Source: Patescibacteria group bacterium (GTDB taxonomy: Bacteria > Patescibacteriota > Patescibacteriia > Patescibacteriales > UBA12465). From it: 56,542 bases of DNA. Under the pieces are notes generated by a model. It made no database searches. It was not told where the DNA came from and worked only from the letters and a program-made list of their open reading frames with translations. The position numbers and the translations under genes were made by a program. How positions within the stretch are numbered: the first letter of the stretch is position 1; every line of letters begins with the position of its first letter. Shown here piece by piece: positions 1 to 56,542 of this stretch. The stretch covers positions 1-56,542 of the forward strand of contig JAQUWT010000006.1 of assembly GCA_028692765.1 (NCBI GenBank). Direction: 5' to 3'.

Positions 1-524
1 ACTCCGGACCGGGCAAGACGATGCAGCTACTGCGCTATCTGGGCGAGGGCAAGAATCTGGTTTTGGTATCGGATGCCGGCACTCCGGGAATATCTGACCC
101 CGGTTCGGCTTTAGTCGCCGCTGCTTTATCTGAGTATGGCGAGGAATTAACCATCACGCCTTTACCGGGACCGAGCGCCCTTATCAGTGCTTTATCAATT
201 TCCGGCTGGCCGGTCGATCGTTTTACTTTTTTCGGTTTTTTGCCCCATAAAAAAGGCCGGCAGACGATGCTAAAAGATATTTTAGGCAGCTCCTATCCCT
301 CGGTTTTTTATGAGTCAAAACACCGCTTAGCTAAATGTTTGCGGGAAATAATCGCTCTTCAGGCCGAGAGCGGCCAAGCAGTGGAAATGATTCTAGCCAG
401 AGAATTAACTAAGATGTTTGAAAGCATTTATCGCGGTTCTCCGGAGGAATTATCGGATTTATTGGCAAAAGACCTTGATATGCAAAAAGGGGAGTTTGTC
501 GTTTTGCTCAGAAAAATAAAATAG
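1..524 (+). CDS. rsmI: 16S rRNA (cytidine-2'-O)-methyltransferase RsmI, 5'-truncated by window edge
   Basis: Open reading frame continues from the window edge; LVSDAGTPGISDPG motif and PGPSALISALSISGWPVDRFTFFGFLPHK typical of RsmI. Confidence 0.9.
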   Translation, partial: SGPGKTMQLLRYLGEGKNLVLVSDAGTPGISDPGSALVAAALSEYGEELTITPLPGPSALISALSISGWPVDRFTFFGFLPHKKGRQTMLKDILGSSYPSVFYESKHRLAKCLREIIALQAESGQAVEMILARELTKMFESIYRGSPEELSDLLAKDLDMQKGEFVVLLRKIK

Positions 525-528
525 ATTT

Positions 529-1983
529 ATGTCTAAAGAAAATAATTTTTATATTACCACCACTTTACCTTATACCAATTCCGATCCTCATATCGGTTTT
601 GCCGCCGAACTTATCAAAGCTGATGTTATTGCCCGCTGGCAAAATCTTGCCGGCAAGCAAGTTGTTTTTAATACCGGCACCGATGAGCACGGCTTAAAAA
701 TTTGGCAGCAAGCAGAAGCGGCCGGTTTGACTCCTCGGGCTTATTGCGACCCTTATGCCGCCCGTTTCGCTTCTTTGAAGGAAGCTTTAAATTTAAGTTT
801 TACCAATTTTATCCGCACCTCCGATAGGAACCATGAACAAGCGGCGCAGGAATTTTGGCGCCGCTGCGCTAAAAACGGCGATATCTATAAAAAGACTTAT
901 AGCGTTAAATATTGTGTCGGTTGTGAATTGGAGAAAACAGAATCCGAGCTGATTGACGGCCGCTGCCCCTTGCATCCAAACAGGGAATTGGAGTTGATTG
1001 AAGAGGATAATTATTTTTTCAGATTTTCCAAATACCAGCAGCCCCTCCTCGATTTCTATCAGAATCATCCTGACTTTGTGGTGCCCAGTCATCGCTTTAC
1101 GGAAATCAAGAATTTTATCGCCGCCGGTTTGCAAGATTTTAGCATTTCCCGTTTAAAGGCGAAGATGCCCAACGGCGTGCCTGTCCCCGGGGATGATGAA
1201 CAGGTGATGTATGTCTGGTTTGACGCCTTGGTTAATTACATTTCGACTTTAGGCTGGCCCGATGATGAAGAAAATTTCCAAGCTTTTTGGCCGGCCGTTC
1301 AAGTTTGCGGAAAAGATAATTTGCGCCAGCAGACGGCGATGTGGCCGGCGATGCTTCTATCCGCCGGTTTGCCCTTAGCGCGCCAAGTGCTAATTTTTGG
1401 TTTTCTAACGGCTAATGGCCAGAAAATTAGCAAGAGCCTGGGAAATGGCGTTGATCCTTTTGACCTGTTAGGTAAATATGGCGCTGATGCTTTGCGCTAT
1501 TATCTGTTAACGGAAATACCTCCTTTCGAAGATGGGGATTTTTCCGAAGAAAGATTGATTCAGAAATATAATGCCGATTTAGCTAATGGCCTGGGCAATC
1601 TTGTGGCGCGCGTCAGCAACCTCTTGGAAAAAAATAATATTACCACTTCTTTGCGGGCGGATGACGGCGCCGCGGCCGTTTATTTGTCTCAAGAGGCAAA
1701 TCTTTCTTCTTATCAGTTCAGCCGCACGCTGCAGTCGATTTGGCAGGATATTGCCGCTTGCAATGAAGAGTTGAGCGCCCGTGCTCCTTGGAAATTGGCG
1801 GCCAAGGAAGAGATAGCGGCGGTTTTACTTCCTCTAGCAGAGAGAATTTTAGGCATTGCCACCCGGCTGCAGCCTTTTTTACCGTCGACCGCGCAACGAA
1901 TTATCTCTCAATTTACGCAAGTCCAAATTATTAAAGGCGAGGTTTTGTTTCCGCGCTTGGACGCGGCCGCAAAAACCGCTTAA
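529..1983 (+). CDS. metG: methionyl-tRNA synthetase
   Basis: TTTLPYTNSDPHIGFAAE, NTGTDEHGLK, and KISKSLGN (KMSKS-type) motifs; 484 aa. Confidence 0.95.
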   Translation: MSKENNFYITTTLPYTNSDPHIGFAAELIKADVIARWQNLAGKQVVFNTGTDEHGLKIWQQAEAAGLTPRAYCDPYAARFASLKEALNLSFTNFIRTSDRNHEQAAQEFWRRCAKNGDIYKKTYSVKYCVGCELEKTESELIDGRCPLHPNRELELIEEDNYFFRFSKYQQPLLDFYQNHPDFVVPSHRFTEIKNFIAAGLQDFSISRLKAKMPNGVPVPGDDEQVMYVWFDALVNYISTLGWPDDEENFQAFWPAVQVCGKDNLRQQTAMWPAMLLSAGLPLARQVLIFGFLTANGQKISKSLGNGVDPFDLLGKYGADALRYYLLTEIPPFEDGDFSEERLIQKYNADLANGLGNLVARVSNLLEKNNITTSLRADDGAAAVYLSQEANLSSYQFSRTLQSIWQDIAACNEELSARAPWKLAAKEEIAAVLLPLAERILGIATRLQPFLPSTAQRIISQFTQVQIIKGEVLFPRLDAAAKTA

Positions 1984-1988
1984 AATAT

Positions 1989-2504
1989 ATGTCTTATTTC
2001 GACATCGCTCTCTTGATAGTTTTAGCCGGTTTTGTTTTTAACGGCTTGACTAAGGGTTTAATCAGGCTCTTAGGCAATATCGTCGGCCTGCTTCTGGGCG
2101 CTTTCATTGCCGGCCATTTTTATCTCCAGTTTTATGAATGGAGCCAGCATCTTTTCGGCGGGCGCGAAAGTCTGGGAAAAGTTTTGTCTTTTATTATCGT
2201 TTTTATCGCCGCCACTCTGATTATTGATTGGATATTCGTAATTCTGGAAAAGATTTTCAATCTCATCTCCATCATTCCTTTTACTAAAATGATTAACCGC
2301 CTGCTTGGCGGCGCGCTTGGCTTTTTGGAGGGCTCGCTGTTTATCGGCTTGATTTTATTCGTCATCTCCCGCTATGCCTGGATTGGCAGTCTTTTTGGGG
2401 ACCATTTGCTGTCTTCTCAGGTGGCGCCCTTTTTCCTCTCCGTCGTTAATATTGCCATGCCCTTTTTGCCGACTGCGTTAAAAGCCTTGCAATCTTTAAT
2501 TTAG
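1989..2504 (+). CDS. CvpA family membrane protein
   Basis: Four hydrophobic segments and CvpA-like pattern (FDIALLIVLAGFVFNGLTKGLIRLLGNIVGLLLGAFIA). Confidence 0.75.
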   Translation: MSYFDIALLIVLAGFVFNGLTKGLIRLLGNIVGLLLGAFIAGHFYLQFYEWSQHLFGGRESLGKVLSFIIVFIAATLIIDWIFVILEKIFNLISIIPFTKMINRLLGGALGFLEGSLFIGLILFVISRYAWIGSLFGDHLLSSQVAPFFLSVVNIAMPFLPTALKALQSLI

Positions 2505-2507
2505 CTT

Positions 2508-3101
2508 ATGAAAATAGCGTCAATGAAGGCGGCTGACAATCCCGTTTTTCTTCGTGATTTGGTAGTCTTGTTAAATCGGGGAAAGGTAGCGATGCTGCCG
2601 ACCGATACCGTTTACGGGTTCTCTTGCCGGGCCGATAGCGCGGCGGCGATTGCTAAGATTTTTTCTTTGAAATCAAGAGATGCGAGCAAACCTTTACTGG
2701 TTTTGGTTTCAAGTTTGGCGATGGCTAAAAAATTTTGTTTTATCAACCAAGTTCAGTCGGAAAAATTGAAAAAAATATGGGCGCAGGCGCGTCCGACTTC
2801 GGTCTTACTGCCTCATCGCGGCTTATTGCCAAAAAGTTTAACTGCCGAGAGCCCTTATTTGGCGGTGCGTTTGCCCAAAAGTATTTTTTTGCGTAAAATA
2901 GTAAGAGCTTTAGCTTGTCCTTTAGTTTCAAGCAGCGCCAATCTCAGCGGCGAAGAAATATTAGCGCCCGAAGAAGCGGCCAAGATATTTTCCGGACGCA
3001 AGGACTTGGCTTTAATCGTGGCGGGAGGGTCGAATAAGAGGGCCGCTTCCCGTTTGCTGCTCTTGGAAAAAAATGGCAGTTTTAAAATATTAAGGAGATA
3101 A
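2508..3101 (+). CDS. tsaC: L-threonylcarbamoyladenylate synthase (Sua5/YciO/YrdC family)
   Basis: MLPTDTVYGFSCRADS, KSRDASKPLLVLV, SSSANLSGE motifs. Confidence 0.85.
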   Translation: MKIASMKAADNPVFLRDLVVLLNRGKVAMLPTDTVYGFSCRADSAAAIAKIFSLKSRDASKPLLVLVSSLAMAKKFCFINQVQSEKLKKIWAQARPTSVLLPHRGLLPKSLTAESPYLAVRLPKSIFLRKIVRALACPLVSSSANLSGEEILAPEEAAKIFSGRKDLALIVAGGSNKRAASRLLLLEKNGSFKILRR

Positions 3102-3106
3102 TAAAT

Positions 3107-4339
3107 ATGGAAAATAATTACGAAAATAAAGACAGGCGGGTTTGGCCGCGCTGGCTGCTTATCATTTTATTGATGGGAGCTTCATTTGCCGCCGGCATTT
3201 CCTGGTCTCAGCCTGCTGAAAATTCCAAACAGCTAGCTTATTCTCCAGAAGCTTTGAAAGCCGACAGCGGCTCTAATTTTAATTTCAATCTTTATTGGGA
3301 GGTTTGGGACCGCTTGAAGAGCGATTATGTTGATAAGAATAAGATTAAAGATGAAGACATGTTTTATGGTTCTTTGCGCGGGCTGGCCGCTTCAATGGAT
3401 GACCCTTATACTATTTTTATGGACCCGGAGGAAGCGCAGGAATTTTCCGACGATCTTTCCGGTACTTTTGAGGGTATCGGTGCTGAAGTGGGCATGCGCA
3501 ACGATTTAATTACCGTGATTGCGCCCTTGGCGGGAATGCCGGCGGAGAAAGCGGGTATCAGGGCAGGGGACAAGATTTACGCCATTAATAGCGAGAGCAC
3601 TATCGGTTTGGGCGTTGATGAGGCCGTGAAGAAAATTCGCGGTCCCAAGGGAACCGAAGTGGTGCTAACTATCATCCGCCAAGACGAGGAGAAGCCTTTG
3701 GATATAAAAATTATCCGCGACCAGATTTTTGTAAAAAGCGTTAAAACTGAAGTCCGCAAAGACGGTGTTATGGTGATTACTGTCAGTAATTTTAACGATG
3801 ATACCCTAGATTTATTCAATCAGGCGATAGAAACAGCTTTGACCAAGAATCCCAAAGGTTTAATTTTGGATTTGCGCAATAACCCCGGCGGTTATCTGGA
3901 TACGGCTATTTCTATGGCCAGCGCTTGGGTGAAGGAGGGGCCGGTAGTAGTTGAACAATTCGGCGAAGGCAAGCGGCAGGAATATTTCGCCACGGGCAAC
4001 AATCGCTTAGGAAGCTTTAAAACCGTGGTCTTAATTAACGGCGGCAGCGCTTCCGCTTCGGAAATAGTAGCCGGCGCCTTGCGGGATTATAAGAAGGCGA
4101 CCATTGTCGGAGAGCAGTCATACGGCAAGGGTTCCGTCCAAAGTTTGCGTGATTTGAGTGATGGCTCCGCTTTAAAGGTTACCGTCGCCAAATGGCTCAC
4201 GCCGAATGGAGACTTCATTAACGATAAAGGCATCAGCCCCGATGTTGAGGTTAAATTAAGCAAAGATGATTTGAATAAGAATGTCGACCCTCAGATGAAT
4301 AAAGCTTTAGAGCTTATCTTAAAAAATAATAATAAATAA
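3107..4339 (+). CDS. C-terminal processing peptidase, S41 family with PDZ domain
   Basis: N-terminal TM, PDZ (GIGAEVG...AGIRAGDKI), catalytic NGGSASASEIVAGAL and GKGSVQ. Confidence 0.92.
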   Translation: MENNYENKDRRVWPRWLLIILLMGASFAAGISWSQPAENSKQLAYSPEALKADSGSNFNFNLYWEVWDRLKSDYVDKNKIKDEDMFYGSLRGLAASMDDPYTIFMDPEEAQEFSDDLSGTFEGIGAEVGMRNDLITVIAPLAGMPAEKAGIRAGDKIYAINSESTIGLGVDEAVKKIRGPKGTEVVLTIIRQDEEKPLDIKIIRDQIFVKSVKTEVRKDGVMVITVSNFNDDTLDLFNQAIETALTKNPKGLILDLRNNPGGYLDTAISMASAWVKEGPVVVEQFGEGKRQEYFATGNNRLGSFKTVVLINGGSASASEIVAGALRDYKKATIVGEQSYGKGSVQSLRDLSDGSALKVTVAKWLTPNGDFINDKGISPDVEVKLSKDDLNKNVDPQMNKALELILKNNNK

Positions 4340-4386
4340 AATTAATAAGGCGATAAGGCGTTTTAGGCGCTGCTATATTTTTTCTT

Positions 4387-6069
4387 ATGCAAAAAGCCAA
4401 AACATCCAGACTTAAATCTAAAAAAGAGGCATTAAAACCCAAGTTCATCTTCGTAGTCGGCGGCGTAATGTCGGGCGTCGGCAAGGGGGTCAGCACGGCT
4501 TCTATCGGCCAGATTCTGCAGGCGCGCGGCTATCAGGTTAGCGCCATCAAGATGGATCCATATATCAATGTCGATGCCGGAACAATGAATCCAATTGAAC
4601 ACGGCGAAGTTTTCGTGACTGAAGACGGCGATGAAACCGATCAAGATTTAGGCAATTACGAGCGTTTTTTGAATAAAAATATCTACCGGGAGAATTATAT
4701 GACTACCGGTCGTATTTATCAGACTGTTATCAACCGTGAACGTAATTTGGAATATAAAGGAAAGTGCGTGCAGGTCGTGCCGCATATTCCGATGGAAATC
4801 CGCCGCCGGATAGATGCGGCCGTAGCAAAAAGCAATGCGGAAGTAATGATTATTGAAATTGGCGGCACCGTCGGGGAATATGAAAATCTGTTATTCTTAG
4901 AAGCGGCCAGGGTGATGAAGCTCTATAATCCCAAGGATGTCTTGTTCGTAATGGTTTCCTATTTGCCCGTGCCCAATAAAATCGGAGAGATGAAGACGAA
5001 GCCCACTCAGCATGCTGTCAGAAGCTTGAATAGCGCCGGCATTCAGCCTGACTTTTTAATTGCCCGCAGCGAACAGCCGATAGATAGCGCGCGCAAAGAG
5101 AAATTGGCCATCCATTGCAATGTGGCTATCACCGATGTCATTGCCGCTCCCGATGCCGATTCTATCTACGATATTCCTTTGAATTTTGAAAAAGAAAATC
5201 TTGGTTCTAGAATTTTAGAGAAGCTTAATTTGCCGGTTCGCAATCGCGAGCCTAAGAACGAGGCCTGGAAGAAATTCGTTAGCGCCTCTAAAAGCGGCAA
5301 GCAGTCGGTAGAGATAGGAATTGTCGGTAAATATTTTGCGACCGGCGATTTTAATCTCACAGATTCCTATATTTCTGTTATTGAATCGGTTAAGCATGCC
5401 GCCGCCGCTAATCACTGCAAGGTACATTTGCATTGGTTGAGCGCCGAAGACGTAGAAAAGAATGGCGTTTCCGTCTTAAAGGGCATGGACGGCTTAATTA
5501 TTCCTCAGGGCTGGGGAGGACGCGGCGCTGAGGGTAAGATTGCCGCCATTAAGTACTGTCGGGAAAAGAAAATTCCTTATTTTGGACTTTGTTACGGCAT
5601 GCAGATGGCGGTGATTGAATTTGCCCGCAATGTCGCCGGCTTGAAAGAAGCTAATTCGGCCGAAGTCAATCCCAAAACTCCCGACCCGGTTATCCATATT
5701 ATGCCCGGCCAAGAAAAATTAATCGCCGAGAAGGGCTATGGCGGCACTATCCGTTTGGGCGGCTGGCCTTGCCGATTGCAAGCCGGGACGCGTTTATCCT
5801 CAGCTTATGCTAAATATACAAAAGATAAAATTGTTTCTGAACGCCACCGCCATCGCTATGAATTCAATAATGATTATCGGACGCGTTTTGAAAAATTAGG
5901 TTTGATTGTCGCCGGCACTTCTCCGGATGGCCAGATTGTCGAAGCGATTGAATTGAAAAATCATCCCTTTTTTGTCGGTGTCCAATTTCATCCCGAGTAT
6001 ATTTCTCGTCCCCTATCTCCTCACCCCCTATTTGTTGCTTTCGTTGGCGCTTGTTTGCAGAAAAAATAA
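4387..6069 (+). CDS. pyrG: CTP synthase
   Basis: KFIFVVGGVMSGVGKG, MDPYINVDAGTMNP, glutaminase FGLCYGMQ and FHPEY. Confidence 0.96.
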   Translation: MQKAKTSRLKSKKEALKPKFIFVVGGVMSGVGKGVSTASIGQILQARGYQVSAIKMDPYINVDAGTMNPIEHGEVFVTEDGDETDQDLGNYERFLNKNIYRENYMTTGRIYQTVINRERNLEYKGKCVQVVPHIPMEIRRRIDAAVAKSNAEVMIIEIGGTVGEYENLLFLEAARVMKLYNPKDVLFVMVSYLPVPNKIGEMKTKPTQHAVRSLNSAGIQPDFLIARSEQPIDSARKEKLAIHCNVAITDVIAAPDADSIYDIPLNFEKENLGSRILEKLNLPVRNREPKNEAWKKFVSASKSGKQSVEIGIVGKYFATGDFNLTDSYISVIESVKHAAAANHCKVHLHWLSAEDVEKNGVSVLKGMDGLIIPQGWGGRGAEGKIAAIKYCREKKIPYFGLCYGMQMAVIEFARNVAGLKEANSAEVNPKTPDPVIHIMPGQEKLIAEKGYGGTIRLGGWPCRLQAGTRLSSAYAKYTKDKIVSERHRHRYEFNNDYRTRFEKLGLIVAGTSPDGQIVEAIELKNHPFFVGVQFHPEYISRPLSPHPLFVAFVGACLQKK

Positions 6070-6084
6070 TATTATTGCTTAATA

Positions 6085-6117
6085 AAAAATACCCCGCTAT
6101 CAACGGGGTATTTTTTT
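6085..6117. terminator. bidirectional intrinsic terminator between pyrG and rpmA
   Basis: aataaaaaaTACCCCGctatcaaCGGGGTAttttttt. Confidence 0.85.
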
Positions 6118-6138
6118 ATGTAAGGTTTTATCTGACAA

Positions 6139-6411
6139 TTATTTAACGCTGACAATTTTTGTGCTTTTGAGTTTGCCGTTAAATTTTTTGAGTTTTTTGG
6201 TGCTGAATTTTACCTTGCCACCGGCCACGGCGAAGAGCGTATCGTCGTTACCGCGACGGACGTTTTCTCCCGGATGGTATTTGGTTCCGCGTTGGCGGAT
6301 AATGATGTTGCCAGCTTTAGCGATTTGACCGTCAGACAGTTTAACGCCTAAGCGTTTGCTTTCTGAATCACGGCCTAGGGCAGTTGAGCCGCCGGCTTTT
6401 TTATGTGCCAT
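6139..6411 (-). CDS. rpmA: 50S ribosomal protein L27
   Basis: [29 protein letters not shown]...[28 protein letters not shown]. Confidence 0.97.
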
Positions 6412-6610
6412 ACAGATTTCAGGACTGGCGCCGTCTTAATAAAAAGAAAACGGCCAGCCGCTTTTTCATAAATATTTTTAAGCAATAAAGCTAATATAAC
6501 AAAATATTTTATCATTGTCAACTTTTGGCAGATTAGGCTTAGTCTTGCTTAAAGGGGGAGAAATTATAGTTTTTAGACTCGGTTTTTTGGCTGTTATTTT
6601 TTTAAATATA

Positions 6611-6619
6611 TGCTATAAT
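6611..6619 (+). promoter_or_regulatory. extended -10 promoter element upstream of the ferredoxin gene
   Basis: TGCTATAAT in an intergenic region about 70 bp before the start codon. Confidence 0.5.
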
Positions 6620-6687
6620 TTTAATGTTAATTTTAAATAAAGAAAGGCGGCAGGCAGGAGCGTGTCGATTTTCCTATATTAAATAAT

Positions 6688-6858
6688 ATGATTAAAGTTG
6701 ACCAAGAAAAATGCATCGGCTGCGGCTTATGTGCCGGTATTTGTCCGGAAACATTTCAGATGAATGCCGAGGGCAAATCCGAGCCCGTTTCTCAGGAAGT
6801 TTCTAATTGTGCCCAGAACGCGGGAGCTAGCTGCCCGGTTGGCGCTATCAGCCTTTAA
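6688..6858 (+). CDS. 4Fe-4S ferredoxin, 56 aa (not in the supplied ORF track)
   Basis: Hand translation: MIKVDQEKCIGCGLCAGICPETFQMNAEGKSEPVSQEVSNCAQNAGASCPVGAISL; CxxCxxC and CPV motifs. Confidence 0.88.
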   Translation: MIKVDQEKCIGCGLCAGICPETFQMNAEGKSEPVSQEVSNCAQNAGASCPVGAISL

Positions 6859-6860
6859 TT

Positions 6861-7337
6861 ATGCCCGGAGAGAATAAAATCGAGCAAGCTCCTATTAATA
6901 CGCCCGAGCAATCTTTGGAGAGCGGTAATTTTGAAAACAGCCAAGAGAAAGTTTTGCTAAGACCGGTTGAGAAGAAAAATGATAAATTGCGCCCCGATTT
7001 GTCTGTCAAGGCGCCGGTGGCGCCAGTTTCAACCAAGATTAGTAGCGGCGATGCCCATTCCCAGCAATTGCAGGCGATTGAAAATATCATGTCATCCGGT
7101 TTAGATCAGGTATTTTTGCAGATGAATCCGCAAGAGCAGAAGCGTTTTAAGGAGGAGGGAGAAAAAACCGCTAATAAAATCAGCCTCCTTTTGGATAAAG
7201 CGAAGGTCGGAGTTGATAAGATAATTTCTTTGATTAAGCGCTGGCTCGGTCTGATTCCCCATACCAATAAATTCTTTTTAGAACAAGAAGCTAAAATCAA
7301 AGCGGATAATATTTTAAAAATAAAGCGCAATCTTTAG
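6861..7337 (+). CDS. hypothetical protein directly upstream of the VirD4/HerA-like ATPase
   Basis: 158 aa ORF in tight head-to-tail spacing with both neighbours. Confidence 0.7.
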   Translation: MPGENKIEQAPINTPEQSLESGNFENSQEKVLLRPVEKKNDKLRPDLSVKAPVAPVSTKISSGDAHSQQLQAIENIMSSGLDQVFLQMNPQEQKRFKEEGEKTANKISLLLDKAKVGVDKIISLIKRWLGLIPHTNKFFLEQEAKIKADNILKIKRNL

Positions 7338-7340
7338 TCT

Positions 7341-9872
7341 ATGGCTTCCTTTTTAGACAATTTAATCACTTTTTCCAAGAGCGATAGCGGCGCTGTTATC
7401 TTGGCATTTGTATTTTTGCTGGCAGCTATCGCTTTTTTTGCGGGCCTTATTTTTATTTTCCGTTTTTTTGTCCGCCGTTTTGCCACCGATAATGCTTATT
7501 TTAATCATCAGATTTTTTTAATCAGATTGCCCAAAGAAAAGCCCCAGGATGAGAATAAAGATTTTTCTCTGCAGCAGATGCGGGAGGAAATTGCCAGGGG
7601 GGAAACAATTTTTGCCAGTATCGGCGGTTTAAAGGCGCAACGCGGTTTTACCGCTTGGCTGCTGGGACGCAATGACCATTTTGCTTTCGAAATTGTCGCC
7701 AATCGCCATAAGATTGCTTTTTACGCGGCCGCCCCGCGGGCTTTATCGCGGTATCTGGAACAACAGATTACTGCTCATTACCCGGAAGCTGTTATTGAAG
7801 AAATTGAAGATTATAATGTTTTTGGCATGAGCGGCCAGGTGGTGGCCGCTTCTTTAAAAACTAGAAAGCATTTCGCTCTGCCTTTGCGCACTTATCAGAA
7901 AATAGAGGTTGACCCGCTTGATTCTTTGATAAATATCATGTCTAAGCTAGATAAGGACGAGAGCGTCGCCGTTCAGTATGTCGTGCGTAGCGCCAACGGA
8001 GCTTGGCATCGTCAGCTAAGAAACATAGTAAAAAGAATACATGAAAAAAATTCTGTCCGTGAAGGCATCAGCGGCGGCGGCATCTCCAAGGTTTTTTCCT
8101 CCATCGGCGATGTCTTGGGGGCCGGCGTCAAAAATGAAGCGAAGAATTTGAACGAATCCGCGCCCAAGCGCCTTTCCGCCTTAGAGGAGGAAACAGTGAA
8201 ATCCATTGAAGAGAAAAATCTCCGCGCTGGTCTCGATGTCAATCTCAGGATAGTCGTTTCTTGCCCTAGCAAAGAGCGGGCTAATGCCTATTTGGAGAAT
8301 GTCGCCAGTGTTTTTACCGAATATAATAATTACAGCTATGGCAATAATTTTTCCCGCTCCCTTAAAAGCGGGCAGGAAAGGCAAATTAAAGATTTTATCT
8401 ATCGTCGTTTTCGCGAGGACTACTCTTTCCTGTTAAACACGGAAGAGCTGACTAGCGTTTTCCATCTGCCTTTAAAGCACATGGAGACGCCCAATATTTT
8501 ATGGCTCACCGCCAAAAATGCGCCGGCCCCAGCTGATTTACCGGGAGAAGGCTTGCTTTTGGGCGAGAATGTTTATCGCGGCGTCAAGAAGGATATTAGA
8601 ATAAAGCGTCAAGACAGGCGCCGGCATACTTATATTATTGGTAAATCCGGTGTTGGTAAGTCGGTCTTATTGGCCAATATGGCGATTCAGGATATTCAAA
8701 ACGGGGAAGGCGTCTGCGTACTCGATCCCCATGGCGATTTAATCGAAGATATTTTACAGCGCATGCCTCCGGAAAGAGCAGAGGATGTCGTAATTTTTTC
8801 TCCGGCTGATTTGGAAAGGCCCTTGGCTTTAAATTTATTGGAATATGACCCTCGTTATCCCGAGCAGAAAAGTTTTGTGATTAACGAGATGATTGGTATT
8901 TTTGATAAACTGTATGACTTGAAACAAACGGGCGGACCGATGTTCGAGCAATATATGCGCAACGCTCTCTTGTTAATTATGGAAGACCCGGAGAGCGGTT
9001 CTACCTTAATGGAGATACCGAAAGTTTTGTCGGACGAAAATTTCCGCCGCTTGAAATTATCCCGTTGCCATAATCGAACCGTTATTGATTTTTGGAAAAA
9101 AGAAGCAGAGAAGGCGGGCGGCGATGCCGCTTTGGCCAATATTGTCCCTTATATCACCTCTAAGCTCACGGCTTTCATTTCCAATGATATGATGCGCCCG
9201 ATTATCGGCCAGCAGAAAAGCTCCTTTAATTTCCGTGATTTGATGGATAGGCAGAAAATTTTGTTGATTGACTTGCCTAAAGGCGTCGTGGGCGAAATGA
9301 ACGCCTATCTCTTAGGCATGATTATTGTCGGTAAGATTTTGATGGCGGCTTTGTCGCGCACCGATATGCCGGCCGATGCGCGTAAAGATTTTTATTTATA
9401 TATTGATGAGTTTCAGAATTTTACCACCAATTCAATTTGTCAGATATTGTCTGAAGCCCGTAAATATGCCTTAAATCTGATTATTGCCCATCAGTATATC
9501 GGTCAATTAAGCAAGAATAACAATACGGAAATCAAAGATGCCGTTTTCGGTAATGTCGGCACGATGGTTGCTTTTAAAATAGGTACCGAAGATGCGGAAT
9601 TTTTAGTAAAAGAATTTGCTCCGGTGTTTAATGCCTATGATTTGATTAATATTGACAAAGGTACGGCTTATATTAAATTATTGGTGGACAATAGTCCTAG
9701 CCGGCCTTTTTCTATGAAAACCATTTGGCCGCTTCTCGGGGTCAGGCGTGAGGGCATCTCTGCAAAAATAAGGTCTTTAAGCCGTTTGAAATTCGGCCAG
9801 GACCGGACGATTGTAGAGGCCGATATTATCAGGCGGACAGAGACGCCGGCGCCTGATGCGCGCCCAGTTTAA
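7341..9872 (+). CDS. membrane-anchored VirD4/TraG-HerA-like (type IV secretion / DNA transfer) ATPase
   Basis: N-terminal TM; Walker A IIGKSGVGKSVLL; VLDPHGDLIEDIL; Walker B FYLYIDEFQNF; IIAHQYIGQL. Confidence 0.85.
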   Translation: MASFLDNLITFSKSDSGAVILAFVFLLAAIAFFAGLIFIFRFFVRRFATDNAYFNHQIFLIRLPKEKPQDENKDFSLQQMREEIARGETIFASIGGLKAQRGFTAWLLGRNDHFAFEIVANRHKIAFYAAAPRALSRYLEQQITAHYPEAVIEEIEDYNVFGMSGQVVAASLKTRKHFALPLRTYQKIEVDPLDSLINIMSKLDKDESVAVQYVVRSANGAWHRQLRNIVKRIHEKNSVREGISGGGISKVFSSIGDVLGAGVKNEAKNLNESAPKRLSALEEETVKSIEEKNLRAGLDVNLRIVVSCPSKERANAYLENVASVFTEYNNYSYGNNFSRSLKSGQERQIKDFIYRRFREDYSFLLNTEELTSVFHLPLKHMETPNILWLTAKNAPAPADLPGEGLLLGENVYRGVKKDIRIKRQDRRRHTYIIGKSGVGKSVLLANMAIQDIQNGEGVCVLDPHGDLIEDILQRMPPERAEDVVIFSPADLERPLALNLLEYDPRYPEQKSFVINEMIGIFDKLYDLKQTGGPMFEQYMRNALLLIMEDPESGSTLMEIPKVLSDENFRRLKLSRCHNRTVIDFWKKEAEKAGGDAALANIVPYITSKLTAFISNDMMRPIIGQQKSSFNFRDLMDRQKILLIDLPKGVVGEMNAYLLGMIIVGKILMAALSRTDMPADARKDFYLYIDEFQNFTTNSICQILSEARKYALNLIIAHQYIGQLSKNNNTEIKDAVFGNVGTMVAFKIGTEDAEFLVKEFAPVFNAYDLINIDKGTAYIKLLVDNSPSRPFSMKTIWPLLGVRREGISAKIRSLSRLKFGQDRTIVEADIIRRTETPAPDARPV

Positions 9873-9891
9873 TTGATATTAATTTTAAGAT

Positions 9892-11478
9892 ATGCCGACA
9901 CTTTATCGCGATTATCGCCCTCAAAAATTTGCTGATATTTTGGGGCAGAACCATTTGAAAATAACCCTTCAGAATGAATTAGCCGACGCCAAGCTGGGTC
10001 AGGCCTATCTTTTTTGCGGGCCGCGAGCCGTCGGTAAAACGAGCATGGCCCGTGTTTTGGCGCAAGCGGTAAATTGCGAGCGGCGCCAGCCTGGGGAATC
10101 CGAGCCTTGCGGAGAGTGCGCCGCTTGCCTTAGTATTAAGCGCGGCCAGTCGCTGGACGTTATGGAAATAGACGCTGCTTCTAATACCGGCGTAGATAAT
10201 GTCCGCGATAATATTATCGCTTCCGCCCGTTTGGCGCCCAGCGGAAAGATGCGGGTTTTCATTATTGACGAAGTGCACATGCTCTCTTTATCAGCCTTCA
10301 ACGCCTTATTGAAAATTATCGAAGAGCCGCCGCAACATGTGCTTTTTATCCTTTGCACGACGGAAGTCCATAAAGTGCCGGCGACAATCATTTCCCGTTG
10401 TCAGCGTTTTGATTTTAAGCGTATCAGTCCGGCGGAAATAGTAAAGAAATTAAGCTTTATCGCTTCTCAGGAAAAGATAGAAATAAGCCGCGAAGTTTTA
10501 GAAGATATTTCCCGCCAATCAGGAGGGCACCTGCGTGACGCCGAGAGCCTTTTCGGGCAAGTTTTAGCTTTAGGCGAAAAGAAGATAGGCGTAGAAGAAG
10601 CTGAATTGATTTTACCGCGTCATCACAACCAGGAAGCTTTAGAGTTGATTGATTTTTTAGCTAAAAAGAATCCCGGCGGCGCTGTCTCTTTAATCAACCA
10701 ATTGGCGGATAGCGGCATTAATTTTAAGAATTTTTTAGAGGAAATTCTTTTGATTCTAAGAAAAATAATGTTGCAATCGGCTCAACCGGGATTAGCGGAA
10801 AAATTGGGTTTGGATTTGGGCGAGTCATTGGAATTGCGCGTCAGCCGTCTATCTGCCGAATTGCCCTTAGCCGCTTGCTTGCGCATCATGCGTCGTTTTT
10901 TGGAATTATCTCAAGAAAAGCCCGCTTCCATTCCTCAGCTTCCTTTTGAAATGGCAGCCGTTGAACTTTGTTTGAGCGCAGGGACGGATGATAAATCGGC
11001 CTCCATTGCCGGCGGCAATCGCCCGATGTCTTCTCTTGCCAAGGAAGCGGCGCCTAAAGCGGAAAAAGTTTCGGCGCCGACGGCGGTGGCCGCTGACTTG
11101 GACGAAAGGGAAGTGGCCGCTCTGTGGCCGGAGATATTGGTGAAAATAAAAAAGCATAATCATTCTTTGTCTTTTGTTTTGCAAAATTGCGTGCCTCAAG
11201 CTTTAAAATCCGGCCTTATCCCTCTGCACTTTAAATATAAATTTCATCGCGACCGTATTCTTGACCCTTCCATTAAAGCGATTATGGAAGAAACTTTGGC
11301 TGAAGTTTTTCAAGGTAAGGTGGCTATCGAAGCCTTGTTGGATGAAAATTTAGAGTTGGATGCGGGTGCGGACGTTTCTGTCCAGGCCGAAGTTCCATCT
11401 GCCGCTACTGCTGAAACTAAAAAACCGGGCGGAGTTTTGGGAGGATTAATGGAAAATTTTGGCGCTGAGGTTCTATAA
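9892..11478 (+). CDS. dnaX: DNA polymerase III subunit gamma/tau
   Basis: YRPQKFADILGQ, GPRAVGKTSMARVLA, zinc-site Cys residues, EIDAASNTGVDNVRD, DEVHMLS. Confidence 0.95.
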   Translation: MPTLYRDYRPQKFADILGQNHLKITLQNELADAKLGQAYLFCGPRAVGKTSMARVLAQAVNCERRQPGESEPCGECAACLSIKRGQSLDVMEIDAASNTGVDNVRDNIIASARLAPSGKMRVFIIDEVHMLSLSAFNALLKIIEEPPQHVLFILCTTEVHKVPATIISRCQRFDFKRISPAEIVKKLSFIASQEKIEISREVLEDISRQSGGHLRDAESLFGQVLALGEKKIGVEEAELILPRHHNQEALELIDFLAKKNPGGAVSLINQLADSGINFKNFLEEILLILRKIMLQSAQPGLAEKLGLDLGESLELRVSRLSAELPLAACLRIMRRFLELSQEKPASIPQLPFEMAAVELCLSAGTDDKSASIAGGNRPMSSLAKEAAPKAEKVSAPTAVAADLDEREVAALWPEILVKIKKHNHSLSFVLQNCVPQALKSGLIPLHFKYKFHRDRILDPSIKAIMEETLAEVFQGKVAIEALLDENLELDAGADVSVQAEVPSAATAETKKPGGVLGGLMENFGAEVL

Positions 11479-11503
11479 TTAAATTATTTAAATATAAGCT
11501 CAT

Positions 11504-12766
11504 ATGCTGGATATCAAATATATCAGAGAAAATTTGGAGGATGTTAAGTCGGCGCTTTTAAAAAGAATGGAGGCGGATAAACTCGATTTAGAATCTATTA
11601 TCAGTCTGGACGATAAGCGTCGTGATTTATTACAGGCAAGCGAAGCCTTAAAGGCGGAGCGCAATCAGAATTCAAAGTCAAAACCGGATGCCGCCACTAT
11701 CGCCGCTATGAAAGCTTTGGGTGAAAAAATAAAAATAGCGGAAAATGATTTGCAGGAAATCGAATTAAAGCTTCAGGAAAATTTAGCGGCCTTGCCTAAT
11801 GTTCCGGCGGACGATGTGGTGGCGGGCGGTAAAGAAAACAATGAAGTAGTTTATACTTTCGGCAAGAAGTCTAATTTTTCTTTTGAATTCAAGGATCACG
11901 TGGCTTTGGCGGAGAGTTTGGGTGTGATTGATTATGCCCGGGCCGCCAAGATGTCCGGCAACGGCTTTTGGTGCTACCGCGGCTGGGGAGCTTTATTGGA
12001 ATGGGCCTTATTGTCGTATTTTATCGCTTTCCACAATAAGAACGGATATCAATTTTTGATTCCGCCTTTTATGTTAACCGAAAAATCCGCCTATACTTCC
12101 GGCCACCTGCCGAAATTCCGGGATGATCTTTTTTGGACTCAAGATAAGCTTTGTTTGAATGCCACCAGCGAGATGATGCTCGGCAATTATCATCGGGAGG
12201 AAATTCTGCCGGCCGCCAGCTTGCCTTTGCGCTATTTTGCCTATTCTCCTTGTTTCCGCCGCGAGGCCGGCAGCTATCGTCAAGAAGAGCGGGGTATGGT
12301 CCGGGGGCATCAGTTCAATAAGATTGAGATGTTTATTTTCTGCGAACCTAAAGATTCTTGGCAGATGTTCGATGAATTGGTTAAAAATGCCCAAGCCTTG
12401 GTTGAAGGCCTTGGTTTACATTATCAGCTGTCAAAGCTGGCCGCCGGTGACTGCAGTGCGGCCATGGCCAAGACCTATGACTTGGAAGTCTGGCTACCGA
12501 GCATGGGAATATACAAAGAGGTAAGCAGCATTTCCAATGCCTTGGATTATCAAGCCAGGCGCGGCCAGACTCGCTATAAAAATAAGGAGGGGGAAAATAT
12601 TTTTGTGCATACGCTTAACGCTTCCGGCTTGGCGACCAGCCGTCTCTTGCCGGCAATTTTAGAACAGAATCAGCAGCCGGACGGATCGGTACGCATTCCG
12701 GAGGCTCTGCGCCCCTATTTGCCGAATTCGCCGGAATTTATTTTTCCGGATGATTCTAAGATTTAA
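11504..12766 (+). CDS. serS: seryl-tRNA synthetase
   Basis: N-terminal coiled coil; FRREAGSYRQEERGMVRGHQFNKIE; TLNASGLATSRLLPAILEQNQ. Confidence 0.96.
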   Translation: MLDIKYIRENLEDVKSALLKRMEADKLDLESIISLDDKRRDLLQASEALKAERNQNSKSKPDAATIAAMKALGEKIKIAENDLQEIELKLQENLAALPNVPADDVVAGGKENNEVVYTFGKKSNFSFEFKDHVALAESLGVIDYARAAKMSGNGFWCYRGWGALLEWALLSYFIAFHNKNGYQFLIPPFMLTEKSAYTSGHLPKFRDDLFWTQDKLCLNATSEMMLGNYHREEILPAASLPLRYFAYSPCFRREAGSYRQEERGMVRGHQFNKIEMFIFCEPKDSWQMFDELVKNAQALVEGLGLHYQLSKLAAGDCSAAMAKTYDLEVWLPSMGIYKEVSSISNALDYQARRGQTRYKNKEGENIFVHTLNASGLATSRLLPAILEQNQQPDGSVRIPEALRPYLPNSPEFIFPDDSKI

Positions 12767-12771
12767 GACCC

Positions 12772-14775
12772 ATGTATTTACGTATTTCCTTAATTATTCT
12801 GACTCTTCTGTTTTGTTGGCCCCGCCTGGCGGCGGCGAGCGAGTCTTATCCTCGCCTCGCCAATTATTTCCTTAAATGGAACATGACAGAGACGGAAGCC
12901 AGGGAGTTGTCTCAATGGGATTTGGTCATTCTGGATATGGAAAATCAGGAAAATAATCCGGAACTGATTCGCTTGATAAGAACTCTGAATCCCGATGTTA
13001 AAATACTGGCTTATATCACTTCTCAGGAAATAATCGATAATCCCGGAGATTACAATAATGCTTGGTTGCGCCAAGAATTGTCCGCGAAGATTCCGAGTTA
13101 TTGGTATTTGAAGGATGAACAGGGAAGAGCGGTGGTTAATTGGCCTTTTACTTCGATGCTTAATCTCAGCGAGCGCGCCACTAAGAACGGAGACGGTTTG
13201 AAATTCAATGAATTGCTGCCCAGATTTATCCATGAGCGTTTGCAATCCAGCGGTCTTTGGGATGGCGTTTTTTATGATAATCTTTGGGGAGATATCGCTT
13301 GGGTTAACGGCGGCAATCTCGATTTTGACAATGACGGCCGGCGCGAAACTTCTTTAGTTTCGGACAGCTTATGGGTTGAGGGCGTCGCGAAAATGCTGCG
13401 CTTTACCAGGGAATTGTGCGGCAGCCAATTTATTATCATGGGTAATGGCCGTATTTATTGGCCCTATCAAAATACCATTAACGGCATGATGCTTGAGGGC
13501 TTTCCGTCTTCCTGGGAAAATGGCGGTACTTGGTCCGGTTCAATGGAATCTTATCAGAAGCTTAGCGCTTTAAATCTCCAGCCCCAGACCGCCGTGATAA
13601 ATGTTTATCATAAGAATCAGGAAGATTATCAGGTTTTCCGCTACGGATTTTCCAGCGCCCTTCTGGGCAGCGGTTATTATAGCTTTGACTATGACGTGAC
13701 CAATCACGGACAGACTTGGTGGTATGATGAATATGATGTCAATCTCGGCAGCGCCCAGTCAGGTGCTTATAATATTTTAAACGGCGGCAAGACCGATTGG
13801 CAGCCGGGTCTGTGGCGCCGTGATTTTAAGAATGGGCTGGCGATTGTTAATTCTACTGATAAAGTGCAAAGTTTTTCTTTTACCAAAGAAGAGTTCGAAA
13901 AAATTAAGGGAACGCAAGCGCCGGAAATCAACAACGGCTTGAAGATAAATTTTTTAAGGATTAACCCTAAAGACGGCATTATCCTTTTGAAAAAATTAAC
14001 GGCTTGGCAGGGAAGCGGCTTCACCAACGGAGGGTTTTTAAGAATATTCAAACCGGACGGCAGCCAGGCGCGCAACGGTTTCTTTTCCTATTTAAGTGCT
14101 TTGCCTTCTGGCAGTGAAGTTCTGGTTGATGATTTTTTAAATGATGGCGATAATGATTATATTTTTAGCAGTGACGGCCAGATTTTCCGTCAGCGCAATG
14201 GCCAAATTGTCTGGTCTCAGCAGCCGTTTGCGGCCGGATTTAAAGGCAAGGTATCATTGGCCGCCGGCGATATCAATGGCGACGGCCAAATGGAGATTAT
14301 TGTTGGCGCCGGAAAAGGCGGCGGTCCCCAGGTTAGGGTTTTTTCTTTTGAAGGCAAGGCTTTATTGAATTTTTTCGCCTATGACAAGAATTTTCGCGGC
14401 GGTGTTAACGTCGCCGCTGGCGATATCAACGGCGACGGCAAAGCGGAAATTATCACCGGCGCCGGACCGGGCGGCGGCCCTCATGTGCGTTATTTTAATC
14501 AAAAGGGGGAAGTTCTCGGACAGTTTTTCGCCTATGACAAGAATTTTCGCGGCGGTGTTAACGTCGCCGCTGGCGATATCAATGGCGACGGCAAAGCGGA
14601 AATTATCACCGGCGCCGGACCGGGCGGCGGCCCTCAGGTTAGAATTTTTAGCCGTGATGGCAGCGTAATTTCCAGTTTTTTCGCTTACAGCGAAGATTTC
14701 CGCGACGGCGTAAGTGTGGGGTTTTCCGGACAATCAGGACAGCCGGAAATAGCCGTCGGTATTAAAGGCTTTTAA
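12772..14775 (+). CDS. secreted GHL15/GH114-like putative glycoside hydrolase with C-terminal FG-GAP/VCBS-type repeats
   Basis: Signal peptide; LVILDMENQ...VKILAYITSQEI...GVFYDNLWGD; three or more AAGDINGDGxxEIIxGAGxGGGPxVR repeats. Confidence 0.8.
   Translation: MYLRISLIILTLLFCWPRLAAASESYPRLANYFLKWNMTETEARELSQWDLVILDMENQENNPELIRLIRTLNPDVKILAYITSQEIIDNPGDYNNAWLRQELSAKIPSYWYLKDEQGRAVVNWPFTSMLNLSERATKNGDGLKFNELLPRFIHERLQSSGLWDGVFYDNLWGDIAWVNGGNLDFDNDGRRETSLVSDSLWVEGVAKMLRFTRELCGSQFIIMGNGRIYWPYQNTINGMMLEGFPSSWENGGTWSGSMESYQKLSALNLQPQTAVINVYHKNQEDYQVFRYGFSSALLGSGYYSFDYDVTNHGQTWWYDEYDVNLGSAQSGAYNILNGGKTDWQPGLWRRDFKNGLAIVNSTDKVQSFSFTKEEFEKIKGTQAPEINNGLKINFLRINPKDGIILLKKLTAWQGSGFTNGGFLRIFKPDGSQARNGFFSYLSALPSGSEVLVDDFLNDGDNDYIFSSDGQIFRQRNGQIVWSQQPFAAGFKGKVSLAAGDINGDGQMEIIVGAGKGGGPQVRVFSFEGKALLNFFAYDKNFRGGVNVAAGDINGDGKAEIITGAGPGGGPHVRYFNQKGEVLGQFFAYDKNFRGGVNVAAGDINGDGKAEIITGAGPGGGPQVRIFSRDGSVISSFFAYSEDFRDGVSVGFSGQSGQPEIAVGIKGF
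14371..14636 (+). repeat. near-identical 113-bp direct repeat (14371-14483 and 14524-14636), period 153 bp
   Basis: tttttcgcctatgacaagaattttcgcggcggtgttaacgtcgccgctggcgatatcaa(c/t)ggcgacggcaaagcggaaattatcaccggcgccggaccgggcggcggccctca; one visible mismatch. Confidence 0.9.
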
Positions 14776-14785
14776 CATAAAATAT

Positions 14786-15862
14786 ATGAAATTTTCTAAA
14801 TTTATTTCTCGCTGGTGGCATCGCCGCCGAGAAAGATTTTACCGCCAAAATCGCTGGCATTTAGTTTTAGACATTTCCTTAGCCGTGTTGATTTTGCTGC
14901 TTATCGGCGTCTCTTTGCGCTTGGCTCTGTATAATCCGGCCGTCATCAGCGCTTTAAATAACAGTTTTCATCAGTTAAACGGCGGTCAAGACGGGCGCAT
15001 TCTCGATATTAAGACAGAAATTTCCGGAGAGAAAAATTATATTGAAATCGGCGATAATTTAGAGTGGCGTCTACATTATCGTAATACCGGCAATACCAAG
15101 ATTGATGATTTGAATTTTAGTTTGGATTTTGACAGTGCGGCTTTTAGCTGGAAAATAATGGAGGCTGACGATAGCGCTAATCACCCCCTGTCTTTAGAGG
15201 GCGGCAAGATTAAACTGAAAGATGTCGCTGCGGGTGAAGAGGGTGATATACTGTTTAAAGCGTCGTGGCAAACAGAGAAAAAGGATTTTCCCAGAAGCAT
15301 CAAAGGCAAATTAATAGCCAAGGCTTCCGCTGGCGGCCTCTTAACCTCTAAAGAAATTTCTTGGCCCGCCATTAATATTTTAAGCGATTTACAGCTTAAA
15401 GCGACGCTTTATTTCCATAGCCCCCAGGGCGATCAGCTTGGCATCGGTCCGGTGCCGCCAATAGTCGGGGTGCCTACCAAATACTGGCTGATTGTTAAAG
15501 CCTTAAATAACGGCAATGATTTAGAAAATTTTGTCTTTAGCGCCAAATTGCCCGTCGGCGTCGAATTGGACGAGGAACAGAGTCTTTTAGCCGGTAAATC
15601 AAGCTATAATCCAGATTCAAGGCTTTTAGTTTGGCAATTAGATTCTTTAGCGCCCGCCGGCGGCGATTATATCGCTAATTTCGCTTTAGTTTTGACGCCG
15701 AGCGCCGACCAGGTCGGCAAAGACGCTCCTTTGCTGCTTAAGCTTCAATATCGCGCCCAAGATTTATTGACCGGCGTGGAGATTTCCGGTTTTTTACCGG
15801 ATTTAGATTCTTCTTTGCCTGATGACCCCATTAATCATGGGCAGGGAAAAGTGACGGAATAA
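14786..15862 (+). CDS. membrane-anchored protein with beta-rich extracellular domains
   Basis: N-terminal basic stretch plus TM; extracellular DUF11-like text (IEIGDNLEWRLHYRNTGNTKIDDLNFSLDF). Confidence 0.6.
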   Translation: MKFSKFISRWWHRRRERFYRQNRWHLVLDISLAVLILLLIGVSLRLALYNPAVISALNNSFHQLNGGQDGRILDIKTEISGEKNYIEIGDNLEWRLHYRNTGNTKIDDLNFSLDFDSAAFSWKIMEADDSANHPLSLEGGKIKLKDVAAGEEGDILFKASWQTEKKDFPRSIKGKLIAKASAGGLLTSKEISWPAINILSDLQLKATLYFHSPQGDQLGIGPVPPIVGVPTKYWLIVKALNNGNDLENFVFSAKLPVGVELDEEQSLLAGKSSYNPDSRLLVWQLDSLAPAGGDYIANFALVLTPSADQVGKDAPLLLKLQYRAQDLLTGVEISGFLPDLDSSLPDDPINHGQGKVTE

Positions 15863-15863
15863 G

Positions 15864-17012
15864 ATGATTAATTATTTAAGACAATTATTAAAGCCTAAAT
15901 ATCCCACTTTGAACCGTTTAGAAATAGATTCGGAGGCGATTTTGCATAATCTTAATTTTTTGCAGACTCAGCAGCCTCAGGCGGCCATGATTCCGGTGTT
16001 AAAATCAAATGCTTACGGGCATGGCTTAAAAGAAATTTGTTCAATTCTCAATAAATCTGCGGTGAAGACTGTTGCCATTGATTCTTTTCCTGAGGCGCAG
16101 ATAGTTTATCGCTATTTTCGGGGTAAAGTCCTGTTAATCGGAGAAATGCCTCCGGCCGCTTACCGCCATTTGAATTGGTCGCGAACAGAAGTGTGCGTCT
16201 ATAACGGTGAGACTTTAAAAGCGATAGCCACCCTGGGAATTAAAGCTCGCATTCATCTTTTTGTTAATTCGGGAATGAATCGCGAAGGCATCAAAAATTT
16301 GCCCGTTTTTTGGAAAGAATATAATGATTGTTTTTCCCAGGTGGAAATTGTCGGCCTATGTTCGCATTTATTGGAAGCAGAAGGGAATGGCGATTCTAAT
16401 CGCCTTCAAGAAGCTAAATTTTTTCAAGATTTGGAGTTTTTGCACCAGGAGTCGTGCTATCCGGCTTTGGTCCATTTAGGCAATAGTGCCGGCGTCTTTG
16501 CTTTGTCAGATAAGCGCTTGAGCGCTTTTAGGCCGGGCTTGGCGATTTACGGCTATAATCCTTTTTCTCCGGAAAGCCCCCATTATCAACGGGCTCAAAA
16601 CTTGCGTCCGGCTCTGCGCTTGATAACTACAATAGTGTCAATCCAATCCCTTAGCGGCGGCGAAACTGTTTCTTATAATGCTAGTTATCGCGCGGCAAGA
16701 GATACAAAAATTGCCGTTATTCCTTTTGGTTATTACGAAGGTCTTGACCGCCGTTTATCTAATTTGGCTTCATTCCAGCTCTTGTGCGGCGATAAAAAAA
16801 TAAGCGTTAAATTGGCCGGAAGAGTCTGTATGAACTTGTCTTGCTTGGATGTAGGCGGCGGGGAAGAGGCAAGCGTTGGCGCTGAAGTTGTTTTGGTTTC
16901 CCCCCATCGCCAAGATTTTAATTCTTTAGAAAATTTAGCGCGTCTGCAGGGAAGTATTCCTTATGAATTATTGGTAAAATTTCAAGCTAATATTAGGAAA
17001 ATAATTGTTTGA
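15864..17012 (+). CDS. alr: alanine racemase
   Basis: PLP lysine motif VLKSNAYGHG; GLCSHLLEAEG; RPGLAIYGYNP; ends TGA. Confidence 0.9.
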   Translation: MINYLRQLLKPKYPTLNRLEIDSEAILHNLNFLQTQQPQAAMIPVLKSNAYGHGLKEICSILNKSAVKTVAIDSFPEAQIVYRYFRGKVLLIGEMPPAAYRHLNWSRTEVCVYNGETLKAIATLGIKARIHLFVNSGMNREGIKNLPVFWKEYNDCFSQVEIVGLCSHLLEAEGNGDSNRLQEAKFFQDLEFLHQESCYPALVHLGNSAGVFALSDKRLSAFRPGLAIYGYNPFSPESPHYQRAQNLRPALRLITTIVSIQSLSGGETVSYNASYRAARDTKIAVIPFGYYEGLDRRLSNLASFQLLCGDKKISVKLAGRVCMNLSCLDVGGGEEASVGAEVVLVSPHRQDFNSLENLARLQGSIPYELLVKFQANIRKIIV

Positions 17013-17027
17013 CAATAAATTTAATTT

Positions 17028-17918
17028 ATGATGGCAGGGAAGTCCAGTCCATATCTTGCCCGTAGGGCAAAGAAATTTAAATGCGTGAAGAAAGATTATC
17101 AGCATAAGAATTTGCATAATCCTTTTTTTCATAAGCAAAGTGAGAAAAAAAATACTGGCAAAAAGAATGCCCAGCACCGCTTTTGGCTCTTTCCCGTTGT
17201 CTTCTTGTTTTTGGCCGTTTTGTTATACCTTTTATTTTTTTCCGGTATTTTTGCTTTAAAACAGATAAAAGTAAGCGGTGTCAGCCGAATTGCCGAAACT
17301 CAACTTAGCGATGCCGCCTGGCAGCAGGCGCAGTTGCGGCGGAGTGCTGTTTTCAAGCAAAATAATCTTTTATTTTTTAACATCGAAGCTTTGCGCGATA
17401 CTTTATTGAACGATTTTAGTTTCGATTCCGTCCGAGTTTACCGGCAGTGGCCGCATACCTTGATTATCAGCGTCGGTGAGCGGGGCTTATCTTTTATCTG
17501 GCGGGATAGCCAAGGGACTAGCTTCAGCGATAGCCGCGGTTGTTTGATTAAAGAGGCTTCAGTGAGCGACGACAATCTCAAAAATTATCCTCTCTTAACG
17601 GCGGCCGGCGCTCAGGAATATCTGGGCAAAGATAATTGTTTGTCGCTTGATGACGCTTATCTTCAAGCTGTTTTTACCTTGTATGAAAAATTGAAAGACT
17701 TGCCCGGATTAGATTTGCAGGAGTTTGTCTTGGATGGTGCTTTTAATACTTTGCAGATAAAGCTTAATGGCGGGCCTAATATCTTTTTTAATATTAAAGA
17801 TGACCTGGATAAGCAGTTGAAAAAATTGGCGGTTATAAAACAGGAAAAAGGCGATGAGTATTTTAAAGGCTTGGAATACATTGATTTACGTTATGGTGAT
17901 CGCGCTTATTTTAAATAA
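17028..17918 (+). CDS. ftsQ: FtsQ/DivIB-type cell division protein with POTRA domain
   Basis: Basic N-terminus, single TM, FALKQIKVSGVSRIAETQL...VRVYRQWPHTLIISVGER. Confidence 0.75.
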   Translation: MMAGKSSPYLARRAKKFKCVKKDYQHKNLHNPFFHKQSEKKNTGKKNAQHRFWLFPVVFLFLAVLLYLLFFSGIFALKQIKVSGVSRIAETQLSDAAWQQAQLRRSAVFKQNNLLFFNIEALRDTLLNDFSFDSVRVYRQWPHTLIISVGERGLSFIWRDSQGTSFSDSRGCLIKEASVSDDNLKNYPLLTAAGAQEYLGKDNCLSLDDAYLQAVFTLYEKLKDLPGLDLQEFVLDGAFNTLQIKLNGGPNIFFNIKDDLDKQLKKLAVIKQEKGDEYFKGLEYIDLRYGDRAYFK

Positions 17919-17929
17919 TTTCAAAATAT

Positions 17930-18070
17930 ATGGAAACAACTTTTAAATTTCTTTTTGGCTTGGCAGTTTTTTTATTTTCTTTGATTAGCATCGGCGTATT
18001 CTTGTTGATTGTTAAAATAATTCTGATGTTTAGCCCCCAGATACAATTATTGGGTTTGACTATCTACTAA
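17930..18070 (+). CDS. small single-pass membrane protein, 46 aa (not in the ORF track)
   Basis: Hand translation METTFKFLFGLAVFLFSLISIGVFLLIVKIILMFSPQIQLLGLTIY; 11 bp after ftsQ. Confidence 0.55.
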   Translation: METTFKFLFGLAVFLFSLISIGVFLLIVKIILMFSPQIQLLGLTIY

Positions 18071-18204
18071 TCAGATACATCTGCGTGGCAATTGGCCCTA
18101 TATTTTCCTTTGGTTATATGTGTATTAATATACATTATGCGAAGTATGATAATACAGAAAATGCTTATTAATTAAGCTTTTTGCCATATCCCACCCCTCC
18201 CTAA

Positions 18205-18243
18205 ATAAAATAATCCCCGGCAGCGCATAGGCGTTTGCCGGGG
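18205..18243 (-). terminator. intrinsic terminator
   Basis: CCCCGGCA-loop-TGCCGGGG followed on the minus strand by attattttattt. Confidence 0.75.
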
Positions 18244-18247
18244 TGTT

Positions 18248-18730
18248 TTATTTATTTTGAGGTTGAATTTTAGTGAGGTTTATTTCAACCCCGATAATAA
18301 TTGGATTAAGCCAGACTTCTTTATTGTCTGAGTCATAGCTTTTTGTTATTAGTGGTCTTAGTTCCCCGGCTTCTTGCGGATTAAGGGGTTTGATAATAAT
18401 ATTACCACGCAATATGACGCTTTGGACAGTGGCGCTAAATTCAGCGCCTATTGTTTTTTTAGTCCAGGGCCATAATCGATAGCGCGGCACTTTTTCGGTG
18501 ACCGCAATGGTCACCTTAGTGATAGCACTACTGAATTCAGTGACAACATCTTTTAATAATATTGTCAATGTTTCAGTGAGGAGGGGTCGGTCGGGGTCGT
18601 AGTTTATGTTTTTTAATGATAAACAAGCCCCTCTCTTATCGACCAATAGGTCGATTTCATCTTTGTAGTAGTCAATATGTTGATGTACTACTGCCAAGAC
18701 GGTATTAACTCTTTCTTCTAATTCTTCCAT
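18248..18730 (-). CDS. hypothetical protein, 160 aa
   Basis: ORF flanked by its own terminator; no motif recognised. Confidence 0.6.
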   Translation of the reverse strand: MEELEERVNTVLAVVHQHIDYYKDEIDLLVDKRGACLSLKNINYDPDRPLLTETLTILLKDVVTEFSSAITKVTIAVTEKVPRYRLWPWTKKTIGAEFSATVQSVILRGNIIIKPLNPQEAGELRPLITKSYDSDNKEVWLNPIIIGVEINLTKIQPQNK

Positions 18731-18809
18731 GGTGTATCATTTTTTAAAATCATAAGCGCTTTCTTCCCTCTTGTCAATTATATTTTTATTGCCCCCGGCT
18801 TTCTTCATC

Positions 18810-18818
18810 TGCTATAAT
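18810..18818 (+). promoter_or_regulatory. extended -10 element directly upstream of the xer start codon
   Basis: TGCTATAAT 6 bp before ATG (18825). Confidence 0.5.
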
Positions 18819-18824
18819 ATTAAT

Positions 18825-19781
18825 ATGGCCGCGCAAAAAGCGATAGCTAAATATCTTCTCGATTTCCTTGATTACTCGGAAATAGAGAAAGGGCTGTCAA
18901 GTAAAACTCAGGAAAATTACACTCGTTTTTTACGGAAGTTTTTTAATTGGCTAAATAGTGCCGGCTTAGCTTCCTTGCAGCCGGCGGCTTTATCGGCCGA
19001 GCATATATGGCAGTATAAGGTCTTTTTATCGCGCCACGCCGACCCTAAGACTAAAAAAACTTTAAAGAAAAGCACACAGAATTATTATTTAATCGCCTTG
19101 CGTTCCCTCTTGGAATTTTTTGTGGAAAAAGATATTGCTTCCCTGCCGCCGTCAAAAGTAAAATTGGCCAAGGACCGGAGCGATAAGGAGATTAAATTTT
19201 TAAAATTGGAACAACTGGCCAGCTTATTGAATTCGCCGGATACGGGCGAAATTATCGGTTTGCGGGATAAGGCGATTTTAGAAACCCTATTTTCTACCGG
19301 TCTGCGCGTGGCGGAATTGGCGGCCTTGAATAGAGATCAGATTAGGATTAAAAATGTCGGTCAAGATTTAGAAATAGCCGTTATCGGCAAAGGCAGTAAA
19401 ATCAGGACAGTTTATTTTTCCGCTCGTGCGGTCAAGTCATTGAAAGCCTATATTGACGAACGCAAGGATTTCGATGAGGCTCTCTTTATCAATTATCGCC
19501 GCGGTAGCGCTGGTAGCGACCGCTCTCGCCGTTTGAGCGTGAAAAGCATTGAAGATATTGTTAAAAAATATGTAAAGATTACCGGTTTGCCGGTGATGGC
19601 TACGCCGCATACTTTGCGTCATTCTTTCGCTACCGATTTGTTGAATCAGGGGGTGGATTTGCGTACGGTGCAAGAATTTTTAGGCCATAGCAATATCGCT
19701 ACCACGCAAATATATACGCATGTGACTAATAAGCAGCTGCGCGATATCCATCGCAAGGTTCATGAAGGACGCTCTCTCTGA
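18825..19781 (+). CDS. tyrosine recombinase, XerC/XerD-like
   Basis: Start trimmed from 18771 to MAAQKA; catalytic set STGLRVAEL, HTLRHSFAT, LGHSNIATTQIYTHV; ends TGA. Confidence 0.9.
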   Translation: MAAQKAIAKYLLDFLDYSEIEKGLSSKTQENYTRFLRKFFNWLNSAGLASLQPAALSAEHIWQYKVFLSRHADPKTKKTLKKSTQNYYLIALRSLLEFFVEKDIASLPPSKVKLAKDRSDKEIKFLKLEQLASLLNSPDTGEIIGLRDKAILETLFSTGLRVAELAALNRDQIRIKNVGQDLEIAVIGKGSKIRTVYFSARAVKSLKAYIDERKDFDEALFINYRRGSAGSDRSRRLSVKSIEDIVKKYVKITGLPVMATPHTLRHSFATDLLNQGVDLRTVQEFLGHSNIATTQIYTHVTNKQLRDIHRKVHEGRSL

Positions 19782-19806
19782 CAATTGTTTGTTTTAGATA
19801 AATATC

Positions 19807-19840
19807 AAAAAAACCTCAGCCTTTACGGCTGAGGTTTTTA
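19807..19840. terminator. bidirectional intrinsic terminator
   Basis: aaaaaAACCTCAGCctttacgGCTGAGGTTttta between convergent genes. Confidence 0.9.
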
Positions 19841-19861
19841 TTAGTGGTCAAATTTTTTATT

Positions 19862-21112
19862 TTAAGGTAAATAATCCAGGGGGTTTACCGGAATACCATT
19901 TTTTCTTACTTCAAAATGTAAATGTGAACCGGTAGAAAATGGTCCGGAACCGGGCATCCCCGGGCCGCCGCCGGTTTTTCCTATTAGCTGGCCTTTGGCG
20001 ACATATTGATCGGCTACGACATTGACACCGGAGACATGGCCGTAAATTGTGGACAAACCGTCATTATGGATAATCATGATATAGGCATAAGCGGTGGAGC
20101 CGTCAAATTTAGCTCGGGCAACATAGCCGTCCGCGGCGGCATAGAGCGGGCTTCCCTGCTTGGAGCGGATATCGACGCCGGAATGTTCGCCGATGATTTT
20201 ACGGAAAGGATAATCAGGGTCATGGAAAGTGGCAGTGATAGTTCTTCCCGGCACCGGCCAGGATAGAGTGCTATCGCTTCCGGCTAGCCTATTCTTGTCG
20301 TTTTGCGACATTTTGTCCCTAATGGTTTTTTCTAAGCCGGCAATTTCCGCTTCGGCTTGAGCCGCTTCTTTTTTAGCCTGTTTAAGCAAGTCTTGATAGG
20401 CTTTTTCCGAAGAGCGGGTCTCTTCAAGAAGATAATTTTTTTCCGCCTGCTCGTAAGCCAGTTGTGCCCTCTTCTCTTCTAAATCTTTTTTAAGAACGGC
20501 CAGTTCTTGGCTTTTTTCCTGAATATCTTGCTGAGCTTTATCAAGGCGGTCTTTATCGTTCTGTAATTTGGCTAAGCTATTGCGTAATTCCTCGTTGGCA
20601 TTTTCCAGATATTTAGATTGGTTGAGAAATTCCGAAATAGAATTATTGAGCAACAGTATTTCCAGAGCGGATACCTGGTCTTGTTTGTAGACCAGGCGCA
20701 GTAATTTGGCGATATGGTCTTTTTGTTCATCGATGCGGCTATTTATATCCATTATATCCAAGGATATTTTTTTAGACTCCAAATCAGTTTTATTGATTTC
20801 CAGATTAGCCGCGTCTATTTCCAACTGGGCCTTGGCGCTGCGATCTTCAAGAATACCCAGCTGGGAGTTGAGGTTATTTTTTTCTGCCTGCTTGGCGGCG
20901 ATAGCTTGAGTATAGGCCTTCTGCTTGGCGGCTAAAGCTTCTAATTGCTGTTTTTGTGCTTGAATCTGTTGGTTTAACTGCTGGATTTCCGCGTTTGCCA
21001 TGTCATCGCTTTGGCCGGTGGCCTGTTTGATAATATCAATTCCAGAAAAAAGCAGGGCCAAAACTAGGCCTGCCAAGAGAAAGGTTGATAATTTTGAGTA
21101 TTTTGCTTTCAT
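19862..21112 (-). CDS. coiled-coil murein hydrolase activator / M23 peptidase (EnvC-like)
   Basis: Signal/TM, long coiled coil, M23 motifs HSGVDIRSKQGSPLYAAADGYV and SHLHFEVRKNG. Confidence 0.9.
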   Translation of the reverse strand: MKAKYSKLSTFLLAGLVLALLFSGIDIIKQATGQSDDMANAEIQQLNQQIQAQKQQLEALAAKQKAYTQAIAAKQAEKNNLNSQLGILEDRSAKAQLEIDAANLEINKTDLESKKISLDIMDINSRIDEQKDHIAKLLRLVYKQDQVSALEILLLNNSISEFLNQSKYLENANEELRNSLAKLQNDKDRLDKAQQDIQEKSQELAVLKKDLEEKRAQLAYEQAEKNYLLEETRSSEKAYQDLLKQAKKEAAQAEAEIAGLEKTIRDKMSQNDKNRLAGSDSTLSWPVPGRTITATFHDPDYPFRKIIGEHSGVDIRSKQGSPLYAAADGYVARAKFDGSTAYAYIMIIHNDGLSTIYGHVSGVNVVADQYVAKGQLIGKTGGGPGMPGSGPFSTGSHLHFEVRKNGIPVNPLDYLP

Positions 21113-21160
21113 GGTTGTATTATAACATTTTTTTGATATTCTGTAAAATATATCTTATCC

Positions 21161-22144
21161 TTATTTAAAATTTTCATAAACCGTAGCGGATAGGTCTCTG
21201 ATGGCCCCGCCCATTTTATTAAAATCATCGCCTCTAGTCATGATGCAGAGAAGATAGGGGCTTTGTTTAAGATAGATAATACCGCAGTCATGCAGCTGCT
21301 TGTTTTCCAGCCAGACTCTTTCCCCGAATTTATGCGAGACGGCAATATTGGCGGGTATGCCCGCTTTCAGTCCTTTGTCAAATTGCGACTGGCTTAATAT
21401 TTCCAAGGCTTTTTCCGACATCTCTCTATTTAGATAAGAGGCGTTATAGAGAATACGGAAAAAAGAAGCGTAATCTTTGACGTTCATAAAATTTTCCATT
21501 TGATCGCTGTTGGGGGCGGCTATTCCTAAATCTCGATATATTTTATTGAGATATTCAGGGTTCATGTGCTGCATTAGAGCCCCGGCGGCGCCGTTATCGG
21601 AATAGATAATCATGTATTTTATGAGGTCGTCGATAGTATAGTCTTGGCCGCTGTCTACGTGTTTAAGGGGGAGGATATTTTGTGAAAGATTGCTGACTTC
21701 ATTTTCAATGGTAATGCGGTCGTTTAATATCTGGCTTTGCTCTTCGGCCAGTTTGAGATAAGCAATCATCAGCGGCACTTTTAAGAGGCTGGCCGGGGTA
21801 AATTTTTCCTGTTCGTTAATACCTATCCAGGGGCCGTTGTTTAAATCGCGGAAATAGACGCTGGCATAAATGATATTGCCTTGCCCTATATTTTTATTAA
21901 TTACTTCTTTAATTTTTTTCTCCAAATCATTTTGCCTAATATCATGAATGTCGGCGCATTCTAATAAGGGGCTGATATAGCTGTAGCCGCTTTGGTGCAC
22001 TTCTCCTTTTTGGCCGGTCTCTTCTTCCAACGAGAGGCCGCTATGATAATAGTTAGACCAAGCGTAGCTGATAATCAAGCCGACTCCGATAGCGATAATG
22101 ACACTAACAGCCGCTTGCCATAAGCTCAGATTTATCCTTTTCAT
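21161..22144 (-). CDS. class A beta-lactamase-fold serine hydrolase (PBP-like)
   Basis: N-terminal TM; SxxK in FTPASLLKVPLM; SDN in IYSDNGAAGALM. Confidence 0.82.
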   Translation of the reverse strand: MKRINLSLWQAAVSVIIAIGVGLIISYAWSNYYHSGLSLEEETGQKGEVHQSGYSYISPLLECADIHDIRQNDLEKKIKEVINKNIGQGNIIYASVYFRDLNNGPWIGINEQEKFTPASLLKVPLMIAYLKLAEEQSQILNDRITIENEVSNLSQNILPLKHVDSGQDYTIDDLIKYMIIYSDNGAAGALMQHMNPEYLNKIYRDLGIAAPNSDQMENFMNVKDYASFFRILYNASYLNREMSEKALEILSQSQFDKGLKAGIPANIAVSHKFGERVWLENKQLHDCGIIYLKQSPYLLCIMTRGDDFNKMGGAIRDLSATVYENFK

Positions 22145-22151
22145 ATTTTAA

Positions 22152-23342
22152 TTAATGATTTTGTAATTTTTGTAGATAAATAGCCGCCGCTTCTTGCCGG
22201 CAGGGGTGTAATGTCTTTAGAAATTCTTTTTCATTAATCCACGACCAAGCTTGATGGTCCCAGTAGTTTATCTTAATTTCTTCCGGTTTGCCGGTAAACT
22301 CCACGATTAGCAAGCCTTGTTCTTGACCGCGGTAGCCGAAATGCTTTTCTCCCTCTATATTTTGGTAGCGCCCATTTTCTTTGGCAAATTCATAGCGGTA
22401 TAATTTTTTATAGCTGGCGATTATTTTAAAATTAATTGCGCCGCTTTCTTCCCTGATTTCTTTGCTTCCAGCCGAAACTAAGTCTAATTCATCCAGGCCG
22501 CCTTGAGGCAGCTGCCAGTGTCCGGACTGTCCTTGGCGCTCGACAATAAAAATATCGCGGCCGCTTGGAGTTTGGCGATACATTAAAACGGCGACATTGG
22601 GGCGATAGCGGTACGGCAGAAAAAAGCGCCAGATTATTAATTTATAGACAAAAACGAAGGTGGCTCGCCAGATGCGTCGCCAGCGCTCCGGCTGTTTGAT
22701 AAAGCGCCAGAGCCATTCTAAACCTCCGCGGCGCATTATTTTTGGTGCCCTCCGGACGCGGCCGCTTAAAAAATCGAAAGCGCCGCCCAAGCCGGCCGCT
22801 ATCGGCAGGCAATTTGTATTAATAATAAGGTTGTGGAGATATTTTTCTTGTTCCGGCGCCCCTAAGAGGCAGATGGCTAATTCCGGAGAAAAACTTTTTA
22901 TTTTTTCCAAATCTTGCTCTTCAACTCGAGGCTGACGCTTGGTGCTAATAATTAGGCTAGAAGCTTTCGGATATTTTTGCGACAGAACCAAGCGCATGTC
23001 CTGTTCGCTGGAAAGACTGTTTTGCGGCTTTATTATCAGGACTTTCCTGCTCTTGTTATTCGCTTCTTCCAACAGGTATGGCAGCAAGTCGGCGCCGGTA
23101 AGGCGCTTTAATTCTTGGCCGCTGAGCTTAGCGGCTATTTTTAAGCCGAATCCGTCAGCTAAAGACAGGTCGGCGTGATTAAGCAGATAGAATAGTTCTT
23201 CGTCTTTTTGGGCAGCAAGGATTATTTCCGGATTGGGGGTGACAATTAAATGAGACTTGCCGTCATTATAAAATTTCTCGATAGCCGCTTTGGCTTCGAG
23301 CCAGCCGATTTTTCCGGTATTGATTCCCAGGATGTTTGCCAT
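22152..23342 (-). CDS. fusion of WecG/TagA-type glycosyltransferase and Nudix hydrolase domain
   Basis: Start trimmed from 23426 to MANILG; GT26 motifs TPNPEIILAAQ, SLADGFGLK, LTGADLLPYLLEEA, LGAPEQEKYL, GGAFDFLSGRVRRAPKIMRRGGLEWLWRFIKQPERWRR; then HWQLPQGGLDELDLVSAGSKEIREESGAI. Confidence 0.85.
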   Translation of the reverse strand: MANILGINTGKIGWLEAKAAIEKFYNDGKSHLIVTPNPEIILAAQKDEELFYLLNHADLSLADGFGLKIAAKLSGQELKRLTGADLLPYLLEEANNKSRKVLIIKPQNSLSSEQDMRLVLSQKYPKASSLIISTKRQPRVEEQDLEKIKSFSPELAICLLGAPEQEKYLHNLIINTNCLPIAAGLGGAFDFLSGRVRRAPKIMRRGGLEWLWRFIKQPERWRRIWRATFVFVYKLIIWRFFLPYRYRPNVAVLMYRQTPSGRDIFIVERQGQSGHWQLPQGGLDELDLVSAGSKEIREESGAINFKIIASYKKLYRYEFAKENGRYQNIEGEKHFGYRGQEQGLLIVEFTGKPEEIKINYWDHQAWSWINEKEFLKTLHPCRQEAAAIYLQKLQNH

Positions 23343-23368
23343 ATTCTCTTTCTCCCTGCGTTTAATTC

Positions 23369-23377
23369 TGCTATAAT
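23369..23377 (+). promoter_or_regulatory. extended -10 promoter upstream of corA
   Basis: TGCTATAAT about 80 bp before the start. Confidence 0.45.
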
Positions 23378-23458
23378 AGAAAAGTAAAACTATCCTTATT
23401 TTATTACAAAAAAGGGTCAGAGTCAAAGTTATTTTTTGGCCGCCTTATTTTTCTTAGT

Positions 23459-24424
23459 ATGGGAAATTATAAAAAAATCAGTCCAAAAATAGAACGCCTG
23501 GTTATTGATAAGCCCGGCAATGATAATGCACTTACTTGGATTAATATTATTGATGCCGGCCGCAAGGAAGTTGACTACTTGCGCAAGGAATATAATTTTA
23601 ACCTTGAGCATTTGCGCGCTTCGGTGGCGACTGTCTTTTCGCAGCGGCCGATGGTGTCTGAAGATAGCGGCTATCTTTTTTTAATCCTCCACTTCCCTAC
23701 TTTTTTTAAAGGCAAAATCATCGCTGGCGAGATTGAATTTTTTATCGGCCACGGCTATCTGGTCTCTTTGCATAACGATAATCTGCCGGCTTTAAATGAG
23801 CTATTTAATACTGCTAAGAAAGATCAGGATTCTTTACTATCCTATCAAACCGAATCTTCCGCCACGCTTCTCTATGAAATTTTGGACCGTCTGCTTAATT
23901 CTTGCTATGCCTTGATTGACCAGAATAGTCTGGCAATAGAGGAGGTTGAAGACTTGATTTTTGAACAGCAGCAGAAGGATGCGGTGGCGAAGATTTTGAA
24001 TCTGCGCCGCAACATTATCAATATCCGCAAGATTATGCAGAATCACAAGAATATTTTGCAGAAGCTGATGCTTATGCGTAGTTCTTTGGTGCCTGCGGAA
24101 TCTTTAAAGAAACAGTATGGTCGCTTGGTGGAACATTCAAAGCGTATTTGGGAGATGCTCGACAATCAGAAGGAGATGGTAGAGGTTTTAAATGATACTA
24201 ATGAAGCTTTATTGAATGACCGGATGAATAATATTATGAAGACCCTCACCCTTTTTTCAGTTATCGTTTTTCCCTTAACGCTTTTGGCGGCTATTTTCGG
24301 CATGAACGCCAGATATATGCCTTTTGTAGATCAGCGCTATGGTTTCTGGATAATTTTGCTAATTATGGGTCTGGGGTCTTGGGGGATGCTCCATTATTTT
24401 AAGAAAAAAGATTGGCTGAATTAA
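23459..24424 (+). CDS. corA: CorA family divalent cation transporter (copy 1)
   Basis: Two C-terminal TMs with GMN motif (AAIFGMNARYMPF). Confidence 0.88.
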   Translation: MGNYKKISPKIERLVIDKPGNDNALTWINIIDAGRKEVDYLRKEYNFNLEHLRASVATVFSQRPMVSEDSGYLFLILHFPTFFKGKIIAGEIEFFIGHGYLVSLHNDNLPALNELFNTAKKDQDSLLSYQTESSATLLYEILDRLLNSCYALIDQNSLAIEEVEDLIFEQQQKDAVAKILNLRRNIINIRKIMQNHKNILQKLMLMRSSLVPAESLKKQYGRLVEHSKRIWEMLDNQKEMVEVLNDTNEALLNDRMNNIMKTLTLFSVIVFPLTLLAAIFGMNARYMPFVDQRYGFWIILLIMGLGSWGMLHYFKKKDWLN

Positions 24425-24507
24425 ATTTGAATAAATAAAACATTTTTAGCTTATATTAAAGGAATATTATGTAGTTAATATTCCTTTTGTTTTTCTTTAT
24501 ATTACTA

Positions 24508-24577
24508 TTGACAAAATATTAATTTTTTGCTATTATTTGATTGTTAATTTGACAATTATCTTAATAAGTATTATATT
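24508..24577 (+). promoter_or_regulatory. tandem sigma70-like promoters upstream of the GT4 gene
   Basis: TTGACA-17bp-TATTAT (24508-24536) and TTGACA-17bp-TATATT (24549-24577). Confidence 0.6.
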
Positions 24578-24595
24578 AAAAAGTTATATTTATAT

Positions 24596-25705
24596 ATGAA
24601 AATTGCTTTTATCGGACAAAAAGGAATACCGGCGCAAACGGGGGGCGTGGAAAAGCAAGTGGAAGAGCTTTTAATTCACTTAGCGGCTCGCGGGCACGAT
24701 GTTTATGCTTACGCGCGGCGTGGCTACGCTCCAGAAATTAGCGAGTATAAAGGGGTAAAAATAATTTCTCTGCCTTTTATAAAAGGCAAGAATTTTGAAG
24801 CAATCTCTAATACTTTTTTAGCGGTTTTGCATTCCGCTTTCCGCCGTTTTGATATTATCCACTTTCAATCTATTGGGCCCGCTTCTCTGCTTTGGCTGGC
24901 AAAATTATTAAATCCTCGTACTCCCATTGTTTTTACTTTCCACTGTCAGGATTACTATCATAAGAAGTGGGGTTTATTTGCACGCTGGTATCTTCGATTC
25001 GGCGAGAAAATGGGTTGCCGTTTAGCCGATCAAACATTGGTAACTTCTCAGGAACTAACTACCTATGCTTTAGCTCGCTATGACAGAGGAGCCGCTTATA
25101 TTCCCTCAGGCATCAATCCGCCCTCCTTGCCTGAAGTGAGAGAGATTCGTCGCTGGGGTTTGGAAAAAGACAATTATATTTTTATTGCCTCCCGTTTAGT
25201 GCGCCATAAAGGTGTTCATTATGTGATTGAGGCATTTAAGGGTCTGCAGACTGATAAGAAGCTGGTAATTGCCGGCGAAGGCGCTTATACTGACGATTAT
25301 GTTGAGGAATTAAAAGAATTGGCCGGCGATGATAAGCGGATAGTTTTTGTAGGCAATCAGAGCGGCGCTCTTTTAAGCGAACTTTATGCTAATGCCTATA
25401 TGTTTATTCAGCCCTCTGAATATGAAGGCTTGTCTATGGGTTTATTGGAGGCAATGTCTTTTAGTCTTCCCTGTTTAGCTAGCGATATTCCTGCTAATTT
25501 AGAGGCGATGAATGGCCTGGGTTTAAGTTTTAAGAATAAAGATGTGTCCGATTTGTCTGAGAAATTAAGTTATGCTTTAGATAATCAAGAAATTATGAAA
25601 ACGCAAGGACGAGCCCTTCAGGATCGGACGCGTCAAGAGTATAATTGGGAAAAGATTGTTGATCAAACAGTAGCGGTCTATGAGCGCTTATTAGCTAAGA
25701 AATAA
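24596..25705 (+). CDS. GT4-family glycosyltransferase
   Basis: GQKGIPAQTGGVEKQVEELLIHLAARGHDV; PSEYEGLSMGLLEAMSFSLPCLASDIPAN. Confidence 0.9.
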   Translation: MKIAFIGQKGIPAQTGGVEKQVEELLIHLAARGHDVYAYARRGYAPEISEYKGVKIISLPFIKGKNFEAISNTFLAVLHSAFRRFDIIHFQSIGPASLLWLAKLLNPRTPIVFTFHCQDYYHKKWGLFARWYLRFGEKMGCRLADQTLVTSQELTTYALARYDRGAAYIPSGINPPSLPEVREIRRWGLEKDNYIFIASRLVRHKGVHYVIEAFKGLQTDKKLVIAGEGAYTDDYVEELKELAGDDKRIVFVGNQSGALLSELYANAYMFIQPSEYEGLSMGLLEAMSFSLPCLASDIPANLEAMNGLGLSFKNKDVSDLSEKLSYALDNQEIMKTQGRALQDRTRQEYNWEKIVDQTVAVYERLLAKK

Positions 25706-25721
25706 TTTTTGTTTTTTGATT

Positions 25722-25750
25722 GCCCCGTTTATTGTAAACGAGGCAAAAAT
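25722..25750 (+). terminator. putative terminator
   Basis: GCCCCGTTTAttgTAAACGAGGC hairpin after the GT gene, weak U tract. Confidence 0.5.
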
Positions 25751-25806
25751 AAGGACGAAAAGGTTTTGTTCTTTAAAACCGAATGTTTAACTCTAAATCT
25801 GATACC

Positions 25807-26964
25807 ATGAAAAAGTTTTTTCTGTTTCTGTTTGCCGTAGCTCTTATTTTTACGGGCTGTATGAAGGAATATGACGAAGTGCCTATTCCCAATTCTTCCG
25901 AGGCGCCTTATTTAAAGGTTACCGGCGCTATTACTAATGGCGATACTGCCTACGCCGCTCCGAATATTTTTTTGAAGTTTTGGCTCGATTCCCTGCCGTC
26001 GGCGGTGGATAATTACACCTTTTCCTGGAACCTTGATGGCGGCGATTATTCAACTGCCACTAGCCCGGAAAAAAAATATTCCGCTGGCATCTATGATGTC
26101 AGTGTGGTAATTACGCCCGTTAATGGCGGTGCCTCTATCACCAGAAGTATAGTCTTGGTAGTTGATAACAGCTCGGCTTGGGAGACTACACTTATCTTAC
26201 TCTCCGCCACTCCGGTATCCGGTAGTAATTATGATTATGCTATCGCCATGAGAACGACGGCAATTTATAATTACAGCAATATTGCCGCCGATCCTTGGGA
26301 CCGGGGTGATTTTACCGGCTGGGATTTTAATTATCTGACTGAGACCACCACAATTAACGGCATCTTATATGTCGTTGACCACGTAATTTTACCTGCGAAT
26401 GAAACTCAGGTGCAAAGGTTTACCTATGGAAAAGGTAATGTTTACGCCTATGCCCCTGAGTCGCGCTATTGGATTATCACTGCCCCAGGTGAGGGAGTAT
26501 TCGAGGTTTACCTGACAAATGGTCAGATGTCCCCTAATCCTGTCGGGGCTGGTTTGATTCCGGGCGACAATGGCGACCTGATTGGCGGGGCTTATGCGCC
26601 GACAATAAGAACGGAGATAAAATACTCCAGCATTCCTTTGTGTGATTCATTGCGAATATACGTGAATTATCAGCAATATGCCAACGGGCCTCAGCCTTTC
26701 CTTGGTCGCTTGCTTAACAATGATAACTGGCAAAATATTGCTTTAGTTTTAATGAGCGGAGACTATGCTGGTTGGTGCTATCAGACCTTTGCCATCAAAG
26801 ACTTGGCAAACGGACTTTATTTCCGTTTTGGGCCTAGTCTTACGGCCCCCAACGCCTATGGGCAGATGGAAAATTCAAAATTTTTTCTTCCCGGCGACAA
26901 TATGCTGGGATTGCAGATTACCAGCGGTTTAAAATCTGGGACGTATGAAATACGCCGGATGTAA
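25807..26964 (+). CDS. lipoprotein with PKD-like domain
   Basis: Start trimmed to MKKFFLFLFAVALIFTGCMK (lipobox FTGC); PKD-like FSWNLDGGDYSTATSPEKKYSAGIYDVSVVIT. Confidence 0.7.
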   Translation: MKKFFLFLFAVALIFTGCMKEYDEVPIPNSSEAPYLKVTGAITNGDTAYAAPNIFLKFWLDSLPSAVDNYTFSWNLDGGDYSTATSPEKKYSAGIYDVSVVITPVNGGASITRSIVLVVDNSSAWETTLILLSATPVSGSNYDYAIAMRTTAIYNYSNIAADPWDRGDFTGWDFNYLTETTTINGILYVVDHVILPANETQVQRFTYGKGNVYAYAPESRYWIITAPGEGVFEVYLTNGQMSPNPVGAGLIPGDNGDLIGGAYAPTIRTEIKYSSIPLCDSLRIYVNYQQYANGPQPFLGRLLNNDNWQNIALVLMSGDYAGWCYQTFAIKDLANGLYFRFGPSLTAPNAYGQMENSKFFLPGDNMLGLQITSGLKSGTYEIRRM

Positions 26965-26984
26965 CAGCTGCGGTTTGCAGAATT

Positions 26985-27020
26985 CCCCTCTACACTTTTG
27001 AGTGTTAGAGGGGATTTTTT
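26985..27020 (+). terminator. intrinsic terminator
   Basis: CCCCTCTACACttttgaGTGTTAGAGGGGattttttat. Confidence 0.85.
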
Positions 27021-27042
27021 ATATTAAATAGATTTTTTGATA

Positions 27043-27072
27043 AGAAAAAACCGGTAACTGTGAAGTTACCGG
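27043..27072 (-). terminator. intrinsic terminator
   Basis: CCGGTAACTgtgAAGTTACCGG followed on the minus strand by TTTTTTCTTA. Confidence 0.85.
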
Positions 27073-27092
27073 CTAAACTACCATAATTTGTT

Positions 27093-27950
27093 TTATCTGG
27101 AATGGTAGTTTATTTTTGAGACAAATTGATAGCCGCCCAGTCCGTTGTCCTGGATTTGGGGGTCATTTTTTAGATTAGCATTGAGCTTTACCAGCTCATG
27201 CCATAGCCACATATCATATCCGTATTGAGAGTTATTTCCGACGTAGGCAGTCCAGGCCCAATCTTTATCAAGCATATCGTTGAGTATAAGGATTGGGGTT
27301 CTGTAGTAGGTATATTCACCCACTTCTTCTCCTTTTGGCCCTGACTCGCTATTAAGATTCGATGAGGTTTGCGTCCTGTTCGGGATTTTATTTAGCAGGC
27401 TGGTTTTTACATAGAAAAATAGCTTGCTGTTTTCGTCAAACGCGCAACCACCATCTCCAATCACGTCACCGATATATTGGTTAGTAGCAATCATCGGGTT
27501 GGTGCTTTGGGATGCGTTGGCGGCCGGTGCAGATGATGAGGTTCGTGTCTGGTTGGCGGCCGGTGCAGATGATGAGGTTCGTGTCTGGTTGCTGGCTGCC
27601 GGCGTGGACGATTTACGACTTGTCTGAGTAGCCTTTTTCCCTTCCTCGCAAGCTTTTAAAGCGGCCTGCAGGCGGGCAATCTCCTGATACATTCGTACCA
27701 GAGAGTCTCCGGAAATATCAACCCCGACAATTGTGCTGGTTTCAGGGGTACATGGGGTCGAAGTAGGAGGTGCTATTGGCTCTTCAGTTTGAGCCTTGGT
27801 ATTATCGTTGCTTTTTTTATTTTTGCCAAAATGATTGGCAAAAAAAGCGACTAAAGCGATAATGACTAACCCGGCGATTGCTGTAAATATCCAGCTCTTT
27901 CCCCTTTTTTCCGGATTGTTAATTCTTGAATTTTCTGTGTTAGGTTCCAT
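27093..27950 (-). CDS. single-pass membrane protein with low-complexity T/S/A/N linker
   Basis: TM near N-terminus; tandem ANQTRTSSSAPA repeats; unidentified C-terminal domain. Confidence 0.65.
   Translation of the reverse strand: MEPNTENSRINNPEKRGKSWIFTAIAGLVIIALVAFFANHFGKNKKSNDNTKAQTEEPIAPPTSTPCTPETSTIVGVDISGDSLVRMYQEIARLQAALKACEEGKKATQTSRKSSTPAASNQTRTSSSAPAANQTRTSSSAPAANASQSTNPMIATNQYIGDVIGDGGCAFDENSKLFFYVKTSLLNKIPNRTQTSSNLNSESGPKGEEVGEYTYYRTPILILNDMLDKDWAWTAYVGNNSQYGYDMWLWHELVKLNANLKNDPQIQDNGLGGYQFVSKINYHSR
27517..27588 (-). repeat. 36-bp in-frame tandem repeat (2 perfect copies plus degenerate flanks)
   Basis: ttggcggccggtgcagatgatgaggttcgtgtctgg at 27517-27552 and 27553-27588. Confidence 0.9.
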
Positions 27951-27996
27951 TTTTCTCTAGATTTGTAAATTGTGATGATTATTATTGTTTTTGTTG

Positions 27997-28854
27997 TTAA
28001 TAGGTTTTCCTGAATATGTTAATAACATTCAGGTTTACCTGGAATACATCCATTCTTGGTCCTTTGGCCGAAAATTTCGGCTCATAGGACAAAGTCAGAA
28101 TTTCGTAGCCATATTGGCCCTTTGCCAGAGTGAGGCTAAGGCCAATAGTGTAGAAGCTAGTTTGACTGCCCTTTTCATAAGTGTAGGCAGCCAAGATTGA
28201 TGGCAGAATGTAGACATTTCGGCTCCAGCCGAGATAAATCGGCGCAATGCCGTTTTCAGCCTGAAGCTTTACGCGTTCTCTTGACCAAGGCAATCCGGCC
28301 AAAGTATCTCCGTTCCAGCGGGAATTCTCTTCGCTTTTAACGGAAAACTGGGACTCAAGCATGATTTTTTGCTGGGCGAATGGTCCTGCAAACATCATGT
28401 TTCTAAACAAGAGGCCGCCGCTCAAAAAGAGCATTTGGTCATCCTGCTTGTTTTCATAACGGCCGTCTTTTTGCACAAGACTGCCGCTTGAATGGATGAC
28501 CTTGTAGGCCAGATTAAGCCAGCCGTAGCGGTCTGTTTGATATCCTGGCTCTAAGTTGAAATTTGCTGCCAATCCAATTCCAATTTCGGTGGAATGGTGC
28601 TTAAAACCGGAGATTTTACTGCCGACTTCGATTCCAGACAGATACAAGCCAAATTTGGTATTATCTGTTTCGGTTCTAATCGGCAACCAACGAGCCTCAA
28701 GGTATCTCCAGGTACCGTCGCCACTTTTATCGGCCGGGGCAAAGTAGCCGTTGCCAATCAGCAACTGCCCTTCTCCCAGTGGATGCTGAGCGGAAGCTTC
28801 CTTGCCGGCAATCGCCAGCAAAGTTGCCATCAAAAATAATAATAATCTGTTCAT
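27997..28854 (-). CDS. secreted beta-rich protein (possible beta-barrel or beta-sandwich)
   Basis: Signal peptide MNRLLLFLMATLLAIAGKEASAQ; alternating hydrophobic/polar strands. Confidence 0.6.
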   Translation of the reverse strand: MNRLLLFLMATLLAIAGKEASAQHPLGEGQLLIGNGYFAPADKSGDGTWRYLEARWLPIRTETDNTKFGLYLSGIEVGSKISGFKHHSTEIGIGLAANFNLEPGYQTDRYGWLNLAYKVIHSSGSLVQKDGRYENKQDDQMLFLSGGLLFRNMMFAGPFAQQKIMLESQFSVKSEENSRWNGDTLAGLPWSRERVKLQAENGIAPIYLGWSRNVYILPSILAAYTYEKGSQTSFYTIGLSLTLAKGQYGYEILTLSYEPKFSAKGPRMDVFQVNLNVINIFRKTY

Positions 28855-28955
28855 GGGATTTATTTTTTTGGTTTATATTCAATTTTTAAAGGACGCAGAA
28901 CTTATGTCCTTTTTCCGCTCCTCTAATTTAGAGGAGCGACAAAAAGATATAAATT

Positions 28956-29726
28956 TTATCTTAAAATGTTGTTGATATTGCCTTGAGGTTCGGGATAATT
29001 CTCTGCCTGGTTTTCCTGAGTTGGCAGATTGGTCGGGGCGGCGGAATAGGCAGAATAATTTTCTTCTGGTAGTTCTTGATACACAAGATTGTTCTGTTTT
29101 TTAGGCTGGCGTTTGTGTTCTTTTAATGGAAGAAAATAGATCCACAAGCTTGAAGCAGCGACGCCTAAAATTAAAGCGGCCGTAAAGTTAAGGATTAGAT
29201 TGGGTTTAACCGGGAAGCTGGAAGTTAAGGGTTGGTCAATGACAGAAATAGCTACCTGATCACCCCCCTGTTGATAATTAAAACTTTTGCTGATTAAAGT
29301 TTGGTTTACCGCCATAGCAATTTGTTGGGCTTGGTAGGTATTGGGGTGATAGATATATATTTCCATGATGCCGGTATCGCCGACGCTGCGGGCCTCGATC
29401 GTTTTTTTCCAGACTTTCATCTGCGTTTTATAATCATTACCGAAATAAGAGGTGTCAATGTTGAATCCGGCGGAAGTGGCTAGATTGAAAAAAGAGGAAG
29501 AATAAACGACCTGAGAAAAAAGATTGCTTAAATATTGGTTTGATTTGGAGACTGTATATGGATCAGCGCCGCTGATATTCTGGGAAATCAAAAGTCTTGA
29601 TTTAACTGAATATTTTAAAGGTTGTACAAAGGTAGCGCTACCGACCAAAATAAAAGAAATCAAAATAATACCGACGACAGTATTGCGGTGTTTTTTGATA
29701 TTTTTCCAAAATACTTCTAATTCCAT
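28956..29726 (-). CDS. Wzz/YveK-type polysaccharide chain-length determinant protein
   Basis: MELEVFWKNIKKHRNTVVGIILISFILVG; VIDQPLTSSFPVKPN before the second TM. Confidence 0.85.
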   Translation of the reverse strand: MELEVFWKNIKKHRNTVVGIILISFILVGSATFVQPLKYSVKSRLLISQNISGADPYTVSKSNQYLSNLFSQVVYSSSFFNLATSAGFNIDTSYFGNDYKTQMKVWKKTIEARSVGDTGIMEIYIYHPNTYQAQQIAMAVNQTLISKSFNYQQGGDQVAISVIDQPLTSSFPVKPNLILNFTAALILGVAASSLWIYFLPLKEHKRQPKKQNNLVYQELPEENYSAYSAAPTNLPTQENQAENYPEPQGNINNILR

Positions 29727-29759
29727 ATTATAGATTTTATTATTTACTTTATAACGATT

Positions 29760-29788
29760 TATTATAACTAATTATATAAACTTTGTCA
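29760..29788 (-). promoter_or_regulatory. sigma70-like promoter of the wzz-like gene
   Basis: Minus strand TTGACA-17bp-TATAAT. Confidence 0.6.
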
Positions 29789-29946
29789 ATAGTAAGCCTA
29801 TAAAATTAAGTTTAAGTTTTTAATTTTAAATTATTTTTTACTTAATATTAAACAAAAAATTTAATTTTTTATTTACTTTTTTATTTATTAATCTTTTTAA
29901 TATTAGCCATATATTTTATATAGCAGCTAAAATATATAATTTAATC

Positions 29947-29974
29947 TTGACAAAATATATATTATATGTATAAT
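29947..29974 (+). promoter_or_regulatory. sigma70-like promoter of the 30015 gene
   Basis: TTGACA-16bp-TATAAT; -35 context TTGACAAAATAT also occurs at 24508. Confidence 0.6.
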
Positions 29975-30014
29975 GTAAAGTTATATTAAGATAAAAGAAC
30001 GAATTAATACATAT

Positions 30015-31307
30015 ATGAAAAAGATTTTTTTTAGCGCTTTAATTTTTAGCCTTCTATTTGTTGGCTGGAGCGTACGTGATGGTAAAACCAAAGACCAGTC
30101 TTATTATGCCGGCGATGCCGTTTTGTATAAAGGGCAGTTGATAATTGCTACGGCTAATACTGGAAAATTGGAAGTCTTTTCTTCGAGCGGTACTAAGATT
30201 CAGCGCTTAATGTCGGTCAGCCTCTCTCCCAATCCTGGCAAAGAAGATGCTTTTAATGACGTCAAGCTAGAGGTTCAAGGTCAAAATTTAAAGGCCTATG
30301 CCGTTGCCGGCTATGCTTTGTATTTATATGACTTATCAGATTTGCAAACTGCTAGCTTAGAAAATAAGGTTAAAAATACTTATTGGGAGTGGTACTACCG
30401 GGTTGATCGTTTTGGCAATAATATCGCCACCGTTAGTGGGCGCGGCGTTCGTATTTGGAATAATGATTTGCAAATAGTCGACGGCTTTGATTTCGAAAGC
30501 GAACTTCCTTACAGCCTTCGCAGCAGCGGCGATGCTCGCTTCCTTTTTGCCCTTAACAACTCTGCTTTAAATATTTATGATCGCGAGAACCGCAGCATTA
30601 TTAAGACTATTTCTTTAGACTATCGTGATTTTCAGAAAAATGGCCGCAAGTCCTATTATGATCGTATCAGCGGAAACATTTTTGTAGCCGATGATTATTA
30701 TGTTAAAAAGTTTGATTTTAATGGCAAGTTATTAGCTTCTTTTCGCCATTACGGAGACGCCTCTTATGATGTTGAGAGTTCGTTTGATAATAATTTTCTT
30801 TATTTTTCGAATGGTTTGAATGTTTATAAATTGAAAAAAAGTGATTTGAGCTTGGTTAAGGAAGTACAAGCGACTACTCTCGGCGCCCCCCAAGGATGGG
30901 CAATGGGCTTAAAACTTGTTAATACGGCCGAAGGCGATCGCTTGATTGTATTTAATAATTCCGGTTTATTAGTGTTAGACTCTAATCTTAATGTTATCTC
31001 GAAAAGCGATAAAATCAGCCAGGATGACGGCCAGCTTTATCCTTTGGAAAATTTATATTTAGTATTAGGAAATCGCAGCGCTCAATCGGGGGCCAGCGTT
31101 AACCTTCAGGGCGGCGGCTTTTGGCCTAATGAGAGTTTAAGTATTTCCCTTCTTGGTTCTAAGATGAATGCTCAGGCTGACCGTTTTGGTCGTTTTAATG
31201 TCAATGTTTCCGTCCCTTCAGTTGCTAATGATAGCCGTTATGATATTAAGGTAGATGGACTCAGTTCTCAACTTACTTATAGTATTTCTCTGGAAATTAA
31301 GAAATAA
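30015..31307 (+). CDS. secreted protein, propeller-like with C-terminal Ig-like domain
   Basis: Signal peptide; repeated short beta motifs (GNIFVADDYYVKKFDFNGKLLASF); C-terminal ASVNLQGGGFWPNESLSISLLGS. Confidence 0.6.
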   Translation: MKKIFFSALIFSLLFVGWSVRDGKTKDQSYYAGDAVLYKGQLIIATANTGKLEVFSSSGTKIQRLMSVSLSPNPGKEDAFNDVKLEVQGQNLKAYAVAGYALYLYDLSDLQTASLENKVKNTYWEWYYRVDRFGNNIATVSGRGVRIWNNDLQIVDGFDFESELPYSLRSSGDARFLFALNNSALNIYDRENRSIIKTISLDYRDFQKNGRKSYYDRISGNIFVADDYYVKKFDFNGKLLASFRHYGDASYDVESSFDNNFLYFSNGLNVYKLKKSDLSLVKEVQATTLGAPQGWAMGLKLVNTAEGDRLIVFNNSGLLVLDSNLNVISKSDKISQDDGQLYPLENLYLVLGNRSAQSGASVNLQGGGFWPNESLSISLLGSKMNAQADRFGRFNVNVSVPSVANDSRYDIKVDGLSSQLTYSISLEIKK

Positions 31308-31324
31308 TAATTGAATTACAATTT

Positions 31325-31354
31325 AAAAAAGAGCTGTTTTTACAGCTCTTTTTT
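31325..31354. terminator. bidirectional intrinsic terminator
   Basis: aaaaaaGAGCTGtttttaCAGCTCtttttt between convergent genes. Confidence 0.85.
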
Positions 31355-32557
31355 ATTGATTATAGTTTGATAAATTGTTATTAATTTTTGATAATGCCAG
31401 TCTTCCGTTTTATCCTTTCTGCTAGCCGCCGCTCTTTCTCCTATTTTCAAAGCTTCTGGTATTTTTAGTTGTTTTAAATATTTAGCTAATTGTTGCCAAT
31501 CTTCTGGTGGAAAAAGAAATCCGTTATCGCCTGTCTTTATCAATTCGCTCAAGCCGCCAATATCGGCGGCAATCACCGTTTTGCCTAAGCCCATCGCTTC
31601 GATTGCCGCTAGGGGCATATTTTCTGGCCAGCGTGAGGGTATGACCACCGCTAAAGACTCGGCAATAACTTGGTAAAGATGGTCGCCGTACAATTGTCCC
31701 AAAAATTCGACGTCAGCCTGCAATTTTGTGGCTAAATTTCTTAATTCATTTTCTGCTTTGCCTATGCCGGCGATTTTAATCGGGCGCTTACTTTCCGCCC
31801 CGGCTTTTATTAACAAGTCAATCCCCTTCTCTGCCTCTAGGGCTCCGAAGTATAGGTAATATTCTTTAAGCTCCTCATTCATTTGATTAACGCTTATCGG
31901 CGATATATTTTCTAAGACGGTAAATTTATCTTCCGGCCAGCCGAAATCAACGCAGATTTTTTTCATGAAATTGCTGGGGGCGATAAATAAGGAAACTCCT
32001 TTCTGATAAATCTTTAAAAAGCGATGATGAATGGTCATTTCTACCGCTGCTAAAAGACTTTTTGATTGGCTATTATCAACGCAACGATGTTTTACGCATT
32101 CCCAGTAACGGTGTTTTTTACAGCGTTGGCAAGCGCTGCCCTCGGTGTATAGCTTATAATTAGGGCAAATGAGCTTATAGTCATGGAGGTGCATTACGAC
32201 CGGAATTTTAGCTTGCCGAGCGGCATCCAAAATGGATGGAGATAGCTGATGATAGATATTGTGGCAATGAATAATATCGGGCTGAAAATCCGCCAGCAGT
32301 TTTTTAAATTTTCTTTTAGCTTCTTGATTATAAATTATAGCTCGGATAGCTCTTATTTTATTTTTTAAGCTAAAATTATGTAAATCTATTTCCTTCGCAA
32401 AATAAGGGGAGTCTGGTGATTCTAGATTTTTAGATGATGACATCGCGAATACTTTGACCTCATGACCATGATTTTTCAGCAGTTTTTCTAAAAATAGAAA
32501 ATACTTGTCTGCTCCACGATTAGGGTAATAAAATTTATTTACTTGGAGTATTTTCAT
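31340..32557 (-). CDS. GT4-family glycosyltransferase
   Basis: MKILQVNKFYYPNRGADKYFLFLEKLLKNHGHEV; IPSRWPENMPLAAIEAMGLGKTVIAADIGGLSELI. Confidence 0.92.
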   Translation of the reverse strand: MKILQVNKFYYPNRGADKYFLFLEKLLKNHGHEVKVFAMSSSKNLESPDSPYFAKEIDLHNFSLKNKIRAIRAIIYNQEAKRKFKKLLADFQPDIIHCHNIYHQLSPSILDAARQAKIPVVMHLHDYKLICPNYKLYTEGSACQRCKKHRYWECVKHRCVDNSQSKSLLAAVEMTIHHRFLKIYQKGVSLFIAPSNFMKKICVDFGWPEDKFTVLENISPISVNQMNEELKEYYLYFGALEAEKGIDLLIKAGAESKRPIKIAGIGKAENELRNLATKLQADVEFLGQLYGDHLYQVIAESLAVVIPSRWPENMPLAAIEAMGLGKTVIAADIGGLSELIKTGDNGFLFPPEDWQQLAKYLKQLKIPEALKIGERAAASRKDKTEDWHYQKLITIYQTIINKKEL

Positions 32558-32651
32558 ATCATCAAGCTTGGCTTTACCTTTTAGGATTATTAGGCTAAAA
32601 TTATATTAATAATATCATAATCATAGCATATATATTTGAATTTTTCAATTT

Positions 32652-34004
32652 ATGGCATCAATAATTCGCAATAAAAAATCAGTTTTTATCATTTCTTTAA
32701 CCGCACTGCTAATTACCTTATTGTTTCTTTTTGCTAATCTTTCTTTGTCTAATGTTTTATTATCGGCTTTGCTTATTTTACTTCTCGGATTGTCTTTGAT
32801 TGATGCAAGGTTATCATTTTTGTCGATTCTTTTTTTGCGCCCGGTTTTAGATTTAAGCGTTCATAACGTTATTCTCAGTTTCGGCGATTTACAAATTAAC
32901 GTTCTTAGTTTGTTGGGGATGTTAATGATTATTTTGGCTATTAGTTTTATATTTTTCGGAAAGTTTGATTGGCATAATTTTAAATGGTTATATTCTTTTT
33001 ATACTTGGATTATCTTTCTCCTTCTGGGCATAGTCAGCATTTTCAATTCTTTTTATTTTTCGGAAAGTCTGAAGGAAATTTTGCGTTTTTTAAGCATATT
33101 TGCCGCTTTCTTTTTGGGGGTAGGCCTTTTGCCCTCAGCTAAAAATTTAACTTGGTTGATAAAAACAATTATATTTTCCGCTTTACCGCCTGCCCTTTTG
33201 GCTCTTTTTCAATTTATTAATAAGACCGGTTTGCCGGAAAATGGAATTTATCGCGTGTTTGGCAGCATGACCCACCCTAACATGCTCGCTTTCTACCTTT
33301 TATTATCTATTACTTTGGCGGTTTTTCTTATTTTGAATTTAAAGCGTACTAAGCTGGAAGTTTATCTTTATTCCTTACTTTCTTTGTTTTACATATTTAT
33401 TTTGTTTTTGACTTATACTCGCGGTGCTTATTTAGCTTTAATTATGATTTTTGTCATTGTTGGCGTATCTAAGTTTAAGAAATTTTTATTGGTTGCTTTT
33501 TTAGCTATGATTTTTGTTTATGCCCTAATTCCGCCTCTACAGACTCGTTTTAACAGCATTTTTCAATCAGACCCTTATGGTTCGGTATCTTGGCGTTTTA
33601 ATTTATGGCGCGACGGTTTGGAATACTTTCAAGAGAGGCCCTGGACAGGCTATGGCGTCGGCACCGCGGAAAAGATTATTTCTGTTAAGCGGGATTTTCG
33701 TTTAGGTTCTCCTGACCCTCATAATGATTATTTGCGCGTCGCTCTTGATGGCGGCTATCCTTTATTGGCATCATATCTTGTTTTGCTTGTATCTTTTTTT
33801 GGCGCTGTCATATTATCCTATTGGCGTGAATCACGGCCTCGTTTAAAGAACTTTTTTATATTTTTTCTAGCCTTTGGAGTGGCTGTATTTATAATGTCTA
33901 GTGGCGATAATATTCTTAATGACACCGCTTTGCAGTGGCAAATGTGGGCCTTGGCTGGTTCCGCTTTAGCTTGTGCTCGATTAAAACCTGATTTAAGCGC
34001 TTAA
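32652..34004 (+). CDS. O-antigen ligase / Wzy-like polymerase
   Basis: Around 11 TM segments; FGSMTHPNMLAFYLLL and YGVGTAEKI...PHNDYLRVALDGGYP. Confidence 0.82.
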   Translation: MASIIRNKKSVFIISLTALLITLLFLFANLSLSNVLLSALLILLLGLSLIDARLSFLSILFLRPVLDLSVHNVILSFGDLQINVLSLLGMLMIILAISFIFFGKFDWHNFKWLYSFYTWIIFLLLGIVSIFNSFYFSESLKEILRFLSIFAAFFLGVGLLPSAKNLTWLIKTIIFSALPPALLALFQFINKTGLPENGIYRVFGSMTHPNMLAFYLLLSITLAVFLILNLKRTKLEVYLYSLLSLFYIFILFLTYTRGAYLALIMIFVIVGVSKFKKFLLVAFLAMIFVYALIPPLQTRFNSIFQSDPYGSVSWRFNLWRDGLEYFQERPWTGYGVGTAEKIISVKRDFRLGSPDPHNDYLRVALDGGYPLLASYLVLLVSFFGAVILSYWRESRPRLKNFFIFFLAFGVAVFIMSSGDNILNDTALQWQMWALAGSALACARLKPDLSA

Positions 34005-34060
34005 AATGTAGGTAAAGAAAAAGACTCGTTTTTAGGCGAGCCTTTTTATTATTTGCGGGA

Positions 34061-35125
34061 CTATTTTTCTTTTTTAGTCCCATCTTTATACTCCACCCAG
34101 GCTTTGTCGCCTTTATTGGTATCTATAAAGATTTCTCCTTTTTCAAATTTGCGGGACCAGATGCCCTTGGATATTTCCTTGGTTTTGTCTAGAGCTTTGC
34201 CTAAATTCAGCTTATAATAGTCGTGATAAGCTTGATTTTGACTGATTGCCAGATAGGCATTGTCCAGCATTAGAGCGGTCACGGCCCCTAAAAGAAAATC
34301 TTTTTCATCGGGGTTGATGATGGCTATTTTATATTTTTTGGCTATCATCATATTAACCCCCCAATCAGGTCCGCCCAAGTGGTGATGTTTATAGGGAAAA
34401 TTTTCAAACTGTTTGCCGTCAATTTCCCTGTAGGAAAGATTGCCGGGATTAGCAATTATAGTGAAATTATTGCCCTTAGCTTTGCGTAAATCAGCAAAGA
34501 ATGAACGGAATCCTTTAGTCCAGGCAAGATTTATTTCTCGCCAGTTGGTATCGGCTTTTTTATCGCCGTTCAGGTCAAGTCCTTTTTGGCCATTGTAGTT
34601 GGATAGCCATTGAATACCGGCCCGGTCATCTCCCCAAGCATTATCTACCAAACAGCCGCTGATTCTTTTGTCTTTTAATAGTTCAAGATATTTGGCCAGT
34701 ATCCACTGCCAATATTTCTGTCCCTCTATTTCCGGACAATCAGCCCTCATATCGAGCGTCTTCATTTTTGTCCAGGCGCCTAGTTTTTCGCCGTTAGGCT
34801 GGTATAGCCACCAGGATTTTTTTGTCTGTAGTTCTGCTAAGAGTTTAATACTCCAAGGCTTATCTGGCCACATCGGCTCAAAAATCTCTGTTGGGTTGAT
34901 ATAGAGGAAGATTTTTAGGTCCGGGTTATTGACCATCATCTCATCAAGAGTTGATGAGTAGTTGACTAATATTTCCGGGTCAATTATCAGTAAGTCGTAT
35001 TGGCTGATATTTTCCATTTGATAATCAGTCAGAGTTGGTAAATACCAGAGATTGGCCAATTTTTGTGCCCAGCTGGCTGTTGCCAAAAAAACAAAAACAG
35101 AGGTAATAATGATTAACTTTTTCAT
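34061..35125 (-). CDS. secreted GHL15/GH114-like putative glycoside hydrolase
   Basis: Signal peptide ...TASWAQ; same layout as 12772 (QYDLLIIDPE, LKIFLYINPTEI, GCLVDNAWGD). Confidence 0.75.
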   Translation of the reverse strand: MKKLIIITSVFVFLATASWAQKLANLWYLPTLTDYQMENISQYDLLIIDPEILVNYSSTLDEMMVNNPDLKIFLYINPTEIFEPMWPDKPWSIKLLAELQTKKSWWLYQPNGEKLGAWTKMKTLDMRADCPEIEGQKYWQWILAKYLELLKDKRISGCLVDNAWGDDRAGIQWLSNYNGQKGLDLNGDKKADTNWREINLAWTKGFRSFFADLRKAKGNNFTIIANPGNLSYREIDGKQFENFPYKHHHLGGPDWGVNMMIAKKYKIAIINPDEKDFLLGAVTALMLDNAYLAISQNQAYHDYYKLNLGKALDKTKEISKGIWSRKFEKGEIFIDTNKGDKAWVEYKDGTKKEK

Positions 35126-35201
35126 GGTTTATCTTGATTTTATGGTTAAACAAATTGTTAAAGAATTCTTATTATTGTAATATATTTCTTTAATTTAGTC
35201 A

Positions 35202-35236
35202 ATAATAAAAAGCTTCGGCACTTAGTGACCGAGCTT
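35202..35236 (-). terminator. hairpin plus U tract ending the DUF4012 transcript / structured RNA
   Basis: Minus strand AAGCTCGGTCACTAAGTGCCGAAGCTTTTTATTATT. Confidence 0.65.
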
Positions 35237-35343
35237 GAATCTCCACCTAGGGGCGGAGTGGTGAGCGGACGTAGTTCGTGTCAACAAACTTTTGTGAACG
35301 TCTTAGCTCTTTAGACTTTGCGGACGCCTATTTTTATAATAGG
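35210..35343 (-). ncRNA. putative structured RNA or structured 3'UTR
   Basis: Several hairpins in series on the minus strand, ending in a terminator-like hairpin; see finding. Confidence 0.4.
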
Positions 35344-37284
35344 TTAGTCTGCCGTCTTTATTTGCAACGCTTGGCTGCCGGTATTTAAATCAAGGGTAAA
35401 ATAAGCTCTTTCGGACTTAATTTCCCCTTCTAAGCTTTGGGGGCTTATTTGTACAATTTCTTTACCAGGGTTTAGATAGACGGATAGATTAGCAATTCGA
35501 CTACCGGGTTGGCGTTGGATATATAGGGTGTATACATTATTTGTACTTAAATTATCGTTCAATTTCACGGGCAGATAATATTCTAAATTTATCGTTTTGC
35601 TTTTTCCGGGTTCAATGCTCCAAAAGAAGCCGAAAACATGCTTTTGTAGGCTGTCATCATCATAGCTGATAATATCCGCTTCCGTCGCTCCTAAACCGGA
35701 AAGCTTGATTAATTCACTGCCCAAGGGCGCCAGAACGCGAGTATAGCTGCGGTAGCGCGTAGTGCGCCAGTCAAAGCCACCATTGTGATAATAATCTAAT
35801 TTTAAGCTTGCTTGCAGTCGCTCCGTTTTTTTTTCAACTTGATAGGCGATGTTTTTCTGCATCACCGCATCGCTTTTAAAAGCGGCTAAATTAGCATCGA
35901 CTACCATCAGGTAATCGCCGCTTACCTGCTTAATCTCTCCTCCTCCGCCCAGGCTCTGCGCCAATGCTTGGCGGTCCGGGTTATTGAAATATAGGAGAAT
36001 ATCTCCTCTCTTTAAACTAGTATTAAGACGGCTGATTAATTCCGGATATTGTTCTAAGGGCAGAGAGATTAGTTTTTCTTTTAAAGCTTGAATTAATTCA
36101 TTAATAATATCTTTCCTATCCCAAGAAGATATATCTTCTTCTTTGTAGGCCACCTCTACGTTATATTGCAATAATGCCTGCATATTTTCCGGAGCATAGC
36201 TTTCTCCCCTCACAGTTATCGGCCCGGTAAGGCGCAGAAGATTGGCGACAAAATCGGGAGTGATAGCTAAAACGCCATCTAGGCTTGGTTCTGCCTGCCC
36301 GCCGGCTGCGCTTTCTGCTTGAAACATGTTTTGAATTTGCCTGGCTGACTGCGGCCAGTCCGGCGACCAGTTGGCGTCGCGCAAATACCAGTTATCGACT
36401 TGCAAATATTTACTAATCGGCTCCGGGGCGGTAAAGGCGGTTTTGCCGATAGCGGGCATGTCAAGATGATAGATATCACTAGCTTCTAATTTTTGAAATT
36501 CCCCAAAGTCGGCGATATCGGCGCGGACATAGGAACCGAGAAAACCGCCGGTTGGCCTGAGTTCGTCATTATTTTGCAGCATGATTAAATAGTGCGCCGT
36601 TTGGGGGTAGCCGCTGAAGGCTGGAAGCAAGCGGATAATAGGCAGAGATTCCGATAATATATTTTCACCGTCGGCAATTTGATTGCGCAGTTCGACTATC
36701 TGTCCGCGCAGAGGCCAGAGAATGCCAACAGTCTGAATCTTATCAAGATTAAAAAGGGCGAGGCTAAGATTGGCTTTTAGGCCGTTTAATTCCGGTTCTA
36801 AGGCGATGAGTGATTGCATAAAAGCGGCTTTTTTTTCTTGGCTGAGGCTCTGAAAATTATGGTCATCGGCAAAAGTATTAGCACTAATATTTTTTAATAA
36901 AGCGTTGACCTGCAAAGCGCTGCTGCTAATTATTAGAGCGCTATTATTCAAGTACCCCAAGTCGTCTATTTGTCGGCCGCCTAGTTTCAATTTGGCCGGA
37001 AACCAAGATTGACGCAGGGACTCTAGGTTTTTTTGTCCATTTTGGAAGTAGGTTTGCGCCGCTTGTAGCTTGGATTGCGCGCCATCCCAGTCTTTAGCGC
37101 GGAGGGAGATAACGGCGCCACTCAATTGGTCTTTGCCGGCGATAGCGTTTTGGCCGAAATCGCGCCAATGACGCCAGGTGCTTATTAGGCTGATGATAAG
37201 CAACAAGAAAAAAATCGCCAGCGCCCACAATAATAGGCGCAGGCTTAGAAAAGCAAAGTATTTTAAATTAGCCTTAAGTTTCAT
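35344..37284 (-). CDS. DUF4012 domain-containing membrane protein
   Basis: MLQNNDELRPTGGFLGSYVRADI motif, N-terminal TM, secreted C-terminal domain. Confidence 0.9.
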   Translation of the reverse strand: MKLKANLKYFAFLSLRLLLWALAIFFLLLIISLISTWRHWRDFGQNAIAGKDQLSGAVISLRAKDWDGAQSKLQAAQTYFQNGQKNLESLRQSWFPAKLKLGGRQIDDLGYLNNSALIISSSALQVNALLKNISANTFADDHNFQSLSQEKKAAFMQSLIALEPELNGLKANLSLALFNLDKIQTVGILWPLRGQIVELRNQIADGENILSESLPIIRLLPAFSGYPQTAHYLIMLQNNDELRPTGGFLGSYVRADIADFGEFQKLEASDIYHLDMPAIGKTAFTAPEPISKYLQVDNWYLRDANWSPDWPQSARQIQNMFQAESAAGGQAEPSLDGVLAITPDFVANLLRLTGPITVRGESYAPENMQALLQYNVEVAYKEEDISSWDRKDIINELIQALKEKLISLPLEQYPELISRLNTSLKRGDILLYFNNPDRQALAQSLGGGGEIKQVSGDYLMVVDANLAAFKSDAVMQKNIAYQVEKKTERLQASLKLDYYHNGGFDWRTTRYRSYTRVLAPLGSELIKLSGLGATEADIISYDDDSLQKHVFGFFWSIEPGKSKTINLEYYLPVKLNDNLSTNNVYTLYIQRQPGSRIANLSVYLNPGKEIVQISPQSLEGEIKSERAYFTLDLNTGSQALQIKTAD

Positions 37285-37292
37285 AGATGTCC

Positions 37293-37916
37293 TTAATTAT
37301 TTTCTTCTTCGCCGGAAATTATTTTTAAATGTCGGCTTTGGCGGATGCGGTTTAGAAAGATGTCGTGTATTTCCAGCCGATATTCATATTCCGATTCGTC
37401 CATCAGGGTATAATTTATTTCTTTGTTTAAATCAGCCTCTAAGCTTTGAAGCTTTTTTACAAATTTATCTTTCTTGATTTTTCCAACCAGCAACATATCG
37501 GTGGGCGCGCTGGTATCACCGCTGAAAATACCGCTCAGCCATAATTGCTTGATTTCTCCAAATTCAGCCGCGTCCTTTAAAAAATCCTGGCAAGACAAGA
37601 GATTGGCCTTGGCAAATAAGCTTTTTAGCTCCGGAAAAAGGAGAAAATTACGCTCAATCGTAAAATATTTTTTTTCATTCTTTAAATTTTTATCTCCGGT
37701 TTTAGCTTTTTCTTTAATTTCACTGGCTAAAGCCTCCCCTTCCTCTTGTTTGATAAGGCCGATATTTTCCAAATTTTCCAATTCTCGCCGCACTGAATTT
37801 ACCTGAAGATTTAAATCTCGGGCCAGTTGCCGGGTATAATATTTTTGTTCAGGCTTGCTAAGGAAAGTTTTCATTATTTTTACCCTAGCATTAGAGCCAA
37901 AAATTTGCGCCAACAT
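37293..37916 (-). CDS. winged-helix transcriptional regulator
   Basis: MLAQIFGSNARVKIMKTFLSKPEQKYYTRQLARDLNLQVNSVRRELENLENIGLI. Confidence 0.75.
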   Translation of the reverse strand: MLAQIFGSNARVKIMKTFLSKPEQKYYTRQLARDLNLQVNSVRRELENLENIGLIKQEEGEALASEIKEKAKTGDKNLKNEKKYFTIERNFLLFPELKSLFAKANLLSCQDFLKDAAEFGEIKQLWLSGIFSGDTSAPTDMLLVGKIKKDKFVKKLQSLEADLNKEINYTLMDESEYEYRLEIHDIFLNRIRQSRHLKIISGEEENN

Positions 37917-38047
37917 AAGATTGTTTTTATTTTATCTTTTTTCTCCAGCGCTTTTATCTCTTTATTTCTTGCTTATTTTATAGTATAATAGAAAAGGTTA
38001 GCAGTCAAATAAAATTGGCGCGGATGGCGTCAAGAGATTAAGCGCAT

Positions 38048-40285
38048 ATGTATTATAAAATCTCTTCCCTTATCTTAAATACCGGCAAGCATCAGAATGG
38101 CAGCCGTGAGGTTTTTATTGCCCAGCCGGATGCCATCAAAGAGGGTCTGGCCGGTAAGCTATTTTTATTGGCGGAAATTGACGGTAAAAAGAACGACGCC
38201 AAGAAAGTGATTGATTTTATCATCGAACGCCTGGATGATTTCTATTATAACGATGAAAAAATATTTCTGCAGGACAAGATTGAGGGTTTAAGTTTGGATA
38301 ATATTTTTGAGGCGGCTTTAGCCAAGCTCAATAAAGCTTTATTGGAATTTATTTCTTTAGAAAAAATCAGCTTAAGAGCCGAGGATACTAATTTAGTTTT
38401 AGGCTTAGTCTTTGATAATAAATTGCTATTTTCTAATTTTGGCCGCAATAAAGCTTTTTTGATATATAAGCGCCAAGATGATTATGAGTTAGTAAATGTT
38501 GAAGCCAGTGCCGCTGAGGCCGATAATCAGCCGGAAAATAATGGTCCGGTTTCTCCTAAATTCTTCTCTTCGGTGATAAGCGGAGAAATACCCGCCTCTT
38601 CTTATTTTCTCTTTTGTAACGAGGCCTTGCCTGAATATTTATCCAATCATGATTTAATTAATATTATCACTAAGCTCCCTCCAATGGTGGCGGCGGAGCA
38701 GATAAAAAGTAGTCTTGCCCGCCTGAATTCCTATGTTCCCTTTTTGGGTATAATCGTTAAGAACACCTTCGGCTTAAGTTTGGCGGAACTGAAAGAGGAT
38801 GGTGGCGGAGACGTGCTTCAATCCGCTCATAATTCCATTTCTCATTTAAATTATACGGAAAAGAAGACCGAACAGATGTTAGCTTCGGCCGGTTTAATCA
38901 ATTGGCAAAACGTCAATAAAATGTGGAAAAAGGTTAAAAATCGTGGCTTTAAATCAAGTTTGTCTTTACCCGCTAAGGATGGCGGCCAGAATATAAAGAA
39001 ATTACCGTCTTTAAGGCCGTCGAAGACTCTGGCGGCGGCCAGTTTGATAAAGGAAAAAATTGCTTTTGGGCGTAGCCGTTCCCGTCTGGCTGGAGTTTCT
39101 AAGACAATCGGGGCTACCATTATTAATTTGTTCAATCCTTCTTTTTGGCAGAAATTTGCTAGAAACTTTAAAGTTTGGCTTAATTCCCTCCATCCCCGCA
39201 ATAAACTGATGTTTGCTCTTTTATTGTTTGCTTTTTTGATTTTAAGCGCTAGCCTGACAATTTCCAGCATTAATAATCGCCGTCAGGCCAATATTGAATA
39301 TTTTAATAATCTGATTAGCACTTTAGAGACAAAAAAAAGCATGATTGATTCTTATCTTTTGTATAACAATCAAGAAGGCGCCAAAACTTTAATCGGCGAA
39401 AGTTTGGCCGCCATTGATGCTTTGCCGGTCAAAGGAGAGGAGCAGATATCTAGGCGTGACCAGTTGCGCGCTCAAATTGAAGCCCAGAAAGCGCAGGTGC
39501 AGAAATTAACCACTGTGGAATCTCCGGATTTATTGGTTGATTTTCGCAATTATAATGCTTCCGCGGAAGCCAGAAATATAATTCTTTCAGGTGAGAAGCT
39601 TTACGCCGCCGATAGCGCCGCCAAAGCCGTCTATACCTTTGATTTAAAAGAGAAAAATACCGCCTCCTTTTTACTTAATGGCGATTTTAACGCTTTAGAC
39701 AAGCCTGTAAGCGAGGCCGGTGCTATTTATTATCTGAGCGGTAACCGTTTAACCTCCCTTGATGTCGATAGCGGCAAGACTGCGACCTTAAACCTTGATG
39801 GCGTGGGGGCTGATAATAAAGTCACCGCTTTCCAGTTCTACCGTTCTAATTTATATCTGATGATGGCCGATCAAAATCAAGTTTATAAATTATCCAAAAA
39901 TACTAATGGTTTTGGCTCTAAGGTCGCCCGCCTTAACGGAGAAGCTTATCTGGGCGACGCGGTTGATATGGCCGTCAATGGTGATATTATTTTTTTGAAG
40001 AGCAACGGCCAGATTCAAGACTATTATAACGGCGAACTTAAGGATTTATCTTTAGCTTCCGTTGACCCTTCTTTAGACAGCGCTTCTCTGCTGAAAATTT
40101 TTAACGATCAGCTTTTTATAATGGATAAAGCTAGCCAGCGCATTCTAATTTTTGACAAAGAAGGTGCTCTATTAAAGCAATTCCGCTTTCCTGCGCTTAA
40201 TAATTTAAAAGATTTTACCGCCACGAGCGATGGTAAAACTATCTATATTTTGGATAATGATGCCATTTATAGCATTTCTATTTAA
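38048..40285 (+). CDS. membrane protein: cytoplasmic PPM/PP2C-like (probably degenerate) domain, TM, extracellular propeller-like domain
   Basis: EDTNLVLGLVFDNKLLFSNFGRNKAFLIY; TM KLMFALLLFAFLILSASLTI; C-terminal NHL-like repeats. Confidence 0.6.
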   Translation: MYYKISSLILNTGKHQNGSREVFIAQPDAIKEGLAGKLFLLAEIDGKKNDAKKVIDFIIERLDDFYYNDEKIFLQDKIEGLSLDNIFEAALAKLNKALLEFISLEKISLRAEDTNLVLGLVFDNKLLFSNFGRNKAFLIYKRQDDYELVNVEASAAEADNQPENNGPVSPKFFSSVISGEIPASSYFLFCNEALPEYLSNHDLINIITKLPPMVAAEQIKSSLARLNSYVPFLGIIVKNTFGLSLAELKEDGGGDVLQSAHNSISHLNYTEKKTEQMLASAGLINWQNVNKMWKKVKNRGFKSSLSLPAKDGGQNIKKLPSLRPSKTLAAASLIKEKIAFGRSRSRLAGVSKTIGATIINLFNPSFWQKFARNFKVWLNSLHPRNKLMFALLLFAFLILSASLTISSINNRRQANIEYFNNLISTLETKKSMIDSYLLYNNQEGAKTLIGESLAAIDALPVKGEEQISRRDQLRAQIEAQKAQVQKLTTVESPDLLVDFRNYNASAEARNIILSGEKLYAADSAAKAVYTFDLKEKNTASFLLNGDFNALDKPVSEAGAIYYLSGNRLTSLDVDSGKTATLNLDGVGADNKVTAFQFYRSNLYLMMADQNQVYKLSKNTNGFGSKVARLNGEAYLGDAVDMAVNGDIIFLKSNGQIQDYYNGELKDLSLASVDPSLDSASLLKIFNDQLFIMDKASQRILIFDKEGALLKQFRFPALNNLKDFTATSDGKTIYILDNDAIYSISI

Positions 40286-40304
40286 ATCATAAGATTAAAG
40301 TAAT

Positions 40305-40334
40305 AAAAAATACCCGCCTAAGCGGGTATTTTTT
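40305..40334. terminator. bidirectional intrinsic terminator
   Basis: aaaaaaTACCCGCctaaGCGGGTAtttttt. Confidence 0.9.
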
Positions 40335-40352
40335 GTTTGTTTTATGGTAATC

Positions 40353-40775
40353 TTATTTCAAGGTTACTTTAGCGCCGGCTTCTTCCAATTTCTTCTTTAA
40401 AGCTTCAGCCTCTTCCTTCTTTAATCCTTCCTTTAAGACTTTCGGAGCGCCGTCAACCAAATCTTTGGCTTCTTTTAAGCCCATTTCGGTGACTTCGCGG
40501 ACAACTTTGATGACGTTGATTTTGTTAGCACCGCCTTCGGTCAATTCAACATCGAAGCTGTCTTTTTCTTCAGCGGCAGCTGCACCGGCACCACCGGCGG
40601 CCGGAGCCATCATCATTGCGGGAGCGGCAGCAGAAACGCCAAATTTCTTTTCCAAGATTTTGACAAGCTCGGCTAAATCTAAAACGCTCATCTTTTCGAT
40701 TTCGCTGACTAAGCTTTGGAACTTAGCCGGTACCGCCACTTCTTCGGCGGCCTCATTTTTTACTTCTTCGGACAT
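40353..40775 (-). CDS. rplL: 50S ribosomal protein L7/L12
   Basis: [62 protein letters not shown]. Confidence 0.97.
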
Positions 40776-40827
40776 AATGTTATATTAGGCGGAAACGGAA
40801 AATTTTCCGCTCCCTAGCCCCTATTTA

Positions 40828-41358
40828 TTATTTTTTTTCTTCAATCGCTTTAAGAACGTAGACAAGGTTGCGCAGGTTTCCGGCTAAAGCGTTAACAAAA
40901 CCGGAGACAGGGGCGTTAAGGGAGCCCACCAGTTTGGCATACAATTCCTGCTTGCTCGGCAATTTCGCTAAGGCTTCGATTTCTTCCTTGGTCAGCAATT
41001 TACCTTCCAGGATGCCGCCGATGAAATTGAGCTTGTCGCTCTTTTCTTTGTCTTGGCGAAATTTATCGAGAACCTTGGCGGCCGCCACTTCGTCTCCGTA
41101 GGAGAAGACCGCGGCGATTTTACCGTCCAAGTTTTTAGTATCCAAGCTGTCCACACCTTGATTTTTGAGAGCTAGGCCCAATAAAGTCTTCTTGGCAACG
41201 TAGTATTCGCCGTTTTCTTGGCGCAACTGGTCGCGCAGAGACTCATTGTCTTTTACCCCCAAAGCATTAAAGCCGGCAAAGACGATTGATTTGGCTTCTC
41301 CAATCTTCTTTTCCAAGCTCCGCAGGATTTCCTGCTTTTGGACTTTGCTTTTTGGCAT
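40828..41358 (-). CDS. rplJ: 50S ribosomal protein L10
   Basis: Start trimmed to MPKSKVQKQEILRSLEKKIGEAKSIVFAGFNALGVKD; upstream part of the ORF lies in the leader. Confidence 0.92.
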   Translation of the reverse strand: MPKSKVQKQEILRSLEKKIGEAKSIVFAGFNALGVKDNESLRDQLRQENGEYYVAKKTLLGLALKNQGVDSLDTKNLDGKIAAVFSYGDEVAAAKVLDKFRQDKEKSDKLNFIGGILEGKLLTKEEIEALAKLPSKQELYAKLVGSLNAPVSGFVNALAGNLRNLVYVLKAIEEKK

Positions 41359-41415
41359 ATTTTTTAAAAGCGTTTTTAGGCGCTGGTTTATAAGTACGTT
41401 CAAGGCCCTAGAAAA

Positions 41416-41510
41416 CAAAAAATCTGAGGCCGCCCACAGATTAAATAAAAGCCAATATTAGCTTATATTTACCTCGGCAAGACTTATTTTGACGCTTGCT
41501 GTCTGTGGCA
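41416..41510 (-). promoter_or_regulatory. ribosomal protein L10 leader RNA
   Basis: Minus strand gCCACAGACAGCAAGCG...CTTGCCGAGGT...CTGTGGGCGGCCTCAGATTTTTTG: CTTG pairs with CAAG, CCACAG pairs with CTGTGG; resembles the known L10 leader. Confidence 0.75.
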
Positions 41511-41543
41511 AATTATCAAATTGTATCTTTATCTTAGCAAAAA

Positions 41544-42713
41544 TCAGGAGATTGTCAAGCGTGTTCCCCGCTTGCGGCCGTAATTAGCAAAACGATGTGA
41601 TTCTTCCCTTACCCGCAATAAGACGGGTTTAAGCGATGTTGCTAAATCTTTAAAGTTCTGTTTGACGCCCTTGGGGAAAACTAACTTATCGCCGCCAAAT
41701 TTGGATACACCCACTAAGGGCAAGATAATGTTGAGCTTGCTTAATTCTCTGCTTAAGAAGCTGATTTGCGGGCTGCCGCCGTCAATCATTATCATCTCTG
41801 CCTGCGGCCATTCTTGATGGCGGTAGCGGCGTTTCAGGGCTTCCAAGAGCGCGCGTTCATCGTCTCCGGCCGGGGCTTCCTTAATTTTAAATAAGCGATA
41901 TTCGCTTGCTTGTCTTTCGCCGTTTATAAAGACCACCATGGAAGCATAGCTCTCCTTTCCCTGGAAATGGGAAATATCATAGCCTTCAATGCGCTTAAGT
42001 CGGGGAGACTGCAAATCAGCTTCTTGGCTGAGCAGGGATACTTCTTGGAGATGGCGCAAGGCTTTGGCTTGTTCCGGATTATCTTTTTCCAATTTTAATA
42101 AAAGGCGCTGGCGTTCGCCGCCAAGAATCAACATCAGTTTTTTAATATTTCTTTTATATTCTTGTGAGCTGACGGCATCAATGCAGGCTCCGGGGCAAAG
42201 GCCGATTTGATAATCAAAACAAGCCTTTCCCTGATGCGGTCGGCAAGTGCCGTAGGGAAATATTTTGCGCAGCAAGCGTAAAGCGTTGCTGATTAAACGG
42301 TATGATTGGTAGGGACCGAAAAGCTTATAGTTGCGCGCGGGAAACTTTTTTAAGTCTTGGCCGCGAATAATTATCGGTTTTGGATATTCTTCTTTGGGAT
42401 TAATGGCAATATAGACGAAAGACCGGTCATCGCGATCGACAATATTATATTTAGGCCAGTATTTTTTGATGTTTGCCGCTTCTAAGATAATTGCTTCCAA
42501 TAGGCTTTCACAGACAATAAATTTTAAATCTTTCGCCTGCGCTACCATCTCGGCAATGCGCGAATCTATCCTTTTTTGAAAATATTGGCTCAAGCGATTT
42601 TTTAAATTTACCGCTCTGCCCACGTAAAGCACTTCCCCTTTTGGTCCATGCCAAAAATAGACGCCAGGCGTTTTGGGGACATTTTTTAAAATTGTTTGTA
42701 GCGGGTGGAGCAT
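41544..42713 (-). CDS. uvrC: short UvrC: GIY-YIG plus RNase H nuclease domains, no HhH tail
   Basis: TPGVYFWHGPKGEVLYVGRAVNLKNRL; EGYDISHFQGKESYASMVVF; IDGGSPQI; REESHRFANYGRKR; 389 aa. Confidence 0.88.
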   Translation of the reverse strand: MLHPLQTILKNVPKTPGVYFWHGPKGEVLYVGRAVNLKNRLSQYFQKRIDSRIAEMVAQAKDLKFIVCESLLEAIILEAANIKKYWPKYNIVDRDDRSFVYIAINPKEEYPKPIIIRGQDLKKFPARNYKLFGPYQSYRLISNALRLLRKIFPYGTCRPHQGKACFDYQIGLCPGACIDAVSSQEYKRNIKKLMLILGGERQRLLLKLEKDNPEQAKALRHLQEVSLLSQEADLQSPRLKRIEGYDISHFQGKESYASMVVFINGERQASEYRLFKIKEAPAGDDERALLEALKRRYRHQEWPQAEMIMIDGGSPQISFLSRELSKLNIILPLVGVSKFGGDKLVFPKGVKQNFKDLATSLKPVLLRVREESHRFANYGRKRGTRLTIS

Positions 42714-42715
42714 TT

Positions 42716-43045
42716 TTATTTGATTGAAGTTGCTTGATATATTTTTAAGTCTATTTTTCCGTCTTTTATGTTAACCCCTTCTTGTTTCAAGAGCTTAGCT
42801 TTTTTAGAACTACCGCCAGCGAAACCGCCAATTTCCCCATTACCTTTAATTACTCGATGACAAGGTACTTGCGGCGCAAAGGGATTATTATGCAGAGCCC
42901 GGCCGACAGCCCGAGTCGCTTTTGGCTTTTTTATAGCCTGAGCGATTTGGCCATAAGTGGCTACTTGGCCAGTTTTAATTTTGCCGGTTATCTGATAAAC
43001 CTGCTGGGCAAAAGGGCTAATTTTGATGTTTTTCTCTGATTTCAT
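42716..43045 (-). CDS. ogt: O6-alkylguanine-DNA alkyltransferase, C-terminal domain only
   Basis: GQVATYGQIA, RAVGRALHNNPFAPQVPCHRVI; 109 aa. Confidence 0.88.
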   Translation of the reverse strand: MKSEKNIKISPFAQQVYQITGKIKTGQVATYGQIAQAIKKPKATRAVGRALHNNPFAPQVPCHRVIKGNGEIGGFAGGSSKKAKLLKQEGVNIKDGKIDLKIYQATSIK

Positions 43046-43395
43046 GTGTATTTTTTAACTTGACAAATTTTATTTTAAGAATTAAGATAGGGTCAAGTTG
43101 CTAGGAATAAGCTGTTTATAAAAAATTGATTCCGAAGGATTGCGAGCATATATCAAGCTATTCAGCTTGTATAAAATTATCCTCCCTCCTTAAAAAGTCT
43201 AAAAATATATAGACACCTTACCCTACAGATAAAACAACTACTATCCCCAAAGGACTTAAGGCACCGACACTTTCACTTTGTCCGTAAATCAGGTCGAGAA
43301 AATAAAAGGTACTTGTGTATCTGCAGCCAACTTATTTATTTTTTTCGTTCTTTATTTTTTAAGCCTCAACGCTAATCGGGGGCCGGCCGGACATA

Positions 43396-45924
43396 TCAAT
43401 GCCCGGCCTTTTTCTTTGGTGCAAGCATTTCTTGTAAATACTGGCCGGTAAGGCTGTGAGGATTGGCGGCGATTTCTTCCGGTGTGCCTGCGGCCACTAT
43501 CTTGCCGCCTTTATCGCCGCCGTCCGGACCCAAGTCAATGATATAATCCATTGACTTGAGCATGTGCAGATTATGTTCTATAACCAAGACCGAATTCCCC
43601 TTTTCCACCAATTGGTTCAAGACCTTAAGTAGCATGGCAATATCATAATAGTGTAGGCCGGTCGTCGGCTCGTCCAATAGATAAAGGCTGCGCTTGCCTA
43701 AAGTATGGGTCAGCTCTTTGCCTATTTTTATCCTCTGTGCTTCCCCGCCGGAAAGAGTGGTGGCCGATTGTCCTAATTTAAGATAGCCCAGTCCGACCGA
43801 TTGCAGGACTTTGAGCTTGTCCGTTATATAATAATTGCCCTCAAACAGTTCTATCGCCTCGTCAATCGTCATTTCCAAAACATCGGCGATATTCTTGCCT
43901 TTGTATTTTACTTGCAAGGTTTCGCGATTGAAGCGGCGGCCGCGGCAGACTTCGCATTCTACTAATACCGGCGGCAAAAAGTGCATTTCAATCAGATTGG
44001 AGCCGGCGCCTTCGCAAGCCTCACAGCGCCCCCCGGGGCGGTTGAAAGAAAAGCGGGAGATGGAATAGGCTCTTTCTTTAGCAGCCGGCAATTCGGCGAA
44101 GAAATCCCGTATGGGCGTAAATATGCCGGTATAGGTCGCCGGATTGGAACGGGGCGTTCGGCCGATTGGTGACTGGTCGATAACGACAATTTTATTGATG
44201 TATTCCGCACCCTTTATTTCTGCAACCCCTTTAAGATTGTTTTTTTTGCCGGGGTTGTTTTTGATATAAGATAAATTTTTATATAAAACATCATACAGCA
44301 AAGACGATTTACCGGAACCGGAAACGCCGCTGATACCGACTAGTCTGCCCAGAGGTATTTCCGCTCTTACATTTTTTAAATTGTTCACTTTAGCGCCGAT
44401 AATTTTCAGGCTGCCGTGATTTTGGCTGCGTCTTTTTTCGGGTAAGGATATTTCTTGGTGGCCGCTTAAATATTGCAAAGTCATCGATTGGCTGCCCGGT
44501 TTTTTCTCTTCGGCCGCCAGCAGTTTTTTGGTTTCGCCCATAGCTTCGATTTGGCCGCCATGAACGCCGGCAAGAGGGCCTAAATCGAGAAGATAATCGG
44601 AAGCCAAAATGGTGCGCTCGTCGTGTTCGACAATTATTACGGTGTTATTTTTATCTCTAAGCGTCTTTAATGTCTGGATTAAGCGGTCGGTATCGCGTTC
44701 GTGCAGGCCGATAGTCGGTTCGTCCAAAACATAGAGAGTGCGGGAAAGCTGGGAACCGATTTGGGAAGACAAACGGATGCGCTGAGCTTCGCCGCCGGAT
44801 AGGCTTTCCGCTTCCCTTTCCAAAGACAGATAATTCAAGCCGACTTTGTTTAAAAAATCCAAGCGGTTCAATATCTGCGCGATGACGTTATCGGCAATCG
44901 CCAGCTGGCGCTTATTCATCTTCTGATAATATTTCCAGAAGAAATCATAGGCTTTATCCAAGCTGAGACGGCTTAGTTCTGCCATGTTTTTACCGGCGAT
45001 GCGCACTGATAGGGCCTCCGGCCTCAGTCTTTGCCCTTGGCATTCCGGGCAAGGTTTGTCGGCTGAAAATCCAATTTTTCCCAAGCCGAAGCATTGCGGA
45101 CAAGCGCCGTGGGGAGAATTGAAAGAAAAAAGCCTCGGTTCTACTTCCGGGAAAGCAAAACTGTCGTTCGGGCAGGTCCAATTTGAAGACAGAAGAAATT
45201 CATTTTTCTGGAATTTAACAATGACCAAGCCTTGGCTATATTGCAGGGCGTTTTCTACCGCTTCAAAAAGCCGGCCTTCATCGTTTAGCATCACTTTGTC
45301 TATAACTATTTCCAAATCATGTTTTTGCTTGGCGTTAAGCTTGACCGGTTCCCGCAAGCTTTTTATCTCTCCGTCAATTCGCGCTTCCCCGTATCCCAAA
45401 GCCAAATAGTCGTACAAGAGCTGATAGTATTCACCTTTTCGTCCGCGCACTACCGGACTTAGAATAACAGCATATTCTTCTTGATATTCTTGGCCTCGGG
45501 AAATAATGATATCAATCATTTCTTCCAGGGTAAGTTTTTCTATCTTGACGCCGCAATGAGGGCAAAAAACTTCCCCTACCCGGGCATAAAGAACGCGGAG
45601 ATAATCATGGATTTCGGTTAAAGTGCCGACAGTCGAGCGGGGATTGTGCGATAGAGCTTTCTGGTCAATGGAAATAGCGGGCGCCAATCCCAGAATTTCA
45701 TCGACATCAGCCGGTTTTTTCTGACCCAAAAATTGGCGCATATAGGGCGAGAGCGATTCGACATACTGTCTTTGCCCTTCGGCAAAAATGGTATCAAAAG
45801 CCAGCGACGATTTGCCGCTACCAGAAACGCCGGTAATTACCGTCAAACTATTATGCGGTATTTCCAGGTTGATATTTTTTAAATTGTGCATCCGCGCGCC
45901 GCGAATGATAATTTTATCTTGCAT
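43396..45924 (-). CDS. uvrA: excinuclease ABC subunit A
   Basis: GVSGSGKSSLAFDTI, LSGGEAQRIRL twice, zinc-binding CxxC sets; ends TGA. Confidence 0.97.
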   Translation of the reverse strand: MQDKIIIRGARMHNLKNINLEIPHNSLTVITGVSGSGKSSLAFDTIFAEGQRQYVESLSPYMRQFLGQKKPADVDEILGLAPAISIDQKALSHNPRSTVGTLTEIHDYLRVLYARVGEVFCPHCGVKIEKLTLEEMIDIIISRGQEYQEEYAVILSPVVRGRKGEYYQLLYDYLALGYGEARIDGEIKSLREPVKLNAKQKHDLEIVIDKVMLNDEGRLFEAVENALQYSQGLVIVKFQKNEFLLSSNWTCPNDSFAFPEVEPRLFSFNSPHGACPQCFGLGKIGFSADKPCPECQGQRLRPEALSVRIAGKNMAELSRLSLDKAYDFFWKYYQKMNKRQLAIADNVIAQILNRLDFLNKVGLNYLSLEREAESLSGGEAQRIRLSSQIGSQLSRTLYVLDEPTIGLHERDTDRLIQTLKTLRDKNNTVIIVEHDERTILASDYLLDLGPLAGVHGGQIEAMGETKKLLAAEEKKPGSQSMTLQYLSGHQEISLPEKRRSQNHGSLKIIGAKVNNLKNVRAEIPLGRLVGISGVSGSGKSSLLYDVLYKNLSYIKNNPGKKNNLKGVAEIKGAEYINKIVVIDQSPIGRTPRSNPATYTGIFTPIRDFFAELPAAKERAYSISRFSFNRPGGRCEACEGAGSNLIEMHFLPPVLVECEVCRGRRFNRETLQVKYKGKNIADVLEMTIDEAIELFEGNYYITDKLKVLQSVGLGYLKLGQSATTLSGGEAQRIKIGKELTHTLGKRSLYLLDEPTTGLHYYDIAMLLKVLNQLVEKGNSVLVIEHNLHMLKSMDYIIDLGPDGGDKGGKIVAAGTPEEIAANPHSLTGQYLQEMLAPKKKAGH

Positions 45925-45932
45925 TTTTTTTA

Positions 45933-46367
45933 CTATAAATTACCGTAAATTTTTTCGGCGAGATAGCGCTTAATCATTAAACCGGTGGCTTCAAAAATAG
46001 GTTCCGGTAAATTATTCAAATCGAACCATTCCCATTTTTCCCATTTTTCTGGTTCTGTGATTTTTGGTTCGCCGAAGCTTGCGTGCGCCAAAAAGCCGAC
46101 ATTAACATAGTGCTTCCCTTTGTCTAAACTTCCCATCTCATCCGCCAGCGATACTAGCTCTAATTCCGATATCTCAAGTCCAGTTTCCTCTTTGGTTTCA
46201 CGTATGGCCGCTTCCGCCATCGTTTCTCCAAATTCCAAGTGGCCACCCGGGAAACTCCAAGTTCCCTCTCCGTATGGTGATTTGCGCAAGCCCATAAGAA
46301 CTTGGTCTTGGTTATTTTTTACCATTACGCCCACGCCTACGAGTGGGCGAATCTTTTCGATTGTCAT
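45933..46367 (-). CDS. Nudix hydrolase (MutT/NUDT15-like)
   Basis: Start trimmed to MTIEKIRPLVGVGVMV; Nudix box GGHLEFGETMAEAAIRETKEETGL. Confidence 0.88.
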   Translation of the reverse strand: MTIEKIRPLVGVGVMVKNNQDQVLMGLRKSPYGEGTWSFPGGHLEFGETMAEAAIRETKEETGLEISELELVSLADEMGSLDKGKHYVNVGFLAHASFGEPKITEPEKWEKWEWFDLNNLPEPIFEATGLMIKRYLAEKIYGNL

Positions 46368-48249
46368 ATTTTTGCGGCTTATGTTTATTCTGTTTAAAAT
46401 ATTCATTCTCCTCTCTTTCCTCTTCCAGCCCCAGCATGCTTTCAATTTTTTTAATGACCGTTTTTGGCTGAATGCCATGTTTTTCATTGTAGGCTAATTG
46501 AAGTTTTCTTCTTCTGCTTGATTCCGCGATGGCCCGTTTCATCGAATCGGTTTCTTTATCGGCGTAAAGAATGATTTTGCCGGAGACGTTGCGGGCGGCG
46601 CGGCCCATGGTCTGCATCAGTGAAGTCTGGCTGCGCAAAAAGCCTTCGCGGTCGGCATCTAAAATCGCCACCAAGGTGACTTCCGGTAAGTCTAGGCCTT
46701 CGCGCAATAAATTGACGCCGATTAAGACATCGAAGACGCCTTCACGAAAAGCTTTTAAGATATCGGTGCGCTCGAAGGTTTTTACGTCGGAATGCAGATA
46801 ATTGGCCTTGATGTTTTTGTTATTCAGATAAAGGCTCAAGTCTTCCGCTTGTTTTTTGGTTAAAGTATTGATAATCACCCGTTCGCCTTTAGCCGCCAAT
46901 TTTTCCGCCTCTTTAACGATGTCGTTAATCTGGCTGTAATCGGTTTTCTGGTCATAAACCGGCCGGATTTCAATTTCCGGGTCGACTAGCCCGGTTGGCC
47001 TGATAATCTGCTCGACAATTTGCTTAGAATGCTCTTTTTCGTAATCGCCCGGGGTGGCGGTAGTGCAGATTACTTGTCCGACTCTTTTTTGGAATTCGGT
47101 AAATTTCAAGGGGCGGTTATCCAGAGCGCTGGGCAGGCGCCAGCCGAATTTAACCAAAGTATCCTTGCGGGCGCGGTCGCCGTTATACATGCCCCGTATC
47201 TGCGGAATCGCGATGTGAGATTCGTCAATTATTGTTAGAAAGTCCGGTTTACCGTCTTTGAGGGGAAAATAGCTTAAAAGCGGGTCTGGAGCCTCTCCGG
47301 CGAGTTTACCCGATAGATGCCGCGAGTAATTTTCAATTCCATGGCAATAACCGAGAGTGTGCAGCATTTCTAAATCATAACGAGTCCGCCGCTCCAGCCT
47401 TTCTGCTTCTAAAAATAATTCGTTTTTCTTAAAATAGGCCAGCCGGTCTTGCAGTTCTTCCTCAATATTTTTGATAGCTTGCTCAATTTGCGGCTGGGTG
47501 GAAATAAAATGCTTGGGCGGGAAAATAACAATTTCTTCTAAATTTTCTAGGATATTTTTAGTGGTATTATCGATGATATTTAGGCTTTTGACACTTTGCC
47601 CCTCTAAATCAAGACGATAGACCACATTTTCCGACATCGGCCTGATTTCAAAGACATCGCCTCTTACTCTAAATTGCCCGCGCTGGACTTCACCGTTTAC
47701 TCTTTCAAACTGCATAGATATCAGCTGTCTAATTAAATCTTGGCGGGTGATTACCTGCTCTGTTTCCATGTGCAAAGAAGCGCCCAGATAATTAAGAGGG
47801 ACGCCGAGATTATAGATGCAGGAAACTGAAGCAACAATAATGACGTCGCGGCGGCTAAGAAGAGCGGAAGTGGCACCGTGGCGCAATCTATCCATTTCTT
47901 CGTTAATCATCGCTTCTTTGTCGATATAAGTATCGGTAATGGGCAGATAGGCTTCCGGCTGATAATAATCATAATATGATACAAAGAAGTGAACAGCATT
48001 TTCCGGAAAGAAATTTTTATATTCCCGATATAATTGCGCCGCTAAAGCTTTATTGGGTGCAATCACTAAAGCCGGCTTATTGTAAGCGGCGATGACTTTA
48101 GCGGCAGTGAAAGTTTTGCCGGAGCCGGTAACGCCGAGTAAAGTTTGGTAATCGAAACCGGCCTCCAGTCCTTTTAGGAGTTTTTCTATGGCCTGCGGCT
48201 GGTCGCCGGCGGCTTCAAATTCGGATTTAAGCTTAAAAATATTAGCCAT
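46312..48249 (-). CDS. uvrB: excinuclease ABC subunit B, lacking a C-terminal UVR domain
   Basis: LLGVTGSGKTFTAAKV, VSYYDYYQPEAYLP, GVNLLREGLDLPEV; ends in a basic tail after NEKHGIQPKTVIKKI; overlaps the Nudix start by 56 bp. Confidence 0.95.
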   Translation of the reverse strand: MANIFKLKSEFEAAGDQPQAIEKLLKGLEAGFDYQTLLGVTGSGKTFTAAKVIAAYNKPALVIAPNKALAAQLYREYKNFFPENAVHFFVSYYDYYQPEAYLPITDTYIDKEAMINEEMDRLRHGATSALLSRRDVIIVASVSCIYNLGVPLNYLGASLHMETEQVITRQDLIRQLISMQFERVNGEVQRGQFRVRGDVFEIRPMSENVVYRLDLEGQSVKSLNIIDNTTKNILENLEEIVIFPPKHFISTQPQIEQAIKNIEEELQDRLAYFKKNELFLEAERLERRTRYDLEMLHTLGYCHGIENYSRHLSGKLAGEAPDPLLSYFPLKDGKPDFLTIIDESHIAIPQIRGMYNGDRARKDTLVKFGWRLPSALDNRPLKFTEFQKRVGQVICTTATPGDYEKEHSKQIVEQIIRPTGLVDPEIEIRPVYDQKTDYSQINDIVKEAEKLAAKGERVIINTLTKKQAEDLSLYLNNKNIKANYLHSDVKTFERTDILKAFREGVFDVLIGVNLLREGLDLPEVTLVAILDADREGFLRSQTSLMQTMGRAARNVSGKIILYADKETDSMKRAIAESSRRRKLQLAYNEKHGIQPKTVIKKIESMLGLEEEREENEYFKQNKHKPQKYDNRKDSPTRRRGRNGKK

Positions 48250-48302
48250 TGTTAGACTGAATTATTGGTTAATCTTTGCTTAATGTAGCATAAAATTAAT
48301 AA

Positions 48303-48333
48303 AAAAACCAGCCCTTTTAATGTAAGGGCTGGC
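48303..48333 (-). terminator. intrinsic terminator
   Basis: CCAGCCCTTttaatgtAAGGGCTGG then minus-strand TTTTTTT. Confidence 0.85.
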
Positions 48334-48355
48334 GTTGCGGATTTCATAATGTAAA

Positions 48356-48634
48356 TCACTCCATTTTTTTTAATGGTAGTAAATACCCATTTTTAAATTT
48401 TACTGGCTGTTTGTCTTCAATCATTCTTGATAAGGTGTTTTGTATGTCGGGTAAATTCACTTCTAATGAATCTTTATTATCTTTTAAAGTATTTAAATCT
48501 ACCTCAATAATAAATGACCCTATAGAAGAGTTCAACTCAATTATCAAAAAACCATCTTTAATTTGGGAATAGCTAATAAATCCTGTTATCTCTTCCATGC
48601 CGCTTATATTTTTATTTGATTTTAAAGTTACCAT
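48356..48634 (-). CDS. hypothetical protein, 92 aa
   Basis: ORF with its own downstream terminator. Confidence 0.6.
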   Translation of the reverse strand: MVTLKSNKNISGMEEITGFISYSQIKDGFLIIELNSSIGSFIIEVDLNTLKDNKDSLEVNLPDIQNTLSRMIEDKQPVKFKNGYLLPLKKME

Positions 48635-48654
48635 AAAATATATTATAAGTCAAA

Positions 48655-48687
48655 TAAAAAAACAGGCAGATGACTTCCTGTTTTTTA
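48655..48687 (-). terminator. intrinsic terminator after second corA
   Basis: aaaaaAACAGGcagatgacttCCTGTTtttt. Confidence 0.75.
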
Positions 48688-48696
48688 AATCTTCTA

Positions 48697-49629
48697 TTAT
48701 AACAATTTACGGCCGCGGAACACTAAGAAAAGAATACCGACTAATCCTAGAATAACGGCCATTATTCCCCAAAAAACATAAGGAGAGTTGGCAAAAGGAA
48801 GGCCAACGTTCATACCGTAGAAACTAGTAACCATGGTCGGCAGGGCTAAAACTACCGTCATTGCCGTTAGCAGTTTCATCGTGCGGTTGAGGCGGTTGGT
48901 GGAAATAACTTCATAGGCCTGACGAAGGTTGATGGAATTTGTCAGGTTTCTCTTGCTTCGTTCAATTAACTGGTCATTATGCAGGCGTAGATCTTCTAAG
49001 ATTTCCTCATCGTCGTGATAAAATTTAAGAGTTTTGCCGCTGGAAGTATTGCCTAAAATGTATTTGATAGGCAGTAAGGCGCTCAAAAATTCATTCAATA
49101 CGATTTCAAAATTGATAAAAGCGGCAATATCTTTTTCTCCTATTTGGTCCATGTTTAAAGAAAAATAATTTATCTTTTTATTAATTTTGGTCAGCATTTG
49201 ACTATAGTCGGCTTGGATTTCTCCAAAAATCTGCAGAAAGGATTTACTGCGCTGGGTGGTAAAAAAGTCTGAACGTTTGCGCAGGTCTTTAAAGAGAAAA
49301 TCTAAATCTTTCTTGGCGACCAGCATCAAGAAGTCATCACTAACAATAATTAAAAGTGGTAAAGTGCTGGTTCTGCGCCCTTCCTCGCTGGGAATGCGAG
49401 CAAAAGCATAAACAGCATTTTTTTCCACTTCCAGACGCGGAACTTCATAGGGGTCGAGCGCATCCGAAAGCAAGTCTCTTTCCAGTTTAAATTTATCCGC
49501 CAAAAAATCCAGCTCATCTTCACTAGGGCTGCTGACTAAAATCAAACTGCCGACGCGGTAGTCTTTCAAATCTTTAATCTGAGAATCTTTGATGCTTCTT
49601 TGGTAGTAGTTAATCATATCATTATTCAA
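48697..49629 (-). CDS. corA: CorA family divalent cation transporter (copy 2)
   Basis: VTSFYGMNVGLPF (GMN) and two C-terminal TMs. Confidence 0.88.
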   Translation of the reverse strand: MNNDMINYYQRSIKDSQIKDLKDYRVGSLILVSSPSEDELDFLADKFKLERDLLSDALDPYEVPRLEVEKNAVYAFARIPSEEGRRTSTLPLLIIVSDDFLMLVAKKDLDFLFKDLRKRSDFFTTQRSKSFLQIFGEIQADYSQMLTKINKKINYFSLNMDQIGEKDIAAFINFEIVLNEFLSALLPIKYILGNTSSGKTLKFYHDDEEILEDLRLHNDQLIERSKRNLTNSINLRQAYEVISTNRLNRTMKLLTAMTVVLALPTMVTSFYGMNVGLPFANSPYVFWGIMAVILGLVGILFLVFRGRKLL

Positions 49630-50740
49630 AGGGAAATTCGGTAGTTAACTCCCCGGAGTAATAGAATTCAAAGGCGAGGGAGCCAAAAAAATATTTTTCC
49701 CCGTTAATTTCTAGAGTCGAGCCTCCGACTGCGGGATTAGCCTTCGGCTGAGAATGGTCAAAGCCGATATTATACAAAGTGGCAATAATTTCCGGACGAT
49801 AGTCGATATTATAACCGGCTCCCTGCCATTGCGCCTGCAGTTCTTTGATGATAAGGGCGCCGTAGAGATAGGAATAATAATGATTGCGGCTGTCGGTAAG
49901 GCGGAGGTATCTTTCTTTATTAACATCAATATCCGTCGGAAAATCTAAAAGTTTTTCTTTGTCTTTGCCAAGATAAAAGGGAGAGGCCTGGTCGCGCAGA
50001 TGCTCTTCTGTCTGTATCGCCATCTTTTCCTTAATTGACATCACCCCCCAGGCCATTTTATTGGCATTGGCCAATATTTTCAAAGGCTTAAAAAATTGTT
50101 CGTAGAATTCTCGCTGTGTATAGTAAAGCCGCAGTTGCTCCACAATGGCTACCGACACCAATAATCGCGGTTGGATGCCGGCGATGCTAGCCGCTTGCTT
50201 GATTTTCTTTTCATCTTTTACAATCGCTTCTTTAATGATTTGCCAATATTCCGTATCTTGCCAAGTATAGGCGCTAGTTTCATTTTTATCGGCCAGATAA
50301 GATATAAGAGAGTCTTTATTCCAGCGGCCGATTTCGTTATTGCAGGACGCTAATGAATCACTGAATTCGCTATTGCTTCCCTTCCTTAGCTCTAAAGCTA
50401 AAAGCATGCGCTGTAAAAGTTCTTCCGATTTAGTATTAAGATAGGCGGAGAGCATGTCTTTAGCTTCGTGGGGCGAAGTTTCCGCGGCGACGCCCAGCAG
50501 GCACCAATTTAAATTTTCATTTTCACCGTAGATAGAAGGATTAGCTGGCAGGCCGGGGTTGATAAAAGTCAGGGGAGATTCTTGAGCAATTTGATTATAG
50601 GCGAAGGAATTGCCGTCCTCCTCGCCGGCAACATTGGTTAGGCCCCAGCGGACAGCAAAGAAGCCCAGCGCTAAAAAGAAAATAGCTGATAAAAACAAAA
50701 TCAGGACTGCTTTAAGCAGATGTTGATAGATTTTTTTCAT
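49622..50740 (-). CDS. uncharacterised membrane-anchored protein, possibly lysozyme-like fold
   Basis: N-terminal TM; RLLVSVAIVEQLR...YRPEIIATLYNIGF...NPAVGGSTLEINGEKYFFG; overlaps corA by 8 bp. Confidence 0.5.
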   Translation of the reverse strand: MKKIYQHLLKAVLILFLSAIFFLALGFFAVRWGLTNVAGEEDGNSFAYNQIAQESPLTFINPGLPANPSIYGENENLNWCLLGVAAETSPHEAKDMLSAYLNTKSEELLQRMLLALELRKGSNSEFSDSLASCNNEIGRWNKDSLISYLADKNETSAYTWQDTEYWQIIKEAIVKDEKKIKQAASIAGIQPRLLVSVAIVEQLRLYYTQREFYEQFFKPLKILANANKMAWGVMSIKEKMAIQTEEHLRDQASPFYLGKDKEKLLDFPTDIDVNKERYLRLTDSRNHYYSYLYGALIIKELQAQWQGAGYNIDYRPEIIATLYNIGFDHSQPKANPAVGGSTLEINGEKYFFGSLAFEFYYSGELTTEFPFE

Positions 50741-50753
50741 GATGATAATAGCC

Positions 50754-51677
50754 TTATTTTACGCCTTGCTCCGCGGTTTTTAATTTGGCCGCCGAGGCTT
50801 GCAGTAGTTTTTTTTCTTCAGCCGATATTTCCATATTAACTCGGCGCAGAACCCCGTGTCGGCCGATAACCGCCGGAAGGCTTAAGCAAACTCCCTTGAT
50901 GTCGAATTCCCCATTTAAAGGGTGGGAAATGGTAAAGACGGTCTTCTTGTCAAATAATACCGCCCGGCTCAATTGGACAATGCCGGCGGCAATAGCGTAA
51001 TATGTCGCCTGCTTGCCTTCAATAATAGCGTAGGCGGCATTTTTAGCCTGATTAAATAGTCTTTTTTTGCTTGATTTTGATAATTTATAGAAATTATCGA
51101 TGCTAGAATTACCAACCATAGCCGTGCTCCAAAGCGGTAATTCACTATCTCCGTGTTCACCGACAATGTAAGCATGAACGCTTTTTGGATCGACTGACAT
51201 TTTTTCCCCAAGCAGAAGCCTGAATCTGGCGGTATCCAGAACGGTTCCAGAGCCAAAAATCTGTTTTTTCTTTTTTGGAAACATTTTAATGGCGATATTA
51301 GTTAAGATGTCTACTGGATTAGTAACCATTAGAACTACTGCTTCGGGATTATGCTTAAATATTTTTGGCATTAGGTCTTTGATAATGGTGGAATTTTTCT
51401 TTAATAAATCTAGCCTGGTTTCTCCCGGCTTCTGCGCCGCCCCGCAAGTAATTACAACTAGACTGCTGTCTTTAATATCGTCATAAGTACCGACTTTGAC
51501 GTCAGTATAGCCCCAGAAAGGAACGGAATGCTGCAAATCCATCACTTGCGATTTCACTAATTTTTCATTAAGATCAATTAGGGCAATTTCTTCGGTAATA
51601 TCGGAAGCAATGAGACCGTAGGCAGCGGTGCTGCCGACCATACCTGCACCAATAATTGTAATTTTATTTTTGTCCAT
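50754..51677 (-). CDS. ldh: L-lactate dehydrogenase
   Basis: GAGMVGSTAAYGL, VTNPVDILT, VGEHGDSELPLWS. Confidence 0.93.
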   Translation of the reverse strand: MDKNKITIIGAGMVGSTAAYGLIASDITEEIALIDLNEKLVKSQVMDLQHSVPFWGYTDVKVGTYDDIKDSSLVVITCGAAQKPGETRLDLLKKNSTIIKDLMPKIFKHNPEAVVLMVTNPVDILTNIAIKMFPKKKKQIFGSGTVLDTARFRLLLGEKMSVDPKSVHAYIVGEHGDSELPLWSTAMVGNSSIDNFYKLSKSSKKRLFNQAKNAAYAIIEGKQATYYAIAAGIVQLSRAVLFDKKTVFTISHPLNGEFDIKGVCLSLPAVIGRHGVLRRVNMEISAEEKKLLQASAAKLKTAEQGVK

Positions 51678-51792
51678 AAAAAATTGAAGTTTTTAATATA
51701 TCTTATAATTAATTCTATCATAAAAATTAAGAAAGTTCTATTTTATTATTTTTAAGCTTTGTGATAAATAAAAAAACAAGCTTCATTTATAA

Positions 51793-52236
51793 TTAAAATT
51801 TAGCTTGTTTATTGTGATAGTGTCGTCTGACTCGGTCTAAAATATAGCCATATAGCCAGCCCAAAAGAAGATTGTCTCCGACATAAAGACAGGCGGTGAT
51901 TAGGATAGAGTGCCATAGTACGCCGCTAATCCAAGCACTGAAAATGTAAATGGGAATTTGATACAGCGATAGCGCTACGGAGTCAGCAAAGGCTTTAAAT
52001 ATTAATTTCCCTTTCTGCCAAATATGGCGACGGCAGAAGTCAATTAAATAGCCAAGGAGAAAGGCACCAGCAAAGCGGATGATGGTATAGATTATTCGCA
52101 CCCATAGCCACTGCTCTCCGCTAGCGCCACCGAGCCAAATTTCATAGACCAGAGTCAAGAATCCGGCAATAATATTATACAACACCATCGCGACAATATC
52201 GCTCCGGTATCTTAACCAAAAGCGATTTTTTTTCAT
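51793..52236 (-). CDS. AlaE-like L-alanine exporter family protein
   Basis: Four TMs with duplicated RSDIVAMVLYN / FADSVALSLYQIPIY and WLYGYILDRVRR, resembling AlaE. Confidence 0.6.
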   Translation of the reverse strand: MKKNRFWLRYRSDIVAMVLYNIIAGFLTLVYEIWLGGASGEQWLWVRIIYTIIRFAGAFLLGYLIDFCRRHIWQKGKLIFKAFADSVALSLYQIPIYIFSAWISGVLWHSILITACLYVGDNLLLGWLYGYILDRVRRHYHNKQAKF

Positions 52237-52310
52237 GGTTTATTGTTTCTTTATTGTTAAGGTGATAAGAAAATATAATATAAAATTATAATTTTGTCAA
52301 TTTATAAAAA

Positions 52311-52338
52311 ACAAAGCCGCTTTCGGGAAAGCGGCTCT
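52311..52338 (-). terminator. intrinsic terminator
   Basis: AGCCGCTTTcgggAAAGCGGCT then minus-strand TTGTTTTTT. Confidence 0.85.
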
Positions 52339-52356
52339 TTAAAATTTTAAATTACC

Positions 52357-53417
52357 TTATTTCTTTAAGGATTCAGTAATTGCTTCGTAGATAGCGGCGG
52401 CAATTACCTCGTTCGTGGAGCAATCTACAATTTTACCGCCGGTGCGGTTAGTGTCATCACGGATAATAGTGTCTCCGGCCAGCACTTTTTCGAAAGGATT
52501 TTCAAAAAAAGTCGTTAGTTTCCAGCCGTTTACGCAAACAGCATGAGTGAAGGCAAAATATATTGCCTTGGCGCCTAAACCTTTAAGTTTTTTAGCGGTG
52601 CTATTGGCGGTTCCGCCGGAAGCTAATTCGTCATCAATCATGATGATGTTGGCACCCGAAATATCAACTTCGGAAATATGCTTAATCATATTGATATCAA
52701 ATTCGAACTTCTTACTGGCCGCTTGTTTTATGGCTTCTATGTCGTTTTCTCCCGCACTGAAAATTTCTGTTTGATTATTTATTTTTCTGACTTTCAGATC
52801 GAAAATAACGGCAGAGCCTTGGATTTTTTTGGCATGGGCTATAGCCCTGGGAATCGACCCTTTATCTGGAGAGTACACGAAAATATTTTCGTGTTTAGGC
52901 ACTATAGTCTTTAACGTTCTGCTAAAATCCATGTAAGCCGGGCGAAATTTGATTCCGAAACTTTCAGCCATAGCCCCCATATAATCAGAGTGAGGCACAC
53001 AGGCAATTAGTTCATCGGCGCCGGCCACGGATAAGAAATGGAGATATTGTTTTAAGTATTGAATCTCCTCTCCTTTTTCTTCGTGGTCATTTCGGCGCAC
53101 CAATATGAAGGGATTGACCGCAATGACATGAGCCGCTTTATATTGGTTTTTAAAAGCGTAGGTCAGATTAATAAAATCTAACATTGCAGTTTTTGAAATT
53201 AAGGAGTCAAAAAAACAATATTTTTTCCCTCGATATTCTTAAAATCAATAATTCTGTCGTTTGGGCATCCATCTCGCCAGGAGCCAAAATCCATTAACTT
53301 AAATTCGGGAGAACTGCCAAAAGGCTTCCCCAGGAGTTCATTCACCATTATTAATACATTCTGACCCAGTTGTTTGTTGTTTCGGCCACGGTAAAACAAA
53401 AAATTAGACATATCCAT
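52357..53417 (-). pseudogene. ribose-phosphate pyrophosphokinase-like gene split into two frames (53199-53417 N-terminal, 52357-53184 rest)
   Basis: Adding one T to the T7 run joins both ORFs into ...IEGKNIVFFDSLISKTAMLDFINLTYAFKNQYKAAHVIAV..., consistent with the PRPP synthetase family; PRPP loop MIDDELASGGTA. May be programmed frameshift, true disruption or sequence error. Confidence 0.75.
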
Positions 53418-53496
53418 GTTTTTTCCCTTTCTTAAATTTTAATGAGCGTTTATTTAACTATTTAAGATAACACCTTTATTATCTATTGTCAAACAT

Positions 53497-53530
53497 AAAA
53501 AGACAAGCTTATTAAGGGCTTGTCTTTTTA
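53497..53530 (-). terminator. intrinsic terminator of the 40-aa basic protein gene
   Basis: aaaaAGACAAGCttattaaggGCTTGTCTtttta. Confidence 0.85.
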
Positions 53531-53543
53531 TATTTTTATCTCT

Positions 53544-53666
53544 TTATCTTTTTTTTCTTTTTTCTGCTTTTTCTTCCAACATTACTCTTTTAATTTCTAG
53601 GCGCTTAGCAGTTTTGTGGGAATGAGATTTCTTGCCCTTGCCGACGCCGGTGCTTCTTTTAGCCAT
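53544..53666 (-). CDS. small highly basic protein, 40 aa (not in the ORF track)
   Basis: Hand translation MAKRSTGVGKGKKSHSHKTAKRLEIKRVMLEEKAEKRKKR; own terminator. Confidence 0.7.
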   Translation of the reverse strand: MAKRSTGVGKGKKSHSHKTAKRLEIKRVMLEEKAEKRKKR

Positions 53667-53744
53667 ATTGATAAATATAAAATTAATAATATTAATTTTA
53701 TAGGATTATTAAAATAAAATCAATGTTTTTTAGATTTAAATAAA

Positions 53745-53780
53745 TTAAGGCCCATTCATAGAACGGGCCTTGCTTTTTAA
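53745..53780 (-). terminator. intrinsic terminator
   Basis: AAGGCCCattcatagaacGGGCCTT. Confidence 0.7.
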
Positions 53781-53795
53781 TGGCTTTTTCTCTGT

Positions 53796-54215
53796 TTAGC
53801 CGATAATGCACACATGCATGCTGAGCATTCCAAAGTCAACCTCTTCTGCTGGCACGGCGACGATTTTCCAATCCTTTCTTATGCCAATGCAATCCGGATT
53901 GGTAGCTTCTTTCCCGATTCTGAGCTTAATACTGTTCCAGAACAATCGGTCCAGGGTTTTGTTGATTAAGGGACTGTTTTGGTTCGGATCAACGGCCGTT
54001 CCATCGATTTTTGCAGATACCGGAATTTGATTATAATCATCAGCGACCTTATGTGCGGCTAAAAATGTAGCCTTTTCATAATCATCAACTTCCCCGATGA
54101 CAGTTTCATTTTCTCCGACTTCTTTTTCAACCGGGCAAACCAATTTCCCGTTTGCAAAAATTTCATTTACAATGCCAAGCATAGTCTTTTTCTGGGCTTC
54201 AACAATAGTTTCCAT
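53796..54215 (-). CDS. hypothetical protein
   Basis: Start trimmed to METIVEAQKK; terminator downstream. Confidence 0.6.
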   Translation of the reverse strand: METIVEAQKKTMLGIVNEIFANGKLVCPVEKEVGENETVIGEVDDYEKATFLAAHKVADDYNQIPVSAKIDGTAVDPNQNSPLINKTLDRLFWNSIKLRIGKEATNPDCIGIRKDWKIVAVPAEEVDFGMLSMHVCIIG

Positions 54216-54411
54216 TGCATTAAATTTTAGTGAAACATTAATTTTAAACAACTATTTATACTATAAGTATAATATACTTATATCATATAATTTAAATAAT
54301 GTCAATATTATTAAATATATAGCTATAATTAGCTATATTGTACAACATTTAACTTTTTTATTCTTATAATTTCTAATTTCAATACCCTATTACTCAATAA
54401 GCATAATTTAA

Positions 54412-54445
54412 TAAAAAAACCGCTGGGCTGACCATGCGGTTTTAA
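54412..54445 (-). terminator. intrinsic terminator after pepE
   Basis: aaaaaaAACCGCtgggctgaccatGCGGTTtt. Confidence 0.75.
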
Positions 54446-54466
54446 CGAATTATTATCCTCGAGTAG

Positions 54467-55204
54467 TTATAGCATACCAGTGCCATCAAAAGGTTCACCT
54501 GGCAGCCAAATAGAATTATTTCCGTCTTTGCGGAAAATTACTGCTTCACTGCTTCCGCGAAGAATATATTTTTTTCCATATCCTTCAATCCAACAACTTT
54601 CCGGAAGCCCAACGACTTGCCATTCATGGTTATGAAGAATAACCTGACGTATTCTCTCTTCCCTGGTTTCACCCATGTGCTTATCCACAAGTGCTCCTGG
54701 GACAAAATGGGGATTAATTTGAAATGGCACTATCCCAAATCCTTGAGTATTTTTTATGGAATTAATGGGGCACATGTCGTTAGTGGTGATTACTGAATTA
54801 CAAGCCATCACTGTTCCGGCACTGGCGCTGATATATTTCCATTCGCCATTATCCACTTTATCTCTTATGTCGGGCAAGACGCAAGTAACCTCGCGGGCGT
54901 TTGATAATAGCCAGGTGTTACCGCCTCCAACGCAAACAGCACAAATGCTTTCATCCCTCAAAAATGAGATGCTACTCGCATAATTATGCATGCCAACAAC
55001 TTCATAACCGAATTCGCTAAAAATCTTAGCAATTAAATCGGTATAACCGACGTAATCCATGTCGGCATTGGCGTAAGGAATAAAAAGAATTTTGTTTTGT
55101 TTTCCTACTGGCTTACCGAGAAAATTTTTTAAAGATATAAGGCAATGATTCCAAAACCCACCGCCATTATACCTGGAACTACTAATTAGAAATACTTTTT
55201 TCAT
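54467..55204 (-). CDS. pepE: peptidase S51 family, dipeptidase E-like
   Basis: VGGGNTWLLSNA, catalytic SASAGTVMACNSVITTNDM, INPHFVPG. Confidence 0.82.
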   Translation of the reverse strand: MKKVFLISSSRYNGGGFWNHCLISLKNFLGKPVGKQNKILFIPYANADMDYVGYTDLIAKIFSEFGYEVVGMHNYASSISFLRDESICAVCVGGGNTWLLSNAREVTCVLPDIRDKVDNGEWKYISASAGTVMACNSVITTNDMCPINSIKNTQGFGIVPFQINPHFVPGALVDKHMGETREERIRQVILHNHEWQVVGLPESCWIEGYGKKYILRGSSEAVIFRKDGNNSIWLPGEPFDGTGML

Positions 55205-55428
55205 CGCAACAAATTTTAAGGTGAATACTAATTTCGAAACTTATGTTGTATTTTAACGTGCTAATTTATCAAAAAAATATAGCATCTAATCCCCTTTTCT
55301 GTCAATGTTTATTTTTATTATATACACTAATTATTTGTTTAAATCAAAAAACTAAGCGTAAACTGAGCTCTTCCGATTTTTTGGTAATATTAAACGACTC
55401 GTGTCGGTCTTAAGTACCAAAATATTGT

Positions 55429-55452
55429 TGGCTCCTGCGGTGGGATTCGAAC
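55429..55452 (-). other. orphan tRNA 3' end (T-loop half, acceptor strand and CCA), candidate attachment-site remnant
   Basis: Minus strand GTTCGAATCCCACCGCAGGAGCCA; no matching 5' half or T-stem partner upstream. Confidence 0.65.
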
Positions 55453-55557
55453 TAGGGGTCGGTCTTTAAACACGATTTCCCTTCTCGGTATCTAATATTA
55501 GCTAAATTATTTCCTATAGTATTCTATTCAAAAAGTTTTGAATCCGATTTCCGGTAT

Positions 55558-56337
55558 CTATTTAGTAAAATCAATAATTAATACTGTCCTATCATCCTTT
55601 GATTTAGTTGATTTGTATCGCATGTATTTATTAGGATCTTCTTTTTCAGTTATTTCGTAGGCTTCTTCCCAATCTTCGATAGATGTACCTGACGGAATAC
55701 TAAAATAGCCATCCGTAAATATTTCAATTGTCTTAATATCACTTATATTATATTCAAATGTTTTAATAAACTTTGCTGGGGTACTGGTGCCATCAATAAC
55801 ACCATAGCCTAAAGGATCCTGAGAATTATTTTGATATTCAAATTGTTTTATTAGTAACGGCATAATATACTCACGGCTGCCAGCGATATCACCAGTTTCT
55901 TCAATATATTTTGCTCTCTGTTCGGCGTTATTAACATCAACTTGCTTCACGTCGCTGAAAACATTTTGTCCATTGATTCTAAAAGAAGTATCGCCGATAG
56001 ATGTTATAACCACTTTATTATTAATTATCCTAACCGCTACTAAATAGCAAGAAAATCGAAATTTAGCATCAGATATTTCAGAAACTATTTTAAATTTTTC
56101 ATAAAGCTTAGCGACCTTATTATTTAAATACTCTATCAATTCAATGCCATTTAAATTACAGGCTAAAGTTTCATCAACTACAATTTTGGAAATAATTTCT
56201 CCGCCAGTCTGACTATTATATTCGCGGCCGCTTTTATCCGTAGCTCCATCTGTGACCACAAAGCAATCATCATTATAGCCAAAATAATCCTCATTTTTAT
56301 TATTATCTTTACCTATTGAAAAAGACTGAACTAACAT
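55558..56337 (-). CDS. PP2C-family Ser/Thr protein phosphatase
   Basis: NKNEDYFGYNDDCFVVTDGATDKSG; TSIGDTSFRI; EIFTDGYFS; SKDDRTVLIID. Confidence 0.82.
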   Translation of the reverse strand: MLVQSFSIGKDNNKNEDYFGYNDDCFVVTDGATDKSGREYNSQTGGEIISKIVVDETLACNLNGIELIEYLNNKVAKLYEKFKIVSEISDAKFRFSCYLVAVRIINNKVVITSIGDTSFRINGQNVFSDVKQVDVNNAEQRAKYIEETGDIAGSREYIMPLLIKQFEYQNNSQDPLGYGVIDGTSTPAKFIKTFEYNISDIKTIEIFTDGYFSIPSGTSIEDWEEAYEITEKEDPNKYMRYKSTKSKDDRTVLIIDFTK

Positions 56338-56338
56338 A

Positions 56339-56542
56339 TTAATATTCTTTAATAATAAATTCACTTTCGGGAATAAGCAAATACTCTAGTTTATTTTCTG
56401 GATGATCACTTATGAATTTATCCAGATTATCTTTCCATGTCTCGGAATAATGCACAAAAGAATTAATTGGTAAAAGTCCTAATCATTCTTCCCAATAAGT
56501 AGTGTCGCTTCTTGTAAACTGAGACGTCACTATATCGCCATC
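56339..56542 (-). pseudogene. 3' part of an ORF interrupted by an in-frame TGA, truncated at the window edge
   Basis: Hand translation DGDIVTSQFTRSDTTYWEE*LGLLPINSFVHYSETWKDNLDKFISDHPENKLEYLLIPESEFIIKEY; TGA at 56483-56485. Confidence 0.5.

Follow-up and report, generated by a model that had tools for sequence, protein, structure and literature searches.

The tRNA 3'-end-like fragment near the right end of the contig analysed here probably represents the core of an att-type junction at which two tandem gene cassettes meet, within an array that lies between lysS and prs, has tRNA-Gln(CTG) as its anchor and is most likely served by a serine recombinase in trans. The window, by which we mean the whole stretch of 56,542 nt, makes up the whole of contig C6 (one of 21) in a metagenome-assembled Patescibacteria genome of 880 kb (99.28% complete). 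The features discussed below are collected in Table 1.

An exact tRNA end without its tRNA

The fragment comprises 24 nt on the minus strand and reads GTTCGAATCCCACCGCAGGAGCCA. It is real and exact and did not arise by chance (0 occurrences expected from dinucleotide shuffles). ARAGORN found no tRNA across the whole window, and Rfam gave no tRNA match there, its sole match being a ribosomal protein L10 leader (RF00557, positions 41407-41526). Neither a 5' TCCTGCG strand nor a tRNA D-arm lies near the fragment, the sole TCCTGCG in the vicinity being the complement of the fragment itself, and the T-stem is unable to form because ...CCTAG precedes TTCGAAT. A preliminary description of this DNA, which read the fragment as a minus-strand tRNA end devoid of T-stem and 5' strand, was thus exact, and the likeness to tRNA-Asn that it proposed also holds: the only tRNA-Asn(GTT) of the genome, on contig C8, ends in GTTCGAATCCCACCCCGGGAGCCA and is identical to the fragment at 22 of 24 positions. 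An intron-containing or split tRNA was ruled out, no 5' half being found nearby.

No exact copy of the fragment occurs elsewhere in its own genome, and none was listed by a 23-mer search of 60 relatives; this search missed the copy in genome G006 (JAQUAK010000004.1, a Patescibacteria group bacterium representing a related species of the same genus) because that copy lacks the final CCA. The 22-mer core was present in one other genome among 84,980, namely G006, and is therefore a property of a mobile unit and no exact copy of an existing tRNA. Indeed, no tRNA in the 84,980 genomes matches the core exactly, which excludes the fragment as a copy of an existing tRNA, and the viral contigs of IMG/VR contained 0 matches to either the core or the half-site described below.

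Two independent homologies meet at this core. From 55563 to 55431 the window is approximately 85% identical over 132 bp to G006:C4:1770-1901, a unit that ends an array starting at tRNA-Gln(TTG) beside ftsX, so that the same core and arm are found in G006 but at a different tRNA locus and among different genes. From 55452 to 55339 it shows approximately 86% identity to a stretch of another relative (G010:C19) that comprises the 3' end of an intact tRNA-Asn and its flank. The two homologies overlap solely in the 22-nt core GTTCGAATCCCACCGCAGGAGC; sequences of separate histories have therefore been joined there, apparently in the manner of site-specific recombination, and this switch of partners supports the earlier view of the fragment as an integration boundary. 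The inverted motif GGATTCAAAAC of the upstream arm corresponds to GGATTCGAAC in G006. Relatives of the downstream arm were also found in the tRNA-Gln(CTG) flank of G026 and at array sites in G001 and G027; its hairpin was not scored as a terminator in our terminator scan.

Table 1. Features of the window bearing on the junction and its array.
Feature	Position	Strand	Evidence
tRNA(Asn)-like core, GTTCGAATCCCACCGCAGGAGCCA	55429..55452	-	Overlap of two independent homologies; shuffles
GGAGC, partner switch point; putative crossover region	55431..55435	-	G006 match stops here
Upstream arm, PP2C-side cassette	55453..55563	-	Inverted GGATTCAAAAC, TTTAGCTAATATTAG, GTGTTTAAAGACCGACCCCTA; G006 homology
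Downstream arm, next cassette	55339..55428	-	ACAATATTTTGGTACTTAAGACCGACACGAGTCGTTTAATATTACC and degenerate terminator-like hairpin; G010 homology
Peptidase-S51-like gene, 3' end (starts on C7)	56365..56542	-	182-bp overlap; open ORF; PF03575 on C7 part
Cassette gene, PP2C-like phosphatase	55558..56364	-	PF13672, E 1.4e-5
Cassette gene across the junction, peptidase family S51	54467..55204	-	PF03575, E 5.9e-37
Uncharacterised ORF on far side of array; cassette or array edge	53796..54251	-	No Pfam match
prs-like phosphoribosyltransferase, split by frameshift; array edge	52357..53417	-	Synteny with lysS - tRNA-Gln in G006
Only tyrosine recombinase of the genome, Xer-like	18771..19781	+	PF00589

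A cassette array behind tRNA-Gln(CTG)

The last 182 bases of contig C7 (C7:55124-55305) match, in reverse orientation, those at the right end of the window, with mismatches confined to the outermost bases of the window, and a peptidase-S51-like ORF stays open across the join. On the strength of this overlap, with its mismatches near the window end, the two contigs probably adjoin. Located on C7 are lysS and, at a distance of approximately 3.4 kb to the fragment, an intact tRNA-Gln(CTG) (52736-52807). In G006, a single contig holds lysS, tRNA-Gln and a prs homologue, approximately 14 kb apart with other genes between them, which supports the predicted gene order lysS - tRNA-Gln - array - prs.

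Starting from tRNA-Gln, the array consists of a 213-aa gene, a boundary GTTCCAATTATATCCCAAACTCCGAGC/A (the slash marking the boundary itself), a terminator-like hairpin, a 177-aa gene, a second boundary GTTCCAACTATATCCCAGACTCCGAGC/A, another hairpin, the S51-like gene, the PP2C gene, the fragment and the S51 peptidase gene, all genes being oriented as tRNA-Gln(CTG). The two boundaries on C7, both of the type GTTCCAAYTATATCCCARACTCCGAGC/A, separate single-gene cassettes. The intact tRNA anticipated to the right of the window thus lies there, on the next contig, but it is a tRNA-Gln and not the expected tRNA-Asn, and no tRNA with the exact end of the fragment was found; the integrase gene that was to accompany it is absent from the array. 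Likewise, the proposal that the PP2C gene and its neighbour are cargo is supported, whereas the single element envisaged to the right gives way to a series of cassettes that extends to either side of the fragment, the peptidase-S51 cassette being on its left.

PADLOC detected nothing convincing for defence among the cassette genes (one weak match), and we observed neither an empty site nor a circular cassette (0 in IMG/VR). Array flanks, e.g. at C7:54694, C19:2756 and G006:C4 (L104), contain a further conserved motif, GTTCGAATCCRMGTYCTGTC, immediately ahead of the next gene and 150-190 nt beyond the core. The prs-like gene of the window is interrupted by a frameshift at a T run, either real or an assembly error, and forms one frame of 351 aa in G006. 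In several assemblies a contig ends at tRNA-Gln(CTG) or shortly behind it (G005:C50, G010:C22, G022:C11, G018:C2 and our own C7), as expected if the cassettes there vary among cells.

In the mechanism that we propose, each cassette would comprise a single gene or a few genes, co-oriented with the tRNA, and would terminate in a half-site resembling a tRNA 3' end (...GTTCNAA...GAGC); a terminator would usually lie in the flank behind this half-site. Insertion of a new cassette would take place at the GAGC end of the tRNA, which would stay intact but acquire a different flank, and would displace older cassettes away from it; such movement may continue at the present day. At the junction in the window, the left half together with the core would derive from the cassette on the PP2C side, and the right arm from the cassette on the S51 side; the most likely enzyme is a large serine recombinase supplied in trans.

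Half-sites and recombinases across the order

The lysS - tRNA-Gln(CTG) arrangement is common among relatives, in which the sequence diverges directly after the GAGC of the tRNA. An array with three boundaries was found at this tRNA in G027, and contigs C17 and C19 of our own genome carry arrays at tRNA-Gln(TTG). The half-site TTCGAACWTCGTCCRCGACCCCGAGC was detected at 30 places in 19 of the 111 genomes of the order (0 with a reversed-pattern control) and, in a sample of 380 genomes covering the phylum, in just three, all of this order. The 31 aligned copies are conserved up to GAGC/A and variable behind it. A terminator-like hairpin follows 25 of 30 half-sites, against 158 of 600 shuffles (26%) and 24 of 84 upstream controls, and at all 31 sites with a preceding ORF (mechanical calls of at least 60 aa) this ORF lies on the strand of the site. 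Consecutive sites are spaced by approximately 0.5-3 kb. A search for half-sites of the GTTCCAACTACGTCCC type returned few copies, and the other array boundaries resemble tRNA-Gln only partly. An origin of the cassette flanks as decayed 3' ends of recombinase genes was rejected, tblastn being not significant.

Six places in the genome match large serine recombinases. Resolvase, Recombinase and zinc-ribbon domains, which identify enzymes of this class, are present in both of its serine recombinases tested (including the candidate on C17) as well as in that of G026. At 14 of the 26 loci checked, the recombinase faces a tRNA gene and its frame runs into the antisense strand of the tRNA, and all 14 fall among the 18 recombinases of at least 475 aa. 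Three of them belong to our genome (C8:15546-16973, C16:2099-3691 and C17:25897-27522) and 11 to relatives; the frames read 11-147 nt past the tRNA edge in antisense, so that their C-terminal residues come from the tRNA (e.g. ...DMDSNHD, ...GGIRTHD). A further recombinase gene (C17:42635-44269) crosses the half-site at C17:42658 and has its tail read from it. The stretch C17:25856-42658 is an inovirus-like element at tRNA-Gln(TTG), with a serine recombinase, a Zot-like ATPase, a LexA-like repressor and a small coat-like protein, and the serine recombinase beside tRNA-Asn carries an in-frame TGA (C8:16710-17009). No serine recombinase was found in G006, which carries the same core unit.

The preliminary description had assumed a tyrosine integrase; none was detected beyond the Xer-like enzyme, and large serine recombinases are the better candidates, one of them working in trans being in our judgement the likeliest agent. 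With 22 nt from GTTC to GAGC, the window core has the spacing of a tRNA, whereas that of the main half-site family is 27 nt; the arms of the core also belong to a different class (TAATATTAG, ACCGAC). Given these differences in spacing and arms, its recombinase may differ too. A tyrosine integrase in trans is accordingly possible for this core, although we regard it as unlikely that such an enzyme made the sites of the same array, with the inverted TAATATTAG arms as arm-type binding sites and the core as a classical tRNA-end crossover. The arms are indeed inverted and flank the core on both sides, the core has the length found in tRNAs, and such integrases adjoin tRNA-Asp and tRNA-Val in G006:C2 (L170, L171), so that both types of recombinase use tRNA genes in this family. 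Yet the sole tyrosine recombinase of the genome itself is Xer-like, the likeness between half-site and tRNA is partial, as it is between attP and attB of serine recombinases, and G026, which shares the right arm of the window, has a serine recombinase within that island.

The model put forward originally, a single element integrated into tRNA-Asn by a tyrosine integrase with the fragment as its direct repeat, has become improbable. It accounts for the near-identity with tRNA-Asn and for the match of the downstream flank to that of tRNA-Asn in G010, but the anchoring gene is tRNA-Gln(CTG), the genome's own tRNA-Asn lies on another contig beside a serine recombinase of its own, cassettes occupy both sides of the fragment and the 22-mer matches no tRNA in the genomes searched; neither an integrase within the element nor a tRNA-Asn at its boundary was found. 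About as improbable is that ordinary duplication or homologous recombination left behind a tRNA-Asn copy that has since decayed, or that the assembly is chimeric here: the two mismatches to tRNA-Asn would suit the former, and the metagenomic origin of the assembly, with contigs ending at these loci, the latter, but the same core and arm recur in the independent assembly of G006 and the switch point falls right at the end of the tRNA sequence, a position that recurs at many sibling sites.

Known systems and significance

In integron arrays, small cassettes, most of them with a single gene, point the same way, and a recombination site comes after each. The arrays described here share all of these properties; unlike integrons, they are anchored at a tRNA gene, have sites that mimic a tRNA 3' end and lack a detectable IntI. 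A true integron with attC sites is, despite its unidirectional single-gene cassettes with a site behind each gene, extremely improbable, as the half-sites are tRNA-like and followed by terminators, not R''/R' pairs (attC compared by eye), and the genome has no second tyrosine recombinase able to be IntI besides the Xer-like one (judged from the recombinase count).

The kind of locus is already known: additive flexible genomic islands occur at tRNA genes, e.g. fGI-2 of Ca. Methylopumilus, in which the repeats are the last 20 nt of tRNA-Lys (PMC10872708). As in these islands, an intact tRNA stands at one end, several direct tRNA-end repeats separate variable genes of mostly unknown function, and relatives differ at the same tRNA. 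In contrast to them, the repeat is not identical to the anchoring tRNA (the window core is Asn-like at a tRNA-Gln locus), the conserved half-site is only partly tRNA-like, genes run with the site, terminators are present and there is an association with large serine recombinases. Tycheposons, as known from Prochlorococcus and Methylophilaceae, encode a tyrosine recombinase and span 4-200 kb (PMC10872708); they too hold cargo behind a tRNA gene, but our cassettes are often 0.5-3 kb in size and without a recombinase, and no tyrosine recombinase lies beside the tRNA. Inoviruses have been reported in CPR bacteria (PMC6813254), and the element on C17 (Zot-like, LexA-like, with a large serine recombinase at tRNA-Gln(TTG)) resembles these and serine-integrase prophages; here, however, the recombinase gene runs into the antisense strand of the tRNA, and cassettes that lack the enzyme employ sites of this kind as well.

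Our literature search found no paper describing such a system. As far as this search shows, the conserved half-site, the one-way single-gene cassettes, the restriction to a single order and the link to serine recombinases are new. We tentatively suggest, at somewhat less than even confidence, an integron-like system of one Patescibacteria order, in which unidirectional single-gene cassettes would enter at tRNA-Gln and tRNA-Asn via tRNA-mimicking half-sites, served by large serine recombinases in trans; the genes of these enzymes would run across their own attachment sites, and insertion would thereby exchange the C-terminal tail of the enzyme for tRNA-antisense residues.

Patescibacteria have very small genomes, and their uptake of genes is poorly known. 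A defined, lineage-specific site would allow mobile cassettes to be listed in metagenomes and the entry of genes to be tested directly. If serine recombinases do the work, this would be a cassette system with a chemistry other than that of integrons.
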